Source: Cyanobacteria bacterium DS2.3.42 (GTDB lineage: Bacteria; Cyanobacteriota; Vampirovibrionia; Obscuribacterales; Obscuribacteraceae). From it: a stretch of 39,381 nucleotides of DNA. The translations under genes were made by a program, and so were the position numbers. The stretch is from contig PNLN01000130.1 in the NCBI GenBank assembly GCA_013823055.1, forward strand, positions 1 through 39,381, read 5' to 3'. Shown here piece by piece: positions 1 to 39,381 of the stretch (within the stretch, counting starts at the first letter, position 1; each line of letters starts with the position of its first letter). The notes beneath the pieces were generated by a model. It was not told the DNA's origin. It did not search any database and worked only from the letters and a program-made list of their open reading frames with translations.

Positions 1-2
1 GA

Positions 3-161
3 GCGCACTGGTATTTGGCGCCTACCTCCAACCTTAATAGGACTGCTCTGCAGCTCCTCATTCTGCTATGTATTTACGCGCCGGGTTATCTGATGCCTAT
101 GCTGGGTCCAGCCTGCATCGGCATCTTGAGCGCCCTTGGTCCAATCATGTCGACCAAGTAA
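3..161 (+). CDS. C-terminal end of a membrane protein (cut by window edge)
   Basis: An open frame runs in from the left edge and ends at TAA 159-161, giving 52 residues with no start inside the window. After about 15 polar residues it is strongly hydrophobic (LQLLILLCIY, then LMPMLGPACIGILSAL), as expected for one or two last transmembrane helices, and ends with a short polar tail (MSTK). The family cannot be named from this fragment. The competing frame at 68-256 is arginine-rich and looks non-coding. That this is the end of a real gene is inferred from the hydrophobic pattern only. Confidence 0.4.
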   Translation, partial: AHWYLAPTSNLNRTALQLLILLCIYAPGYLMPMLGPACIGILSALGPIMSTK

Positions 162-296
162 AATTACGCACTGCAAGGGCTGAAACAGCAAGCGCAATGC
201 CTACAATGCAAACGCGTTTCCAAGAGAACAGGAAAAATACTGGCTCTCCGTGGTAAGACTTATATTGACTGGGTCCGGAGCGCTGGAGTTTTTATA

Positions 297-1082
297 GTGG
301 CATCCGATGGACGCATTCTAAATGCGCTCCCCTTTTTGAATCGACGTCACGCAAGGCGAAAGTTGTCTGCAATTCTGCCGACTCTCCTCGCGCTGGTTTC
401 TCTACCTGCTCTTACTGTTTCCTGCTTTGCCGGCAGTTACACATCACCACGCGGGCCTGAACCTTTCTACCCGCGCTTTCTAGTTTCCCCCATGCGTGAT
501 GACATTCCATACTCACCGGTCGGAATGGGTCTGGTAACATCGAAGGCTGGCTTCAGAATCCATCCAGTGACAGGTCGGGGTGACTTTCACTCCGGGGTCG
601 ATTTGGGCGCGCGTTTAAACCAGGAAGTCTATAACCTCCTTGATGGGCAAGTGATTCGGGTGGGCTGGCGAGGCGCGCTCGGATATCACGTCGAGGTTTT
701 CCATCCTTATCCATATCCCGGCATTCGTACGATCTGCGGGCACTTAAACGCATTCTGCGTTCGACCTGGCGAGTGGGTCTGCCGAGGTCGCGTGTTAGGT
801 TATGCCGGAACCACCGGGCGCTCTACCGGCGTACACGTGCACTACACGGTCGTTAAGGCGGATACGAAAGAGCTCATCGATCCGATGGAATATTTGCAAA
901 TGCTACCTAAGTATGTGAAAGCGCTGAAGAGTGCGCAGTACCAAGCAGCGATTGCTTTCTACAAACAGAACTCAAAGAAAAATCTAGAGAAGGTGAAGCC
1001 CCTTGACTTGGGCGATGAAGAAGAAGAGCCAAAGGAAGACGACAAGAAAGCCAGTCAAAAGCAAGAGTACGAAATTCCGTAA
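297..1082 (+). CDS. M23 (LytM-type) peptidase, exported
   Basis: A 261-residue protein with a basic N-terminus and a hydrophobic stretch at about 24-46 (signal peptide or anchor), then an M23 metallopeptidase domain at about 75-205. The zinc-ligand pattern is visible: H98xxxD102 in FHSGVDLG and H180-H182 in GVHVHYTVV. This family cuts peptide cross-bridges of peptidoglycan or, when degenerate, activates amidases; all expected ligands are present, so an active endopeptidase is likely. The C-terminal 35 residues are a highly charged Glu/Lys tail. The start is GTG 297, with GGAG at about 282-285; there is no in-frame ATG before residue 66. C43 follows LTV-S, which is not a canonical lipobox. It stands alone, with REP-like palindromes just downstream. 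Confidence 0.88.
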   Translation: MASDGRILNALPFLNRRHARRKLSAILPTLLALVSLPALTVSCFAGSYTSPRGPEPFYPRFLVSPMRDDIPYSPVGMGLVTSKAGFRIHPVTGRGDFHSGVDLGARLNQEVYNLLDGQVIRVGWRGALGYHVEVFHPYPYPGIRTICGHLNAFCVRPGEWVCRGRVLGYAGTTGRSTGVHVHYTVVKADTKELIDPMEYLQMLPKYVKALKSAQYQAAIAFYKQNSKKNLEKVKPLDLGDEEEEPKEDDKKASQKQEYEIP

Positions 1083-1091
1083 TCGGTTTAC

Positions 1092-1169
1092 TGTAGGGTC
1101 GACGCCATGCGTCGACCGCTTTAAAATAGCCAACTCAAAACCGGGCGACGCATGGCATCGCCCCTACAG
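1092..1169. repeat. Inverted pair of REP-like palindromes
   Basis: Two related hairpins point in opposite directions between the M23 gene and the end of the propeller gene. The left one has arms GGTCGACGC (1097-1105) and GCGTCGACC (1109-1117) around CAT and is preceded by TGTAG. The right one has GGGCGACGC (1143-1151) and GCATCGCCC (1155-1163) around ATG, followed by CTACAG. The outer CTGTAGGG and CCCCTACAG also pair, so the unit is BIME-like. The same element recurs at 8856-8880 and 23119-23144. It lies downstream of both flanking genes and may protect or end their transcripts; that role is inferred. Confidence 0.8.
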
Positions 1170-1192
1170 ATCAGTTGATCAAATCGTATAGG

Positions 1193-2506
1193 TCAGTTGA
1201 TCAAATATAGATTGCCGTCTTGCGAACCGACGAAAACGCCGGAGCCTGAAATTGATGGAGAGCTGACGATCGGTCTCTGGGTTTTGTATTTCCACTTGAT
1301 TCCGCCATTGCGGCAATCAATTGCATAGAGATTCGAATCAGAACTTCCGACATACAACATATTGCCGGCGAGCGCTGGCGAAGATGAGAGCAGCGGGACG
1401 GGGCTGTTCAATTGCGTTTTCCAGAGCATCTTTCCGGTATGAGCATCGAGGCAATACATTTTCAGATCGTCATTGCCGACGAAAATTTTTCCATTTGCGC
1501 CGACTGGTGAAACGCTGTAACTCTCAGCCCCTGGCACTTTCCATTTCAGTTTGCCACTGGAGAGATCGACGCAGTAGAACATTTTGTCCCACCCACCGAC
1601 AAAGACAAACCCATCCATTATTAGAGGCGAAGAGAAGATTTTGCTTCCCGTTTTGAAATGCCATTCGAGAAGTCCGTCACTCATGGACAACTTATAGATG
1701 TATCCGCCGTGCGACGTCACAACAATGGAATCGCCAGTCAGGCCGGGCGAAGACGTGATCCGTCCCTCGCCCTGGAATTTCCATTTCACAGCTCCGGAAT
1801 GAATATCGACGGCATATACATTTCCATCCCAGCCACCAACGTATGCCACACCGTTGAACACTGCGGGCGAAGATGAGATGCGGTCTTGCGTGTCCATCGA
1901 CCAAAGAATTTTTCCAGTCCGTGCATCGACTCCATATAATTTTTTGTCCTCGCATCCAACAACGACCACGCCGTCGTCAACGGCCGGTGAGGATTTCACC
2001 TTATCGCCGAGCTTTCTTCTCCAAACCATTCGGCCGGTTTTCTCGTCGAGCGCGTACAAGCAACTATCGTCGGATCCTACATATACTGCCCCGCGGTACA
2101 CAGCAGCCGAGGTATCAACTGCACCCTCGGCAGGAAAACTCCAACGCAAAGTTCCCTTAGGCACTAACCCCATCAACGACCCAGAACCGGTATGGTTGGG
2201 GTTTTGCAGGTACATTTGCCACCCGCCTTTAAAATGCTCTTGCAGATTAACTGTCGATTTTGTGACCTGTGCTTTTTGAACTTCAACAGGAGCAGGTGTT
2301 GTCACCTTAGGGTCGGCAGCCGCCACTGGCGCCGCTTTCTTAACTTGTGTGATTGGTGTCTTGGCCGGATCGTTTAGTCGGCCACTCGATGGGGTAGACG
2401 CCGAAGTTTTATCTTGCGCTTGCGCAAATGCAGCACAGGGACTCAATCCGCAAACTATCGTCACAATCGAAGCGGTGATGATTCGATCAAAGTCATAAGT
2501 TGTCAT
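1193..2506 (-). CDS. Exported PQQ-type beta-propeller protein
   Basis: With the chosen start the protein has 437 residues. A signal peptide is clear (MTTYDFDRIITASIVTIVC, then AAFAQAQ), followed by an Ala/Pro/Lys/Thr-rich linker and about eight repeats of roughly 40 residues. Each repeat has the form SSPAV..G.VYVG..D..LYALD..TG...W, the signature of PQQ-enzyme or BamB-like propeller blades. Such propellers serve as binding scaffolds or dehydrogenase folds. No dehydrogenase catalytic residues stand out, so I make no enzyme claim. The frame is open up to 2617, but ATG at 2506-2504 is preferred because it is preceded by AAGGGA and opens directly into the signal peptide. The last 14 bases of the gene are duplicated just beyond its stop. 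Confidence 0.85.
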   Translation of the reverse strand: MTTYDFDRIITASIVTIVCGLSPCAAFAQAQDKTSASTPSSGRLNDPAKTPITQVKKAAPVAAADPKVTTPAPVEVQKAQVTKSTVNLQEHFKGGWQMYLQNPNHTGSGSLMGLVPKGTLRWSFPAEGAVDTSAAVYRGAVYVGSDDSCLYALDEKTGRMVWRRKLGDKVKSSPAVDDGVVVVGCEDKKLYGVDARTGKILWSMDTQDRISSSPAVFNGVAYVGGWDGNVYAVDIHSGAVKWKFQGEGRITSSPGLTGDSIVVTSHGGYIYKLSMSDGLLEWHFKTGSKIFSSPLIMDGFVFVGGWDKMFYCVDLSSGKLKWKVPGAESYSVSPVGANGKIFVGNDDLKMYCLDAHTGKMLWKTQLNSPVPLLSSSPALAGNMLYVGSSDSNLYAIDCRNGGIKWKYKTQRPIVSSPSISGSGVFVGSQDGNLYLIN

Positions 2507-2861
2507 GAGAAAATCCCTTATTCGTGCACGCAGATTCGTAGCTGTTTTTGTATCGATATGGATGTGCATTATAGATCTTCGAGAAATATCTCGCGTTGAA
2601 TTTTCAACCAAAATCAAGACGTCTCAATCCTCATGAAAACCAAACCCCATCATGGTTTTGCGGAATCGACCAGAAAGGATCCTTTTGAACATCTGATGGC
2701 TATGTCGTTATGGGAAATGCAAAATTCTTGTTGGCTCAGAACGAACGCTATCATCATAATTTCCGTGAAACCCAAAACTGACGGCACTCTACAATCACGT
2801 GAACATCATTGTTTGAACGAGAGGACAAAAAAGAATTTTCCGAATTAGCAGTCGGAATCTA

Positions 2862-2890
2862 TTGTGTATTCAATTATGCGGTGATAGTAT
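2862..2890 (+). promoter_or_regulatory. Putative sigma70-type promoter of the HU gene
   Basis: TTGTGT (2862-2867) and TAGTAT (2885-2890) are separated by exactly 17 bases and lie about 50 bases before the HU start. The rest of the 2507-2938 spacer holds the 5' region of the minus-strand propeller gene. A 71-codon plus frame at 2633-2848 shows no convincing coding character. I see nothing else in it. Confidence 0.5.
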
Positions 2891-2938
2891 TCGTGCTTGT
2901 GGGTTGGGATGAGTATTTCCACTAAGGAGGAAATTCGA

Positions 2939-3346
2939 ATGAACCGAGCTGAGCTCGTTGAAAATGTAGCTAAGACCACAGGTCAAGCTAAGTCTGAAGT
3001 GACCAGAACTCTTTCTGCCTTCATTCACACCATCACTGGCGCTCTTTCCAAAGGCGACAAGGTCACCCTCGTCGGCTTCGGAACATTTGAACGTCGTAAT
3101 CGTAAAGCACGCACCGGCCGTAACCCGAGAACTCTTGCTCCGCTGAAAATCGCTGCAGCACGCGTTCCCGCATTCCGCGCTGGAAAAGAACTCAAGGACA
3201 TCGTTAATGGTCGCGCTAAGCAACCAACTTTGGTTCTTGCTAAGCCAAAAGCAGCTAAGCCTGCTGCTAAGAAAGCAGCTAAGCCTGCTAAGAAAGCTGC
3301 TAAGCCAGCTAAGAAAGCCGCTAAGAAGAGCGGTAAGAGAAGGTAA
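2939..3346 (+). CDS. HU-family nucleoid protein with lysine/alanine-rich tail
   Basis: A 135-residue DNA-binding protein. Residues 1-92 are a complete HU/IHF domain: helices 1-38, GFGTFERR, the DNA-wrapping arm with GRNPRT (60-65), and PAFRAGKELKD (77-87). HU dimers bend and compact DNA. Residues 101-135 form a tail of repeated AAKPAKK-type units ending KKSGKRR, like the tails of histone H1 and of mycobacterial HupB, which strengthen DNA binding. The start is ATG 2939 because a near-perfect AAGGAGG (2924-2930) lies 8 bases upstream; the frame extends further up without such support. It is monocistronic, with its own promoter at 2862 and terminator at 3412. Confidence 0.95.
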   Translation: MNRAELVENVAKTTGQAKSEVTRTLSAFIHTITGALSKGDKVTLVGFGTFERRNRKARTGRNPRTLAPLKIAAARVPAFRAGKELKDIVNGRAKQPTLVLAKPKAAKPAAKKAAKPAKKAAKPAKKAAKKSGKRR

Positions 3347-3411
3347 TCTTTCTCGATCTGAACCCTACGGTATTAATGGATTAGGTAAGGTAAGGATCAT
3401 CTCAACCACTA

Positions 3412-3453
3412 GAAAGGCGCAGGGCTCAGGTTCTGCGCCTTTCACCTTTTTGT
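3412..3453 (+). terminator. Rho-independent terminator of the HU gene
   Basis: The arms GAAAGGCGCAG (3412-3422) and CTGCGCCTTTC (3433-3443) are a perfect 11-bp stem with a 10-base loop, followed by ACCTTTTTGTTT. The tail TTTCACCTTTTTGT is shared with the terminator at 14065. Confidence 0.9.
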
Positions 3454-3480
3454 TTCTAGAAAAAACGATGAAACAAGGAA

Positions 3481-3849
3481 CTATTTTTTCGGACCAAAAA
3501 TATAAATGCCGTATTTCTCTTCCAGGGCATCGATTGTTTTGCCAATATCAATAGCCTTGACCTCAGGAAGAGAAAGCGCAAATCCAATTATGTAGTCCAC
3601 ATCATGCGCTGCTGCCTCTCTACCCTCTTCAAATGCTTTTGAATTGAGGAACATCGACAGGTAATAACACTCCAAACCTAACTCCGGATGATCTCGCAAA
3701 TGCTGCTCTGCCAAATTGAATACATAGAATGAATTGACGTGGCCGTGAGCCCCTGATGCAATGTCGTCCATCAATTTTCGAATAGCGACCGCTTCTTCTT
3801 GCCTGTCTTTGATTTGAAGGATTTCTGCAAATCGACTTTCAACATCCAT
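3481..3849 (-). CDS. Hypothetical protein, small helical
   Basis: A 122-residue soluble protein without a signal peptide or membrane segment. It is mostly predicted helix and acidic (for example MDVESRFAEILQIKDRQEE) and ends in KYGIYIFGPKK. I do not recognise the family. GAGGA about 7 bases before ATG 3849 supports the start. It converges on the HU gene and shares the 3347-3480 spacer with that gene's terminator. The composition is that of an ordinary coding gene. Confidence 0.65.
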   Translation of the reverse strand: MDVESRFAEILQIKDRQEEAVAIRKLMDDIASGAHGHVNSFYVFNLAEQHLRDHPELGLECYYLSMFLNSKAFEEGREAAAHDVDYIIGFALSLPEVKAIDIGKTIDALEEKYGIYIFGPKK

Positions 3850-4069
3850 TTCAATTCCTCGCTGCGACCTAATGTTTCCACCTTAGGCAAAAGGCAAAGG
3901 AAACTGAAGTGAAGTCACTGAAGAGATTAAAATGACTGTAATCGCCAACTGACTGCGCTCTTCAGCGCTTTCCCTGATTCATTAGACCAAAGCTTTTCCA
4001 TCGGATTTGAATTAAGATCCATATTTGGAGACGTCGACTTAACTCGCCGCGGCGCATTGGAGCAAAACA

Positions 4070-4978
4070 ATGGACAGGACCGATCATGACGAGAGCATCT
4101 TGCAAAACGTTTGCATCGCAATACCCTGCAGCGTTGACTGGAACACAATGAAGGGCAATGACGAAGTTCGGCTTTGCGGTGGCTGCGACAAAAACGTCTA
4201 CAACATTTCCGCGATGAGCAAAAAACGCGCGGAGGAAGTTTTGAGCGGACCTACACTTCCCTGCCTTCAATTATCCCGCCGCGACGATGGAACACTTGTC
4301 ACAGACGAATGTCCGAAGATTCTGCGCCCCATTAGATCGAGCTGGGCAAAGTTAGTCGGCTCATTCTTGTCCTTGTTGGCTGCAATGTCGCCTCAATTAG
4401 CATCTGCATCTGACGACAAAGCAATGAAGCACTTCTATCTTCGAGGCCGCCCAGCCGCCGTGAGTACAAAAGCCGGTGAAGCAACGAGTCAAAGTACGGA
4501 ACCACCGAAAAAAAACATTCAAATGCCACTGCCTCCGGGAATGCCAGCCTTCATCAGCAGACCTCAAACAGCCGCAAACTTCTGGCCCGCCTCAATTTCA
4601 GGACTTGGATTTTCAAAAGAAGATCTGCCTCTGAATATCTCCGAGAAATTCACACAGGAACAGATCGATGCGATCGACGGCAAAAAGATCCAACTAGACT
4701 CCGTGCCGCCGCAATTGGACAAGTCTGCATGGGAGTTATTTTTCAAAGCAAGAAAACTCCATATGAAAGCATCAATGCACTTCGTCAACAAAGAAATTGG
4801 CAAAGCGACAAAAGAATGTCAAGAATCGCAAAAGCTCTACCAGCTGGCACTTGAGCAAATTTCCAGAGGGAAGCACGATGACGCTTTCGCGGCGTTGGTC
4901 TACCAAGAGCAGAACAAAATAACTCAAATGGAAGAACAGTGCCGGCAATGCGAAATCAAATCATCGAAGCAAAAGTAG
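4070..4978 (+). CDS. Membrane protein with N-terminal six-cysteine domain
   Basis: A 302-residue protein. The first 85 residues carry a recurrent bacterial cysteine module: C15, C20, then WNTMKGNDEVRLCGGC (C36, C39), KNVYNISAMSKKRAEEVL, C65, and RRDDGTLVTDECP (C81). The same pattern (CxxxWxxMxGdxxvRxCxxCxxxVyNlSam, later RxDGTxxTxxCP) heads many otherwise unrelated proteins of myxobacteria and other phyla, and probably binds a metal or Fe-S cluster. A hydrophobic helix follows (WAKLVGSFLSLLAAMSPQLAS, about 109-130), then a Pro-rich linker and a helical C-terminal domain rich in Lys, Glu and Gln (about 200-302). The cysteine domain would lie in the cytoplasm and the rest outside. TTGGAGC lies 8-14 bases before ATG 4070. 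The function is unknown. Confidence 0.75.
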   Translation: MDRTDHDESILQNVCIAIPCSVDWNTMKGNDEVRLCGGCDKNVYNISAMSKKRAEEVLSGPTLPCLQLSRRDDGTLVTDECPKILRPIRSSWAKLVGSFLSLLAAMSPQLASASDDKAMKHFYLRGRPAAVSTKAGEATSQSTEPPKKNIQMPLPPGMPAFISRPQTAANFWPASISGLGFSKEDLPLNISEKFTQEQIDAIDGKKIQLDSVPPQLDKSAWELFFKARKLHMKASMHFVNKEIGKATKECQESQKLYQLALEQISRGKHDDAFAALVYQEQNKITQMEEQCRQCEIKSSKQK

Positions 4979-5053
4979 CTTGTAAAAATCGCATTTTCGT
5001 TGCGCCGTTAAGAGCACGAGCATGGACGCCCTCAATTTCAATCTCGCCTTCAC

Positions 5054-5212
5054 CCCGAAAAATGATCATTTTTCGGGTGCCCTCTATCGTAAAGGCTTGC
5101 GCACCAAGCGTTTAGGAAAAACCTGCAATGCCCAATTGAAAAATCAGCAAAAGCATTGCAGGCAGCGCGTTTCAAGGTTATGGCATGACGAAAAATGATT
5201 ATTTTTCGTCAT
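5054..5212. repeat. Palindrome / stem-loop / palindrome composite element
   Basis: The 4979-5377 spacer has no convincing gene but holds three strong structures in a row. A 24-bp perfect palindrome (5054-5077, left half CCCGAAAAATGA) comes first. A hairpin follows with perfect 10-bp arms CCTGCAATGC (5122-5131) and GCATTGCAGG (5153-5162). Last is a second palindrome with 12-bp arms ATGACGAAAAAT and ATTTTTCGTCAT around GATT (5185-5212). The outer two share a core CGAAAAATGATnATTTTTCG differing at one base. The whole is therefore one imperfect inverted repeat of about 160 bases. It may be a small non-autonomous mobile element or a structured RNA. Confidence 0.7.
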
Positions 5213-5377
5213 AAAGGCCAAACTGAATTTTATTGCCACAAACATGCAGCGCAAATGCTGTTTTCAAACGGCACATCGCGCGGAACAATACTTTTTGATG
5301 GGAGTTTCTTTTTGATTGGAACTTCGACCAGGTGACCTTGTCGATCAGTCATCTATTTTTCCGTGGAGGAAGCATCT

Positions 5378-6445
5378 GTGTTTCTAAATAAGTTTGTATT
5401 GCTTGGTCTAGGTGCAACCGCGTTGAACGCGGCAACCACTGTGACGCGTATGATGCGCCGCATTGATTTCGAGGACAAAGTCGTCGTCATCACCGGAGGA
5501 AGCCGGGGACTGGGTTTAGTACTAGCGCGCAAATTGGCTAAAGAGAAAGCCAGGCTCGTTCTTATGGCGCGAAGCATGGAGGAGCTGGATACAGCCCAGA
5601 AGGAATTGCTGGAAAAGGACGCTGATGTTCGCATTGTCGTGTGCGACGTCACCGTTGAAAAAGAAGTCGAAGCCGCCTTTGCCAAAATCATTGAAGAGAT
5701 GGGCTCCATTGACATCCTTATCAACAATGCTGGCGTTATCCAAGTCGGGCCGCACGATTCGATGACCACAACAGATTACAAAAACGCACTTGACAGCCAC
5801 TTCTGGGCGCCGCTGTATGCGGCTTTGGCGGTCGTACCGCACATGCGCGAGAAGAAATTCGGTCGCATAGTGAACATTGCTTCGATCGGCGGAAAGATAA
5901 GCGTGCCGCATCTTTTGCCCTACAACGCTAGTAAATTCGCTTTAGCGGGGCTTTCGGAAGGGCTCCGGTATGAATTGATGCCGGACAACGTTTTCGTCAC
6001 TACAGTGTGCCCAGGCTTAATGAGAACCGGAAGTCACGTCAACGCCAAGTTCAAAGGTCAGAACAAACTTGAATATGCTCTTTTCAGCACTATGAACTCG
6101 CTGCCATTCTTATCTGCAAATGCAGAAAGAGCTGCTCACGAAATCATCGACGCTTGCCGCTACGGCGACGCCGAGTTGATCATCACATTTCCGGCGCAAC
6201 TGGCGGCAAAATTCAGAGCATTATTTCCGGCCGCCACTGCAGAAGCACTCGGAACCGTAAGTCGTTTTCTGCCGAAGAAAGGCGATACCGGCAACGAAAC
6301 TCACACTGGAAAGCAGAGCCAGAGCGAGCTTTCGCCAAATGCTTTGACCTATCTCTCTGACAAAGCAGTGTTGAAAAACAACGAAGATCTCGTTGCTGCC
6401 AGAGAGAGCGGAAATGGTGATGGAAACGGAGCGGGAGAGAATTGA
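5378..6445 (+). CDS. Short-chain dehydrogenase/reductase (SDR), classical type
   Basis: A 355-residue NAD(P)-dependent oxidoreductase. The Rossmann signature TGGSRGLG is at 39-46, NNAG at 115-118, and the catalytic S168, Y181 and K185 in SIGG...YNASK. The N-terminal 25 residues are hydrophobic (FVLLGLGATALNAATTV) and may anchor it to the membrane. A hydrophilic C-terminal extension of about 90 residues beyond the usual 250-residue SDR is low in complexity (GNGDGNGAGEN). The substrate cannot be read from the sequence. GTG 5378 is chosen because TGGAGGA (5364-5370) lies 7 bases upstream; an earlier GTG at 5363 would overlap that site. It converges on the histidine kinase gene. Confidence 0.85.
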   Translation: MFLNKFVLLGLGATALNAATTVTRMMRRIDFEDKVVVITGGSRGLGLVLARKLAKEKARLVLMARSMEELDTAQKELLEKDADVRIVVCDVTVEKEVEAAFAKIIEEMGSIDILINNAGVIQVGPHDSMTTTDYKNALDSHFWAPLYAALAVVPHMREKKFGRIVNIASIGGKISVPHLLPYNASKFALAGLSEGLRYELMPDNVFVTTVCPGLMRTGSHVNAKFKGQNKLEYALFSTMNSLPFLSANAERAAHEIIDACRYGDAELIITFPAQLAAKFRALFPAATAEALGTVSRFLPKKGDTGNETHTGKQSQSELSPNALTYLSDKAVLKNNEDLVAARESGNGDGNGAGEN

Positions 6446-6463
6446 CGAGGAAAACAGCGGTAA

Positions 6464-8317
6464 TTAATTTCCGTTCTTCGACGTCAAACTAAACCAAAAG
6501 ATCGAACCGCCGCCGTCAGCATCACGAACGCCAATCGAGCCGCCGTGCTGCGAAACGATAGCTTTGCAGATCGCCAGACCAAGACCAAAACCGATCTTTG
6601 AATCGCGCTTTTTGTCGGCTTGTTTGAAGCGCTCGAAAATCGCCTTCTTTTTCGACGCCGGCACGCCCGGACCTTGATCGGCGACTTCGACAATTGTTTG
6701 ATCGCCGTCTGTCTTGTTTGAGAGTCTGATCTCACCACCTTCAGGCGAGTATTTGATTGCGTTTGATACCAAATTCATAACCACTTCCTGAATATAAGAG
6801 CGGTCTGCAAACACAGACTGGCTGTGACTCTCATTAATGAGCTTAAGATTTTTAGGTTCCAACTGAGGTGCGATTAGCGAAACAACCTCTGACGCGATTT
6901 GTGAAACATCGACGATCTCAGGATTTAGTTCTATATCTGTTGTGGCAATTTGCTCAATCTGCAACAAGCGATTGACCAACTCCAGCAACACAGAAGAGTT
7001 ATGCAGAGCCACATTCAAGCGATCGACCGTTTCTTTATTCAATTCTCCATGTGCACCTTTTATAGCCAATTGCAAGACACCACTAATGGTGCCCAACGGA
7101 GTGCGCATATCGTGACTGACCATTGAAAAGAAATCGGATTTTGCTTGTTTTAACCTGAAAGATTCTGATTCATCAGCAACTACCGTTAGAAATTTCTGCT
7201 TGTCATTGCTGTCGAATGATACAGTAGAAACCTTGACTGGGACGAGTTCTTTATCTGGTGTAACCGCAAAAAATTCCATTGGTGCAGTTACGGTTTCTCT
7301 GGCAAGCATTGTAATAAAATTCGGTCGCATCTCCGGATTGAGTTGAAATAATTTGGCAAGTTGCTGTTCGTGAAAATAATTCAGATCTATGTGAAAACAG
7401 TCTTTGGCGAACTTATTGATGGACTCCACGTGACCTTCCGAATCAGTGATGAACAGTGCCGATGGAAGGGCATCAATTACTGTTTGCAACTTATCTCTCG
7501 ATGATGCGATTTGCTGCATCATTTCCAGTTGTGCCTGACGACCAGCCTCTAAATTCTCAGCCATAGCACGAAAACTATTATCTAGTTCTCCCAGCTCATC
7601 ATCAGATTTCATAGATGGTAAAAGCGGCTGGTGATCGGCCAAACGCTTGTAGTTTTCTCTTATTGCAGTAACTCGGCGCACAATAAACTGAGTCACATAG
7701 AGAGCAAAAATTGCAGAAAATAGTGAATTGAGCAACAGTGTCAAATCAAAGAAGTTGCGAAATACGGCTCTCTGTGCGGTTTCTGCCACCACACCGGTTT
7801 CGACTGCAATTCTTGCTTTTTTGTCTATTCCTCGGAGTGTTTCAATCAAAGAAAGCATCGCGCGTTTGACTCGCTGGTTTCTCTCAAGGTCTTCAAAAAA
7901 CGAGCCTAACTGATTATCCGCATCCGGCCGAAAGTCAGACTCCTTCAAGGAATGAAGCAGCTCAGCATAAAGGAAATGGACTTTTGAAGCGTCGGCCGGA
8001 GCATTCAATTTTGTGGTCAGCAATAGCTCCAGGGCAGAAATATCGTCGCGCATTTTCTGCATGTACATGTCGAATTCTTCTTTGTCTTTTTTGCTGTGAA
8101 ACATCTTGTACTGCATCAATGCCTGAAGCGCGAAAACTTCATTGGTGATGATGCTGTTGGCGGTGCTTGCCTCTGCACGCCGACTTTCCAGCTCCTCGAC
8201 CTGCTTTTCGAGGGATTTAACCTGCCTTTGCGTCTCCGAGTAGAGGTAGACGTTGACCGAAAGCGGCACCAAAACAGCCAGACATAGCTTATGAGTGAGA
8301 GTAAGTTTTGCGGGCAT
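6464..8317 (-). CDS. Sensor histidine kinase (HAMP-PAS-HisKA-HATPase)
   Basis: A 617-residue membrane sensor kinase. The order is: TM1 (about 9-26), an extracytoplasmic helical sensor region (27-185), TM2 (about 188-213), HAMP linker (214-265), PAS domain (about 275-385), HisKA with SHDMRTPL and phospho-acceptor H402, and HATPase with N-box NLVSNAIKYS (515-524), DQGPG (547-551), FERF (561-564) and GFGLGL (576-581). All catalytic motifs are intact. No response regulator or regulated gene is adjacent, so it is an orphan. The periplasmic part is rich in Glu, Lys and Leu and resembles a four-helix sensor; its ligand is unknown. Confidence 0.93.
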   Translation of the reverse strand: MPAKLTLTHKLCLAVLVPLSVNVYLYSETQRQVKSLEKQVEELESRRAEASTANSIITNEVFALQALMQYKMFHSKKDKEEFDMYMQKMRDDISALELLLTTKLNAPADASKVHFLYAELLHSLKESDFRPDADNQLGSFFEDLERNQRVKRAMLSLIETLRGIDKKARIAVETGVVAETAQRAVFRNFFDLTLLLNSLFSAIFALYVTQFIVRRVTAIRENYKRLADHQPLLPSMKSDDELGELDNSFRAMAENLEAGRQAQLEMMQQIASSRDKLQTVIDALPSALFITDSEGHVESINKFAKDCFHIDLNYFHEQQLAKLFQLNPEMRPNFITMLARETVTAPMEFFAVTPDKELVPVKVSTVSFDSNDKQKFLTVVADESESFRLKQAKSDFFSMVSHDMRTPLGTISGVLQLAIKGAHGELNKETVDRLNVALHNSSVLLELVNRLLQIEQIATTDIELNPEIVDVSQIASEVVSLIAPQLEPKNLKLINESHSQSVFADRSYIQEVVMNLVSNAIKYSPEGGEIRLSNKTDGDQTIVEVADQGPGVPASKKKAIFERFKQADKKRDSKIGFGLGLAICKAIVSQHGGSIGVRDADGGGSIFWFSLTSKNGN

Positions 8318-8948
8318 TTAGTTGGCGACGCAGAATGACTTTTGGTAAGAGAGCACCTGAATTCACGATAACACCTTACGGAAATGGAGGTGACTTGCTT
8401 AAAGCTTACGCAAGCCGGCACCAGTCCAGACCAGAAAGGCTTAGTGCAACCGTATATGCGCTAGCGGTGCTAATTATCCAGGGTTTCTAAGATGCAGCTT
8501 AAGGCGGCTGCCAAGCGGTTGCGGAGCGCCGCAAATTCGCCCATTTTCGGCGTTCTATTACCCCAAATAAAGCGTATTTAAGTACTTTGTTTAGAGAAGA
8601 GTTCACTGATTACAAAAACTTATATGCACGGGATCCCTTGGCCTGTTGGTTAGTGACGCGCCCGACACTAGAGTCAAGGATACCCACTTCTTTACTTCAC
8701 TCGAGATCAACTAAACACCTTCTCTATCGTTCAACTTCAAACAACTATGTCGCCTGGACTTAAGGCCTCTGCACAACGCTCATCTGAGTGACGGCCGAAG
8801 CTTTCAATCCAGGCAAATAAATCTCCTGAGGACAACAATGCCGCTCTCACAGCATGGACGACGCGTGGCGTCGCCCCTACGAGCTCGCGTTCGCGCTAGT
8901 TCGGCTGGCTGACGGCGTTGTTCCAACATCGGAGAAAGGAGCCCTGAA
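8318..8948. other. Gene-free spacer
   Basis: A 631-base spacer between the divergent histidine kinase and MgtC-like genes. Short frames on both strands lack coding character, and I find no tRNA or recognised RNA. It contains the REP-like palindrome at 8856-8880, which marks the point where base composition changes into the G+C-rich block that follows. Promoters for both genes must lie here, but no convincing pair of boxes stood out. Confidence 0.5.
8856..8880 (+). repeat. REP-like palindrome
   Basis: GGACGACGC (8856-8864), GTG, GCGTCGCCC (8868-8876), then CTAC: the same element as at 1143-1168 and 23119-23144, with one mismatch in the stem. It ends 68 bases before the MgtC-like start. Confidence 0.75.
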
Positions 8949-9629
8949 ATGTTCAGTAATCTGATCACTGATATTTTGGCCAGCCCGGTCGTGCAGCAGA
9001 TGGGTGGCTACATGCCGCACGTCTTGCTCGCCATGGCACTGGGCGCTGGTATCGGACTCGAACGTCGCCATCGTCACAAGATCGCCGGTGTTCGAACCCA
9101 TTTGCTCGTCTGCGTAAGCTCTTGCATCATCACGCTGATGGGCGCCATGGTCGTTAAGGCTGCAGGCGAAGGTGATGCCACTCGCATTGCCGGTCAAATT
9201 CTGCCTGCACTCGGATTCATCGGCATGGGCGTCATTACCCGCAAGGGATGGACGACCTCCGGTGTGACTACGGCAGCCACCATTCTCTTCACCGCCGGCA
9301 TCGGCATCATGCTCGGTTATGGCTTCTTTTCGCCAGCCGTCGCTGTCGCGCTGCTGACGATCACCGCTGTCCAGCTTAGCTACTGGATTTTTCCCAGCAC
9401 TGACGCAGGTGGACACGCAATCCGCATCGTTTGCCGAGAAGAGCACTTCAACGAGGTACGCAAGCTTTTCAGCGAGCGAGCCAAGCTGGAGAGCCTCTCC
9501 AAAAATGACGGCGTGGTCACATTCAAGCTTGTCACGGAACTCTCTGCCGACGAGATCGATGACTTGATCGCGCAACAGGTGCACAACCAGCGCCTCATCA
9601 CCATCGAACTGGCTGAACACAAAGAGTAA
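8949..9629 (+). CDS. MgtC/SapB-family membrane protein
   Basis: A 226-residue integral membrane protein. The family signature is clear: GAGIGLERRHRHKIAGVRTHLLV (32-54) and RIAGQILPALGFIGMGVI...TSGVTTAAT (79-111), with about four or five transmembrane helices up to residue 148 and a soluble ACT-like C-terminal domain (about 155-226). MgtC proteins aid survival at low magnesium or in host cells, partly by acting on F-type ATP synthase; many bacterial members have unknown roles. ATG 8949 has AGGAG 7 bases upstream, with CGGAGAAA (8930-8937) before it. It is the first gene of a G+C-rich plus-strand block, and the phospholipase-like gene follows after 24 bases. Confidence 0.9.
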   Translation: MFSNLITDILASPVVQQMGGYMPHVLLAMALGAGIGLERRHRHKIAGVRTHLLVCVSSCIITLMGAMVVKAAGEGDATRIAGQILPALGFIGMGVITRKGWTTSGVTTAATILFTAGIGIMLGYGFFSPAVAVALLTITAVQLSYWIFPSTDAGGHAIRIVCREEHFNEVRKLFSERAKLESLSKNDGVVTFKLVTELSADEIDDLIAQQVHNQRLITIELAEHKE

Positions 9630-9653
9630 GCCGGTCAAATTACGAGCAAAAAG

Positions 9654-10265
9654 ATGAACCTGAAAGCAAAACTGATTTCGGTGGCACTTGCAGTGCTGCT
9701 GGTCTTTGGAGGCGGCGTCTACACTGGGTTCAAAATCCAGCCGGCGCCCACGCAAGGCCAGCTCGAGACGGTGTTTACACCTTACGAAGACGGGCTTGCA
9801 GCGTATCTCAAGTTCCTCGATCGTGCGGAAAAGTCCGTGCATATCGCCGTCTACACCTTCACCGACCCGCGCATCTATGACAAGCTCCTGGAGCTGCACA
9901 GTCGCGGGGTGAAGGACATTCACATCTTGATCGACCTGTCGCAAACGCGCGGCTGGTCCGGAGATGACATCGAGAAAGGTGTCGGTCGCCTCAGGGCTGC
10001 CGGCATCGAAGTCGTGATTGGGACTTCCGAAAAGAACAACCAGATCATGCACTCGAAGTACACCATCGTCGATGGTGTGTGGGTCGAAGACGGCAGTTGG
10101 AACTACACCAAGCTGGCCAACAGGCAAGCCAATTACCTGAACTTCAGCTACGACTCAAAGCGTGGCGCGTTGTTCATGGCCAATTGGCAGCGCATGTACA
10201 CCTTCATGAAAGCGCAGCAAGACGCACGCGAGAAGGAAGAAAAGGCCGCTGCCCGCAAGCGCTGA
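9654..10265 (+). CDS. Phospholipase D-family protein, Nuc type, single HKD
   Basis: A 203-residue protein with an N-terminal signal anchor (SVALAVLLVFGGGVYTGF, 9-26) and one PLD domain. The HKD motif is H133xK135xxxxD140 (MHSKYTIVDG), followed by EDGSWNYT (S148, N150), which matches Nuc-type endonucleases that work as homodimers of single-HKD chains. The reaction is phosphodiester hydrolysis; the substrate could be nucleic acid or phospholipid. Next to a diacylglycerol-kinase-like enzyme and two acyltransferases, a lipid role is possible, but the sequence is closest to the nuclease subgroup. The C-terminus is a charged Lys/Arg/Glu helix. It ends 15 bases before the next gene. Confidence 0.82.
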   Translation: MNLKAKLISVALAVLLVFGGGVYTGFKIQPAPTQGQLETVFTPYEDGLAAYLKFLDRAEKSVHIAVYTFTDPRIYDKLLELHSRGVKDIHILIDLSQTRGWSGDDIEKGVGRLRAAGIEVVIGTSEKNNQIMHSKYTIVDGVWVEDGSWNYTKLANRQANYLNFSYDSKRGALFMANWQRMYTFMKAQQDAREKEEKAAARKR

Positions 10266-10280
10266 TTAACGGAGAAAGAC

Positions 10281-10505
10281 ATGAAACTCTGCCGCAGAAA
10301 AAGGCTGCGCGGCTTCAAGAAAGGCGACCGAGTTGAGATCCTGCGCAAGGACATCAACTGGGGCACGCGCAAGAAGCAGCGTTATGGCTATGTCACCTCG
10401 GTGAACGGCGCGTATCACTACGTGCGTCCGCTCTGGTGGCCCGAAGGCGACGTGCTCGAACTCTACGACGTCGAGATTCGCCACGCCCCTCTAAAGAAGG
10501 GCTGA
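10281..10505 (+). CDS. Small basic protein, unknown
   Basis: A 74-residue protein rich in Arg and Lys (KLCRRKRLRGFKKGDRVEI) with alternating beta-strand-like segments (YGYVTSVNGAYHYVRPLWWPEGDVLELYDVEI). This suggests a small SH3/KOW-like barrel; the GDRVEI...YGYVTSV pattern supports that, but I know no family. CGGAGAAA (10270-10277) sits 3 bases before ATG. It follows the Nuc-type gene by 15 bases and is probably co-transcribed. Codon use matches the block. Confidence 0.65.
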   Translation: MKLCRRKRLRGFKKGDRVEILRKDINWGTRKKQRYGYVTSVNGAYHYVRPLWWPEGDVLELYDVEIRHAPLKKG

Positions 10506-10654
10506 TTCGAGAATCACGAACGCGAACCTAGCGTTCCTTCCCCCCCATCGTGCGGCGCCAGCAAGTGCCCAGTGCGACCGTCCTTGGGGGTCATGGCCTG
10601 CGTTTTTTACGCGTGCATTGTGCGCGCGGGATGCAGGCTCCTTTTCATGACTCG

Positions 10655-10685
10655 GAGAGCAAGAAGATAACGACTTCTTGTTCTC
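10655..10685 (+). promoter_or_regulatory. Stem-loop just before the lipid-kinase-like gene
   Basis: GAGAGCAAGAAG (10655-10666) pairs with CTTCTTGTTCTC (10674-10685), 12 bp with one G-U pair and a 7-base loop. It ends 2 bases before the leader CGGAGAAG (10687-10694) and 11 bases before ATG 10697, so it could affect ribosome access. There is no T run after it, so it is not a standard terminator. Confidence 0.5.
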
Positions 10686-10696
10686 TCGGAGAAGCT

Positions 10697-11659
10697 ATGC
10701 GCAGAAGATGGCACTCTTCACTGCGCAGAGGCTTCTGGAGTCTCTTGATGCGACCACGCAAAGCTACCATCGTTTTCAATCCGAAAGGCGGCACGGCTAA
10801 CGTCAACAGCGTTACCAAGCTCGCTCAAATCCTCCGTGCCGCAGGCGTTGAAGTGACTGTGGTGCACACTACCGCCGAACCAGGTTCGGCGACGAAACTG
10901 GCTCATCAGGCTGCGCTTGATGGTGCCGACGTCGTCATTCCGTTCGGTGGCGACGGCACGGTGCGTGCCGTTGCGGAAGGCTTGATCGGCACCGAAGCCG
11001 TCCTTGCAGTCTATCCCGGTGGCACCGGCAACTTGTTTGCCCGGTCGTTCTACGCCAACCCTTCCGTCGACCAGTTCGCACAGATGGTGCTCAACGGCGC
11101 CTCGCAGCAGGTCGATATGGTCAAGCTCGTCTACGCCGACGCGCAAGGCCAGGAGCATACCCAGTACCAACTGGTGGCGCTCGGTCTGGGGAAAATCTCG
11201 GACGCAATTTCTGAAGCCAGTCCCGTCTTCAAGCGCTGGTTCGGCAAGCTCACCTACGCGGTGCGCATGTTCCGAGCCTGCCTGTCGCCGAACGCACTGC
11301 GTTTCCGGCTGACGACGAAGGACAAGGTGGTCGACAATGATGCGGCGGTTGTGTTCGTTCTGAACGTGACACCACCGATGATGTCAGCACTGAGCCGTGG
11401 AGCGAATGCCTCCGACGGACTGCTCGACGTCGTCGTCATCAACGGCGTCAACACCTGGCAGCTGATCAAGTTTGCCGCAGCGATGAGCTTCGGCAAGCCG
11501 GAAAACAGCAAGCACTACTACCGGTTTCGCACCGATGAAGTGACCATCGAATCTTCGGGTCCTGTGATTCCGAACATCGACGGCGACTCGGGCAAGCCGA
11601 CGCAATCTTTGCGCGTCACCAACGTCAAAGGCGCTATCAAGGCGATTCTCAGCTACTGA
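10697..11659 (+). CDS. Diacylglycerol kinase-family (YegS/BmrU-like) lipid kinase
   Basis: A 320-residue protein with the DAGK catalytic signature: VFNPKGG (26-32), PFGGDGTVRAVAEGL (82-96) with the GGDGT nucleotide loop, and YPGGTGNLFAR (106-116). The C-terminal half is the usual beta-sandwich. Family members phosphorylate diacylglycerol, sphingoid bases or other lipids with ATP. ATG 10697 is preferred because CGGAGAAG lies 2 bases before it; ATG 10748, nearer the domain, is an alternative, and the frame is open from 10550. The N-terminal 20 residues are Arg-rich. Two acyltransferases follow, consistent with phosphatidic acid or phospholipid recycling. The spacer before it (10506-10696) contains a strong stem-loop. 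Confidence 0.88.
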   Translation: MRRRWHSSLRRGFWSLLMRPRKATIVFNPKGGTANVNSVTKLAQILRAAGVEVTVVHTTAEPGSATKLAHQAALDGADVVIPFGGDGTVRAVAEGLIGTEAVLAVYPGGTGNLFARSFYANPSVDQFAQMVLNGASQQVDMVKLVYADAQGQEHTQYQLVALGLGKISDAISEASPVFKRWFGKLTYAVRMFRACLSPNALRFRLTTKDKVVDNDAAVVFVLNVTPPMMSALSRGANASDGLLDVVVINGVNTWQLIKFAAAMSFGKPENSKHYYRFRTDEVTIESSGPVIPNIDGDSGKPTQSLRVTNVKGAIKAILSY

Positions 11660-11796
11660 GTCTCGCACGGGGGGGAACGCGTCGCGTTTTCAACCGAGAA
11701 ATGTCCATCTCTCACTGCAAGTGATTCGGCCTCTCAGCCTTTGCTGAAGCCGGATCGCTTGCTCGTGTCTTCCAAAACCAATGGAGGAACTAAGCT

Positions 11797-12723
11797 GTGA
11801 ATATCGAAAACACACTGGCCGTGCTGGCAGACCACTGGGTCTGGCTGGCTGTCGGTCTGGCAGTCGCTGCTCTCGGGCTGTACGTTGCAAAACGCTATAG
11901 CTTTTGGAAAGGTGAGGCCAAAAAGTTGCTGCAGGGTGGCTATCTGCCTGCCCCGCCAACTTTCCTGGCCCGCCTCTTCTTCAAATTCGCCACCCGGTTG
12001 ATTACCTTCCTGGTGGTCGGTCCTGTGAAAGTGATCGGCAAGAAAAACGCCCGCTACAACGGCCGGCTGTTGATCGCGCCCAACCACACTTTCCAGATGG
12101 ACTTTGCTGTGACGCGTACGGCTCTGCCGTGCCATTACACGCAAATCGCCAAGCAGGCTGAGGTGCAAGGCGCTCGCGCCCTGATCGCGGCCTGGGTCGG
12201 CACCATTGCCGCCAAAGTCGAAGGTGGTACGGCGAAACCCGGTCAAGGCGCGGCTGTCGTCAAGGCAGCAGCGGCGTACCTGGCCTCCAACGTCCACACC
12301 CGCCTGCTTCTCTTCCCGCAGGGCAAGCTCGTTTACGACAACGTGCTGCGCGCAGAGGATTTCCGTACGGGAGCGGCTCGCACCATGGCCATGGCTGTCG
12401 AACAGCTGGGCGAGGGTGAGAACGTGGCGCTCCTTCCTGTCGGCATCGATTACAAGCGCGATCCGAAGAACGCTTCTTACTTCCAGCGTTTTATCGGGGC
12501 TCTCGCGCGGGTCATACCACCCCTGGGCAAGTTCCGCACCTGGGTTGATGTCACTCGTAATCCTGATGGCACGAAGACCGTCACGAAGTTCCGCAATTAT
12601 GGCGCCACCGTCGTGATTGGGGAGCCCATCCCGTTTGCCTCGCTTCCCACTGACCCACACGAATGCTCGCAATTCATGCGAGCCAAGATTCAGGAGCTGC
12701 TCGAACAGGCTCAGAAGCTGTAA
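11797..12723 (+). CDS. PlsC-like acyltransferase, membrane-anchored (paralogue 1)
   Basis: A 308-residue protein with one N-terminal transmembrane helix (about 14-32) and a 1-acylglycerol-phosphate acyltransferase-like domain. The catalytic NHxxxxD motif is N96-H97-TFQM-D102, and LLLFPQGK carries the later glycine motif. Family members transfer acyl chains to lysophosphatidate or related lipids at the inner membrane. The start is GTG 11797 with GGAGGA at 11783-11788. It shares GYLPAPP and the same layout with the next gene (GYLAPPP), so the two are tandem paralogues, though diverged. The gap to the next gene is 43 bases. Confidence 0.87.
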   Translation: MNIENTLAVLADHWVWLAVGLAVAALGLYVAKRYSFWKGEAKKLLQGGYLPAPPTFLARLFFKFATRLITFLVVGPVKVIGKKNARYNGRLLIAPNHTFQMDFAVTRTALPCHYTQIAKQAEVQGARALIAAWVGTIAAKVEGGTAKPGQGAAVVKAAAAYLASNVHTRLLLFPQGKLVYDNVLRAEDFRTGAARTMAMAVEQLGEGENVALLPVGIDYKRDPKNASYFQRFIGALARVIPPLGKFRTWVDVTRNPDGTKTVTKFRNYGATVVIGEPIPFASLPTDPHECSQFMRAKIQELLEQAQKL

Positions 12724-12766
12724 GAGCATCACTCCTGTTTCTTGCCAATGAGCAAGGAACCTGGAT

Positions 12767-13597
12767 ATGAGTATCACAACCATCATCGCAATTGCTGCGG
12801 TGAGTTTATTGGCGCTCACTTTCATTTGGCGGTCTGTTGTCTCCCCACGCGTAAAGCGTTGGAAGGAGTACACCAAACAGATCGCCACTTGCGGGTATCT
12901 GGCGCCCCCGCCGACGGACAAAGGTCTGCGCAGCCTGCAGAGGTTCTCGCGCTTCATGACCTTCCTCCAGGTAGGCAAAATCACAGTGGTTGGCAGAGAG
13001 AATCTTGATGCGGTCCCCGGACCGTTCATGTACTCCTCCAATCACCCCTTCGGCGTTGACGTCGCTGTCATCCCGCTGGTCATCAACCGAAAAGCTCGCT
13101 ACATGGCGCACGAAACAGTCTTCACCTTCGGGTGGGGACTGGGTGCACATATCGTCGGGCCCTGGGGTGGCTTCGTCGCGCATGACGGCATCCGCGATGG
13201 CGGCGTGCGTGCACGCGCGGCAGCGACAAAGGTTTTGACCACCGGTCAGAACCTGGTGCTGCTGCCCGAAGGTTTGACCAACATGGAGCCGACCATGTTG
13301 CCGTTCAAAGATGGTGCTGTGCGCATCATCAAGCAAGCGGCCAAAGAACTGGGTAAGGACGTCTGGATCATTCCGGCGTTCATGCGCTACGGGAAATACC
13401 CGAGCGGATGGATTCAGAAATTCCCGCGTCAGATCCAGTACATGCTCACCATGCTGCTCTTCCCGCTGTTTCGTCGCGGCGTCAAAGTCGTAATCGGTAA
13501 GCCGATTGCCGCCAGCCAATTCGCGGCAGACGATGCGGAAGCAACGCTGCAGCTGCGTGCCGCAATCGAGGCTCTTGACCCGAAGACGGTCAAGTAG
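12767..13597 (+). CDS. PlsC-like acyltransferase, membrane-anchored (paralogue 2)
   Basis: A 276-residue protein with an N-terminal transmembrane helix (about 4-22) and a PlsC-type domain. The catalytic motif is N92-H93-PFGV-D98; LLPEGLTN and FKDGA are the later substrate-binding motifs. AAGGAAC about 9 bases upstream supports ATG 12767. It differs from its neighbour mainly in the substrate-facing middle region, so the pair may act at different positions or on different acceptors; that is inference. A strong hairpin (13621-13666) follows. Confidence 0.87.
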   Translation: MSITTIIAIAAVSLLALTFIWRSVVSPRVKRWKEYTKQIATCGYLAPPPTDKGLRSLQRFSRFMTFLQVGKITVVGRENLDAVPGPFMYSSNHPFGVDVAVIPLVINRKARYMAHETVFTFGWGLGAHIVGPWGGFVAHDGIRDGGVRARAAATKVLTTGQNLVLLPEGLTNMEPTMLPFKDGAVRIIKQAAKELGKDVWIIPAFMRYGKYPSGWIQKFPRQIQYMLTMLLFPLFRRGVKVVIGKPIAASQFAADDAEATLQLRAAIEALDPKTVK

Positions 13598-13620
13598 AGC
13601 TCACTTCCCAACTTCCGGGG

Positions 13621-13666
13621 CCGGGGCACGTTGAGACGACCTATACGGAGCGTCTTCGTGCCCCGG
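13621..13666 (+). terminator. Long GC-rich stem-loop between genes
   Basis: CCGGGGCACG (13621-13630) pairs with CGTGCCCCGG (13657-13666), and an inner GAGACG can pair with CGTCTT. TTCTCTTT follows. It lies 23 bases after one stop and 18 before the next start. It is either a terminator with a weak U tail or an intercistronic stability element. Confidence 0.55.
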
Positions 13667-13684
13667 TTCTCTTTCGGAGAAATC

Positions 13685-14008
13685 ATGCGTAAAATCGGAA
13701 ACTTGCTGTACTGGCTGGCCTTCGCCGTCGGTGCGACATTCCTCGTCGGCTCGACATTCCCGGAACCGCTCACCGGTCCGTCCTCGGGCCTTCATGCCCT
13801 GAGCGCGTTCGGCGCAGCCTTTCTGCTGTCGACTTTCGAAAAGGGCAACAAGACTGCCCTTCAGAAGATCTTCCTGGCAGCCTTCGGGCTCTTCGCCACC
13901 GGTGCAATCGCCTACAGCCTCGGCTGGATCGGTTGGGTCGGTGCGTGCGTCAGCATGTTCATGGTCGCCACCATGAAGCTGGACGGCGGCGACAGCAACG
14001 CGGGCTAA
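13685..14008 (+). CDS. Small multi-pass membrane protein, unknown
   Basis: A 107-residue, very hydrophobic protein with about four membrane segments (LLYWLAFAVGATFLVG; LHALSAFGAAFLLS; IFLAAFGLFATGAIAYSLGWIGWVGACVSMFMVATM) and a short acidic end (DGGDSNAG). I do not recognise a family. CGGAGAAA (13675-13682) sits 2 bases before ATG 13685; an upstream extension of the frame to 13631 would run through the hairpin and is rejected. A canonical terminator follows at 14065. Confidence 0.7.
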   Translation: MRKIGNLLYWLAFAVGATFLVGSTFPEPLTGPSSGLHALSAFGAAFLLSTFEKGNKTALQKIFLAAFGLFATGAIAYSLGWIGWVGACVSMFMVATMKLDGGDSNAG

Positions 14009-14064
14009 CCAGTAAGGATTGAAGGCAAACACGCCTTCTTCTGGCGAAAGCTAGAGGGTGTTGG

Positions 14065-14122
14065 GCGGCCGGATCTAAGTCGGAAACGACTTTTGGTCCG
14101 GCCGCTTTTTCACCTTTTTGTG
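14065..14122 (+). terminator. Rho-independent terminator
   Basis: GCGGCCGGA (14065-14073) pairs with TCCGGCCGC (14097-14105), with an inner AGTCG/CGACT stem, followed by TTTTT and then CACCTTTTTGT. It closes the first part of the G+C-rich block before the glycosidase gene. Confidence 0.88.
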
Positions 14123-14144
14123 AAATCTAAAAGGACTAAATGCC

Positions 14145-15965
14145 ATGAAAAACTCTGGACATTCGGCCACTGACGCGCACGAGGTGCCGTCAGGAGATGC
14201 CTTCGGATATCAACGCCCGCAACTGAAACGCGCCTTCTGGCAGTCGTTGAACGGGCTCTGGCAGTTTTCCATCGATCGAGACAATGGCTGGACACGTCCG
14301 GCTCAAGTCGAGTTCGACAAACAGATCAATGTTCCCTTCGCCCCTGAAACAGAGGCAAGCGGCATCAACGACCAGGGACTGTACCGCACGGTCTGGTATC
14401 GCCGGCGGTTCACGGCTCCGCGCCTCGTCAATGGCGAGCGACTGGTGATCAATTTCGGCGCCGTGGACTACAGCGCCAAAGTGTGGATCAACGGTCATCT
14501 TGCCGGCGCGCACGAAGGCGGCTACACACCTTTCTCCATCGACGCCACCGACTTCCTCAAGAGCGGCAAAGCAGCCGAGCAAGAGATTGTCGTGCGAGCC
14601 GATGACGATCCTCAGGATCTTTCCAAACCACGCGGCAAACAAGATTGGCAGCTCAACGCTCACTCGATCTGGTACCCGCGCACCACAGGCATCTGGCAGT
14701 CAGTCTGGCTGGAGAAGTTGCCGAAAACCCATATCGTGGCTCTCAAATGGACGTCGTCCGTCGAGCGCTTCGAGATCGGTTTGACCGCCGTCCTGTCCGC
14801 TCAAACGCGCGCAGGTTCGAGGTTGAACGTTAAGCTCGCGGCAGATGGAAAAACGCTTGTCGACGATACCTACACGGTCAGCGAAGCAGAGGCGAACCAG
14901 CAAGAGCTGTCGCGCCGCATCAGCATCCCGGACGGCGGTATCGACGACATTCGCAACCATCTTCTGTGGAGCATCCACAACCCGAAGTTGATCGATGCGA
15001 CGCTGACGCTCACTTCTGCCGACGGCAAGTCTGCCGACGCTGTGACGAGCTACGCATCGATTCGCTCTGCCGAAGTGCAGCGCGACCGCTTCTGCATCAA
15101 CGATCGTCCGGAGACGCTGCGCCTTGTTCTTAACCAAGGTTACTGGGAAAAGACTGGTCTGACAGCACCGGACGATGAGGCGCTTAAGAAGGACATCGAG
15201 CTCATCAAGTCGATGGGCTTCAACGGCGTGCGCATGCACCAGAAAATCGAGTGCCCCCGCTTCCTTTACTGGGCGGACAAACTAGGGCTGTACGTCTGGG
15301 AAGAAATGCCCAGCGCGTATGCGTTCAGCGACAAGACCATTGAGCGCGTAAGCTCGCAGTGGGTCGAGGCGATCAAGCGCGATTCCAGCCACCCGTGCAT
15401 CGTCGCCTGGGTGCCCATCAATGAATCGTGGGGCGTGCCCAGTCTTTCGCAGGTGGAAGCACAGAGGCGATTCGTCGCTTCCATGTATCACCTGACCAAG
15501 TCACTCGATCCGTCGCGTCCTGTGATCGGCAACGATGGATGGGAGATGGTCGAAACAGACATCATCGCCATCCACGACTACCACCATGACCCAATGGTGC
15601 TGGAAGCTCGTTATCGCAACGACGAGTCGACCACCGAGCATACCTTGCGTCTGGAGCGTCCGGGTCACCGGCTGCTTCTTCTGGAGGGGCTGCAACGCGG
15701 CGAACGTCCGATCATGCTGACTGAATTCGGCGGCATCAAGCTGTCCACTGACGAGTCGGCATGGGGATATTCGGTGGCGCGCACGGAGGACGAACTGAAG
15801 GGTCTTTACCTGCGGCTGATGTCCTCGATCAATCGTTTGCCCCTGCTGGCCGGGTTCTGCTACACGCAGTTCACCGATACCTACCAGGAAGCAAATGGTC
15901 TGGTCAAAATGGACCGCTCGCCGAAATTCGACCTCGAAGAGATGAAGCGAGCCACGCACGGCTGA
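14145..15965 (+). CDS. Glycoside hydrolase family 2 protein
   Basis: A 606-residue protein with the three-part GH2 layout: sugar-binding domain (about 20-195, with WQSLNGLWQFSID and YRTVWYRRRF), an immunoglobulin-like middle domain (about 196-310) and a TIM-barrel (about 311-606). The acid/base is E427 in VPINESWG and the nucleophile E527 in MLTEFGG, both in place. Family members are beta-galactosidases, beta-glucuronidases and beta-mannosidases; the specificity is not clear here. There is no signal peptide, so it should act in the cytoplasm on an imported or recycled glycoside. It has its own terminators upstream (14065) and downstream (16007). Its codons strongly favour C or G in third position, as in the rest of the block. 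Confidence 0.92.
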   Translation: MKNSGHSATDAHEVPSGDAFGYQRPQLKRAFWQSLNGLWQFSIDRDNGWTRPAQVEFDKQINVPFAPETEASGINDQGLYRTVWYRRRFTAPRLVNGERLVINFGAVDYSAKVWINGHLAGAHEGGYTPFSIDATDFLKSGKAAEQEIVVRADDDPQDLSKPRGKQDWQLNAHSIWYPRTTGIWQSVWLEKLPKTHIVALKWTSSVERFEIGLTAVLSAQTRAGSRLNVKLAADGKTLVDDTYTVSEAEANQQELSRRISIPDGGIDDIRNHLLWSIHNPKLIDATLTLTSADGKSADAVTSYASIRSAEVQRDRFCINDRPETLRLVLNQGYWEKTGLTAPDDEALKKDIELIKSMGFNGVRMHQKIECPRFLYWADKLGLYVWEEMPSAYAFSDKTIERVSSQWVEAIKRDSSHPCIVAWVPINESWGVPSLSQVEAQRRFVASMYHLTKSLDPSRPVIGNDGWEMVETDIIAIHDYHHDPMVLEARYRNDESTTEHTLRLERPGHRLLLLEGLQRGERPIMLTEFGGIKLSTDESAWGYSVARTEDELKGLYLRLMSSINRLPLLAGFCYTQFTDTYQEANGLVKMDRSPKFDLEEMKRATHG

Positions 15966-16006
15966 CGCTGTTCGGGCACAGACCGGCACTTGCCGCTTGA
16001 GTCCTT

Positions 16007-16049
16007 TAGAGGGGTGCAGGGTTCCAAACCCTTCTCCCCTCTATTTTTT
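16007..16049 (+). terminator. Rho-independent terminator of the GH2 gene
   Basis: TAGAGGGG (16007-16014) pairs with CCCCTCTA (16036-16043), with an inner GGGTT/AACCC stem, then TTTTTT. CTATCTTTTAT follows at 16062, resembling the sequence after two other terminators in this window. Confidence 0.9.
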
Positions 16050-16148
16050 CCGTACCTTTTACTATCTTTTATAGTTTTTCTCAAAGATCTGCTACACTCC
16101 TTTTGCGCTGTGCATCCACGGCCAATTCCTTTCCCCCTCTTTTTTAAA

Positions 16149-16922
16149 GTGCTTACCTTCCACGTTATAACGCTGTTCCCCGACCTCCTCTCTACCTACA
16201 CGGCAGTGAGCGTAATCGGACGCGGCATCAAAGCGGAAAGGCTGGCAGTCAAAACCTACAATCCGCGCGACTTTTGCGCCGACAAATACAAAAAAGTGGA
16301 CGACTCACCATATGGCGGCGGCGCCGGGATGGTGTTGAAGCCGGAACCGTTTTTCGCAGCCTACGAATCTATTTGCAAAACAGTTTCCACATCGACTGGA
16401 GACAATGAAAAACAGCAGACCATGCCGGTTTTGCTGATGAGCCCGCAAGGACAACCGTTCAAACAAGAAACCGCTCAGGCGCTCTCTAATGAAACAGACA
16501 TCGCTATTATCTGCGGTCACTATGAGGGTTTTGACGAGAGGATACGAACACTGGCCACGCAAGAAATTTGCATCGGTGATTACATCCTGACCGGCGGAGA
16601 ACTTGCTTCTCTAGTCGTCATAGATGCAGTCGGCAGGCTGATTCCAGGCGTGCTCGGCAAAATTGCCTCGGTGCACGAAGAGTCTTTTTCCGACGGCATC
16701 CTAGAGGCCCCGCAATACACAAAACCGCCCGAATTTCGCGGCATGGAAGTACCTGAAGTCTTGCGCGGTGGCGATCATAAAGCAATAAACTTGTGGCGCC
16801 GACGCCAGGCTCTTACACGAACACTAAAGCGCCGGCCTGATTTGCTCGACAACGCTGAATTGTCCCCAGCAGACAGGAAAATGTTAGACGAGATTGAATC
16901 TGAACTAAACGGTAACCAATAA
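16149..16922 (+). CDS. trmD: tRNA (guanine-N1)-methyltransferase
   Basis: A 257-residue TrmD, which methylates G37 next to the anticodon using S-adenosylmethionine and prevents frameshifting. The knotted SPOUT-fold motifs are all seen: N-terminal TFHVITLFP, SPYGGGAGMVLKPEP, LLMSPQGQPF, ICGHYEGFDERI, EICIGDYILTGGELA, and LEAPQYTKPPEFRG followed by LRGGDHKAINLWRR. GTG 16149 aligns with the usual N-terminus (xxFxIITLFP). The longer frame up to 15990 would run through the GH2 terminator and is rejected. No good Shine-Dalgarno sequence is visible. The usual partners (rimM, rplS) are not next to it. Confidence 0.96.
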   Translation: MLTFHVITLFPDLLSTYTAVSVIGRGIKAERLAVKTYNPRDFCADKYKKVDDSPYGGGAGMVLKPEPFFAAYESICKTVSTSTGDNEKQQTMPVLLMSPQGQPFKQETAQALSNETDIAIICGHYEGFDERIRTLATQEICIGDYILTGGELASLVVIDAVGRLIPGVLGKIASVHEESFSDGILEAPQYTKPPEFRGMEVPEVLRGGDHKAINLWRRRQALTRTLKRRPDLLDNAELSPADRKMLDEIESELNGNQ

Positions 16923-17029
16923 AACTCAGCCCTGGCAATTGGCGTACAACCTGATTACCGGTCGCACAAACAAAGCAGCTCGCGGCATTGCGGGTATAAA
17001 GTGTCGGGGAATTGGGTTTTGAAAAACCA

Positions 17030-19369
17030 GTGGATCAAGACAACACTCTCAATTCGAAATTGAGTATTGCTAATGAAGCCTGTTTGCAATGTCCGAAATG
17101 CAAGGCTCTCTTTGCGCGCAATGTCGCATATTGCACATCCGACGGAACCAAGCTCGAAGACGCGGATTCCAGCCAAACCACTGCGTCCGTCTTTGCAGGC
17201 AAGTACGAAATTCTCAACGAAATCGGTAGTGGTGGCATGGGCACGGTTTATCGTGTTCGCCAAATTCTGCTGGACAAGATTTGCGCCTTAAAAGTTATTC
17301 CGGCTGAGTCGTTGACAGACCTTTTGATTACTCGCTTTCAGAGAGAAGCAAAGACAATGGCTACTCTCGATCATCCCAATCTTGGGCGAATTCTCGACTT
17401 CGGAATTTACCAGAATTCACCTTACATGGTGATGGAGTACGTCGACGGAAAACCGCTCAACAAGCTCATTCTAGAAACAGAATTGAGCATCGAGGAAGTG
17501 ATCGGAATTTTTTCACAGGTGCTTGATGGACTTGCGCATGCGCACAAGAAAGGGGTTTTGCACAGAGATATAAAACCGAGCAATATCATGATCGTGCCAT
17601 CCTCGCCAGACCAGCAAACAAAAGCATCTTGCAATCATCGAGCGATTCTCCTCGATTTCGGCATCGCCAAGAAAATCGAACCCAGTGACGATACTGGTGT
17701 AGATAATTTCAAAACTCAGGGACTAACGCGCACCGGTGAAATGATCGGCAGCCCGCTGTATATGAGTCCCGAACAAGCGCATGGAGAGAAGCTTACCGAG
17801 CGCTCGGATCTTTACAGCGTCGGGTGCGCGCTGTTCGAATGCCTTGCCGGCACAGCGCCCTTTGTCGGTAAATCGACCGTGGACACTTTGATTTTGCACA
17901 TGGAAAAACCAGTGCCAACATTGAAAGAAGCATCACTTGGGCGAGAGTTTCCAGGCGGTCTGGAAAGAGCAATAAAAAAAATGCTTTCAAAAAATCCATC
18001 CGACCGCTACCAAACTGCCGACGAGACCAAACGCGCTCTGGCACTGGCCATCCAGCTTGAAGACAAACAAGCAGACATTAAAGCGCCCGACAAATCCGAC
18101 AAAATCATTTCGCGCACGACAATTATTCTGGTCTGTCTGGCAGTTTTGATCTCGGTTTCGGTCATCGCTTCCATAACGATACAAGGTGAGAAATTCGCAC
18201 GAGACAGCAAGCCGATTCTCAAAGAAGACAAGATCGAGATAGAGAAAACCTGGCTCACAGTCGCGGATAAAGCTATTTATGACGGCAAACAAGAAGCTGA
18301 CACTAACATAAACAGCGATGAAGACGAACCAGAAAAACGAATCAATCTCAAAGAACCAGCAGCAAAAGAAACACAATACGTTCCATTGACTGGAAACGAA
18401 GAAACGCTGGCACTGCGGGGACAAATTCTCGAAATTAAGCGAGTCAGGTTGATTCAACAAGATCGCCGTCTGCAGAGGCTGGGTTTGGCCCAAGCTCACT
18501 TCCCCCATAGCATGCTCGGCAATCTGCAAGGTTCTCTCAAGGTCCTTCGCCTTAGCGATGCAAACATCACCGACGACGACATGAAATATGTTGGAGAACT
18601 TCGCACCCTGGAGCGACTGCACTTGAATGCAAATCCTATTACCAGCAGCGGCTTAAAGCATGTCGAGTCATTGCGCTCTCTTCACTTCCTTGACCTCGGA
18701 GGCACCAAATGTGATGCCTCGGGATTGTCCTCATTGCGCTATTTGTCACAATTAAGGAATCTCTCGCTAAACAACAATAGATTTATCGACGACAAGGCTG
18801 TCGAGCTGGTTTCTACCATGAACGGCCTGGAAGAATTAAATCTGACTCGAACCAAAGTCACAGGCAAGGGAATCGCTTATTTAAGCCGCATGGACAGGCT
18901 AAGCAAGCTCCATTTAGGAAGTCTGCGATTGCGCGACAAAGACATAATCACGATCAAAAATCTTCCCAGTCTGTCTGTGTTGTATCTTGGTCGCAACAGC
19001 ATTAGCCCCAAAGGCTTGAAACACCTCACGTCACTGAAATTAAGCAGTCTGAACTTAGACTACAACCCAATTGATGACACTGCCATTGACACCATTTTGC
19101 AAATGCGGAATTTACGACATCTCAGTTTGTCATCCACAAAAATGACTAAGAATGGACTGAAAAAACTGACTGCATTGCCAGCATTGCGGGTTCTTATCGT
19201 GAGACAGATAGACGGTCTGGAAGAAGGATTTGCACACGATTTCTTGACCGAATGCAAAAATTGCCAGGAAGTGGTTTTCCTCAGAGAGAGAGGCTCCGGT
19301 TATCGGCGCTCCGAGTGGCAGCTGGACGAACGAACTAAGAAAAATAGCAACAATGATAGCGTCAAATAA
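17030..19369 (+). CDS. Ser/Thr protein kinase with zinc ribbon, TM helix and LRR sensor (paralogue 1)
   Basis: A 779-residue receptor-like kinase. A short zinc ribbon (C21PKC24...YC35TSDGTKL) comes first, then a complete Hanks-type kinase (about 59-335): GSGGMG glycine loop, K88 in CALKV, E106, HRDIKPSN with D180, DFG at 209-211, SPEQ and YSVGCALFE. A transmembrane helix (about 363-384) is followed by an extracytoplasmic region ending in about ten leucine-rich repeats (about 490-740, pattern L..L.L....I...gl..L). The expected topology is kinase inside and LRR outside. GTG 17030 is chosen because VDQDN aligns with MEQDH at the start of the tandem paralogue; TTG 17012 is the alternative. The ligand is unknown. 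Confidence 0.92.
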   Translation: MDQDNTLNSKLSIANEACLQCPKCKALFARNVAYCTSDGTKLEDADSSQTTASVFAGKYEILNEIGSGGMGTVYRVRQILLDKICALKVIPAESLTDLLITRFQREAKTMATLDHPNLGRILDFGIYQNSPYMVMEYVDGKPLNKLILETELSIEEVIGIFSQVLDGLAHAHKKGVLHRDIKPSNIMIVPSSPDQQTKASCNHRAILLDFGIAKKIEPSDDTGVDNFKTQGLTRTGEMIGSPLYMSPEQAHGEKLTERSDLYSVGCALFECLAGTAPFVGKSTVDTLILHMEKPVPTLKEASLGREFPGGLERAIKKMLSKNPSDRYQTADETKRALALAIQLEDKQADIKAPDKSDKIISRTTIILVCLAVLISVSVIASITIQGEKFARDSKPILKEDKIEIEKTWLTVADKAIYDGKQEADTNINSDEDEPEKRINLKEPAAKETQYVPLTGNEETLALRGQILEIKRVRLIQQDRRLQRLGLAQAHFPHSMLGNLQGSLKVLRLSDANITDDDMKYVGELRTLERLHLNANPITSSGLKHVESLRSLHFLDLGGTKCDASGLSSLRYLSQLRNLSLNNNRFIDDKAVELVSTMNGLEELNLTRTKVTGKGIAYLSRMDRLSKLHLGSLRLRDKDIITIKNLPSLSVLYLGRNSISPKGLKHLTSLKLSSLNLDYNPIDDTAIDTILQMRNLRHLSLSSTKMTKNGLKKLTALPALRVLIVRQIDGLEEGFAHDFLTECKNCQEVVFLRERGSGYRRSEWQLDERTKKNSNNDSVK

Positions 19370-19425
19370 TTATCCTGGTGAAGCTCATAGCTGGGTATAA
19401 GAAACGCAGAGATATGGGATGAACG

Positions 19426-21633
19426 ATGGAGCAGGACCACACACAGCACCTGCAAAAGGATCTTCACGAGACGTCGCTGCGCAAGTGTCCTCAATGTGAC
19501 ACTATATTCAGCGCCATCGCCTATTGCCCAAATGACGGCACAAAGCTCGAAGATCATGATGGAGACGGCATCTCCCATCGACTATTTGCAGAAAAATACG
19601 AAATTCTGGAAGAGATTGGCAAAGGAGGTATGGGCACGGTTTTTCGTGTCAAACAAGTCTTGCTCGACAAAATTCTAGCTCTCAAAGTCATCCCCTCGCA
19701 CTATGTAAACGAGCAACTGTCCGTGCGTTTTCAGCGAGAAGCAAAGACCATGGCCTCGCTGGACCACCCCAATCTAGCCCGCATCTCCGACTTCGGGATA
19801 TGGCTTAATCAGCCATTTATGGTCATGGAGTATGTGAACGGGCCGCCTCTTTCCAAATTGATTTCCGAGCGCGTCATTCCTCCAGAGCAAGCTGTAGAGC
19901 TATTTTGCCAGGTTTTAAACGGTCTAGAGCACGCTCACGAAAAAGGGGTTTTGCACAGAGACATCAAACCAAGCAATATCATGGTGCTCAATGAAGACGG
20001 TCAAAACAAAGCCATCTTGCTCGACTTCGGCATCGCAAAGAAAATAGAAACTGATGACGGCATAGCCAATACGCAGGCCTTGACTCGCACAGGCGAAATG
20101 ATCGGAAGCCCGCTATACATGAGCCCCGAGCAAGCGCGCGGGGACAAACTGACGGAAAGGTCGGATCTCTACAGCCTTGGGTGCGCACTATTTGAAAGTC
20201 TGACGGGAACGCCTCCTTTTGTTGGAAAAACTGCCGTAGAAACCTTCTTCCTGCACATGGAGCAAAACCCGCCGTCACTCAAGGAAGCGGCATTAGGGCG
20301 AGAGTTTGCTCCCGGGTTGGAAAAACTGATCAGGAAATTACTCGCCAAAAATCCTGACGATAGATTCGCCTCCGCACAAGAATTAAAACAGGCTCTCTCG
20401 CTGTGTTTGCATCAAGAACAATCGGAAATGCCGGTCGAGACGATCAAGAAAAAAGCACTGCCCGTTCTGCCTTTCATCCTGGTCGCAATCGGCTCAATAG
20501 TCATTCTTTCCGCAGTGGCGTTTGTTGTGCAGCAGGGAGAAAAAACAGCCGCCGAAAACGCCAAAAAGCTGAAGGTGACTGATGATGAATTGATCACCAC
20601 TTTACCTAAAACATTTCCAAAGGAATTAGTCAACGAAGAGGATCAGATTGCCGCGCATCGCGAAAACGAAAATGTCGGCATGGTCATAAAGGACACAGAC
20701 CCAGAACAATCGTTCTACAAGCGGGTTCTCGATGAGAGTACCATCGCAGCGCTGACCGGCAGCAAACATCTGAGAAAGCTCACACTCAACCATTCGAAAT
20801 TTCCGAAATCAATGCTTGCCAAATTGCCACCCACATTGCAAGAGCTGCAACTCAATGGTGGCGGCATACTCAACGACGATTTCAAATTCATCGCTACAAA
20901 CGCAAACTTAAAATCGCTGGCGATCCGATTCAATATCGTCAACTCCAAAGCCCTGCAGAACCTCACCGGTCTCAAGAACCTGGAGATGCTGACACTCAAC
21001 GACACGCATGTGGAGCCCGAGGCGCTGCGAGAGTTGAAGCCAATCAAAAGTCTGCGCATTCTCATCCTTTCCGACAATGAAACAATTGACGACAACGCAA
21101 TGCGCATCGTGTCCGAATTGAAACAGTTGGAAGTGCTGGACATCAGTGGCAATCGGGTGACAGCAAAAGGAATTCCCGAGTTGACAAAAATGCCCAGTCT
21201 AAAAAAGCTGATTGCAAAAAAGCTCATGTTGCATGATAAAGATATGACAGCGTTCAAGAATTTCAAAACCCTTACAGGACTTACTCTGGCAGGCAACAGG
21301 ATAACGGCTGACGGCTTCAAGATGCTTCCTGTATGGAAAGGCATGCGGGACTTTGATTTGAGCGAGTGCGAACTGAATGACGAAGTCATTCCCCACCTGC
21401 TGCGATACAAAGATTTGAACATTCTTCACGTGTCAAGAACCGGCATTACACCTGATGGTTTGTTGAGTTTGGCAAAACTTCCTTTGACTGGAATATGGTG
21501 CAAACGCATAGGTCTGAGTTATGAAGATGGTCTGGAGTTTCTCCGGCGCTGCCCGACCTGCCAGGCTGTTTATTACACTCACAGCGATGACGAACGCATC
21601 GTGCGTTCAGACCTGCAAAAAAAACAAAACTAA
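19426..21633 (+). CDS. Ser/Thr protein kinase with zinc ribbon, TM helix and LRR sensor (paralogue 2)
   Basis: A 735-residue tandem paralogue of the preceding gene with the same order of parts: zinc ribbon C21PQC24...YC34PNDGTKL, kinase (about 58-325) with GKGGMG, K87, HRDIKPSN (D179) and DFG (200-202), TM helix (about 346-369) and LRR region (about 450-700). The kinase halves are nearly colinear, while the outer LRR halves differ much more. That pattern fits duplication followed by change of recognition. ATG 19426 follows the upstream stop by 56 bases. Its stop overlaps the stop of the minus-strand gene downstream by 4 bases (CTAA). Confidence 0.93.
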   Translation: MEQDHTQHLQKDLHETSLRKCPQCDTIFSAIAYCPNDGTKLEDHDGDGISHRLFAEKYEILEEIGKGGMGTVFRVKQVLLDKILALKVIPSHYVNEQLSVRFQREAKTMASLDHPNLARISDFGIWLNQPFMVMEYVNGPPLSKLISERVIPPEQAVELFCQVLNGLEHAHEKGVLHRDIKPSNIMVLNEDGQNKAILLDFGIAKKIETDDGIANTQALTRTGEMIGSPLYMSPEQARGDKLTERSDLYSLGCALFESLTGTPPFVGKTAVETFFLHMEQNPPSLKEAALGREFAPGLEKLIRKLLAKNPDDRFASAQELKQALSLCLHQEQSEMPVETIKKKALPVLPFILVAIGSIVILSAVAFVVQQGEKTAAENAKKLKVTDDELITTLPKTFPKELVNEEDQIAAHRENENVGMVIKDTDPEQSFYKRVLDESTIAALTGSKHLRKLTLNHSKFPKSMLAKLPPTLQELQLNGGGILNDDFKFIATNANLKSLAIRFNIVNSKALQNLTGLKNLEMLTLNDTHVEPEALRELKPIKSLRILILSDNETIDDNAMRIVSELKQLEVLDISGNRVTAKGIPELTKMPSLKKLIAKKLMLHDKDMTAFKNFKTLTGLTLAGNRITADGFKMLPVWKGMRDFDLSECELNDEVIPHLLRYKDLNILHVSRTGITPDGLLSLAKLPLTGIWCKRIGLSYEDGLEFLRRCPTCQAVYYTHSDDERIVRSDLQKKQN

Positions 21634-22946
21634 CTTGCTTCAGAAGCCTCGGCAATGTTTGAGCGCTTCCACTGGCGGACCACATAAATGGTCCCTGAAA
21701 CCGCCAGAATCAGGTTTTGCGCAAGCACTGGATAGGTTCTGATTGCACTGCCGAAAATGGACAGATTGAAACTTATGAAACTGACGAGTGGGTAGAGAAG
21801 CAGCGTCATGCACCAGATTCGGTAGGCCATATCTTTTTCTTTGAACACCACCGACGGACTTACCGAAGGTATCGTCAAAATGGCTGCTACTGCCAACATC
21901 AAGCAATCATGAATGTGAACATGAGGACCAAAGAATAGTGACAGTACAAGAGTAACTGCCATCACCCACCCAAAAAGTTCTGGCTTGTTAGATGACTTGA
22001 TCCACAACCACAACGAAGCAGCCAGCCCGAGCAAAAGGCTGATGGTTCCAAAGGCTACGACTACATTACTGGTCGGCAGATGAAGCAAGTCGTACATAAC
22101 AAGTGCGCGCAAATTAACCTGATCGGCAGGTGAGATGCCCGTGTAATTTGCCGATGTATAGACCTCGGACAGGTAGTGCACGTAATCAGGCAGTATGTGA
22201 ACGCCGAATCGCATCACCGTCGCCGACACAACGATCGCAGCAAGAGGAACCGCACTGGCAAGCACTTTCCAGCGGCGCATGGTGAACACTGGAATGGCAA
22301 GGAAAATTGCATAGTGCGGTTTGACCACACCCAGCAATCCCAGGCACAGCCCAGCCAAAATACTTCTCTTTTGCAGAAACGACCAGCAATAAAGGGAGAC
22401 TAGAGCAAGTGCAACAAATGAGAACTGACCGGCACGTATTGCTAAAAGTGCAGGTGTATTTGAGATGATCGCAACCAAAATTGCAGCTCGATCGATCTTG
22501 CTGAAACGCTCTTGTGCAAACAATAAAACCGACGTCACTAGCAAGCCAATAGGAACCGAAATGAATTTCCAAAATACGTATGCATCTGTGAGCGACAGCA
22601 TGGATAGCGGCGCCGCCAGGAAGTAGAAGGTGGGCGGGTACGGAATCGCCCAGGCAATATCGCTGTGCGCCGGTGCGATGATTTGATTGAGGGCGGCTAG
22701 CTGCGTGTTGAAATCATAAAGATTGGCGCCAGCAGCACCCAATTTCGCCGCTTCATAGTAGCCAACAAAATCGGCCAGCTGGATCGACCCTTTACCCGGC
22801 ATAACCAGATCCGGATTAGTGGTCGCAAAAAAGAATAGAACATTGGCAGCCCAAGCCAGAACCATCGAAAAGTAAGCAAACTGGACTTTGGATGGACGAA
22901 ATTCAGTTTTTCCATCGGGCGGCTGGTTGGTGGTTTCGGATTGCAT
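21630..22946 (-). CDS. GT87-type (DUF2029) polyprenyl-phosphate sugar transferase, membrane
   Basis: A 438-residue protein with about ten to twelve transmembrane helices. Features of the GT87/GT-C class are seen: LADFVGYYEAAKLGAAGANLYDF in the first outside loop, with D and paired aromatic residues, then AWAIPYPPTFYFLAAPLS and LGVVKPHYAIFL. Such enzymes transfer mannose or related sugars from polyprenyl phosphate to envelope glycans outside the membrane. Acceptor and sugar are unknown. It is divergent from the epimerase operon, suggesting a shared glycan pathway. No strong Shine-Dalgarno sequence precedes ATG 22946. Confidence 0.8.
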   Translation of the reverse strand: MQSETTNQPPDGKTEFRPSKVQFAYFSMVLAWAANVLFFFATTNPDLVMPGKGSIQLADFVGYYEAAKLGAAGANLYDFNTQLAALNQIIAPAHSDIAWAIPYPPTFYFLAAPLSMLSLTDAYVFWKFISVPIGLLVTSVLLFAQERFSKIDRAAILVAIISNTPALLAIRAGQFSFVALALVSLYCWSFLQKRSILAGLCLGLLGVVKPHYAIFLAIPVFTMRRWKVLASAVPLAAIVVSATVMRFGVHILPDYVHYLSEVYTSANYTGISPADQVNLRALVMYDLLHLPTSNVVVAFGTISLLLGLAASLWLWIKSSNKPELFGWVMAVTLVLSLFFGPHVHIHDCLMLAVAAILTIPSVSPSVVFKEKDMAYRIWCMTLLLYPLVSFISFNLSIFGSAIRTYPVLAQNLILAVSGTIYVVRQWKRSNIAEASEAS

Positions 22947-23100
22947 GGTTAACCAATTCTACCCTGCTGCCGGAGGTCTACCAGAGTTTTCAGCGATTGC
23001 CGGCGTCATTTTCGTCCATCCAAAAAACTGAACCTGGACTGCTTTTCGAGACTTAATGAAGCGCGCGAGTGCGGTTAAATGGGCTCTGGGGCTGGGCACA

Positions 23101-23106
23101 TATAAT
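23101..23106 (+). promoter_or_regulatory. Putative -10 box of the epimerase operon
   Basis: A perfect TATAAT lies 140 bases before the epimerase start. No good -35 box is seen at 16-18 bases upstream, so an activator may be needed or the match may be chance. The resulting leader would contain the REP-like palindrome at 23119. Confidence 0.35.
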
Positions 23107-23118
23107 GTGAGCTTAGCA

Positions 23119-23144
23119 GGGCGATGCATGGCATCGCCCCTACA
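23119..23144 (+). repeat. REP-like palindrome
   Basis: Perfect arms GGGCGATGC (23119-23127) and GCATCGCCC (23131-23139) around ATG, then CTACA: the cleanest copy of the family seen at 1092-1169 and 8856-8880. It lies in the leader of the glycan operon. Confidence 0.82.
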
Positions 23145-23240
23145 AAGGACCTCAACAAGAGCTCTGAATATGGCTTATAAAAAGCAACTCAATTTGCCTG
23201 GGTGGTCCGTTTATCACGACGAGGAGCGTTGTTCGGCGCT

Positions 23241-24164
23241 ATGACACAACGCGTACTGGTCACAGGAGGAGCCGGTTTTATCGGCAGCCATCAAGTCGAA
23301 GCCTTGCTTGCGCGTGGCTATGAAGTCTGCGTGCTCGATAGTTTAACCATGGGAAAACGCGCCTGGGTGAGCCCAGATGTAGAGTTTTTTGAAGGTGACA
23401 TTCGCGATCTGGAGGCCTGCAGAAAGGCGATTCAGCGCTGCACCGGACTGTTTCACCTGGCAGCCATGAGCCGCTCGGCAGCCTCACTTGACAATGTAGA
23501 CATTTGCACCAGCAACAACATTATCGGAACTCAAAACATCCTTACCGCAGCTCGTGAGGTGGGTGTGCGCAAGGTTGTCTATGCCGGATCGTCCACTTAC
23601 TATGGCAATCAAAAACCTCCGCATGCAGAAAACATGCAGCCTGACTTCCTCAATTTCTACGGGCTCTCGAAGTATGTCGGCGAAGAATATTGCCGTTTGT
23701 TCGACAAGACGTACAACCTGCCTGCCAATGTCATGCGCTACTTCAACGTCTACGGTCCAAGACTTTCTGGTGAAGGCGCATACGCGCTTGTCATGTCCAT
23801 CTTCCTCAGACAAATTCGCGAGGGCAAACCTCTTACCATTCACGGAGACGGGCTGCAAAGCCGGGACTTCGTGCATGTTCGCGACGTTGCCAGAGCAAAT
23901 ATTCTCGCCTTCGAATCGCAATTGCATGGTCGAACATACAATGTCGGCAGTGGCGTTGCAGTAAGCGTGAAAGAGCTGGCCAATAAAATGTCGCTCAATC
24001 AAATTCACGAAGACAGGCGCGCCGGCGATGCTGAAATTACTCTGGCAGACATTTCGAGAATCAAGGAAGAACTCGGCTGGAGTCCTGAAATTTCCTTCGA
24101 TGAAGGAATGAAAGAGCTTTTGAAAGAACTAGAAAGCGAACAAGCGAAAGCGGGGGCCGTCTAA
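23241..24164 (+). CDS. NAD-dependent sugar-nucleotide epimerase/dehydratase
   Basis: A 307-residue extended SDR. GGAGFIG (9-15) binds NAD, HLAAMSRS follows the usual HLAA strand, and the catalytic Y140xxxK144 (YGLSK) with S117-S118-T119 is complete. FNVYGPR and SRDFVHVRDVA are typical of UDP-glucose 4-epimerase-like enzymes. It would act on a nucleotide sugar made in the cytoplasm. The start is ATG 23241; a longer frame to 23202 adds an unrelated basic stretch. It is the first gene of a compact operon whose next start is 2 bases after its stop. Confidence 0.9.
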   Translation: MTQRVLVTGGAGFIGSHQVEALLARGYEVCVLDSLTMGKRAWVSPDVEFFEGDIRDLEACRKAIQRCTGLFHLAAMSRSAASLDNVDICTSNNIIGTQNILTAAREVGVRKVVYAGSSTYYGNQKPPHAENMQPDFLNFYGLSKYVGEEYCRLFDKTYNLPANVMRYFNVYGPRLSGEGAYALVMSIFLRQIREGKPLTIHGDGLQSRDFVHVRDVARANILAFESQLHGRTYNVGSGVAVSVKELANKMSLNQIHEDRRAGDAEITLADISRIKEELGWSPEISFDEGMKELLKELESEQAKAGAV

Positions 24165-24165
24165 G

Positions 24166-24936
24166 ATGCAAGCGCCCGAGAAAACCAAGACTCTGGGCAG
24201 AGTGACGTCTCTCTCGATTGCTGCGCCGGCCTACAACGAGGGCGAATCGATAGCGTCCGTTGTGAGCACCTGGAGTGAGTATTTAAGCAAAATGGAAGGA
24301 CTGAAAGACTTCGAGATTGTCGTCTGCAACGACGGCAGCAAAGACGATACAGCTGCCATTTTGAACGAACTGAGTGAAAAGGATCCGCACATCAAACCGC
24401 TCAGTTTTTCCGTCAACCAGGGGGCTGCCGCGGCACTCTCGCATGCTATTCACAACACGCGCCATCCCTGGGTACTACTCCTAGATTCCGATGGACAGTA
24501 CGGAATAGATAACATAGTAAAGCTCATTGCAGAGGTGGAAACGCATGCTGAAACCAAAGCCGTGATTGGCGTGCGCGTGCACAAACACGACAGCGCTTTC
24601 ACTCAATTCGGCTCTGCAGCTAGTGGTTGGCTGTGCAATCTATTTCACGACACTAACTATCGTGACTTCAATTGCGCATTGAAGCTCGTGGAAGGCGAAA
24701 CTTTACGTTCACTCAACCTGGAAGCAAAAGGGCTCAACTATTCCGGAGAAGTATCGTCAAAGCTGATAGAGAGAGGCATTGTGTTCCGCGAAGTTGAAGT
24801 CGAGCATAAGAAACGCATCGCCGGCCGCAGTTCATCTCAAAACCTGAAAGCTGCATGGCATCGACTTCTCTTTGTTATGTACTTGGGCTTCCGCCAATTC
24901 CTTCTGCACCAAAAAGTTTTGCAGGTGCGCAAGTAA
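24166..24936 (+). CDS. Family 2 glycosyltransferase
   Basis: A 256-residue GT-A enzyme. SIAAPAYNEGESIASVV (17-33) is the donor-binding start, VVCNDGSKDDT (48-58) follows, and LLLDSDGQY (102-110) holds the DxD metal site. This resembles dolichyl/undecaprenyl-phosphate glycosyltransferases, but it has no C-terminal membrane helices beyond a short hydrophobic patch (LLFVMYLGFRQFLL). It would transfer a sugar from a nucleotide donor. Its last base is the first base of the next ATG (TAATG), so translation is probably coupled. Its DGQY motif recurs in the next protein's C-terminal domain. Confidence 0.9.
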   Translation: MQAPEKTKTLGRVTSLSIAAPAYNEGESIASVVSTWSEYLSKMEGLKDFEIVVCNDGSKDDTAAILNELSEKDPHIKPLSFSVNQGAAAALSHAIHNTRHPWVLLLDSDGQYGIDNIVKLIAEVETHAETKAVIGVRVHKHDSAFTQFGSAASGWLCNLFHDTNYRDFNCALKLVEGETLRSLNLEAKGLNYSGEVSSKLIERGIVFREVEVEHKKRIAGRSSSQNLKAAWHRLLFVMYLGFRQFLLHQKVLQVRK

Positions 24937-26978
24937 TGTCAATGAAAGCCCCTACCAATCCAAGTTCTTTGCTTGCGGCTATCGCAGCAATGATGCAGAC
25001 GCATCCGCGCAATGGCAAAGAAGCGAACAGCGACGGTTACATCAAAGTATCCTTGTTCTGCGGGGGTCGCGGCAGCGCCAGTCTCATTCAGGAATTCACA
25101 AACAGCCAGAAGGTGAACTTATCGCTGCTCGTCAACGGTTATGACGACGGGCTTTCGACGGGCGAATTACGCGATCTCGTGCCCAACATGCTCGGACCAT
25201 CCGACTTCCGAAAAAATCTTTCACGCTTGCTGGACCTGCATTCCAACGAGCAGTACATGCTGCAACAACTACTCGAGTATCGCTTTCCAAAAGACTTTTC
25301 AGCCGTCGACATTCGTGCATTTGAAGAATATGTGGACAATCCTGACGCACAGCATTGGCTGCCGTCGCCGCTGGATACGATGTTTGGCGAACTGCAATTG
25401 AGCGCTCGCAAGGCGGTTTTGAAACGCATAAAACGGTTTCTAGCCTATAAACGCGAGCACGAGCAGTCATTGAACTATTCCGATTGCTCTCTGGGAAACC
25501 TCGTGTTTGCAGGCGCTTATCTGGAATCAGACAACTTCAATGCATCGGTGCGCAACCTGGCTTCTGAATTTGGATCGTTTTCAGAATTGATCAACGTCAC
25601 TAAGGGCGAAAACCGCATCCTGGTTGCGTTGAAAACAGACGGTGAGCTGCTCAGTCGCGAGTCTGAAATCGTAGGACCGCAAAGCAGAAATCCGATAGCA
25701 AAACTTTTTCTTCTCGACAAAGGACTGGACGAAAACGACAAAAAAGCGCTTGCTGAGATGAGTTTCGACCACAAGGTCGAATATCTTTCCGCAAGAAATT
25801 GCGAAGTAACCATCTCACCGGACGCCGACCTGGCCCTGAGAAACTCCGACATAATCATCTTTGGACCAGGCACTCAACACTCATCGCTGCTTCCTAGCTA
25901 CTTTACGAAAGGCCTGGCTGAAGCCATTCAAGAAAGCACAGCATCGACAAAAGTCTTTGTCGCCAACCTTGACGAAGACCAGGATATCCAGGGCTTGACC
26001 GTATCCGACTTGATCGACAAAGCACTGGAGCTAATGGGCGATCCGGAAGGAACGAAAGGGCTCATCAACTACGTGCTGTGTGACAGTGCCGGAGCCTCAC
26101 GCAAGGCTGGAATACTGCCTGGCAAAGCCACCGGAGAGACATACAAAGGCGCGCAAATCATCAACGGAACATTTGAAAGCTCGACCAAACCAGGCACTCA
26201 CAACGGTTATAGCGTCGTGCGCAAAGTTCTTGAGCTATACGAACTGGACAAAAACAAATCCACCAATTTAAGTTCGCTCGAAATATACATTGACCTGCGC
26301 AATCGCAGCCAGGCTTTAGAAGCCGTTCTTCAAGAATTCGCCGATTTACCCTGGACTGAACATTTCAACAGCATCGAGTTGCGCGTCAATAGACTGCCGG
26401 ATAAAGACGCCAAACTGCCCTCTTATGCATCAATTACAAGATCCGAATACAAAGGCTCCTTCACCGAGGTCGACGCGCTGCTCAATTGGCTTGCCCACAG
26501 TAATTCCGAATACCTCGTCACATTGACGGGAGACGGACAGTACAGATTGGCGGACATTTTGATTGGTGTTCAAGTTTTAAAACTCGGCTCCTTCGGCGTA
26601 TTGTACGGCTCACGCACCCAAAGCCGGCGTCAATTCAATTCATCACTGGACTCCGCCTACGAGCATTGGCTCCTTCGCTCAATCGGCTGGAGCGGCGCAT
26701 TCATCTTCTCGGGGCTCTTCAGCTTGATGTCGCGGCACATTTTTTCGGATCCATTTACCGGATTTCGCATATACAGACGCAGCAAGTTCGACGAAAAGTT
26801 TATCGAGGCGCTGAGAAAACGCGGATATGTGCCACCATCTACAGTGACAAGACTGATGCTCAAACACAGAATAGAGATCGCCGAAATTCCTGTAAAATAC
26901 CGCACATTTCGCGGTTTCACCCGACCAGGATGGCGCATCTGGCGAGGACTGCGCAACCTTCTTGGTATTATTCACTAA
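24936..26978 (+). CDS. Fusion: CofD/YvcK-like domain plus GT2-like domain
   Basis: A 680-residue two-domain protein. Residues about 36-440 resemble the CofD/YvcK fold: SLFCGGRGSASLI (39-51, in place of GGTGxxxLL), VNGYDDGLSTGELR (66-79, matching the DDGGSSGRLR loop), LGPSDFRKNLSRLL (86-99), CSLGNLVFAGAYLE (184-197) and IIIFGPGTQHSSLLPS (307-321). CofD makes the phosphodiester of coenzyme F420; YvcK binds nucleotide sugars. Residues about 448-680 resemble a GT2 domain: TLTGDGQYRLADI (529-541) replaces the DxD region, then VLYGSR and DPFTGFRIYRR. ATG 24936 overlaps the previous stop by one base. The frame is open from 24855, but that part lies inside the upstream gene. The fold assignment comes from motifs only; the joint activity is unknown. 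Confidence 0.75.
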   Translation: MSMKAPTNPSSLLAAIAAMMQTHPRNGKEANSDGYIKVSLFCGGRGSASLIQEFTNSQKVNLSLLVNGYDDGLSTGELRDLVPNMLGPSDFRKNLSRLLDLHSNEQYMLQQLLEYRFPKDFSAVDIRAFEEYVDNPDAQHWLPSPLDTMFGELQLSARKAVLKRIKRFLAYKREHEQSLNYSDCSLGNLVFAGAYLESDNFNASVRNLASEFGSFSELINVTKGENRILVALKTDGELLSRESEIVGPQSRNPIAKLFLLDKGLDENDKKALAEMSFDHKVEYLSARNCEVTISPDADLALRNSDIIIFGPGTQHSSLLPSYFTKGLAEAIQESTASTKVFVANLDEDQDIQGLTVSDLIDKALELMGDPEGTKGLINYVLCDSAGASRKAGILPGKATGETYKGAQIINGTFESSTKPGTHNGYSVVRKVLELYELDKNKSTNLSSLEIYIDLRNRSQALEAVLQEFADLPWTEHFNSIELRVNRLPDKDAKLPSYASITRSEYKGSFTEVDALLNWLAHSNSEYLVTLTGDGQYRLADILIGVQVLKLGSFGVLYGSRTQSRRQFNSSLDSAYEHWLLRSIGWSGAFIFSGLFSLMSRHIFSDPFTGFRIYRRSKFDEKFIEALRKRGYVPPSTVTRLMLKHRIEIAEIPVKYRTFRGFTRPGWRIWRGLRNLLGIIH

Positions 26979-27029
26979 GACGCGACCGGTTTCAAACACA
27001 GAGAAATCTCCCTGCAAAGTTCAATCCAA

Positions 27030-27707
27030 ATGCCAGACCAAAATCGCAATCACCAAACGCTTTTGCAGACGGTGACCTGCTTCCTCTTTGACCTGGATGG
27101 AACGCTTATAGACAGCAGCCCTTGCCATGAGCGCGCCTTCTTCAAAACGCTTGAAGCCAACCAGCAACACCTGGTGAAATCTTTCGTTTACGAAGAGCAC
27201 AAAGGCAAAAGCACGAAAGAAACGTTTCAAGACCTCGGCGTAGATGATTCTAGGCTGTTGAAACTAATGACAGAAAACAAACAGAGCCTCTATCGGCAAA
27301 TGGTCGAAGACGGCGAGGTGGTAGCCTTTCCGTTCGCAGAACAGCTGCTCAATGTCCTGCGAAGCAAGGGGCACCGCGCCTGGGTTGTCACAGGAGCAAG
27401 CCGGCGCTCCGCGGAGGCTGCTCTTTCGCGACTTGGACTAATCAGTTATTTTGAAGCACTTGTCACCGGTGACGAGGCACCGAGAACCAAGCCAGCACCG
27501 GATCTGTATCTAAAATGCTTGTCTGACCATTCGATATCACCTCAAAGTGCGCTTGCCCTGGAAGATGCATTGCCCGGTATACAATCTGCAAAGGCAGCCG
27601 GCTTGAACGTAGTCGCCGTCAATAATCCCGAGCTTTCTCATTTGTCCGAATACGTAGGAACATTGAAAGAGTGGCACGACAATTGGCTTATGGGGCAAAA
27701 TGATTAA
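27030..27707 (+). CDS. HAD-family phosphatase/phosphomutase, beta-PGM-like
   Basis: A 225-residue HAD enzyme with all four motifs: FDLDGTLIDSS (nucleophile Asp and second Asp), VVTGAS (Thr), KPAPDLY (Lys) and LEDALPGIQSAKAAG (acidic pair). A helical cap (about 35-100) is typical of the beta-phosphoglucomutase and phosphoglycolate phosphatase subgroup. In this operon it could dephosphorylate or isomerise a sugar phosphate before activation, as GmhB does in heptose synthesis. It lies 51 bases after the fusion gene. Its end overlaps the start of the nucleotidyltransferase by 8 bases. Confidence 0.9.
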   Translation: MPDQNRNHQTLLQTVTCFLFDLDGTLIDSSPCHERAFFKTLEANQQHLVKSFVYEEHKGKSTKETFQDLGVDDSRLLKLMTENKQSLYRQMVEDGEVVAFPFAEQLLNVLRSKGHRAWVVTGASRRSAEAALSRLGLISYFEALVTGDEAPRTKPAPDLYLKCLSDHSISPQSALALEDALPGIQSAKAAGLNVVAVNNPELSHLSEYVGTLKEWHDNWLMGQND

Positions 27708-28464
27708 AATCTGCGCCGTCATCCCTGCAGCCGGAAGAGGCAGTCGCCTCGGGTTGGACTGCCCGAAGATTCTGGTTCCGATAGAGAAGAACCTCACTGT
27801 CTGGGACGTTTTACGCAATTCAATGAGTCCTGTTTGCGAACGTATTCACGTGGTCCTTGCACCATCTGCAATGGCACAATTCGAAGCTGTATTGAGTTCA
27901 GAAACCGACCGCGCAAAACTCAGCGTCAGCGAACAGACCACGCCTCGAGGCATGGGCGACGCCATTTTCGGCGCCGAGCCTTACTGGAATGCATTTGATT
28001 CAATCTTGATTGTCTGGGGGGACCAGGTAAATCTCTCTGCTTCGACACTGAAAATGGTCGCAGCGCAATGCAGCGCAAACAAAACCATGGTGCTGCCGCT
28101 TGTCGAATGCCAAACTCCATACGTCCAATATGACCTCGTGGATGGCGTGTTGACCCACGTCAGACAAAGCCGCGAAGGCGATGCAATGGACCCTGTGGGT
28201 TTCAGCGATGTTGGTGTATTTGCACTTTCGGTACCCGGGCTTCTCGAGTGCTGGAAGCAATTCGTGGAAGAAAGTGTCGTCGGTGCTCAAACCAATGAAC
28301 TCAATTTCTTGCCCTTTTTGCCGTTTCTATCACAGCACTGCAAATGGAATTTGCGCACAGTCATTGTTTCAGATCCCGTCGAAGCGCTAGGCATCAACAC
28401 TCCGGAAGACCTGCAAATTACTAGAGAGCGCTTCGCTCGCCTGAAACAGCGCTCGAAACACTAA
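27700..28464 (+). CDS. Sugar-phosphate nucleotidyltransferase
   Basis: A 254-residue GT-A-like nucleotidyltransferase. PAAGRGSRLGLDCPKILVPI (9-28) is the signature of sugar-1-phosphate nucleotidyltransferases (GlmU, RmlA and IspD relatives). VWGDQVNL occupies the place of the metal-binding GD, and VEALGINTPEDLQ near the end matches the GlmU-type VxGVNT. It would join a sugar phosphate or similar compound to a nucleotide, releasing pyrophosphate. It overlaps the HAD gene by 8 bases and is the last gene of the operon. Its stop codon lies in the first of two 20-base direct repeats. Confidence 0.88.
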   Translation: MIKICAVIPAAGRGSRLGLDCPKILVPIEKNLTVWDVLRNSMSPVCERIHVVLAPSAMAQFEAVLSSETDRAKLSVSEQTTPRGMGDAIFGAEPYWNAFDSILIVWGDQVNLSASTLKMVAAQCSANKTMVLPLVECQTPYVQYDLVDGVLTHVRQSREGDAMDPVGFSDVGVFALSVPGLLECWKQFVEESVVGAQTNELNFLPFLPFLSQHCKWNLRTVIVSDPVEALGINTPEDLQITRERFARLKQRSKH

Positions 28465-28499
28465 AGAAAAGCGCTAGAGACACTAAAGAAAAGCGATAG
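28458..28499 (+). repeat. Two tandem 20-base direct repeats over the operon end
   Basis: ACACTAAAGAAAAGCGCTAG (28458-28477) and its copy with one change (28480-28499), period 22. The stop codon of the nucleotidyltransferase (28462-28464) lies in copy 1. More diverged pieces (AGCGATAG, AGCGCTCGAAACTC) follow to about 28565. I see no terminator hairpin here. Confidence 0.7.
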
Positions 28500-28617
28500 C
28501 AATACCCAAGCAGCGATAGAAGCATTTCAACGCAGCGCTCGAAACTCTCAAAAACAGCTCTCAAAAATCTCTAAAAACCTGCAGAACATTTCTCATACGA
28601 ATCGTCTAAAACCCAGT

Positions 28618-28623
28618 TATAAT
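28618..28623 (+). promoter_or_regulatory. Putative -10 box of the HTH/coiled-coil gene
   Basis: A perfect TATAAT lies 63 bases before ATG 28687. No clear -35 hexamer is seen at 16-18 bases. GAGGAG (28665-28670) between the two is the likely ribosome site, though 16 bases from the ATG. Confidence 0.4.
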
Positions 28624-28686
28624 GCTGCTTGGCCCATTCTACGCTCGTATATCGTATTTATATTGAGGAGTACTCAAGTAATATCC

Positions 28687-29424
28687 ATGCAGATTCATCC
28701 GCTCGTCCCAATGCGCAAGGCTGCAAGTCTCCTGGGTGTGGAAAAGGACCAGTTGAAGGCAAAACTGGTGTCCGGCGAAATCAAAGGCGAGCAAAGACGT
28801 GTGGGCTCCAAAGACAAATGGTTCGTCTACTCGGGCGAAGTGAGCAATCGCATTGACAGCGAGCGCCTGCCAGAATTGATGAAGCGGACAGACGGGCAGT
28901 TGGCGCTGGAAGTGGAGACAGTGCTTGAAACCGACCCCGCTGCCCTCCATGATCTCGATTCGTTTTTTGAAGAAGGGCAGTCAGAGTCACAAGCCCAAAC
29001 CCCGGAAGATGTGCATGTCACCAGTGTTGATATCAAAAACGAAGCTCTGGCGCTGGCTGAAAGCGTAGGCGCAGTTACGCAAGAAACCGAAGTAAAAGCT
29101 GGATTGCCGGCACCTGCAGACATAAATCAAATTTTCGAATCCCTGACGGTGGTTTTTGCACAACGCCTGTCTGATGAATATCAGCAAAGACTGTCGGCAG
29201 AACAAAAGGTCAAGATCGCCGAAGTGCGCGTGAAAACAGCAGAGCAGAAAGTCAAAGCCTTTGAAGAAAACATCAAGCGCTTGCAGGTTCAAAAGGACGA
29301 AGTGCAGTATCTGGTAGACGAGAGAAACTCGGCGATAGCCGAAATAGAAGCACAGGTGCGTGAATTGCAGCAGCAATTGACGGCGAAAAAACCGACTTTC
29401 TGGCAAAAATTCTTCGGCGCTTAA
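28687..29424 (+). CDS. Protein with N-terminal HTH and C-terminal coiled coil, unknown
   Basis: A 245-residue protein. Residues 1-55 (MRKAASLLGVEKDQLKAKLVSGEIKG, then KWFVYSGEV) look like an excisionase/MerR-type helix-turn-helix for reading a DNA or adaptor site. An acidic linker follows (about 60-145). A long heptad coiled coil runs about 150-230 (EQKVKIAEVRVKTAEQKVKAFEENIKRLQVQKDEV). The protein ends FWQKFFGA, an aromatic amphipathic tip that could touch the membrane or a partner. The layout suggests a dimeric adaptor or structural DNA-binding protein. ATG 28687 is the first sensible start; GAGGAG is 16 bases away, so TTG 28663 cannot be excluded. Confidence 0.65.
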   Translation: MQIHPLVPMRKAASLLGVEKDQLKAKLVSGEIKGEQRRVGSKDKWFVYSGEVSNRIDSERLPELMKRTDGQLALEVETVLETDPAALHDLDSFFEEGQSESQAQTPEDVHVTSVDIKNEALALAESVGAVTQETEVKAGLPAPADINQIFESLTVVFAQRLSDEYQQRLSAEQKVKIAEVRVKTAEQKVKAFEENIKRLQVQKDEVQYLVDERNSAIAEIEAQVRELQQQLTAKKPTFWQKFFGA

Positions 29425-29521
29425 TCAGCTCGCCACAGTTTCACCATGGACCCGCCACTGTTGTGCCCTTGCACGCTCGTAGATTCGTGCTGAATAGGGA
29501 CAGCTTCAGGGCGGGTTTACG

Positions 29522-31072
29522 ATGCATCAACTCAATCCAGTCATGTCTACAGTCGGTCCTTTGGTTGCAAATGCCGCGATTGCAGCGAATACCGCGATTC
29601 CCTGGGTCAATCCGAATGAGCCCATGTACAGGCATATCTTTCGTCTCCTGCGCATTGAAATAGAGCGCGGAAGATTCAAGGCCGGCGATAAACTTCCGTC
29701 TGTTCGCACTATGGTGACCGACTTCAAGGTCTCGCATCCGACCGTCCTGAGGGCTCTAGAAGAGCTAGCTTCTATCGGCTATGTGAAACTCGTGCAGGGC
29801 AGTGGCTCCTACGTAACAAGACGAGCCACGGAAGGCCAAATTTTGCCTCTAAGGGACGGCATTCAGCAAATGTTCCAGAACAACGCTGCAAACTCGCCCG
29901 ATGTTCAAGTGGTAGACGACAACCATCTCGTGAGACATAGTGAGCCCAGCAAAACGGGCGATGCTTCAACCAAAAACCCGTGCAAAAATTCGACCAGCAC
30001 GGATAAGGAAACAGGCAGCAACGATTCGAATTTGCCTAAAGGAAGTTGGCAGCGATCCGTTCGAACAGCACTGCTGGAATGCTCAACCGCCGAAGATGCT
30101 TCAATCACTCCAGCAGGACTGGCGATGCTGCGCTCTTCAATCGCAAGCTACGTCCGGCGCTCGCGCGGCATCTGCGCAGACCCTGCTCAAGTAGTAGTCA
30201 CCTCCGGCGTTTCATCTGCTATCGCACTGGTGAGCACATTGTGCAAACTCGCAGAGCAGACAGTAGGGGTCGAGAATCCTGGCTCGCCAAAGATCAGAAG
30301 GCTGCTCACGGCTCACGGAGCCGTCTTGAAACCGATTGAACTGGACAATCAGGGTATGTCGGTTGAGGCATTGAAAGAGCTCGAATGCAAAATCAGACTT
30401 TTGCATGTGACACCGAATCACAACCCGACTGGATTGGTGATGAGCGAAAGACGACGACAGAGCCTGCTCAATTGGGTATCCTCCCAGCAAGCGGTGATTC
30501 TGGAGGATGATTTTGGCTGTGAATTTGCTCTTTCGATGAACCGCGAGACGTCGCTTTTTGCCTTAGGGCAGAACAATGTTGTCTATCTTGGTGGATTTTG
30601 GGGCTCTCTCTATCCGCTTGTGCACACAGCTTTTCTTGTATTGCCGCCATCATTGACTGAAACGGCGATCAAGTCATCGATACTGCGCGACAATGAGCAC
30701 AATCTCCTGGAGCAGCACGCGTTGCGGCATATGCTTAATGACGGGCATTTGGAATTGCATCTAAAACGGCAGAAAAAAGTGATTATGGAAAAACGTGCCT
30801 GCGCAATGGCAGCGCTTAAACAGACTCTAGGAGCCCGTATCGACTTCATTGGCAAGAGCATCAATGGAAAACAGCTGATCAGGTTTCACGAAGATGTTGA
30901 AGCAAGAAAGGTCATAACGGCTGCGCTTCGTTCGGGATTGCCACTTACAAGCACGACAGACTTTTTCATTTCAAACCATCGCCCCAACGACTTCTTGCTG
31001 TCTTATGCTGGGATGGAATCAAAGCAAATCTTCAACACCGCGCTGCATTTTGCCGGACTACTCGGCTGGTAG
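29522..31072 (+). CDS. MocR-type GntR regulator with degenerate aminotransferase domain
   Basis: A 516-residue protein. Residues 35-100 are a GntR winged helix (FRLLRIEIERGRFKAGDKLPSVR...SHPTVLRALEELASIGYV). A low-complexity linker follows (about 105-175), then a fold-type I aminotransferase domain (about 176-516) with TPNHNPTG and LEDDFGCEF. In MocR proteins the PLP lysine sits in a YLGTFSKTLxPxxRxGY motif. Here the same place reads YLGGFWGSLYPLVHTAF: S-K has become W360-G361 and the phosphate-binding Arg has become H368. The Tyr of EDDY is F331. PLP is therefore unlikely to be held as a Schiff base. No PLP-pathway gene is adjacent. Confidence 0.88.
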   Translation: MHQLNPVMSTVGPLVANAAIAANTAIPWVNPNEPMYRHIFRLLRIEIERGRFKAGDKLPSVRTMVTDFKVSHPTVLRALEELASIGYVKLVQGSGSYVTRRATEGQILPLRDGIQQMFQNNAANSPDVQVVDDNHLVRHSEPSKTGDASTKNPCKNSTSTDKETGSNDSNLPKGSWQRSVRTALLECSTAEDASITPAGLAMLRSSIASYVRRSRGICADPAQVVVTSGVSSAIALVSTLCKLAEQTVGVENPGSPKIRRLLTAHGAVLKPIELDNQGMSVEALKELECKIRLLHVTPNHNPTGLVMSERRRQSLLNWVSSQQAVILEDDFGCEFALSMNRETSLFALGQNNVVYLGGFWGSLYPLVHTAFLVLPPSLTETAIKSSILRDNEHNLLEQHALRHMLNDGHLELHLKRQKKVIMEKRACAMAALKQTLGARIDFIGKSINGKQLIRFHEDVEARKVITAALRSGLPLTSTTDFFISNHRPNDFLLSYAGMESKQIFNTALHFAGLLGW

Positions 31073-31100
31073 TACGGATATTTCGAGCTGTTCAACAAAG

Positions 31101-31487
31101 AGTGAAGTAACGCGTAAGCCGGGTTCTGTGTTCGACTGTCATCTCTCTGGGAGTGTGGTCTCCCACACCCTCTAGCGGCATCGGCAACTTGAGGTGACGG
31201 GCCGCCACTTTCTCAAGCTATACCTTCGCCTTGCACCTTCAGCGGGGTTTACCTAGCCAAGGCCTCTCGACCTTGCTGGTGCGCTCTTACCGCACCGTTG
31301 CACCCTTACCAGTTATCAGCGACCATCACTTTCGCTCAGATCGCTCACGGACTGGCGGTTATCATTTCTGTGGCACTATCCTCACGCTCACGCGCACTGG
31401 GCGTTACCCAGCAACCAGCCCTGCGGTGCCCGGACTTTCCTCACTCGACCGATTGCTCGGCAAAGCGCGACAGTCTGCGCTACTTCA
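31101..31487 (-). ncRNA. rnpB: RNase P RNA, bacterial type A
   Basis: On the minus strand the universal 5' block GAGGAAAGTCCGGGC (about 31443-31429), the GGTAAGGGTGCAACGGTGCG and GTAAGAGCGCACC region, GGTAAACCCC, and the 3' ACAGAACCCGGCTTA (near 31130-31115) appear in the right order and spacing. Helix P1 is closed by GAAGTAGCGC (31486-31477) pairing with GCGTTACTTC (31113-31104), with one G-U pair; this sets both ends to within a few bases and gives about 387 nt. The RNA is the catalytic part of RNase P, which trims tRNA 5' ends. It converges on the MocR-like gene and has a TATAAT box upstream. Confidence 0.97.
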
Positions 31488-31493
31488 TCTGCA

Positions 31494-31499
31494 ATTATA
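31494..31499 (-). promoter_or_regulatory. -10 box of rnpB
   Basis: A perfect TATAAT on the minus strand (31499 down to 31494) ends 6-7 bases before the predicted RNA 5' end. No good -35 box is seen at the standard distance. Confidence 0.65.
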
Positions 31500-31583
31500 C
31501 GTCGGCAGCGCAAAGACGCCTTCTAACATCGGCATGCCCCTTACCGAAAAGTGACAAGCATCTGAACTTAATGTTCCGCCTCG

Positions 31584-31954
31584 CTAGCTGTTATTGAGCG
31601 CCAGTCCTGCGCTAGGTAGGTTGGCTCGCACTAGTACGCTGAATTGCTGCGCGTAGAAATCCCTTTGTTTCGGGTGCGGCATAGCTATAGGAATGTAACA
31701 GCTATAACGCAGTTTGGCCAGGGTTTTCACTAACGCTAGCGCAACCTAGCAAAGAGTTAGTTGCCGCAGGTGGGCGATTTAGCGACACCCGTAATTCAGT
31801 ACTAGTAAGAGCTTAGATCAAACCTGAAGGTCCGGAATCTAAAGCCGAGACGTGTTTCTAGCTATCGGAACTTCTATTTTCCCTAGAGATGCAGTGCCTG
31901 CGCTAGCTAGACAACCGGAATACTTACTTGATTTCCCCCTTGGCGACCTTCTAG
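31584..31954. other. CTAG-rich spacer with candidate structured RNA
   Basis: The 31488-32143 spacer holds no supported protein gene. Between 31584 and 31954 there are 11 CTAG tetramers. Nested complementary stretches fit one rod-like fold. AGGTT (31618-31622) pairs with AACCT (31821-31825), GCTC (31624-31627) with GAGC (31809-31812), ACTAGTAC (31630-31637) with GTACTAGT (31799-31806), and TGAATT with AATTCA next to it. Inside, CGGGTG (31671) pairs with CACCCG (31786), and a hairpin at 31730-31760 pairs CTAACGCTAG with CTAGC-GTTAG. It does not look like tmRNA or SRP RNA. It may be the S1 leader or an independent RNA; the strand is undecided. Confidence 0.45.
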
Positions 31955-32143
31955 GGTCGACTTAACCACCTTTACATCCTTTTCTGAACAGAGAAGTTTT
32001 CACTCCCTAAACCCTTGCGTTTCCTCCGTTTTCGAACTTTAGACATCCCTTGTGGGCTGTCGGACGGAGTGCGCATTGGCAAAGGGGTGGTGGCTCAGTC
32101 ATGCCCACTGCAACGGGCTTCAAATATATCCGTAAGGAGATCT

Positions 32144-33697
32144 ATGAAAAACATGAATGAAACAACCGCTCCTGTGACCGTTCTCGCGAACGGCACCAAC
32201 AACGAACTCGAAACTGGCGCTAGCGCGCTCACTTTCGAACAACTTCTCGCCGCCTACGACGTTCCGCGTCCTGTCGCTTTCGGCTCGGTGGTGAAAGGCA
32301 CCATCCTGCCCTACGGCGACAACGGACACTTCTACGTCGGCATCGGACAAAAGTCCGACGCACTGCTCCCCAAGAAGGACGCCGGCGAACTGCAACCTGG
32401 TGACGAAGCCGAGTTCCTGGTCGTCTCCGACGGCGACAGTGACGAATGCGTCACGCTCTCGTTCACCCGTCTGCAACACGCTCGCGAAGTCGAATCCGCC
32501 TGGGCGTCCCTCAAGCAACTCGAAGCCTCCGGCGACGTCACCGACGTGGTCATCATCGGCGTCGAGAAGCGCAAGGACGACGATCGGATTTCCGGTCTCA
32601 AGGCTTCGTTCCGCGGACTCCTGAAGGGCTTCATCCCGCTCTCGCTCGTCCAGAGCAATCAGCCGGCCGGCGAACTCGTCGGATCGACTGTGAGTGTGAA
32701 GGTGCTGAAGGCTGAAGACAAGGGTCGCTTCAGCAACATCCTGTTCAGCAACAAAGGCGCCAGCGAAGCTCTCGTTGCCACCGCCATCTCCAGCCTCGAA
32801 GTCGGCACCATCGTCACCGGCACGGTCACCAAGATCATGCTCGAGAAGAAGGACGCCCGCAACGAAGCCGGTCCTCGCCGCGAAACCGGTGTCCTGGTGG
32901 AATTCCTGCCGGGCGTCTCGGGCTTCGTCCACAAGAGCAACATCAGCGACTCGCGCGGCGTCAAGCCCAGCGAGGTGCTGAAGGTCGGTCAGGTGGTCCA
33001 GGTGAAGATCGCCAACATCGACACCGAAAACCAGCGCGTGTCGCTGAGCTACAAGGATGTGGAAGGCAACCGTGAGGCGATCGCCTCGCAGCAGGCCGAC
33101 TCCATCCGCAATCAGCTCGGCTCGCTGGTCGTCGGCGAGAAGCTCACCGGTCGCGTCAAGCGCGTGCTCCTCGAGCGCGAGTCCAACCCGACTGCCGAGA
33201 AGCGCGAACTCGGTGCCATCGTCGTGCTGCCCAACGGCACGGAGGCTTTCCTGCACCGTAACGAGTGCTCGGACAGCCGCCTGGTGACCATCTCTCACCT
33301 GATGAAGGTGGGCGACGAGATCCAGGTCGAGGTGAAGTACATCGACATGGAAGCGGGACGCGTCCAGCTCAGCTACAAGAAAGTGGCCGAGAACAAGGAA
33401 CGCATCCAGTCGGTGGCGAAGGACCAGCAGAGCTCCTTCCGCTCCACCCTGAAGGTCGGCGATGCTCGCAAGGGCACCGTCGCCCGCACCGTCGCCTTCG
33501 GCGCCTTCATCCGCCTCGGTGGCGGCGTGGAAGCGTTGCTGCACATCAGCGACATCACCTCCGACCGCTCCCGCCAGGAGTCGGAACTCGCTTCGTACCG
33601 CGCCGGAAACGCCGTGGACGTCGTGATTTCGAAGGTTGAGGAAGACGGCAAGGGTCACACCAAGGTCTGGGTCACACTGGCACCGGAACAGGCCTAA
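32144..33697 (+). CDS. Ribosomal protein S1-like RNA-binding protein, multiple S1 domains
   Basis: A 517-residue protein with about five S1 (OB-fold) units: roughly 45-110, 130-205 (weak), 222-304, 332-413 and 440-513. The last three each end in the typical RVSLSYK or VWVTL strand and contain GFVHKSNIS, AFLHRNECS or ALLHISDIT. S1 proteins bring mRNA to the 30S subunit. Domains 3 and 4 each carry a charged insertion after the first strand (LEKKDARNEAGPRRE; LERESNPTAEKRE), which is unusual. ATG 32144 follows AAGGAGA (32134-32140); the frame above it is not used. Codons are almost all C- or G-ending, as in very highly expressed genes. A terminator follows at 33746. Confidence 0.88.
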   Translation: MKNMNETTAPVTVLANGTNNELETGASALTFEQLLAAYDVPRPVAFGSVVKGTILPYGDNGHFYVGIGQKSDALLPKKDAGELQPGDEAEFLVVSDGDSDECVTLSFTRLQHAREVESAWASLKQLEASGDVTDVVIIGVEKRKDDDRISGLKASFRGLLKGFIPLSLVQSNQPAGELVGSTVSVKVLKAEDKGRFSNILFSNKGASEALVATAISSLEVGTIVTGTVTKIMLEKKDARNEAGPRRETGVLVEFLPGVSGFVHKSNISDSRGVKPSEVLKVGQVVQVKIANIDTENQRVSLSYKDVEGNREAIASQQADSIRNQLGSLVVGEKLTGRVKRVLLERESNPTAEKRELGAIVVLPNGTEAFLHRNECSDSRLVTISHLMKVGDEIQVEVKYIDMEAGRVQLSYKKVAENKERIQSVAKDQQSSFRSTLKVGDARKGTVARTVAFGAFIRLGGGVEALLHISDITSDRSRQESELASYRAGNAVDVVISKVEEDGKGHTKVWVTLAPEQA

Positions 33698-33745
33698 CCG
33701 CCTAGGGACTCTCCTCTGCTGCTGAGAAGCTGCAGGGCTGAGTTC

Positions 33746-33790
33746 CGGGAGGGGGATTGGAGGCGAAAGCCTCCTTTCCTTCTCCTTTTG
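33746..33790 (+). terminator. Terminator of the S1-like gene
   Basis: GGAGGC (33759-33764), GAAA tetraloop, GCCTCC (33769-33774), extended by GGAG...CTCC pairing, then TTTCCTTCTCCTTTT. CTATCTTGTTT follows at 33803. Confidence 0.85.
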
Positions 33791-33855
33791 GCGCTGTTAT
33801 TACTATCTTGTTTAGTAAAACAATAACCACCCCCTATGAAAAGCCACCTCGGCAG

Positions 33856-34055
33856 GTTGAGGGATTTTCTCGAGAAAATCCCTCAACTCAAGAAACCGCT
33901 ATAACCCGAAACATAGGCTGGGAAAAGCGTCTCCCCCTTTCCACCACTTGCGCAATCCTACAGAGTTAATGGCGAGACAGGAATGCGCCAATAGTACGGC
34001 TTTTCCATACAAATCGGGGTTGTTCTCTGAGGGATTTTCTAAAGAAAATCCCTCA
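33856..34055. repeat. Palindrome / nested stem / palindrome composite element
   Basis: The 33698-34419 spacer has no convincing gene. A 32-bp perfect palindrome (33856-33887, left half GTTGAGGGATTTTCTC) and a second with 13-bp arms TGAGGGATTTTCT and AGAAAATCCCTCA (34028-34055) are identical over 28 bases except for the middle two (CG against AA). Between them GGAAAAGC (33921-33928) pairs with GCTTTTCC (33999-34006), and inside that TGCGCAATCCT pairs with AGGAATGCGC. The whole is a 200-base imperfect inverted repeat with the same plan as 5054-5212 but different sequence. Beyond it, 34056-34310 shows nothing clear. Confidence 0.72.
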
Positions 34056-34310
34056 ACCTGAAAGGAACCAGAATTATGCCGCCTCGCCTTCCCTAATAAA
34101 GCTGCGCCACCCTGACAACCTGTTTCGTTACACCAGCCTGCTTGAAAGTGCTGCACCTGTCATCTTATGTTTCTAGATCCTATTCTCTTTTCTTGATTCA
34201 GGAATCAAATCTTTTCAGCCTCTATTACTGCTCGCTCAAAACACTTTCACGCCCGTTTCTTTAGCGCTCCTCATGCGCGCGGTGTGCACTTGTTGTTCGG
34301 CGAAGAGGCA

Positions 34311-34396
34311 TCAGACGGCTCACTCACTCGGTTTCAAACACTCACCCGGTTTCAACACTGACTCGGTTTTTGCAAACAACCGAATGAACCGTCTGA
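34311..34396 (+). repeat. Triple 17-18-base tandem repeat inside an 8-bp inverted repeat
   Basis: Three tandem units start at 34321, 34339 and 34356 (CACTCACTCGGTTTCAAA, CACTCACCCGGTTTCAA, CACTGACTCGGTTTTTG). They are enclosed by TCAGACGG (34311-34318) and CCGTCTGA (34389-34396). The block ends 23 bases before nadD and could be part of its leader; no promoter was clear. Confidence 0.6.
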
Positions 34397-34419
34397 GCCA
34401 ATAACTACGGATACACGCC

Positions 34420-35166
34420 ATGAAAACCATGACCGAAATTGGAGTTATGGGCGGCACCTTCAACCCGATGCACATTCGAGAGTTGGCGGTTGCTCAATTT
34501 GCCCAAGAACAGCATGGTCTCGCCAAGGTGATTTTCGTTCCTAACGGCACGCCTCCGCACAAGAAGACGGACGTTCTCGACCGCGAAAGCAGGTTTGAGA
34601 TGGTCCAAGCGGGCGTCAAGGACAATCCCCTTTTCGAGGCTTCTCGTATCGAAATCGACCGCCCGGGCATCACCTGGACGATCGACACCCTCAAGCAGCT
34701 GAAGAAAAAGCTCGGCAAAAACGTCCGGCTCAACTTCATCTGCGGCGAGGACGTCATCGACAATCTGGTTCGCTATGACCGGCGCGCTGAGTTTCTCGGA
34801 TTGGTGAGATTGCTCATCTCTCCACGTTCCAGCGAAGACGCTCAGAAAGCGCTTGTTACATGGCGTGAGACTCTGCCTGAAGCACAAATCGAGCTGATTG
34901 ATTGCCCGCCCAGCGGCATCAGCAGCACGCTCGTGCGCAAGTGGATTCGCGCCGGCAAATCGATTCGCTATGTCGTGCCTGCGGCGGTGCTGGAAATCAT
35001 CGAGCGCAAAGGGCACTACAAAGAGGTGATTTCAGCTGAAAAGTCGGATGCCATCTCTGCTGCCGGCATCCCCGTTGTGGTCACTTCTTTCAAGGTCGGT
35101 CCTCGCAGGCGGACTGCCACCGAAAACAAGAACACCACACTCGGCAAGAAAGACAGCGCTGCGTGA
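34420..35166 (+). CDS. nadD: Nicotinate-nucleotide adenylyltransferase-like protein
   Basis: A 248-residue NadD-type protein, which would convert nicotinate mononucleotide and ATP to deamido-NAD. GVMGGTFNPMH (8-18) starts the Rossmann-like fold, FVPNGTPPHKK holds the substrate loop, FICGEDVIDNL follows, and SGISSTLVRKWIRAGKSIRYVVP carries the ISSTxxR motif. The catalytic HxGH reads H-I-R-E, so the Gly and second His that contact ATP phosphates are missing. A basic, low-complexity tail (about 215-248) extends beyond the usual 190-210 residues. The start is ATG 34420, with ATG 34429 also possible. Activity is uncertain because of the motif change. Confidence 0.85.
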   Translation: MKTMTEIGVMGGTFNPMHIRELAVAQFAQEQHGLAKVIFVPNGTPPHKKTDVLDRESRFEMVQAGVKDNPLFEASRIEIDRPGITWTIDTLKQLKKKLGKNVRLNFICGEDVIDNLVRYDRRAEFLGLVRLLISPRSSEDAQKALVTWRETLPEAQIELIDCPPSGISSTLVRKWIRAGKSIRYVVPAAVLEIIERKGHYKEVISAEKSDAISAAGIPVVVTSFKVGPRRRTATENKNTTLGKKDSAA

Positions 35167-35369
35167 CCCAGGTCGCGACACCTACACTGGAGACCTGTCT
35201 GTGAAACGGCTTAAACAGCCATTCACCGGCGGGTCCTCCTTTTTTGCCCGCTCATACTATTCAATTTAATAGAACATCGAAACACGCAAAAACCACCAAA
35301 TAACAATCACACACTGCCATCACTGGCGGTGGCAGGGCAGCGGCAACTCGGAGACGAAGCGCGGCGGTT

Positions 35370-36353
35370 TCAATCGTCACTGTTAGCTATTTCGTCTACC
35401 AATTTCTTGATGCCGACAATAGATGTTTCATCGTTGTCTATTGCCTCTACCTCACGCAAACATTTATAGGCTTCTTCAAAGTTTCCATCTAACGCTTCTG
35501 CCCTGGACATGTGCAGCCAGGCGTTGACGTAGTGCGGATTGATGTCTATTGCCTTGCGCAAAATCTTCTTCGCTTTCACAACATCGCCCAGTTGAATGAA
35601 CAAGCAGCCCAGATTACCGTAGGGCCACTCAAAATCAGGGTATTCGGCGATCAACGCTTCAAATGTCTCTTTCGCGCCGTCTTCGTCCCCGCTGCAAAAC
35701 TGATTGAACCCGTGAATATTCGTCTGCTCTGCCACCAGAGGCACTGGATGGCGAGGTATTTTTGTTCGCAAATACGAGGCCGCAAGATTACCCGACTCAC
35801 CATCTGGGTCTAGTTCAATTGCAAAAGCTAGTGCGTCTCTGGCTTGTTCTGTCCAACCGATTTCTTTGTACTTGAGGCCGAGCTCGTAATACTCGGCTGC
35901 GCTCAGCCCCTCAGGAACGTCCAGAGGCGGCGGATCGGAATTCTTCAATTCCGTCATCGAGTCCAGCAGTTTGTTCAAATACTGATCGACTTCACTTTCC
36001 GGAACCCCCAAAACAATCAATTGCTTGCGTATTTCGGCTTCTGCATCTCCATCTGGCTCTGCACCTGACTCAGATTTGAAACCTGAGCCGTCTTCATCGT
36101 CGGTCGCAGCTTTTCGCCAAAGTTTGAGCAGGTTGAGACTGAATTTTAGGCTTTCAGTCATCGCCCCATCGTTTTCGGCATTGGTGTTTTTCTCAGGATC
36201 TTCAGTTGATGCCAACGCGCGCCGCATTTCGCTTGATTTGGTCAGAGCCTCGACAGCCTGCTTCTGGCACCCCATCAGCATATAAAGCGCGCCAAGCCGC
36301 TTATAGCCCTTCGACGTCAATCCTTCTGGCACTTCTTTAGGCGGCAGCGGCAT
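35370..36353 (-). CDS. TPR-repeat protein
   Basis: A 327-residue soluble protein with two groups of tetratricopeptide-like helices. One TPR is near the N-terminus (YKRLGALYMLMGCQKQAVEALTKSSEM). Others run from about 165 to 310 (YYELGLKYKEIGWTEQARDALAFAIELDPDG; WPYGNLGCLFIQLGDVVKAKKILRKAIDINPHYVNAWLHMSRAEALDGNFEEAYKCLREVEAID). An acidic linker lies between (about 60-150). TPRs hold protein partners; the partner is unknown. There is no signal peptide. It is on the minus strand, alone, and transcribed toward nadD. Confidence 0.82.
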   Translation of the reverse strand: MPLPPKEVPEGLTSKGYKRLGALYMLMGCQKQAVEALTKSSEMRRALASTEDPEKNTNAENDGAMTESLKFSLNLLKLWRKAATDDEDGSGFKSESGAEPDGDAEAEIRKQLIVLGVPESEVDQYLNKLLDSMTELKNSDPPPLDVPEGLSAAEYYELGLKYKEIGWTEQARDALAFAIELDPDGESGNLAASYLRTKIPRHPVPLVAEQTNIHGFNQFCSGDEDGAKETFEALIAEYPDFEWPYGNLGCLFIQLGDVVKAKKILRKAIDINPHYVNAWLHMSRAEALDGNFEEAYKCLREVEAIDNDETSIVGIKKLVDEIANSDD

Positions 36354-36538
36354 GATTTTTACTCAGCAGAGATTCCAAACAACAAAAGCCGGAAAGGCCT
36401 TGAAAGGCGAAAGATTAAGTGGCCGATCCACACGCCCTGATCACATTTACCCAGATGCAACAATCTATAAATGCGGAATTAATCACATGCTCAAAAGAAA
36501 AAAAGAAATTTCAGCGCCCCTGAAACCAGCAAGGCTGC

Positions 36539-36567
36539 ACAAAAAAAACAGCACCACCAACGGTGCC
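36539..36567 (-). terminator. Rho-independent terminator, minus strand
   Basis: Read on the minus strand, GCACC (36566-36562) and GGTGC (36555-36551) close a 6-base loop, and TGTTTTTTTT follows. It lies 25 bases beyond the stop of the gene at 36592. Confidence 0.75.
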
Positions 36568-36591
36568 ATCGAATTTGCCTAAAGCCGGCTC

Positions 36592-37002
36592 CTAGAAAAT
36601 TGTCATTTCAAAGCCGTAGGCCAGGGCAACGTTGTATTCTTCCTCAGAAAAACCATCGCAATCCTTCGCCAGTTCGTCAACAAAAACCCGCTCTTTGTCC
36701 GGTAATTCGAAGGTCGCGCCAGGGGGATTTTCCGTAGTCCATTGAAACACCAGCTTGCAAGCCCGGTCAAACAGTGCCTCCACGCGCGAATAAGCAGAGA
36801 CATATTGAGAATCGGAATAGCCGGGAATCTTTTCCTTCAGCTTAGGCAAGAGATTCTTGTCCAGACGGCTCTTTGCGCTAAAGAGCTCAACAGCCTCCTC
36901 AAGGAGGATCTTTTCGTCTGCGTCAGTTTTTTTCATTACAAGATCGCTGCTCCGTCCAGGCAGAAAATCGAGGGCGTGGAACGCCTCATATCTGACAATC
37001 AT
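36592..37002 (-). CDS. Hypothetical protein, small helical
   Basis: A 136-residue soluble protein, charged and mostly helical (DEKILLEEAVELFSAKSRLDKNLLPKLKEKIPGYSDSQYVSAYSRVEALFDRAC), with no recognised family. GGGGA lies 3 bases before ATG 37002, a short gap. ATG 36936 (MKKTDADEK) is an equally good start, giving 114 residues. A terminator at 36539 closes it, which supports its being a real transcription unit. Its codons are like those of the neighbouring TPR gene, not the biased DUF4139 gene. Confidence 0.6.
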   Translation of the reverse strand: MIVRYEAFHALDFLPGRSSDLVMKKTDADEKILLEEAVELFSAKSRLDKNLLPKLKEKIPGYSDSQYVSAYSRVEALFDRACKLVFQWTTENPPGATFELPDKERVFVDELAKDCDGFSEEEYNVALAYGFEMTIF

Positions 37003-37218
37003 TTTCCCCGAGAAGGAGACGATTTATCCCCTTTCCAGCTCGATGCAAACAAACTATCACAGACAAGCCAAACGCGCCTCCTTATTGTTTGAAAAACTCG
37101 TAGTAAAGAGCAGAGCAATAGAACACGGCTGGATGCAAGGTTGAATCCGTTACTAATGTTTGTCCATGTTTTCAGGCTTTACTATCTCGCATAGCAGGCG
37201 CTTCAAAAAAACAAGATA

Positions 37219-37249
37219 GGAGAGGAGGAGAAAATTTCTCCCCCTCTCC
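37219..37249 (-). terminator. Terminator of the DUF4139 gene, in a 331-base spacer
   Basis: A 15-bp stem with one mismatch, arms at 37249-37235 and 37233-37219 (minus strand GGAGAGGGGGAGAAA first), is followed on the minus strand by TATCTTGTTTTTTTG. The rest of the 37003-37333 spacer shows no gene; short plus frames there look random. Confidence 0.8.
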
Positions 37250-37333
37250 CTCTTGAACACAATCATCAAAGCGACAGCCGATGCGGACCGGCTGTCAGTT
37301 TAATTCAGTGTCGGTCAACCAGCTGCCGAGAGC

Positions 37334-38980
37334 TTAGTTGATCTTCCAGCGGATGCCGTAGCCGACGGTGACGGACTTGCCGGCAGGCACGTCGACCGTG
37401 AAGACACCGCTGTTCTCGCTGTCGGCGACCAGCTCGTGGGTCTTGTCGAGCCACGAGAAGCCGTGCGGGAGCGTCTCCTGGACCTGGACCTGAACGTCGC
37501 GGTCCTTGAAGTTGTAGACGGTGATCTCGCGCTGTTCCTGACGGAAGCGCGGCTTCGGCTCCTTCTTGGCCTTCTTGCCGGCGCCTTCGGCGACTTCCTG
37601 ACGGCGACGCGCATGCTCGCCGGGAGTGCCTACGCCGGGACCACCCTGGACGGCCGGGCGCATGCCGAAGCTCGGCGCGCGAACGCCGCCTTCGAAACCG
37701 CCGCCTTCGACCATGACTTCGTGAGTCTCGTCAAGACCGCCTTCCGGGGTCACGGGCGTCTCGGGCTCCTTCTCCTCGGGGTCCTGGTGGAAGGACACGA
37801 GGCGGCGGGAAGCCTTGACGTCGGACGACGGGGTGGAAAGCTCGAGCTTGAACGCCTCGCCCTTGGCGACGGCGCCGATGTAGAGCTGCGGGTCGGTCTT
37901 CTGGTACTTGCCAGTGGAATCCGGCTGGAAGACCGCGACTTCACCGCCGGGCAGCGCCGAACCGAGGTTGCTCTCGGCGTCGTTGCGCAGGCGCAGGCGG
38001 ACGAAGACCGGCAGCTTCTGGTCGTCTTCCTTGGCGGCGCGCAGCTGGTAGCCGTATGCGGCCGGGACGTAGAGCTCCGCCTTGACCGGAACGTCGCGAG
38101 CGACGACCAGGTAAGGGCGTTTCGTTTCGCCGTTCTTGATGGACAGCTTGTCGGGCAGGATGTAGATCTTCTGCTCGCCGACGGAGCCGACTTCGGCGTT
38201 GTCCGAGTAGGCCTCGGCGCTGAACGAAGCAGCCATCGGGGCAGCCGACGCCATCTCGAGTCCGGCTGACCGGGCACCGCGACCGCGACCACCACTGCGC
38301 GACGTGTTGTGCGCGGCCAGAAGCTTCATCACGGCGTCGTCGTAGTTGGCGCCAGTGTTGTTGGTGAGCTTGACGCGGCAGCGCAGCTTGGTGACGAGTC
38401 CAGTCTTGTCGTCATAGAACACCGCATAGCGCGGAGCCCAGGACAGACCGCCGGTCTCGTACATGGAGTTGAGCAGGTAAACGCCGGACTTGGCGGTCGT
38501 GGGCTCGAGGGACAGGGCCGGAGTGGCGCTCAGTCCATCGGGGATCGATTCGAGCTCGAACTTGGGCGGCGTCGGCAACACCTGGATGCCGTTGGCGTCT
38601 TCGATGACGAGCTGATTGCCGAGCACGAAACGAAGCGTGCCGGTGGTGCGAATCAGGCCCTGAGCAGTCTGCTCGAGAAGCGTGATCTTGTGGCCAACCG
38701 CCTTGGCGAGCAGCGCCTGGGACGAGAGGTTGGCGGGCTGGAAGCTGTCGGGACCGAGCTTGAAAGCGCCGGGACCGGAGACATCCGAGACCTCGAAGGA
38801 GTCTTCGACGAAACTGGCCGGCAGACCTTCCAACTGGATGGTCACTTTGCCTTCGGGGAGGTCGACGCTGCGCGTCTCATGGACAACGGCATCGCCGCCC
38901 TGATAGATGGTCAGTTCGACGGAAGTGGGCTTCTCGGAGCGGACGACCTGTCCGTCGTTCTGCGAAGTTTGCTTGCTCAT
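37334..38980 (-). CDS. DUF4139-type domain protein
   Basis: A 548-residue protein without a signal peptide. The region from about 160 to the end matches the DUF4139 style: LSWAPRYAVFYDDKTG, CRVKLTNNTGANYDDAVMKLLAAH, and near the end QREITVYNFKDRDVQVQVQETLPHGFSWL. It is interrupted by two low-complexity Gly/Arg/Ala segments (SRSGGRGRGARS; a Gly/Pro-rich stretch before KKAKKEPKPRFR). No biochemical role is known to me. ATG 38980 follows AAGGAAAAG; the frame goes on to 39184 without support. Codons are nearly all C- or G-ending, like the S1-like gene, which suggests very high expression. It ends with a terminator at 37219. Confidence 0.78.
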   Translation of the reverse strand: MSKQTSQNDGQVVRSEKPTSVELTIYQGGDAVVHETRSVDLPEGKVTIQLEGLPASFVEDSFEVSDVSGPGAFKLGPDSFQPANLSSQALLAKAVGHKITLLEQTAQGLIRTTGTLRFVLGNQLVIEDANGIQVLPTPPKFELESIPDGLSATPALSLEPTTAKSGVYLLNSMYETGGLSWAPRYAVFYDDKTGLVTKLRCRVKLTNNTGANYDDAVMKLLAAHNTSRSGGRGRGARSAGLEMASAAPMAASFSAEAYSDNAEVGSVGEQKIYILPDKLSIKNGETKRPYLVVARDVPVKAELYVPAAYGYQLRAAKEDDQKLPVFVRLRLRNDAESNLGSALPGGEVAVFQPDSTGKYQKTDPQLYIGAVAKGEAFKLELSTPSSDVKASRRLVSFHQDPEEKEPETPVTPEGGLDETHEVMVEGGGFEGGVRAPSFGMRPAVQGGPGVGTPGEHARRRQEVAEGAGKKAKKEPKPRFRQEQREITVYNFKDRDVQVQVQETLPHGFSWLDKTHELVADSENSGVFTVDVPAGKSVTVGYGIRWKIN

Positions 38981-39381
38981 GTGTTTGTACTTTTCCTTGC
39001 TTGCGAGTGGACGTCTCCACTCTGCTGGGATTTGTCGGTTCAGCTTGCGGTTACGCAGGCTAGTGGTGACTTGCAACAGCTGCAAGCCATGACGATCAAC
39101 GCGAGGAAAACCTGAAACACCCGCCTCGTAACACCTCCGCCGAACTCGTGTTCCAAACTGACATCGCACAACGCCTGCCACCACGTAGGTGGGTCCGTTG
39201 AGTGTCGAGTTGAACAGGCGATGGGAAAGGTGTCGGGTGTTTCAGGCAGAAGAGATGGGAAAAAACGAGGTACGTCAACATAACAATCCATCTAGTCAAG
39301 TTGCCATGCTGGTCTTATCAACCATTTACAAAATGAAGCGCCAATCGCCCCGAAAACAAATCAGCACGGCGACTTGTTTTC
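38981..39381. other. Upstream region of the DUF4139 gene, no gene seen
   Basis: The 401 bases to the right edge hold only short frames on both strands without coding character. The promoter of the minus-strand gene at 38980 must lie here. TTGACT occurs on the minus strand near 39300, but I could not find a matching -10 box at the normal distance. Confidence 0.4.

Follow-up and report, generated by a model that had tools for sequence, protein, structure and literature searches.

A CofD-like domain joined to a diverged GT2-type domain in a five-gene sugar cassette of Obscuribacterales

A 680-amino acid protein, in which a CofD-like domain is joined to what profile comparisons identify as a strongly diverged GT2-type (GT-A) glycosyltransferase domain, is encoded at positions 24936–26978 (plus strand) of the window, i.e. 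the whole stretch of 39,381 nucleotides that was analysed. The window belongs to an uncultured bacterium of the order Obscuribacterales, which is related to cyanobacteria but does not photosynthesize. The gene is a single intact open reading frame (ORF), and its ATG overlaps the TAA of the preceding GT2 gene (TAATG). Full-length fusions were found in two more assemblies (92 and 76% identical), and two additional copies are interrupted by contig ends. The recurrence of the same fusion in further assemblies rules out an assembly artefact. The CofD-GT fusion, which the initial annotation had proposed from the letters of the DNA, is therefore real, being borne out by the ORF, the profile matches, and the orthologues. 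The domain boundaries proposed there were also about right: the CofD-superfamily domain covers residues ∼37–434 (25044–26237, plus strand; PF01933, NCBIfam, and PDB YvcK chains) and the GT2-type domain residues 446–680 (26271–26975, plus strand; NCBIfam, hhalign, HMM, and controls). No published description of a CofD-GT fusion was found in the literature searched. We tentatively regard the protein as a two-domain enzyme of a dedicated glycan cassette, which would carry out a CofD-type transfer of sugar phosphate to an acceptor at the GT-like half.

Strong purifying selection acts on both halves (dN/dS of ∼0.025). Between two carriers, the Nei-Gojobori method gave 0.027 (CofD half) and 0.025 (GT half), values that indicate the order of magnitude only as synonymous sites are near saturation. 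AlphaFold runs with the whole protein (three sequences) and with the C-terminal half (five sequences) yielded models of no confidence (pLDDT 33).

The cassette and its distribution

The fusion gene lies in a cassette with the order SDR, GT2, fusion, HAD, and nucleotidyltransferase, and this order is the same wherever the contigs of relatives suffice. All genes are on the plus strand. The SDR gene (23241–24164; the ORF opens at 23202, and 23241 is the likely start) encodes an NAD-dependent sugar epimerase/dehydratase (Pfam Epimerase, 3.4e-63), and its position is conserved. The likewise conserved GT2 gene (24166–24936; Glycos_transf_2, 8.2e-24) encodes a glycosyltransferase with canonical PAYNE, NDGS, and DSDGQY motifs. 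Downstream of the fusion gene are genes for a β-phosphoglucomutase-like HAD hydrolase (27030–27707; HAD_2, 7e-31; TIGR02009) and for a nucleotidyltransferase resembling MobA and the N-terminus of GlmU (27700–28464; NTP_transf_3, 7.7e-10). These Pfam matches support the sugar-gene surroundings described in the initial annotation. A divergently oriented neighbour (21630–22946, minus strand) encodes a GT87 membrane glycosyltransferase (Pfam GT87, 8.9e-19); a GT87 gene adjoins the cassette in three genomes (the window and loci L095 and L096), and in one of these loci an MBOAT gene then follows.

Several other features of the region were recorded. Positions 17012–21633 contain two tandem genes, likewise in tandem in L095, for Ser/Thr protein kinases that have leucine-rich repeats at the C-terminus and a zinc-ribbon-like stretch at the N-terminus. 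Downstream of the cassette, positions 29522–31072 encode a GntR/MocR-like regulator with an aminotransferase domain, also present in L095, and positions 31100–31486 (minus strand) encode the RNase P class A RNA (Rfam RF00010, 247 bits).

A genome survey, as the initial annotation had suggested, found the fusion in 5 of the 53 genomes of the order, with the same cassette neighbours where contigs reach, and every carrier belongs to one genus (eight genomes). The nucleotidyltransferase gene occurs in exactly the same five carriers and in none of the 48 others, and the cassette GT2 gene is present in the three carriers whose contigs extend that far. The fusion was found in none of the other genomes sampled from the class and the phylum. 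A scan of genome contigs, restricted to patterns of close relatives, returned two loci, one from Candidatus Melainabacteria and one from a Candidatus Obscuribacterales MAG. The plasmids searched contained stand-alone CofD-like proteins and no fusion, and neither the fusion nor the cassette GT2 had relatives in the viral contigs. Scans with GT2s from gut phages were uninformative, and a DPTSGFR pattern matched mostly unrelated proteins. The survey of the fusion covered Cyanobacteriota, plasmids, and phages, and the apparent rarity of the fusion applies to these collections. As the genome containing the window is 64% complete, absences from this genome alone carry little weight.

A separate, deep branch of CofD-like proteins

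Judging from profile matches, the first half of the protein belongs to the CofD superfamily. Residues 40–385 match Pfam CofD (PF01933) with 97.6 bits against a gathering cut-off of 30 (9.9e-28). The top NCBIfam model is that of the GAK-system CofD-like protein (TIGR04357; residues 38–431; 1.3e-24; 87 bits, cut-off 340), and the YvcK model (TIGR01826) follows with 2e-23 and 83 bits against a curated cut-off of 196. All PDB matches of this half are YvcK-type proteins (2ppv and others), with an E-value of 5.7e-13 for the sequence alone and 3.9e-45 with the family profile. In a phylogenetic tree of YvcK, GAK, and related proteins, in which no F420 CofD was included, the fusions and a plasmid protein of Acaryochloris were grouped with full support (100/100), apart from YvcK and GAK. 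These two types of protein thus appear to represent a third, deep CofD-like branch, although the Acaryochloris branch is very long and its exact placement unsure. The CofD/YvcK fold noted in the initial annotation is accordingly upheld at the level of the superfamily by the Pfam, NCBIfam, and PDB matches, but CofD or YvcK proper is not, the protein falling in a separate deep branch.

The closest relative from outside the order in the collections searched is the Acaryochloris protein (WP_261892555.1, encoded by plasmid pREC4 of Acaryochloris marina; 2e-15). It shares 33% identity across the domain and the LGPSD-RKN, STG, and PGTQ-SSL-P-Y-T motifs with the fusion, but it is a stand-alone protein of 365 residues without adjacent sugar genes. 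In pREC4 (L107, 14995–17186), this gene is convergent with a gene for a CAP12/Pycsar TIR effector domain, with a gap of 20 bases.

YvcK/GlmR proteins (TIGR01826; PDB 2ppv, 2hzb, and 2o2z) are the nearest solved structures to the CofD half and share the superfamily, the order of motifs, and the reported active-site aspartate pair with it. Ten YvcK proteins from the order were aligned with the fusion, in which the GG-G, DDG-S-G-LR, D-R, S-GN, and GPG--SS--P motifs are all kept. On the other hand, the identity is 20–30%, a GT domain is attached, an insertion of ∼60 residues (119–181; 25290–25478, plus strand) lies between the YRF and SLGN motifs, and a second insertion is found around residues 262–285. 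The fusion reads GPGTQ-SSLLPS where YvcK/GlmR has GPGSLYTSIIPN. The four other carrier genomes also contain a normal, separate YvcK. Assignment as a canonical YvcK was rejected on the basis of this separate copy, the score below the cut-off, and the failure to keep Y265 and R301 (see below).

The chance gain of a GT domain by a GAK-system CofD-like protein or by an F420 phospholactate transferase is a very improbable origin of the protein. TIGR04357 is the top NCBIfam model over the full CofD domain, and GAK proteins have a comparable extra length between motifs; however, the score is far below the cut-off, the fusion lies outside the GAK branch of the tree, and no protein scored above the cut-off for the GAK ATP-grasp partner (TIGR04356) in any of the 53 genomes of the order. 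An origin in the GAK system was rejected on these grounds. With CofD/FbiA (PF01933, TIGR01819), the fusion shares the Pfam family, probably the aspartates, and a link to a nucleotidyltransferase, which is functional in the case of CofD and CofC. In contrast to CofD/FbiA, it resides in a genus without F420 genes, and the nucleotidyltransferase of its cassette is GlmU/MobA-like and showed no match to CofC. The F420 CofD equivalog model (TIGR01819) gave no match to the fusion at an E-value of 1, and the F420 ligase CofE (PF01996) was found in none of the eight genomes of the genus, including the 64% complete genome of the window. A role in F420 synthesis was rejected by these two results, which extend the earlier observation that no other F420 gene is present in the window. 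Proteins of the PF01996 family were found in four other genomes of the order (G300, G310, G321, and G340).

A 653-amino acid frame in the Cyanobacteriota genome G010 was considered as a second fusion and rejected, as it represents RapZ-YvcK without a GT domain. The locus (L093, G010:C133; 7371–9296, minus strand) encodes a single protein of 641 residues, in which a RapZ/YvcJ-like part is joined to YvcK. An interaction between YvcJ and GlmR has been described in B. subtilis (PMC7525490), so that this protein is a natural fusion of two partners.

Functional residues of the two halves

In the CofD half, D70–D71 (25143–25148, plus strand; YDDG, canonically DDGG) align with the catalytic D40–D41 of Listeria GlmR, and D90 in LGPSDFRKN (25203–25205, plus strand) is invariant across all CofD-like branches aligned. 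D70, G72, R79, D90, and R92 are invariant in the fusion, Acaryochloris, GAK, and rhizobial proteins aligned. In FbiA, the metal is held by Asp45 and Asp57 (PMC7253369), to which D70/D71 and D90 of the fusion would be equivalent.

GlmR of Listeria, S. aureus, and B. subtilis produces UDP-GlcNAc from UTP and GlcNAc-1-P (PMC10128056), and the conservation of the GlmR aspartate pair would fit a CofD half that acts as an accessory uridyltransferase, making a nucleotide sugar and passing it to the fused GT half. We consider this improbable, because N198 in the active site of GlmR, which belongs to a triple mutant abolishing activity (PMC10128056), is replaced by S321, and because a separate nucleotidyltransferase is already encoded in the cassette and accompanies the fusion in every carrier.

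YvcK binds UDP-sugars (PMC5482804), and GlmR with UDP-GlcNAc offers a model for a sensing CofD half. A possible, if doubtful, explanation places catalysis in the GT half, which would be a polyprenyl-phosphate or glycan hexosyltransferase controlled or fed by the CofD half as a YvcK/GlmR-like nucleotide-sugar binder or sensor. The relevant YvcK residues were placed via the alignment with 2hzb, in which T13, N217, Y264, and R300 agree exactly with the published numbering (PMC5482804). In the numbering of B. subtilis, only N218 is kept in the fusion (N344); T14 is replaced by R45, the R301 position is occupied by T421, and no counterpart of Y265 was found by alignment. This speaks against the explanation, Y265 and R301 being the residues most needed for the binding of UDP-sugars by YvcK.

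Residues ∼446–680 appear to form a strongly diverged GT2-type (GT-A) domain, although Pfam gave no match in this half even at an E-value of 10. The best NCBIfam models, both in register, were AglJ (0.0011) and PpgS (0.005), which represent polyprenyl-phosphate sugar enzymes. In hhalign comparisons, the GT half matched a set of five GT2 proteins (A5) with a probability of 97.5 (E-value, 6e-12), and the controls scored 0.24 (SDR) and 0.07 (NTP-transferase), both <1%. Because these proteins had been found using the query itself, the test was repeated with an unselected set, i.e. proteins of the same genome picked by PF00535 alone, and a probability of 89–90 (E-value, 2e-6) was obtained. An HMM of ten short unselected GT2s scored 20–21 bits on the GT half, while the highest score among 3000 shuffled sequences was 10.0. 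Another HMM, for which GT2s resembling the C-terminal half had been chosen, scored 42 bits and was discarded as circular. The initial annotation had named the absence of a GT-A match in profile comparison as grounds for giving up the GT assignment; the hhalign matches to GT2 (probability, 89–97) uphold it.

Like GT2 polyprenyl-phosphate hexosyltransferases (AglJ, PpgS, and DPMS-like), the GT half contains the DGQ, GSR, D-P-TG-R, and EIPV patterns. It differs from them in the lack of PAYNE and DDGS, which in the orthologues are replaced by DLRNR and NRLP (this stretch is outside the confident hhalign region, which starts near residue 495), in the lack of a Pfam match, and in the DxD motif, which reads TGD. 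The second half is thus GT2-type according to hhalign, the HMM, and NCBIfam, but not an ordinary GT2. In TGDGQY (D533-G534-Q535; 26532–26540, plus strand), the first Asp of DxD is replaced by T531, and the second Asp (D533) and the following Gln are kept. D533 and Q535 correspond to the metal ligands Asp91 and Gln93 of PfDPMS, in which Asp89, the counterpart of T531, is a sugar contact and no metal ligand (PMC5526996). D533, Q535, R560 (Arg117 of PfDPMS, the GSR arginine), and DPFTGFR are invariant across the five fusion sequences, and the A-loop pattern R/G/T/R (656–663) is also kept. The loss of PAYNE and DDGS and the retention of these residues suggest that the acceptor-side half of the GT-A domain is preserved and that the nucleotide-side half is not. 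With several metal and acceptor residues present, and with the lost first Asp being no metal ligand in PfDPMS, the GT half may be an active glycosyltransferase, the CofD half then being accessory, as the binder or sensor explanation supposes. Opposed to this is the disappearance of the nucleotide-binding motifs from the GT half in all orthologues.

A possible role in sugar-phosphate transfer

CofD transfers X-phosphate from an X-P-P-nucleoside to an alcohol. In CofD/FbiA, the transfer from the diphosphonucleoside donor is direct and depends on a divalent metal (PMC7253369). As the cassette appears to make a nucleotide sugar, the transfer of a sugar-1-phosphate would be the direct analogue of the CofD reaction. 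In the leading model, the nucleotidyltransferase, aided by the HAD enzyme, would produce a nucleotide-diphosphate sugar, which the SDR enzyme would remodel and the CofD-like half would consume in the manner of CofD with LPPG. With a metal at the conserved D70/D71 and D90, the sugar phosphate would be transferred to a hydroxyl group of the acceptor with release of NMP, and the product would be a phosphodiester-linked sugar. The GT-like half, with its nucleotide pocket lost and the second half of the GT-A domain kept, would either hold the acceptor, for which a glycan or a polyprenyl-linked sugar is a candidate, or perform a coupled glycosyl transfer. We infer the donor, the acceptor, the reaction, and the identity of the catalytic half. 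The transfer of a nucleotide-activated phospho-group to a glycan, as suggested in the initial annotation, is chemically consistent with CofD.

This sugar-phosphate transfer model is favoured by the CofD superfamily match with D70/D71 and D90 kept, by the metal-dependent diphosphonucleoside chemistry of CofD/FbiA, and by the fixed link to the nucleotidyltransferase (5/5 carriers; 0/48 others), which follows the pairing logic of CofC and CofD. The GT half, in which the nucleotide pocket is eroded but D533, Q535, R560, and DPFTGFR are invariant, the dN/dS of ∼0.025 in both halves, and the adjoining GT87 gene point in the same direction. Against the model, GlmR N198 is S321 in the fusion, and YvcK-like proteins may be UDP-sugar binders or regulators and not transferases.

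An independent parallel from the literature supports a CofD-like role in polysaccharide synthesis and thereby the sugar-phosphate transfer model. In a glucofuranan-producing strain of Mycoplasma fermentans, a region for which an origin in Clostridia has been proposed contains a broken CofD-family gene together with genes for a polysaccharide synthase and for an NDP nucleotidyltransferase (PMC11658790). As in the cassette, a CofD-family gene lies beside genes for a GT2 synthase and a nucleotidyltransferase; unlike the fusion, it is broken and not described as fused, and the two are likened by description alone. More broadly, the third CofD branch might consist of nucleotide-sugar-dependent sugar-1-phosphate transferases for phosphodiester-linked glycans, with the fused GT-A domain turned into an acceptor holder in this genus, a proposal that we regard as rather unlikely at present.

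Apart from the F420 CofD, CofD-like proteins occur widely, and there is no agreement on their chemistry, the proteins having been viewed as UDP-sugar binders, regulators of GlmS, or uridyltransferases. A CofD-like domain fused to a GT-type domain, with a nucleotidyltransferase of its own, serves as a Rosetta-stone clue by which some members of the superfamily may act directly in glycan assembly, and the cassette provides a defined five-gene system for testing such a role. If true, a direct role of CofD-like proteins in glycans would explain the presence of a CofD-family gene in the polysaccharide-synthase region of Mycoplasma fermentans, and the use of CofD chemistry, which until now has been seen in F420 synthesis, would be extended to phosphodiester-linked glycans.
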